Shown piece by piece: positions 1-11,475 of a stretch of DNA of 11,475 nt; within the stretch, counting starts at the first letter, position 1; each line of letters starts with the position of its first letter. Location of the stretch: positions 1 through 11,475 of the forward strand of contig WJIO01000399.1 in NCBI GenBank assembly GCA_014730235.1, given 5' to 3'. The position numbers were made by a program, and so were the translations under genes. This DNA comes from Candidatus Poribacteria bacterium. GTDB taxonomy: Bacteria > Poribacteria > DTPJ01 > WJIO01. The notes below the pieces were generated by a model, which was given only the letters and a program-made list of their open reading frames with translations, was not told the DNA's origin and did no database searches.

Positions 1-80
1 ACTTAACCCGGAAGAACCGTTAAATTTAACCCAACCTGTTTTAACTAATCGGTTAGTATAAATGTTTACACATGTATCTA
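1..80. other. Short non-coding stretch downstream of the LamG gene
   Basis: No coding region is visible here. The stretch holds a perfect 12-bp palindrome, GTTAAATTTAAC, at 19-30, and a loose AACCG...CGGTT inverted pair at 16-20 and 51-55. No T-tract follows these in the leftward direction, so this is not a clear terminator for the LamG gene. It may carry regulatory sequence for a gene to the left of the window, but nothing in the sequence proves that. Confidence 0.3.
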
Positions 81-872
81 TTACTTATCTTTAATACTTC
101 CCCATGTAGAGGTTAGTTTGCCTGATGCCTCAACAGGTGTTATTCCCAGAGCTACGTTTATGCCTTCATTCATAAGCTCTTCTATATCATCTACTTCCAG
201 AGCAACGGCAAACAATCCGACTTCATCCAGGATACCATCAAGAAGTTCAGAGACGTTATTCTGCCAGCCCCCTATAATAACATCGGCTTGTCCTGCCGGA
301 GGTGGTGCTCCAATATCACCAGAGCCAAACTGAACAGCATCCTGATACATGGTAAACATTCCTTCACCATCGTATGTAGCTGTCATATAATGCCATTCAC
401 CCTTATCCACAGAACCTTTACCCCAGACTCCCTGCCATGCACCTGCTCTTTTGAAATAGCCTTCCCAGGTTGTACCATTATTAGCTATCCTGAAGGCATA
501 GTTGGCCTCGTTAAGACCATCATTTCTTTTGCCCAGAATGTGGCCATAGCTGCTTTCACTTTCGTTGACAAATGTCCATGCTGTTATTGTCCAGGCTTCC
601 TGTAAGTCAAGGCTATCGGAATCAGGAACTACCACAGGGGTACTTATACCGTCAAGAATGATGGCTGATCCGAATTTACCCTCCACCCATTCACCATTCA
701 TGATCTGACCGTGGTTTCCATTTCCGGAGCTATCATTGGCTATGTCACCATCATTTTCATCAAAAAGCCATATACCTGCTGCCATTTCCAGGTTTACTTT
801 AGCAGCAACTGATGCTGTGAATATAAAACTGATAAGAATGAATAGTTGTAAAAATATTAGCTTTTTCATCAT
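81..872 (-). CDS. Secreted LamG/concanavalin A-like jelly-roll domain protein
   Basis: The product is a 263-residue exported protein. Residues 1-24 form a signal peptide: basic MMKK, a hydrophobic stretch, and a likely cleavage site after SVAA. Residues about 30-230 match the LamG/concanavalin A-like (Laminin_G_3) fold: an opening 'GIWLFDENDGDIANDSSGNG' block, a 'GKFGSAIILDG' strand, 'WTITAWTFV', 'GEWHYMTATYDG', and a closing 'LDGILDEVGLFAVAL' block. A short tail, 'GKLTSTWGSIKDK', follows. There is no catalytic domain, so a binding or structural role outside the cytoplasm is the most that can be said; the ligand is unknown. The start is supported by AAAGGAG six bases upstream of the first of two adjacent ATG codons. 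The gene diverges from the lipoprotein gene at 1100. Similar stand-alone LamG proteins are, from memory, common in uncultured phyla such as Poribacteria. Confidence 0.85.
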   Translation of the reverse strand: MMKKLIFLQLFILISFIFTASVAAKVNLEMAAGIWLFDENDGDIANDSSGNGNHGQIMNGEWVEGKFGSAIILDGISTPVVVPDSDSLDLQEAWTITAWTFVNESESSYGHILGKRNDGLNEANYAFRIANNGTTWEGYFKRAGAWQGVWGKGSVDKGEWHYMTATYDGEGMFTMYQDAVQFGSGDIGAPPPAGQADVIIGGWQNNVSELLDGILDEVGLFAVALEVDDIEELMNEGINVALGITPVEASGKLTSTWGSIKDK

Positions 873-987
873 AAATCACTCCTTTGGGTTTTTAATAATC
901 AATTATCTACAAATAAATCTGTGAAATATAGATGGATAGTATTATTATTGCATACAGATCATCAAAATTCAAGATATTAGATTAAAG

Positions 988-1012
988 ATTTATCTGAAAT
1001 TTTCCGATAAAT
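988..1012. promoter_or_regulatory. Near-perfect 25-bp dyad in the divergent intergenic region, candidate operator
   Basis: Left arm ATTTATCTGAAA, central T at 1000, right arm TTTCCGATAAAT. Eleven of the twelve base pairs are complementary; only T995 against C1005 fails. The one-base centre makes an RNA hairpin loop unlikely, so a DNA site for a dimeric regulator is the better reading. It lies about 100 bp from the lipoprotein start and about 115 bp from the LamG start, where it could control either direction. The function is inferred from symmetry and location only. Confidence 0.45.
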
Positions 1013-1030
1013 GAAGTGATATTCTAAGAT

Positions 1031-1036
1031 TATAAT
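1031..1036 (+). promoter_or_regulatory. Possible -10 box upstream of the lipoprotein-che operon
   Basis: A consensus-like TATAAT lies 63 bp before the TTG start at 1100 and 18 bp after the dyad. No good TTGACA-like -35 box is visible 16-18 bp upstream. In DNA this AT-rich the hexamer may be chance, or the promoter may depend on an activator or an alternative sigma factor. Confidence 0.25.
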
Positions 1037-1099
1037 TCTAAAAGACAGCAATTTCTTCTGTAATATCTTATAAACCAAAAAACAAAGGAGATTAATAAA

Positions 1100-1945
1100 T
1101 TGAAAATTTATGCCAAAAATTCTATATGTCTGCTTATATCAATTGCTATCATTACCTTTGGTTATATTGGCTGCAACGAAGATTCTGATGAAAATGAAGA
1201 AGAAATATTGGCTGAAGCACCAATTTTGCCGCCGGATGAATCCATGCAGGTAAACACCTCAGCTTTCGATACAAAAAATCAGGGAGCTCCCGGAAATTTT
1301 AATGCCCTTACTATGTTAAATTATATCAATGCCTCAACAAGAGTTGTTATTATTAATTCTGCCGTTCTGACTGCTCTCAGTGTACCTGCGGCTTTATACT
1401 ATCAAGCCAAAAGCAATGAACCAATAGAGCAGGAGGATGGTTTATTACTCTGGAGCTACACAGCAGAAGTAGAATATTTTACCGTTACGGCGAATCTTTA
1501 TGGTATCTCGGAATTTGATAGAAATACATGGTCAATGATAATATCCACTGATAGTTCTGTTGTCCAAATCGAGGATTTTGAATATTTCAGAGGTGTGAGT
1601 GATAAACTCAATAAATCGGGATACTGGGAATTTTTTGATATGCAAACCCCGGAAGAACATAATCCAACGGTAAAAATTGAATGGGAAGTTGATTTGCTTT
1701 CTGAACAAATACAACTTTCAATCACAAATATAGACACACGAAGCGAACATTATCAGGATATCTTGCTTTATATCCTTGATAGGAATAAGGCAATAATGAA
1801 TTATGACGATGCTTCTAATGATGGAATATGGGAAATTGAGTGGAATACAAAAACAGAAGCAGGAAGTATAAATGTTCCCAACTATAACAATGGTGAAAAA
1901 GCCTGCTGGGATGCAAACAAGCAGGATATAGATTGTATCCAGTGA
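1100..1945 (+). CDS. Predicted acidic lipoprotein, unrecognised family, first gene of the che operon
   Basis: The 281-residue product is not recognised as a named family. Residues 1-24 form an export signal (MKIYAKN, then a hydrophobic stretch) ending in a lipobox-like YIGC, so Cys25 is a probable lipidation site. Tyr at -3 is less usual than Leu. A strongly acidic linker follows (NEDSDENEEE). The rest is rich in aromatic and beta-type segments, such as 'LLLWSYTAEVEYFTVTANLY' and 'WSMIISTD', and suggests a beta-sandwich-like domain. The C-terminus carries two cysteines, C269 and C279, in 'ACWDANKQDIDCIQ', which may form a disulfide outside the cytoplasm. The TTG start is supported by AAAGGAG nine bases upstream and by the signal peptide beginning there. 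The stop is 27 bp before cheA with no terminator between, so co-transcription is likely. A periplasmic or surface role linked to the receptor is inference. Confidence 0.8.
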   Translation: MKIYAKNSICLLISIAIITFGYIGCNEDSDENEEEILAEAPILPPDESMQVNTSAFDTKNQGAPGNFNALTMLNYINASTRVVIINSAVLTALSVPAALYYQAKSNEPIEQEDGLLLWSYTAEVEYFTVTANLYGISEFDRNTWSMIISTDSSVVQIEDFEYFRGVSDKLNKSGYWEFFDMQTPEEHNPTVKIEWEVDLLSEQIQLSITNIDTRSEHYQDILLYILDRNKAIMNYDDASNDGIWEIEWNTKTEAGSINVPNYNNGEKACWDANKQDIDCIQ

Positions 1946-1972
1946 TTCTATTTATTCAAGGTATTATTCCAT

Positions 1973-4039
1973 ATGAATAAAATTACCCGCGAAATTGAAG
2001 AACTATCCATACAAATTATAATGGCGGATCCATCAAGCCTTAACTCCCTTTGCGACTTGAGACAGACTTTTGAGGACTTGCTTAAAGCAGCAGATGCAGA
2101 ATCTAATGAATATGTAGCTCAAATCGCCTCCGGTACTATTAAATATCTGGAGATAAAAGCAGGAGAAGATTCTGATGATATAACAGAAGTTCTGGAAATA
2201 GTTTCTCAGACAATCGAATCTCTAAGAAGCATAATCATTGATGAAAAAAATTCAGAAGATGTTAAATTCCCTAAACAAGTCTTATCATCCATAGAAAATA
2301 CTGAATCCGGGGAAGAGGATGACAAACCACAACAAGAACAGGATCCATTGAATGATCCTGTTCTAATAACTGAATTTATATCAGAAGCAAGGGATCACCT
2401 GGATGAAGCTAACACACAGCTTTTAGTTCTGGAGGAAAATCCAGAAGATAAAGAAGCTGTAGATGCAGTATACAGGGCTTTTCATACCATAAAAGGTGTG
2501 GCAGGATTTCTCAGTTTGGATAACCTGGGAGAACTGGCTCATGAAACAGAAAATTTGCTGGATAACGTTCGCAGCGGAAATATTTCCATATCAAGCGTTT
2601 TGCTGGATGCAGCATTTACATCTCTTGATACATTGATGCAGATGATCCAGAACACTGAAGACTCACTTCTAAAAGGCGAGGAAATATCCTGTGGTGAAAT
2701 TCCCGGAGATATTCTGGATTCAATAAAAAATCTATATGCAAAAAATAAAGATGGAAACAATCAGATTGATGAAAAAAAGGATATAGATAATATCAATTTA
2801 GATCTAAATCCTGAAAAACCGAGTATTCGAGAAACTATAAAAATTGACACAGAAAGACTTGATAAACTTGTAGATACTATTGGTGAATTGGTTATTGCCG
2901 AATCCATGGTTACCCAGGATTCCCGAGTGACAAATCTTGTCAGTGAATATCCTCGCATATCCCGGAATATATCTCACCTGAGTAAAATAACCAGACAATT
3001 ACAGGAAATTGGTATGTCCCTGCGTTTGGTTCCTATCCGACCGGTTTTCCAGAGAATGGCCAGGTTGGTGAGGGATTTAAAAAGAAAAACAGGAAAAGAA
3101 ATTGAGCTTGTAATATCAGGAGAAGAAACTGAAGTTGACAAAAGCATTGTTGAGAATATAAGCGATCCTCTGACCCATATGATCAGAAACGCTATTGATC
3201 ACGGTATAGAATCAACCACAGAAGATCGCCTTCAAATTGGCAAACCTGCCGCTGGAAAAATTGAACTCAGGGCCTTTCAGAAAAGCGGAAGCATATTTAT
3301 TGAAGTAGAAGATGATGGAAGAGGATTGGATAAAGAAGCAATATTATCCAAAGCAATAGAAAAAGGACTTGTAAGCGATGGAGAATCAATATCTGATAGA
3401 GAACTTTATAATTTAATATTTGCCCCGGGGTTTTCCACTGCCAAAAACGTAACTGAAGTATCCGGTCGTGGGGTGGGTATGGATGTGGTAAGAAAAAACA
3501 TCCAGACCTTAAGAGGGCAGGTAAATATATCATCTGTCCCACAAAAGGGCACAAATTTCAGTATTCATTTGCCTTTAACCCTGGTAATTATAGATGGAAC
3601 TGTAGTGAAGGTTGGCACCGAGCGATATATAATACCAACTCTATCTGTTATTGAATCCCATAAACCCTTGGAAAGTCAGATATTCAAGGCAATAGGCAAA
3701 GGTGAAATGGTATCAATTCGTGATCAGGTATTACCCCTTTTCCGACTTTCCCATCTTCTTGGTATCAAAAACGCTGTGGAAAAACCCATAGATGGCCTGG
3801 TGATAATAGTTGAAAACGAAAGAAAACAAATCGGTTTACTGGTTGACGATTTTATCGGTCATCAACAGGTTGTGATTAAGGGATTGGAAGATAACATGGG
3901 TTTAACCCGATGGATTTCAGGAGGAACTATAATGGCCGATGGAAAAGTGGGTCTGGTTCTTGATGTTGATAGCATTATGAGACTGGCTATGGGTGTAGAG
4001 AAAGAAAATGATAGAAAATATAACAAACAAACGGGGTGA
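1973..4039 (+). CDS. cheA: Chemotaxis histidine kinase CheA, no P2, with extra N-terminal helical domain
   Basis: CheA autophosphorylates in complex with receptor and CheW, then passes phosphate to CheY and CheB. This 688-residue version has P1 (HPt) at about 128-235 with the phospho-accepting His171 in AFHTIKG; P3 dimerisation helices from about 284 ('IKIDTERLDKLVDTIGELV'); P4 ATPase at about 390-540 with the N box around N406 (RNAIDHG), G1 DDGRG at 447-451, F box FAPGFSTA and G2 GRGVGMD at 498-504; and the CheW-like P5 at about 545-680. Only about 45 residues join P1 to P3, so the CheY-binding P2 domain is missing. Residues 1-95 form a further predicted helical domain without a phosphorylatable HPt motif. 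The ATG at 1973 has only a weak AAGG upstream, but no better start is visible. The stop lies just before cheW. All key catalytic residues appear intact, so an active kinase is expected. Confidence 0.96.
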   Translation: MNKITREIEELSIQIIMADPSSLNSLCDLRQTFEDLLKAADAESNEYVAQIASGTIKYLEIKAGEDSDDITEVLEIVSQTIESLRSIIIDEKNSEDVKFPKQVLSSIENTESGEEDDKPQQEQDPLNDPVLITEFISEARDHLDEANTQLLVLEENPEDKEAVDAVYRAFHTIKGVAGFLSLDNLGELAHETENLLDNVRSGNISISSVLLDAAFTSLDTLMQMIQNTEDSLLKGEEISCGEIPGDILDSIKNLYAKNKDGNNQIDEKKDIDNINLDLNPEKPSIRETIKIDTERLDKLVDTIGELVIAESMVTQDSRVTNLVSEYPRISRNISHLSKITRQLQEIGMSLRLVPIRPVFQRMARLVRDLKRKTGKEIELVISGEETEVDKSIVENISDPLTHMIRNAIDHGIESTTEDRLQIGKPAAGKIELRAFQKSGSIFIEVEDDGRGLDKEAILSKAIEKGLVSDGESISDRELYNLIFAPGFSTAKNVTEVSGRGVGMDVVRKNIQTLRGQVNISSVPQKGTNFSIHLPLTLVIIDGTVVKVGTERYIIPTLSVIESHKPLESQIFKAIGKGEMVSIRDQVLPLFRLSHLLGIKNAVEKPIDGLVIIVENERKQIGLLVDDFIGHQQVVIKGLEDNMGLTRWISGGTIMADGKVGLVLDVDSIMRLAMGVEKENDRKYNKQTG

Positions 4040-4044
4040 TACTT

Positions 4045-4548
4045 ATGCCGGTTGAAAATAAAACAATTCAGGAGCAAACACCAAGTCAAAATCAAGAGAA
4101 ATCTTTTTCATCGGAATTAGCCGGCAAATACCTTACGTTCTGGTTGAATAATGAGGAATATGGTATTGAAATTCTGAAGGTTAAAGAGATCATTGGTCTG
4201 ATGGATATAACACGAGTTCCCCGAATGCCTGAACATATTAAAGGTGTCTTAAACTTGCGGGGAAAGATAATCCCAGTTATTGATTTAAAAACTAAATTTA
4301 ATATGGGGGTGACTGAGTATACTGAAAAAACGTGTATTATTGTAGTTTATTTGTCTCAGGATGGTCAACATAATATGGTGGGTATCCTGGTTGATGCTGT
4401 ATCTGAAGTTGTTGACATTAGCGATCAGCAAATTGAGCAGACTCCGTCATTTAATCCTGAGATTAACACTGAATTTGTTATGGGAATTGGCAAAACGGAA
4501 CAAAATATAAAAATACTTCTGGATATAGTAAAAGCTGTTTCATTTTAA
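4045..4548 (+). CDS. cheW: Chemotaxis coupling protein CheW
   Basis: CheW links receptors to the P5 domain of CheA in the membrane-associated signalling array. The product is 167 residues from the ATG at 4045. The first 25 or so residues are polar and probably disordered. The CheW fold then runs from 'YLTFWLNNEEYGIEILKVKE' to the end, including the hallmark 'VLNLRGKIIPVIDLKTKF' with Arg72 and Gly73, and 'GILVDAVSEVVDI'. An in-frame GTG at 4036 would add three residues and overlap the cheA stop, but GGGGTG at 4033-4038 sits six bases before the ATG and fits better as its ribosome binding site. The five-base gap after cheA suggests translational coupling. Length and motifs are typical, and it is the only adaptor in the cassette. 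Confidence 0.96.
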   Translation: MPVENKTIQEQTPSQNQEKSFSSELAGKYLTFWLNNEEYGIEILKVKEIIGLMDITRVPRMPEHIKGVLNLRGKIIPVIDLKTKFNMGVTEYTEKTCIIVVYLSQDGQHNMVGILVDAVSEVVDISDQQIEQTPSFNPEINTEFVMGIGKTEQNIKILLDIVKAVSF

Positions 4549-4560
4549 TTAATATTTTGA

Positions 4561-4568
4561 GAGGAGGT
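4561..4568 (+). promoter_or_regulatory. Strong Shine-Dalgarno sequence of the receptor gene
   Basis: GAGGAGGT is an essentially full anti-16S match, eight bases before the mcp ATG at 4577. The other che starts have much weaker or absent matches. The receptor is therefore probably made in excess over CheA, CheR, CheD and CheB, which agrees with the general receptor excess in chemosensory arrays. Confidence 0.75.
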
Positions 4569-4576
4569 AGTGATAA

Positions 4577-6553
4577 ATGACAAGAAAATTAGGTTTAACT
4601 GGTAAAATGATTATATTTTTCCTTCTTGTAGGTATAATCCCCTTTGGTTTAATAGGTGGTATATCTTTATGGAAGGCTTCCAATGCACTGTCAGACGCGG
4701 CATACAGCAAGTTAATAGCTGTTCGGGAAACAATTAAAGATGACATTCAGGATTATTATAAAGAAAGAATAGCTAATGCAGAAGCTTTTATGTATGATCC
4801 ATATATTATTTCAGCTATTAATGACATGCATAAAGCATCTTCAAAGGTCATGGAAGGGGATTTGGATGGTCTTCGGATGTTGAGCGATCCTGATTTCAAG
4901 TCAGCTTATAATAAACATTATCCCAGGTTTAAACATTACATGGATACATATGGTTATCATGATTTACTGCTAATATGTGCTAAACAAGGATATGTGATTT
5001 TTTCTGTGGCCCAGCATTCTGATTTTGGCAAATCACTTCATAACAAAGAAAACAGTCTGAAAGAGGCGTGGGAGAAAGCTAAAAATACAGGCAAAGCTGT
5101 AATTGTAGATACCAAATTATACAAACCTGCTGGTAATGTTCCCATTCAATTTATTGCCACACCAATTATTGAAGGTAACGAAATTTTGGGTGTTTTGGCT
5201 TTACAGATAGGAACAGAGCATGTTAATAGAACAGTTATGAGAAGAGCTGGTATGGGATCAACTGGTGAAGTCTATCTGGTGGGTCAGGATAAGCTTATGC
5301 GTTCGGATTCATATCTCGATCCCACCAATCATTCCCTGGAAGCGTCGCTTAGAAATCCGGATAAAGGTAAGATTGATACTCCTGCATCCAGAGAAGCTTT
5401 GTCAGGTATAACATCTGAAAAAATAATCGTAGACTACAACGGCAATAGTGTCTTATCGGCATATACACCTATAAATATAGGGGATATTAAATGGGCCCTT
5501 ATAGCTGAAATTGACAAATCAGAGGCATTTGCCGCTGTTAATAGTCTTAAATACGCAACGATCTTTATAGCCATTATTACAACCGCAGGGGTTATTGGTG
5601 CTGCTGTATTAATTGTAAGAAATGTTATTGTGGGCGGAGTAGTTTCACCAATCAAAAAAACAATAAGTGAAATAACTATCGGTTCGGAACAGGTGGCATC
5701 TGCTTCTCAGCAAATGGCATCAACCTCTCAACAAATTGCAAGTGCTTCCAGTGAACAAGCAGCTTCCCTCGAGGAAACATCCTCTTCCCTGGAGGAAATG
5801 TCTGCTATGACAAAACAAAACGCAGAAAATGCCCAAAAAGCCAATAACCTGGCCATAAATGCCAAAAAAACTGCCCAAACCGGAAATGAATACATGAAAA
5901 ATTTAAACAAAGCTATGGATGATATTTTCAATTCCGGTAAAGAAACAGCCAAAATAGCAAAAACTATTGAGGATATAGCGTTTCAAACAAACCTTCTTGC
6001 TTTGAACGCTGCTGTTGAAGCAGCCCGTGCTGGCGAAGCCGGAAGCGGATTTGCTGTTGTGGCTCAGGAAGTAAGAAATCTGGCTCAAAGGGCCGGAGAT
6101 GCCGCAAGGGATACAGGAAGTCTTATACAGGAATCCACAGCAAAGATTGATGTAGGACTTGAAGTCTCTAATGATACAGCCAACGCTCTTGATGAGATAA
6201 ATTCAAATGTGGAAGAGGTTTCTGAACTGCTGAGTGAAATAACCCTCGCCAGTAAAGAGCAAGCCCAGGGCATAGAACAGATTAATATTGCAGTTGCCGA
6301 GATGGATGTGACAACCCAATCCAACGCAGCAAGCTCTGAAGAATCGGCATCAGCCAGTCAGGAGTTATCGGCCCAGGCCGGGCAGTTAAACCAGGTTGTT
6401 AATTCTCTTGCAAAAATTATAGGTTTGAATGGAAATGGTAATAAAAAATCCTCTGCTGTAACATCCCTTAAATATGGAATAAATACAACTAAAACAGAGG
6501 GGGTAAATCAAAATAAAATCCCTCTGGATGATGATGATTTTGGTGATTTCTAA
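4577..6553 (+). CDS. Methyl-accepting chemotaxis protein with Cache-type sensor, HAMP not recognisable
   Basis: The 658-residue transmembrane receptor has TM1 at about 11-31, an extracytoplasmic region at about 32-325, TM2 at about 327-348, and a cytoplasmic signalling domain. The sensor looks like a double Cache (dCache_1) domain: a long first helix '[19 protein letters not shown]', then '[20 protein letters not shown]', typical of such ligand-binding modules. The ligand cannot be predicted. After VSPI (356-359) the sequence passes almost directly into the first methylation helix ([17 protein letters not shown], from 392), leaving no room for a normal HAMP. The kinase-contact tip at about 465-510 is canonical ([20 protein letters not shown]). 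The protein ends in an acidic, Phe-terminated tail, DDDDFGDF. It should cluster with CheW and CheA and be modified by CheR, CheB and CheD. Its TAA stop overlaps the cheR ATG by one base. Confidence 0.95.
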
Positions 6554-7353
6554 TGAATCAAAGAACGTTTAACCAATACAAAGACATAATATATGAGAAA
6601 AGCGGCATTAAATTAAACAAAAATAAAATTCCCTTGTTATATGCTCGTATTGGTAAACGTCTTCACGCATTAGGATTCAGCGATCACAATAAATATCTCG
6701 AATTCCTTATGGATAATAATAATGATGAAATCACCCAATTGATTGACGCTATATCAACAAATGTAACAAGTTTTTTTCGCGAAGCTGACCACTTTGTATT
6801 TCTGGAAGAAAAATTAAAAGAACTAACTCTGGAAGGACAAAAGAAATTCCGAATATGGTCATCAGCTTGTTCAACAGGAGAAGAACCATACTCTATTGCA
6901 TTAACTGTTATGGAAAGCTTGGGAAATAAATTCGACACGAAAATCCTGGCAACAGATATATCAACACAAGCCCTTGAAAAAGCTAAAAACGGTTTATATT
7001 CAGATAAAAACATCAAAAATATTTCTCCTGTTATGGTTAATAACTACTTCAAGAAGGAATTCAACCATAAATTAAAAAATTATGAAGTTAAACCTGTATT
7101 AAAGAACATGATAATATTCAGGCGTCTCAATCTATCAAAACCACCTTTCCCTATGAATGGCCCTCTGGATTTTGTATTTTGCAGAAATGTTATGATTTAT
7201 TTTGATAAAAAAACAAGACAGATGTTAGTTGATGAGATATACAGATTACTTGGTCACGGGAAATATCTCTTTCTGGGTCATTCAGAAAGTCTGATAGGGT
7301 TGTCATGCAAGTTAAATTCTGTTAAGCCTTCTATATATGTAAAAATGAGTTAA
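6553..7353 (+). CDS. cheR: Chemoreceptor glutamate methyltransferase CheR
   Basis: CheR transfers methyl groups from S-adenosylmethionine to receptor glutamates during adaptation. The 266-residue product has the usual helical N-terminal domain ('YKDIIYEKSGIKL', then 'ISTNVTSFFRE') and a Rossmann-like methyltransferase domain. The SAM-binding block RIWSSACSTGEEPYSIA is at 100-116, the acidic ATD at 133-135, and the late motif DFVFCRNVMIYFD at 206-218. Length is typical for the family. The ATG shares a base with the mcp stop (TAATG), and GGTGA six bases upstream may assist a reinitiating ribosome, so its synthesis is probably coupled to that of the receptor. No extra domains such as TPR repeats are present. 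It appears complete and functional. Confidence 0.97.
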   Translation: MNQRTFNQYKDIIYEKSGIKLNKNKIPLLYARIGKRLHALGFSDHNKYLEFLMDNNNDEITQLIDAISTNVTSFFREADHFVFLEEKLKELTLEGQKKFRIWSSACSTGEEPYSIALTVMESLGNKFDTKILATDISTQALEKAKNGLYSDKNIKNISPVMVNNYFKKEFNHKLKNYEVKPVLKNMIIFRRLNLSKPPFPMNGPLDFVFCRNVMIYFDKKTRQMLVDEIYRLLGHGKYLFLGHSESLIGLSCKLNSVKPSIYVKMS

Positions 7354-7365
7354 GATGATTGTATT

Positions 7366-7842
7366 ATGAAACATATAGTAGGACTGGGAGAGATTAAAGT
7401 ATCCTCTAATCGGAATGATATACTTATAGCCCATTCCTTAGGCTCATGTCTTGGAGTTACAGCTTATGATCCGGTTATATGTGCTGGTGGTATGGCCCAT
7501 CTAATGTTACCTTCCTCCAGCATAGATAAAAATAAAGCCAGGGAAAAACCAGGTATGTTTGTAGACAGCGGGTTAAAGGCTTTGTTTGATGATATTTACA
7601 GTTTAGGTGCTAGAAAAGATCGAATTATTTTGAAAGTAGCTGGCGGAAGCAGGATTATTGATAAAAATGGTTTTTTTGAAATTGGTTTGAAAAACTATTC
7701 CGTTCTTTCCAGAATATTATCTGCTGAGAAGTTTTACATAGCAGGGAAAGATATAGGGGGTATAAAACCGAGAAAGATGATAATAGAAATTAATACCGGG
7801 CTTGTTGTTGTAAAATGTGATGGTAAGTTAATTGAATTGTAA
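7366..7842 (+). CDS. cheD: Chemoreceptor glutamine deamidase CheD
   Basis: CheD hydrolyses selected receptor glutamines to glutamates, making them methylatable; in other bacteria it also partners CheC. The 158-residue product carries the family motif SLGSCLGV with the nucleophile Cys28, and GGMAHLMLP with His45, followed by KVAGGS and a C-terminal 'GGIKPRKMIIEINTG'. Aligning by eye with the Thermotoga CheD triad (Thr21, Cys27, His44), the Thr position is Ala22 here ('LIAHSLGSC'), while Cys and His are kept. The start has little Shine-Dalgarno complementarity and lies 12 bp after the cheR stop, which suggests translation depends on coupling. No cheC lies in the window, so CheD probably acts only as a deamidase here. 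Confidence 0.95.
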   Translation: MKHIVGLGEIKVSSNRNDILIAHSLGSCLGVTAYDPVICAGGMAHLMLPSSSIDKNKAREKPGMFVDSGLKALFDDIYSLGARKDRIILKVAGGSRIIDKNGFFEIGLKNYSVLSRILSAEKFYIAGKDIGGIKPRKMIIEINTGLVVVKCDGKLIEL

Positions 7843-7876
7843 TTTTGAAAATCGAAACAGGGGGAGTTAGTTGGAT

Positions 7877-8911
7877 ATGGTCAGGGTTTTAATAATTGAT
7901 GATTCAGCGGTTACAAGACACATACTCGCTGCTGAAATTTCCAGGGATCCTGAGATAAAAGTTGTGGGTATGGCGGCAGACGCATATGAAGGCAGGGATA
8001 AAATAATCGAGTTATCCCCGGATGTTGTAACTCTGGATATTGAAATGCCGGGAATAGATGGTATGACATTTTTAAGGAAGATTATGCAGTATCATCCGAT
8101 GCCGGTTATTATCGTGTCATCTCTGATATCCCAGAATCAAAAATTAGCTGAGGAAGCTATAAAAAATGGCGCAACGGCTTTTGTAAGTAAACCAAATAAA
8201 GAAAAAAATCTCAAAGAGATTTCAAAGGAACTTACCAGCAAAATTAAAACAGCATCCCGGATTAATTACAATGATTTACCAATCAGTAAACCCGGAAATT
8301 TTAAAGGCAGTCATAATTTCTCCAATAATAAAACCTCGGATAAGATTATAGCTATAGGTGCATCTACAGGTGGAACGCAAGCTATAACATCTATGCTGCA
8401 TCAATTACCCGTAAACATCCCCGGGATTTTAATTGTCCAGCATATGCCGGAGAATTTTACAGCAAATTTCGCTGAAAGATTGGATTCTGAATGTAAAGTA
8501 AAAGTAAGAGAGGCAAAAAACGGTGATTTAGTGACTCCCGGTAAAGTTCTGATTGCACCTGGTAACAAGCATATGATAATTCGCAAAAACTATAATACTA
8601 ATAATTACTATGCTATAATAAAAGATGGTCCACCCATAAAACATCATCGCCCATCTGTTGATGTGCTTTTCAAATCAGTTGCCTTAACAGCAGGTAATAA
8701 CGCAGTAGGTATTCTGATGACAGGTATGGGGAATGATGGTGCAGAAGGTTTACTTAATATGAAACAAAATGGGGCAATAACAATTGCTCAGGATGAAAAA
8801 AGCAGCGTTGTGTTTGGAATGCCTAAAGAAGCAATAAAGTTAGATGCTGTTAACCATGTAATGAATTTAAACAAAATACCAGAATTTTTGATCAGTCAAT
8901 TCAATAAGTAA
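7877..8911 (+). CDS. cheB: Chemotaxis protein-glutamate methylesterase/deamidase CheB
   Basis: CheB removes methyl groups from receptors after CheA phosphorylates its receiver domain. From the ATG at 7877 the protein has 344 residues: a receiver domain at 1-120 with acidic D8 and D9 and phospho-acceptor D54 in TLDIEMPG; a linker at about 125-150; and a methylesterase domain with Ser163 (GASTGG), His189 (QHMPENF) and Asp287 (GMGNDG), matching the E. coli triad S164, H190, D286. A TTG at 7871 would add two residues. AGGGGGAG at 7859-7866 is four bases before that TTG and ten before the ATG, so spacing does not decide; the ATG was chosen because CheB proteins usually begin 'MxRVLxxDDSA'. It is the last gene of the operon, 28-34 bp after cheD and upstream of a clear terminator. 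It looks fully active. Confidence 0.95.
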   Translation: MVRVLIIDDSAVTRHILAAEISRDPEIKVVGMAADAYEGRDKIIELSPDVVTLDIEMPGIDGMTFLRKIMQYHPMPVIIVSSLISQNQKLAEEAIKNGATAFVSKPNKEKNLKEISKELTSKIKTASRINYNDLPISKPGNFKGSHNFSNNKTSDKIIAIGASTGGTQAITSMLHQLPVNIPGILIVQHMPENFTANFAERLDSECKVKVREAKNGDLVTPGKVLIAPGNKHMIIRKNYNTNNYYAIIKDGPPIKHHRPSVDVLFKSVALTAGNNAVGILMTGMGNDGAEGLLNMKQNGAITIAQDEKSSVVFGMPKEAIKLDAVNHVMNLNKIPEFLISQFNK

Positions 8912-8984
8912 AATCATTCTGCTTATTTACTATAGTCAATCCAGAAGAACCATTTATTTTAAAATTACAAATATATGCTTTGAT

Positions 8985-9030
8985 AAAGCCGAAGGTGTAT
9001 CGGCACCAACGGCTTTTTATTTTCATTTTT
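8985..9030 (+). terminator. Rho-independent terminator after cheB
   Basis: AAAGCCG at 8985-8991 pairs with CGGCTTT at 9010-9016. Inside it GGTG at 8994-8997 pairs with CACC at 9004-9007, separated from the outer stem by a symmetric AA/AA internal loop and closed by the loop TATCGG. A T-rich run follows (TTTTTATTTTCATTTTTTATT). The hairpin begins about 75 bp after the cheB stop and marks the end of the che transcript. Confidence 0.9.
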
Positions 9031-9123
9031 TATTAAACTTCTGGTATCTCCTAAGACATATACAACATAATTAAAAGTATAGGAGCGAAAAACCCACTTC
9101 ATCTATAGCTTTTTACTAGTATC

Positions 9124-9303
9124 TCAATTATCATCCGAATTAATAACGATTATTTCCCCTCTCATCTGCGTTGGATGCAATTCACAAATATAGTCATAAG
9201 TGCCTGTAGTCTCAAAAGTATGTATGAATGTTTCTCCTGTATTTAAGTTATCGGAATCAAAAATACCGTTGTTTGAGGTAACAGTATGTGTTACATCACC
9301 AAA
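9124..9303 (-). pseudogene. Remnant of a cupredoxin (plastocyanin-like) gene, 5' part lost or frameshifted
   Basis: Read leftward, about 59 codons encode the C-terminal half of a type-1 copper protein: 'DVTHTVTSNNGIFDSDNL', then 'GETFIHTFETTGTYDYIC', then ELHPTQMRGEIIVINSDDN and a TGA at 9124-9126. The copper ligands expected of a plastocyanin are visible: His in HTV (codon 9286-9288), Cys (9184-9186), His (9175-9177) and Met (9163-9165), in the order C-x2-H-x4-M. Just upstream the frame is closed by TAA at 9304-9306, with no start codon between that stop and the copper domain. Weakly plausible 'YSVQVYA' and 'VIW' segments lie upstream in and out of frame, as if bases were lost near the first strands. 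No signal peptide can be found. It is therefore a decayed exported electron-transfer or copper protein gene; a sequencing indel is an alternative. Confidence 0.75.
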
Positions 9304-9383
9304 TTACGCATATACCTGCACTGAATATCAGTTGATAACATATGAACGCGATAAAAGGAGAGAGTTATTTCATAATCTGATTT

Positions 9384-11315
9384 TTAACCTAAATCAGAGG
9401 CATTTTCAGGTTTCATATCGGGTTCCCATGGTTCTATTAGCTTCAGCTTATTCTCCATGGCATCCATAATATCCGGTAGATCGAACATCTTCAGTATCCC
9501 TTTAGGAAAGAAGGCCGAGGGCCATGATACCAGTGGAGTCTTTCCCCATTCAGTATATGAAGCCGGACAATTTTTAACTGTTACTGATACCACATGATCA
9601 TGCAATAATCCTACAAATAACGCTAGAATTGCTCCTTGACCCCTGCCATAAAATTTTATTTCTTTAGCTCCTTCGTTTATCATCAAATCCATGGTAGAAA
9701 GCACATCATGAATACGCCTTCCCATGTAGCTTTCATCCAGCAGAAGGCCGAAACCATGAAACATGTAATCCATACCGTAGGGCTGGAAGAAGCTACCGGC
9801 TGATTCTGGTAAAGATTCACCCAATCCCCGCACATCCAGTATATAAAGTGGATCTTCAATGGATGCTATCATAGGCTCACTGATTATATCATCCTCAGAT
9901 GATACATGAGGAAGGTAAAGGTTTACCACATCCTCAACATCAAGAGTTCCTGCATGAGGTGTTGTCATGCGCTTTTTCAATATGACCTTGATATTATCCT
10001 CAGTTTCAATGGCATAACGAGCGTATGTTTTGTTTTCAATGCGTGCAGGCCTGAGAACGCTGTAATATGGCACAGTTCTTTTATCAGATACCTTGAACAG
10101 TTTCATAACAGCTTTTTTCAGGGGTTCGACATCCAGGGATTTCCTTTTATCCGCCAGCCTGTCAGCTTCTTTCGAGATCATCTCATAAATTGGCGTTGCT
10201 CCGGCTTTTACCACGTCCCCTTCCGGGGTGGCAAAAAGCTCTTTTGGTTCCAGTATTTCCGTTTCGGGAACTTTTACCACTTCCTGGCCTGTATGCTTTG
10301 CGAAGAAATCTACCATTGCTTCCTGGTTGTGGATGGAATAACCATGACCCTGTGGGCCAATAAACAGGGCTACGTTGTCCTCTGGCGCGCCTAATATGGA
10401 ATAAAACCGGCGAAGTTCCTCATAACCTTCTTTTAATCCTCGTCTGTCGAAGTAATCGTAAGTTTGTCCCAGAAGTATTGCAGGTTTCGGGGCCCTGGCT
10501 ATCATGAAATCTATCATTTCAAATCCTGCACCTATTAAACCGGGAGGGTACTGTTCATTGTCCTGAGGGAGTTCATTTTCCAGATTGTTCTGGAACATTG
10601 TCACAAAGCAACTGGGCGCGGCCATTGCAAAACGGTCTTCCAGTCCCCAAATCCATGTGGACATGGTTCCGCCGCCGGAGTTGCCTGTAACACCAATTTT
10701 ATCAGGATCAACTTCCGGTCTGGTCAACAGATAATCTAATGCCCGGATACCATCCCAGGCCCGCCACATTCCAAAAAATTGACCCAGCAGTTCCAATTGT
10801 TTGCCCATCATGTTATGAGCAGGACAGCAACTGTTTACCGCGCTTCGCTTCTCCAGCGCGCTGTATTGATCCCTCTCACCTTGATTAAATGGATCATAGA
10901 TAAGGACTACAAATCCCGAATGAACCAGACGTTGACAGAATCCCTGATACAGATCGCAGGCTTTACCTTCCATGCTGTGACCACATGTTCCCACAACTCC
11001 CGGAGCTTTGCCTTTAATATTATCTGGAATATACAGGTTAGCTGTTACCAGACATCCGGGTCGGCTTTCAAAGGTGAGTTTCTCAATTCGATAGCCTGTT
11101 TTTTGAATAAAACCAACGATTTTGGGATTTAAAACCGTCTTTCTAGGTCTGGGGGAAAAGGCCTTGTTAATAGCTTTTTTTACTGCCTCTTGATAGGCCA
11201 GGGCATTTTTCTTTGTCCTGATATTTTTTAATATTTCCCTGCGCATTTCGTTGCTTTTGCGCACTTTTGAAACGTAGTAATCGTGAACCATATGCTGATA
11301 AGGACTATTACTCAT
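9384..11315 (-). CDS. Large two-part alpha/beta hydrolase, acetyl-xylan-esterase/dienelactone-hydrolase-like
   Basis: The 643-residue protein has no signal peptide or membrane segment and is probably cytoplasmic. Residues about 60-345 form an alpha/beta hydrolase domain: 'GYRIEKLTFESRPG', 'GTCGHSMEGK', 'IYDPFNQGERDQY', the nucleophile elbow GVTGNSGGGT with Ser213, an acidic candidate in DYFDRRG (Asp287 or Asp290), and His324 in GPQGHGYS. A complete Ser-Asp-His triad is therefore visible. Residues about 430-620 look like a second hydrolase half (YILDVRGLGES, then FYGRGQGA), but its elbow has Gly559 where Ser belongs, so it is probably non-catalytic. Ester hydrolysis, perhaps of acylated sugars, is the likely chemistry; the substrate is unknown. 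The start is preceded by AAAGGA ten bases upstream. An mtnA-like gene ends 23 bp upstream, suggesting one operon. The gene looks somewhat GC-richer than the che genes in the lines sampled. Confidence 0.85.
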   Translation of the reverse strand: MSNSPYQHMVHDYYVSKVRKSNEMRREILKNIRTKKNALAYQEAVKKAINKAFSPRPRKTVLNPKIVGFIQKTGYRIEKLTFESRPGCLVTANLYIPDNIKGKAPGVVGTCGHSMEGKACDLYQGFCQRLVHSGFVVLIYDPFNQGERDQYSALEKRSAVNSCCPAHNMMGKQLELLGQFFGMWRAWDGIRALDYLLTRPEVDPDKIGVTGNSGGGTMSTWIWGLEDRFAMAAPSCFVTMFQNNLENELPQDNEQYPPGLIGAGFEMIDFMIARAPKPAILLGQTYDYFDRRGLKEGYEELRRFYSILGAPEDNVALFIGPQGHGYSIHNQEAMVDFFAKHTGQEVVKVPETEILEPKELFATPEGDVVKAGATPIYEMISKEADRLADKRKSLDVEPLKKAVMKLFKVSDKRTVPYYSVLRPARIENKTYARYAIETEDNIKVILKKRMTTPHAGTLDVEDVVNLYLPHVSSEDDIISEPMIASIEDPLYILDVRGLGESLPESAGSFFQPYGMDYMFHGFGLLLDESYMGRRIHDVLSTMDLMINEGAKEIKFYGRGQGAILALFVGLLHDHVVSVTVKNCPASYTEWGKTPLVSWPSAFFPKGILKMFDLPDIMDAMENKLKLIEPWEPDMKPENASDLG

Positions 11316-11338
11316 AGCTTTACCATCCTTTATAAGAT

Positions 11339-11475
<137 letters not shown>

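Follow-up and report, generated by a model that had tools for sequence, protein, structure and literature searches.

The gene directly before cheA in this Poribacteria genome probably encodes a general envelope lipoprotein that was captured by the che operon, is transcribed with it, and takes no functional part in the CheA pathway. We give this reading a probability of about 0.62. The window, the whole stretch of 11,475 nucleotides analyzed here, corresponds to contig C345 in a genome of 5.5 Mb (G000). The adjacency of the lipoprotein gene and cheA is a real observation, made so far in this genome only, and the pathway itself is ordinary. We propose that, after export, the protein would be cleaved and lipidated at Cys25 and anchored in the outer membrane, perhaps turned outward. 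Its flexible acidic tether would carry a helix and a beta-meander, the latter closed off by a disulfide near the C terminus. Its gene would have come between the FliA-type che promoter and cheA in this lineage and would thus be transcribed with the operon, and the protein would play no working part in the CheA pathway. Membrane location, lipidation, outer membrane anchoring and the lack of a signaling role are what we infer, as is whatever is said here of its biochemical function. If correct, the case shows that operon position can mislead, as co-transcription need not mean shared function. A literature search returned no published lipoprotein in a chemotaxis operon.

The lipoprotein, its family and its predicted fold

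The lipoprotein gene (1100-1945; positions are on the + strand unless stated otherwise) encodes 281 amino acids and starts with TTG, and a Shine-Dalgarno sequence, AAAGGAG (1084-1090), can be read directly 9 nt 5' of this start. The signal peptide (residues 1 to 24, 1100-1171), recognized from the sequence and its alignment with 12 relatives, has an n-region with Lys residues followed by a hydrophobic stretch and F-G-Y-I-G-C25. Cys25 (1172-1174), the expected lipidation site, does not vary among the 13 family members, and the residue before it is always G, S or A. Tyr at lipobox position -3 is unusual and atypical for lipoproteins. With its charged n-region, hydrophobic core and lipobox Cys at +1, the protein has the features of a bacterial lipoprotein with a type II signal peptide. 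The sequence-only reading had pointed to a signal peptide with a lipobox-like YIGC, an acidic linker and a C-terminal Cys pair, and all three are real. The acidic linker CNEDSDENEEEI was confirmed, and the linker NEDSDENEEEIL (1175-1210) is predicted to be disordered, with pLDDT values under 50 at mature residues 1 to 4 and 6 to 13. Cys269 and Cys279 lie in a C-terminal motif (1904-1936), and both cysteines are kept in 12 of the 13 members. The member from the single other genome of the same order in our comparison (G001) misses both cysteines together, as expected for a bonded pair, and a disulfide between them is therefore probable.

The family comprises 13 sequences, the window lipoprotein and 12 relatives, all from one alignment. 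A scan of genome contigs with the single sequence gave no relatives, and a three-row alignment gave eight loci. The relatives belong to Poribacteria, Balneolota, Latescibacterota and Bacteroidia: they are carried by G001 (38% identity), two further Poribacteria genomes (G059 and G057), a Latescibacterota MAG, a Bacteroidia MAG and four Balneolota genomes. Blastp E values range from 5e-60 to 2e-10. The hallmarks in the alignment (A2) are the lipobox, a PP.LPP..SM tract, a helix, a W/G/Y-rich meander and a C-terminal YNNGEKACWD...D..C-like motif; the window protein has all of them, and their order, from the lipobox Cys through the proline tract, helix and W/G/Y-rich body to the C-terminal motif, is the same in all 13 sequences. 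The window lipoprotein has no match among Pfam or NCBIfam models, and the other members gave isolated matches only, at E values of 0.007 or weaker. Judged by sequence, this is an undescribed, compact lipoprotein family common to four phyla, and with its well-predicted fold and lack of a Pfam or NCBIfam model it merits a name. Fodinibius salsisoli has three copies inside 6 kb (L016, 9998-15801) and an Aliifodinibius MAG has two (L018). No relatives were found on the plasmids or viral contigs searched. The protein tree is weakly supported, and vertical descent is not demonstrated, because the Poribacteria members cluster in just 55% of bootstraps.

An AlphaFold model of the mature protein (m37c1594c928b), made with a 12-sequence alignment as input, has a mean pLDDT of 87 and a pTM of 0.82. 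In this model, the first ~13 mature residues are disordered and are followed by a long helix at mature residues 45 to 79 (1304-1408) and by about a dozen strands in an antiparallel beta-meander at mature residues 92 to 234 (1445-1873). The beta-rich body of the sequence-only reading is thus borne out by the strands, but the long helix had been overlooked. Foldseek gave no match to PDB or BFVD at E values up to 0.001. Borrelia OspA entries rank first in VIA-align (Z up to 8.4, ~5 A rmsd over ~143 residues), a range that unrelated folds also reach, and the Foldseek E value for OspA, 0.11, is not significant. Several MORN proteins are among the weak fold matches in BFVD, and no MORN model is among the Pfam matches of 12 family members. 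In our reading, the OspA-like and MORN-like resemblances of the model probably reflect the shape of an extended beta-meander and not kinship. A sequence search of the PDB gave chance-level matches only, including RcsF across a 35-residue proline-rich stretch. We also rejected a periplasmic substrate-binding protein, as Pfam gave no match and the model shows a helix and a beta-meander instead of a two-lobed alpha/beta fold.

Promoter and transcription of the operon

A FliA (sigma-28)-type promoter, TAAAGATTTATCTGAAATTTTCCGATA (983-1009), ends 90 bp upstream of the lipoprotein start codon and is the sole zero-mismatch site in the window. Its core consists of TAAA and CCGATA, and order-1 shuffling of 873-1099 yields a 10/10 match in 0.025% of cases. 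In G001, cheA is preceded by TAAAGTTTTTAAAATTTATTGCCGATA, which ends 95 bp before the start with nothing coding in between, and the TAAAG-N16-CCGATA motif thus has the same 16-bp spacing before the window lipoprotein and before G001 cheA. No second FliA-type copy was found before window cheA, where the best match is 7/10 and not above background. The same spacing stands out genome-wide, which speaks for a genuine motif: TAAAG-N-CCGATA in G000 peaks at 16 bp (23/78 over eleven spacings, binomial 3e-7), and the peak in G001 is weaker (14/68, 0.003). In G016, the motif precedes motA/motB-like genes (names read from sequence). Two FliA/WhiG-family sigma factors in G000 score over the curated cut-off. 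At the sequence level, both marks of FliA (sigma-28) regulation are thus present, namely a promoter of this type ahead of the operon and a sigma factor of the FliA family encoded by the genome. The relatives of the lipoprotein in other genomes lack the motif (best 7 to 8 out of 10), which marks the promoter as that of the che operon.

Because the motif precedes the lipoprotein gene here and cheA in G001, and there is no second copy, the lipoprotein gene is probably co-transcribed with che, and we infer that both would be transcribed from 983-1009. The earlier statement that the gene leads the operon is supported by the 10/10 promoter core, and that of a 27-bp distance to cheA (gap at 1946-1972) with no terminator was confirmed: no terminator-like site was found on the + strand in 850-2100, and the sole terminator-like match (1901-1922) is on the - strand. 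It is unlikely that the lipoprotein gene is a pure chance neighbor with its own promoter and with the cheA promoter inside the lipoprotein gene. No che genes were found beside the relatives in other genomes, and sigma-70-like sites can be found inside the gene, but these sites are consensus matches in AT-rich DNA, and the short gap, the lack of a + strand terminator and the position of the FliA-type motif, found before cheA in G001 and before the lipoprotein gene here with no second copy, argue against independent transcription. The fallback of the sequence-only reading, a chance neighbor, comes closest to the evidence in other respects, and it is the shared promoter position that argues for co-transcription.

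FliA control could also mean that the protein is a surface binder or envelope factor made only in flagellated cells. The FliA-type promoter is in line with this, and so is a genome that encodes flagellin, FliM and sigma factors of the FliA family. The mature protein starts with CNEDSDE, polar and then acidic at +3/+4, which resembles the export signal of surface-exposed lipoproteins of Bacteroidetes, where polar and then acidic residues follow the lipidated Cys (PMC5080379). However, this signal was described for Bacteroidetes, and Poribacteria are another phylum, and surface exposure is a lead only; moreover, the promoter is absent from the relatives in other genomes. We consider a motility-phase role distinctly unlikely.

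Capture of the gene by the operon remains our preferred reading, and comparison with one relative suggests that it slipped between promoter and operon. The lipoprotein gene thus probably separates cheA from the che promoter and shares a transcript with che, a situation perhaps limited to this lineage. The most economical history has a promoter that is che's own and a lipoprotein gene that now stands between it and cheA; alternatively, it is possible that a promoter-lipoprotein-cheA arrangement was lost in G001.

The FliA-type sites of these genomes also showed a wider pattern. G000 (C373 and C415) and G001 (C102 and C7) each have two FliA/WhiG-family sigma factors, and one of the two genes in G001 is ~1.5 kb from cheB. 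In both genomes, the flagellin promoters show a related site spaced by 15 bp (TCGATATA or ACGATATA), whereas the che and two-component promoters have a 16-bp spacing with CCGATA; perhaps there is one promoter class per sigma factor. Intergenic TAAAG-N16-CCGATA sites are mostly 5' of response regulator or histidine kinase genes (nine in G000 and five in G001, by Pfam), for example at L082, L084, L085, L088, L090, L100, L102, L106 and L114, and may represent a FliA-type regulon rich in two-component signaling. The stand-alone receiver behind such a site at L102 is a candidate CheY.

The che pathway and the neighborhoods of the relatives

The operon consists, by Pfam, of cheA with Hpt, dimerization, HATPase and CheW domains (1973-4039), cheW (4036-4548), a methyl-accepting receptor (MCP) with a dCache_1 sensor (4577-6553), cheR (6553-7353), cheD (7366-7842) and cheB (7871-8911). 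The first ~125 residues of CheA, before Hpt (1973-2360), are not matched confidently by any Pfam model, but their start is kept in the ortholog of G001, and this is perhaps a degenerate or unrecognized domain. The MCP gene lies between cheW and cheR, unlike in the G001 operon. FliM and flagellin were found in the genome, together with this one CheA and this one MCP, and the output of the pathway is therefore most simply the flagellum. The sequence-only reading had correctly noted that a lipoprotein is no standard che component and had offered two roles for it. That it is part of a surface structure controlled by the pathway has nothing but its position at the head of the operon in its favor and, with the flagellum as the simplest output, is extremely improbable.

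The other role, in which the lipoprotein captures a ligand and presents it to the dCache receptor like a binding protein, would fit its place in one operon with the sole MCP found in the genome, and, unless the lipoprotein is on the cell surface, both proteins would face the periplasm. But the helix plus beta-meander model has no binding-protein fold and no significant PDB match. Furthermore, the G001 lipoprotein gene, MCP gene and cheA operon are on three different contigs (C210, C460 and C7), and relatives occur in genomes where CheA was not found (G057, G059, G084 and G086, 4 of the 10 lipoprotein-carrying genomes, some of which are incomplete assemblies). We regard ligand presentation as very improbable. 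It is quite improbable, too, that the lipoprotein was recruited into chemosensing in a broader sense, being placed under flagellar sigma control, binding a ligand at the surface or in the periplasm and altering the input of the dCache receptor; if true, it would be made alongside the sole receptor and kinase found in the genome. G057 has two FliM genes and no CheA was found in it, at a genome completeness of 91%.

The capture reading draws most on the neighborhoods of the 12 relatives. Searches with the window Che proteins (tblastn and blastp) of the DNA around each of them, several loci being short contigs, found no che gene; a CheB match in L015 spans the receiver domain only. Recurrent linkage with che genes, the test for a core chemosensory component, was thus not seen. 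According to the sequence-only reading, recurrent adjacency to cheA would support a functional link and homologues scattered without che genes would refute it, and the latter is what the relatives showed. Their neighbors are varied and by sequence mostly housekeeping or metabolic, with a shared context only among close Balneolota relatives. Among them, G057 has glgC-like and RimK-like genes, the Bacteroidia MAG has genes resembling those for purine biosynthesis and adenylate kinase, and the Balneolota loci have aminotransferase- and dehydrogenase-like genes. In G001, cheA has 377 bp upstream on its contig with no lipoprotein gene, and the lipoprotein gene is followed by a convergent LamG gene, so that, despite the short contigs, the flanks of each gene exclude direct adjacency. 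Of 84 Poribacteria genomes, 4 carry the lipoprotein and 9 carry cheA; the 2 that carry both say little, because they belong to one order. A secreted LamG protein is also encoded in the window (81-872, - strand). A link via this neighbor, which the lipoprotein genes of the window and of G001 have in common, was rejected, as LamG domains number 90 in G000 and 66 in G001, a striking expansion.

Four points temper this conclusion. Genes on one transcript can have a common role; the search with one alignment may miss divergent che-linked branches, and several loci are on short contigs; the contig of G001 reaches no more than 377 bp upstream of cheA; and a che link may be conserved within the genus or family, the same-order comparison being with one genome.

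Comparison with known systems

The window protein is predicted to share with Borrelia OspA, a surface lipoprotein with a single-layer beta-sheet, the lipidated N terminus, the flexible tether and the extended antiparallel meander; it adds a long helix and a probable C-terminal disulfide, and sequence similarity was not detected. With MORN-repeat proteins it has in common an antiparallel meander in which W, G and Y recur, but it has no Pfam MORN match and no clear sequence repeat. As in Bacteroidetes lipoproteins with an export signal (LES), polar and then acidic residues come just after the Cys, but the host belongs to another phylum, and surface exposure is a possibility that this resemblance suggests. 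The che operon of G001 has cheY and cheX between cheD and cheB (L034, 6241-7093), whereas that of the window has neither (7842-7871). All six genes of a flagellar chemotaxis operon, cheA-cheW-mcp-cheR-cheD-cheB, are present and ordinary in the window, and the FliA-type promoter is shared with classical late flagellar regulons. What also sets this operon apart from the usual flagellar chemotaxis operon is the lipoprotein gene that lies between the promoter and cheA.
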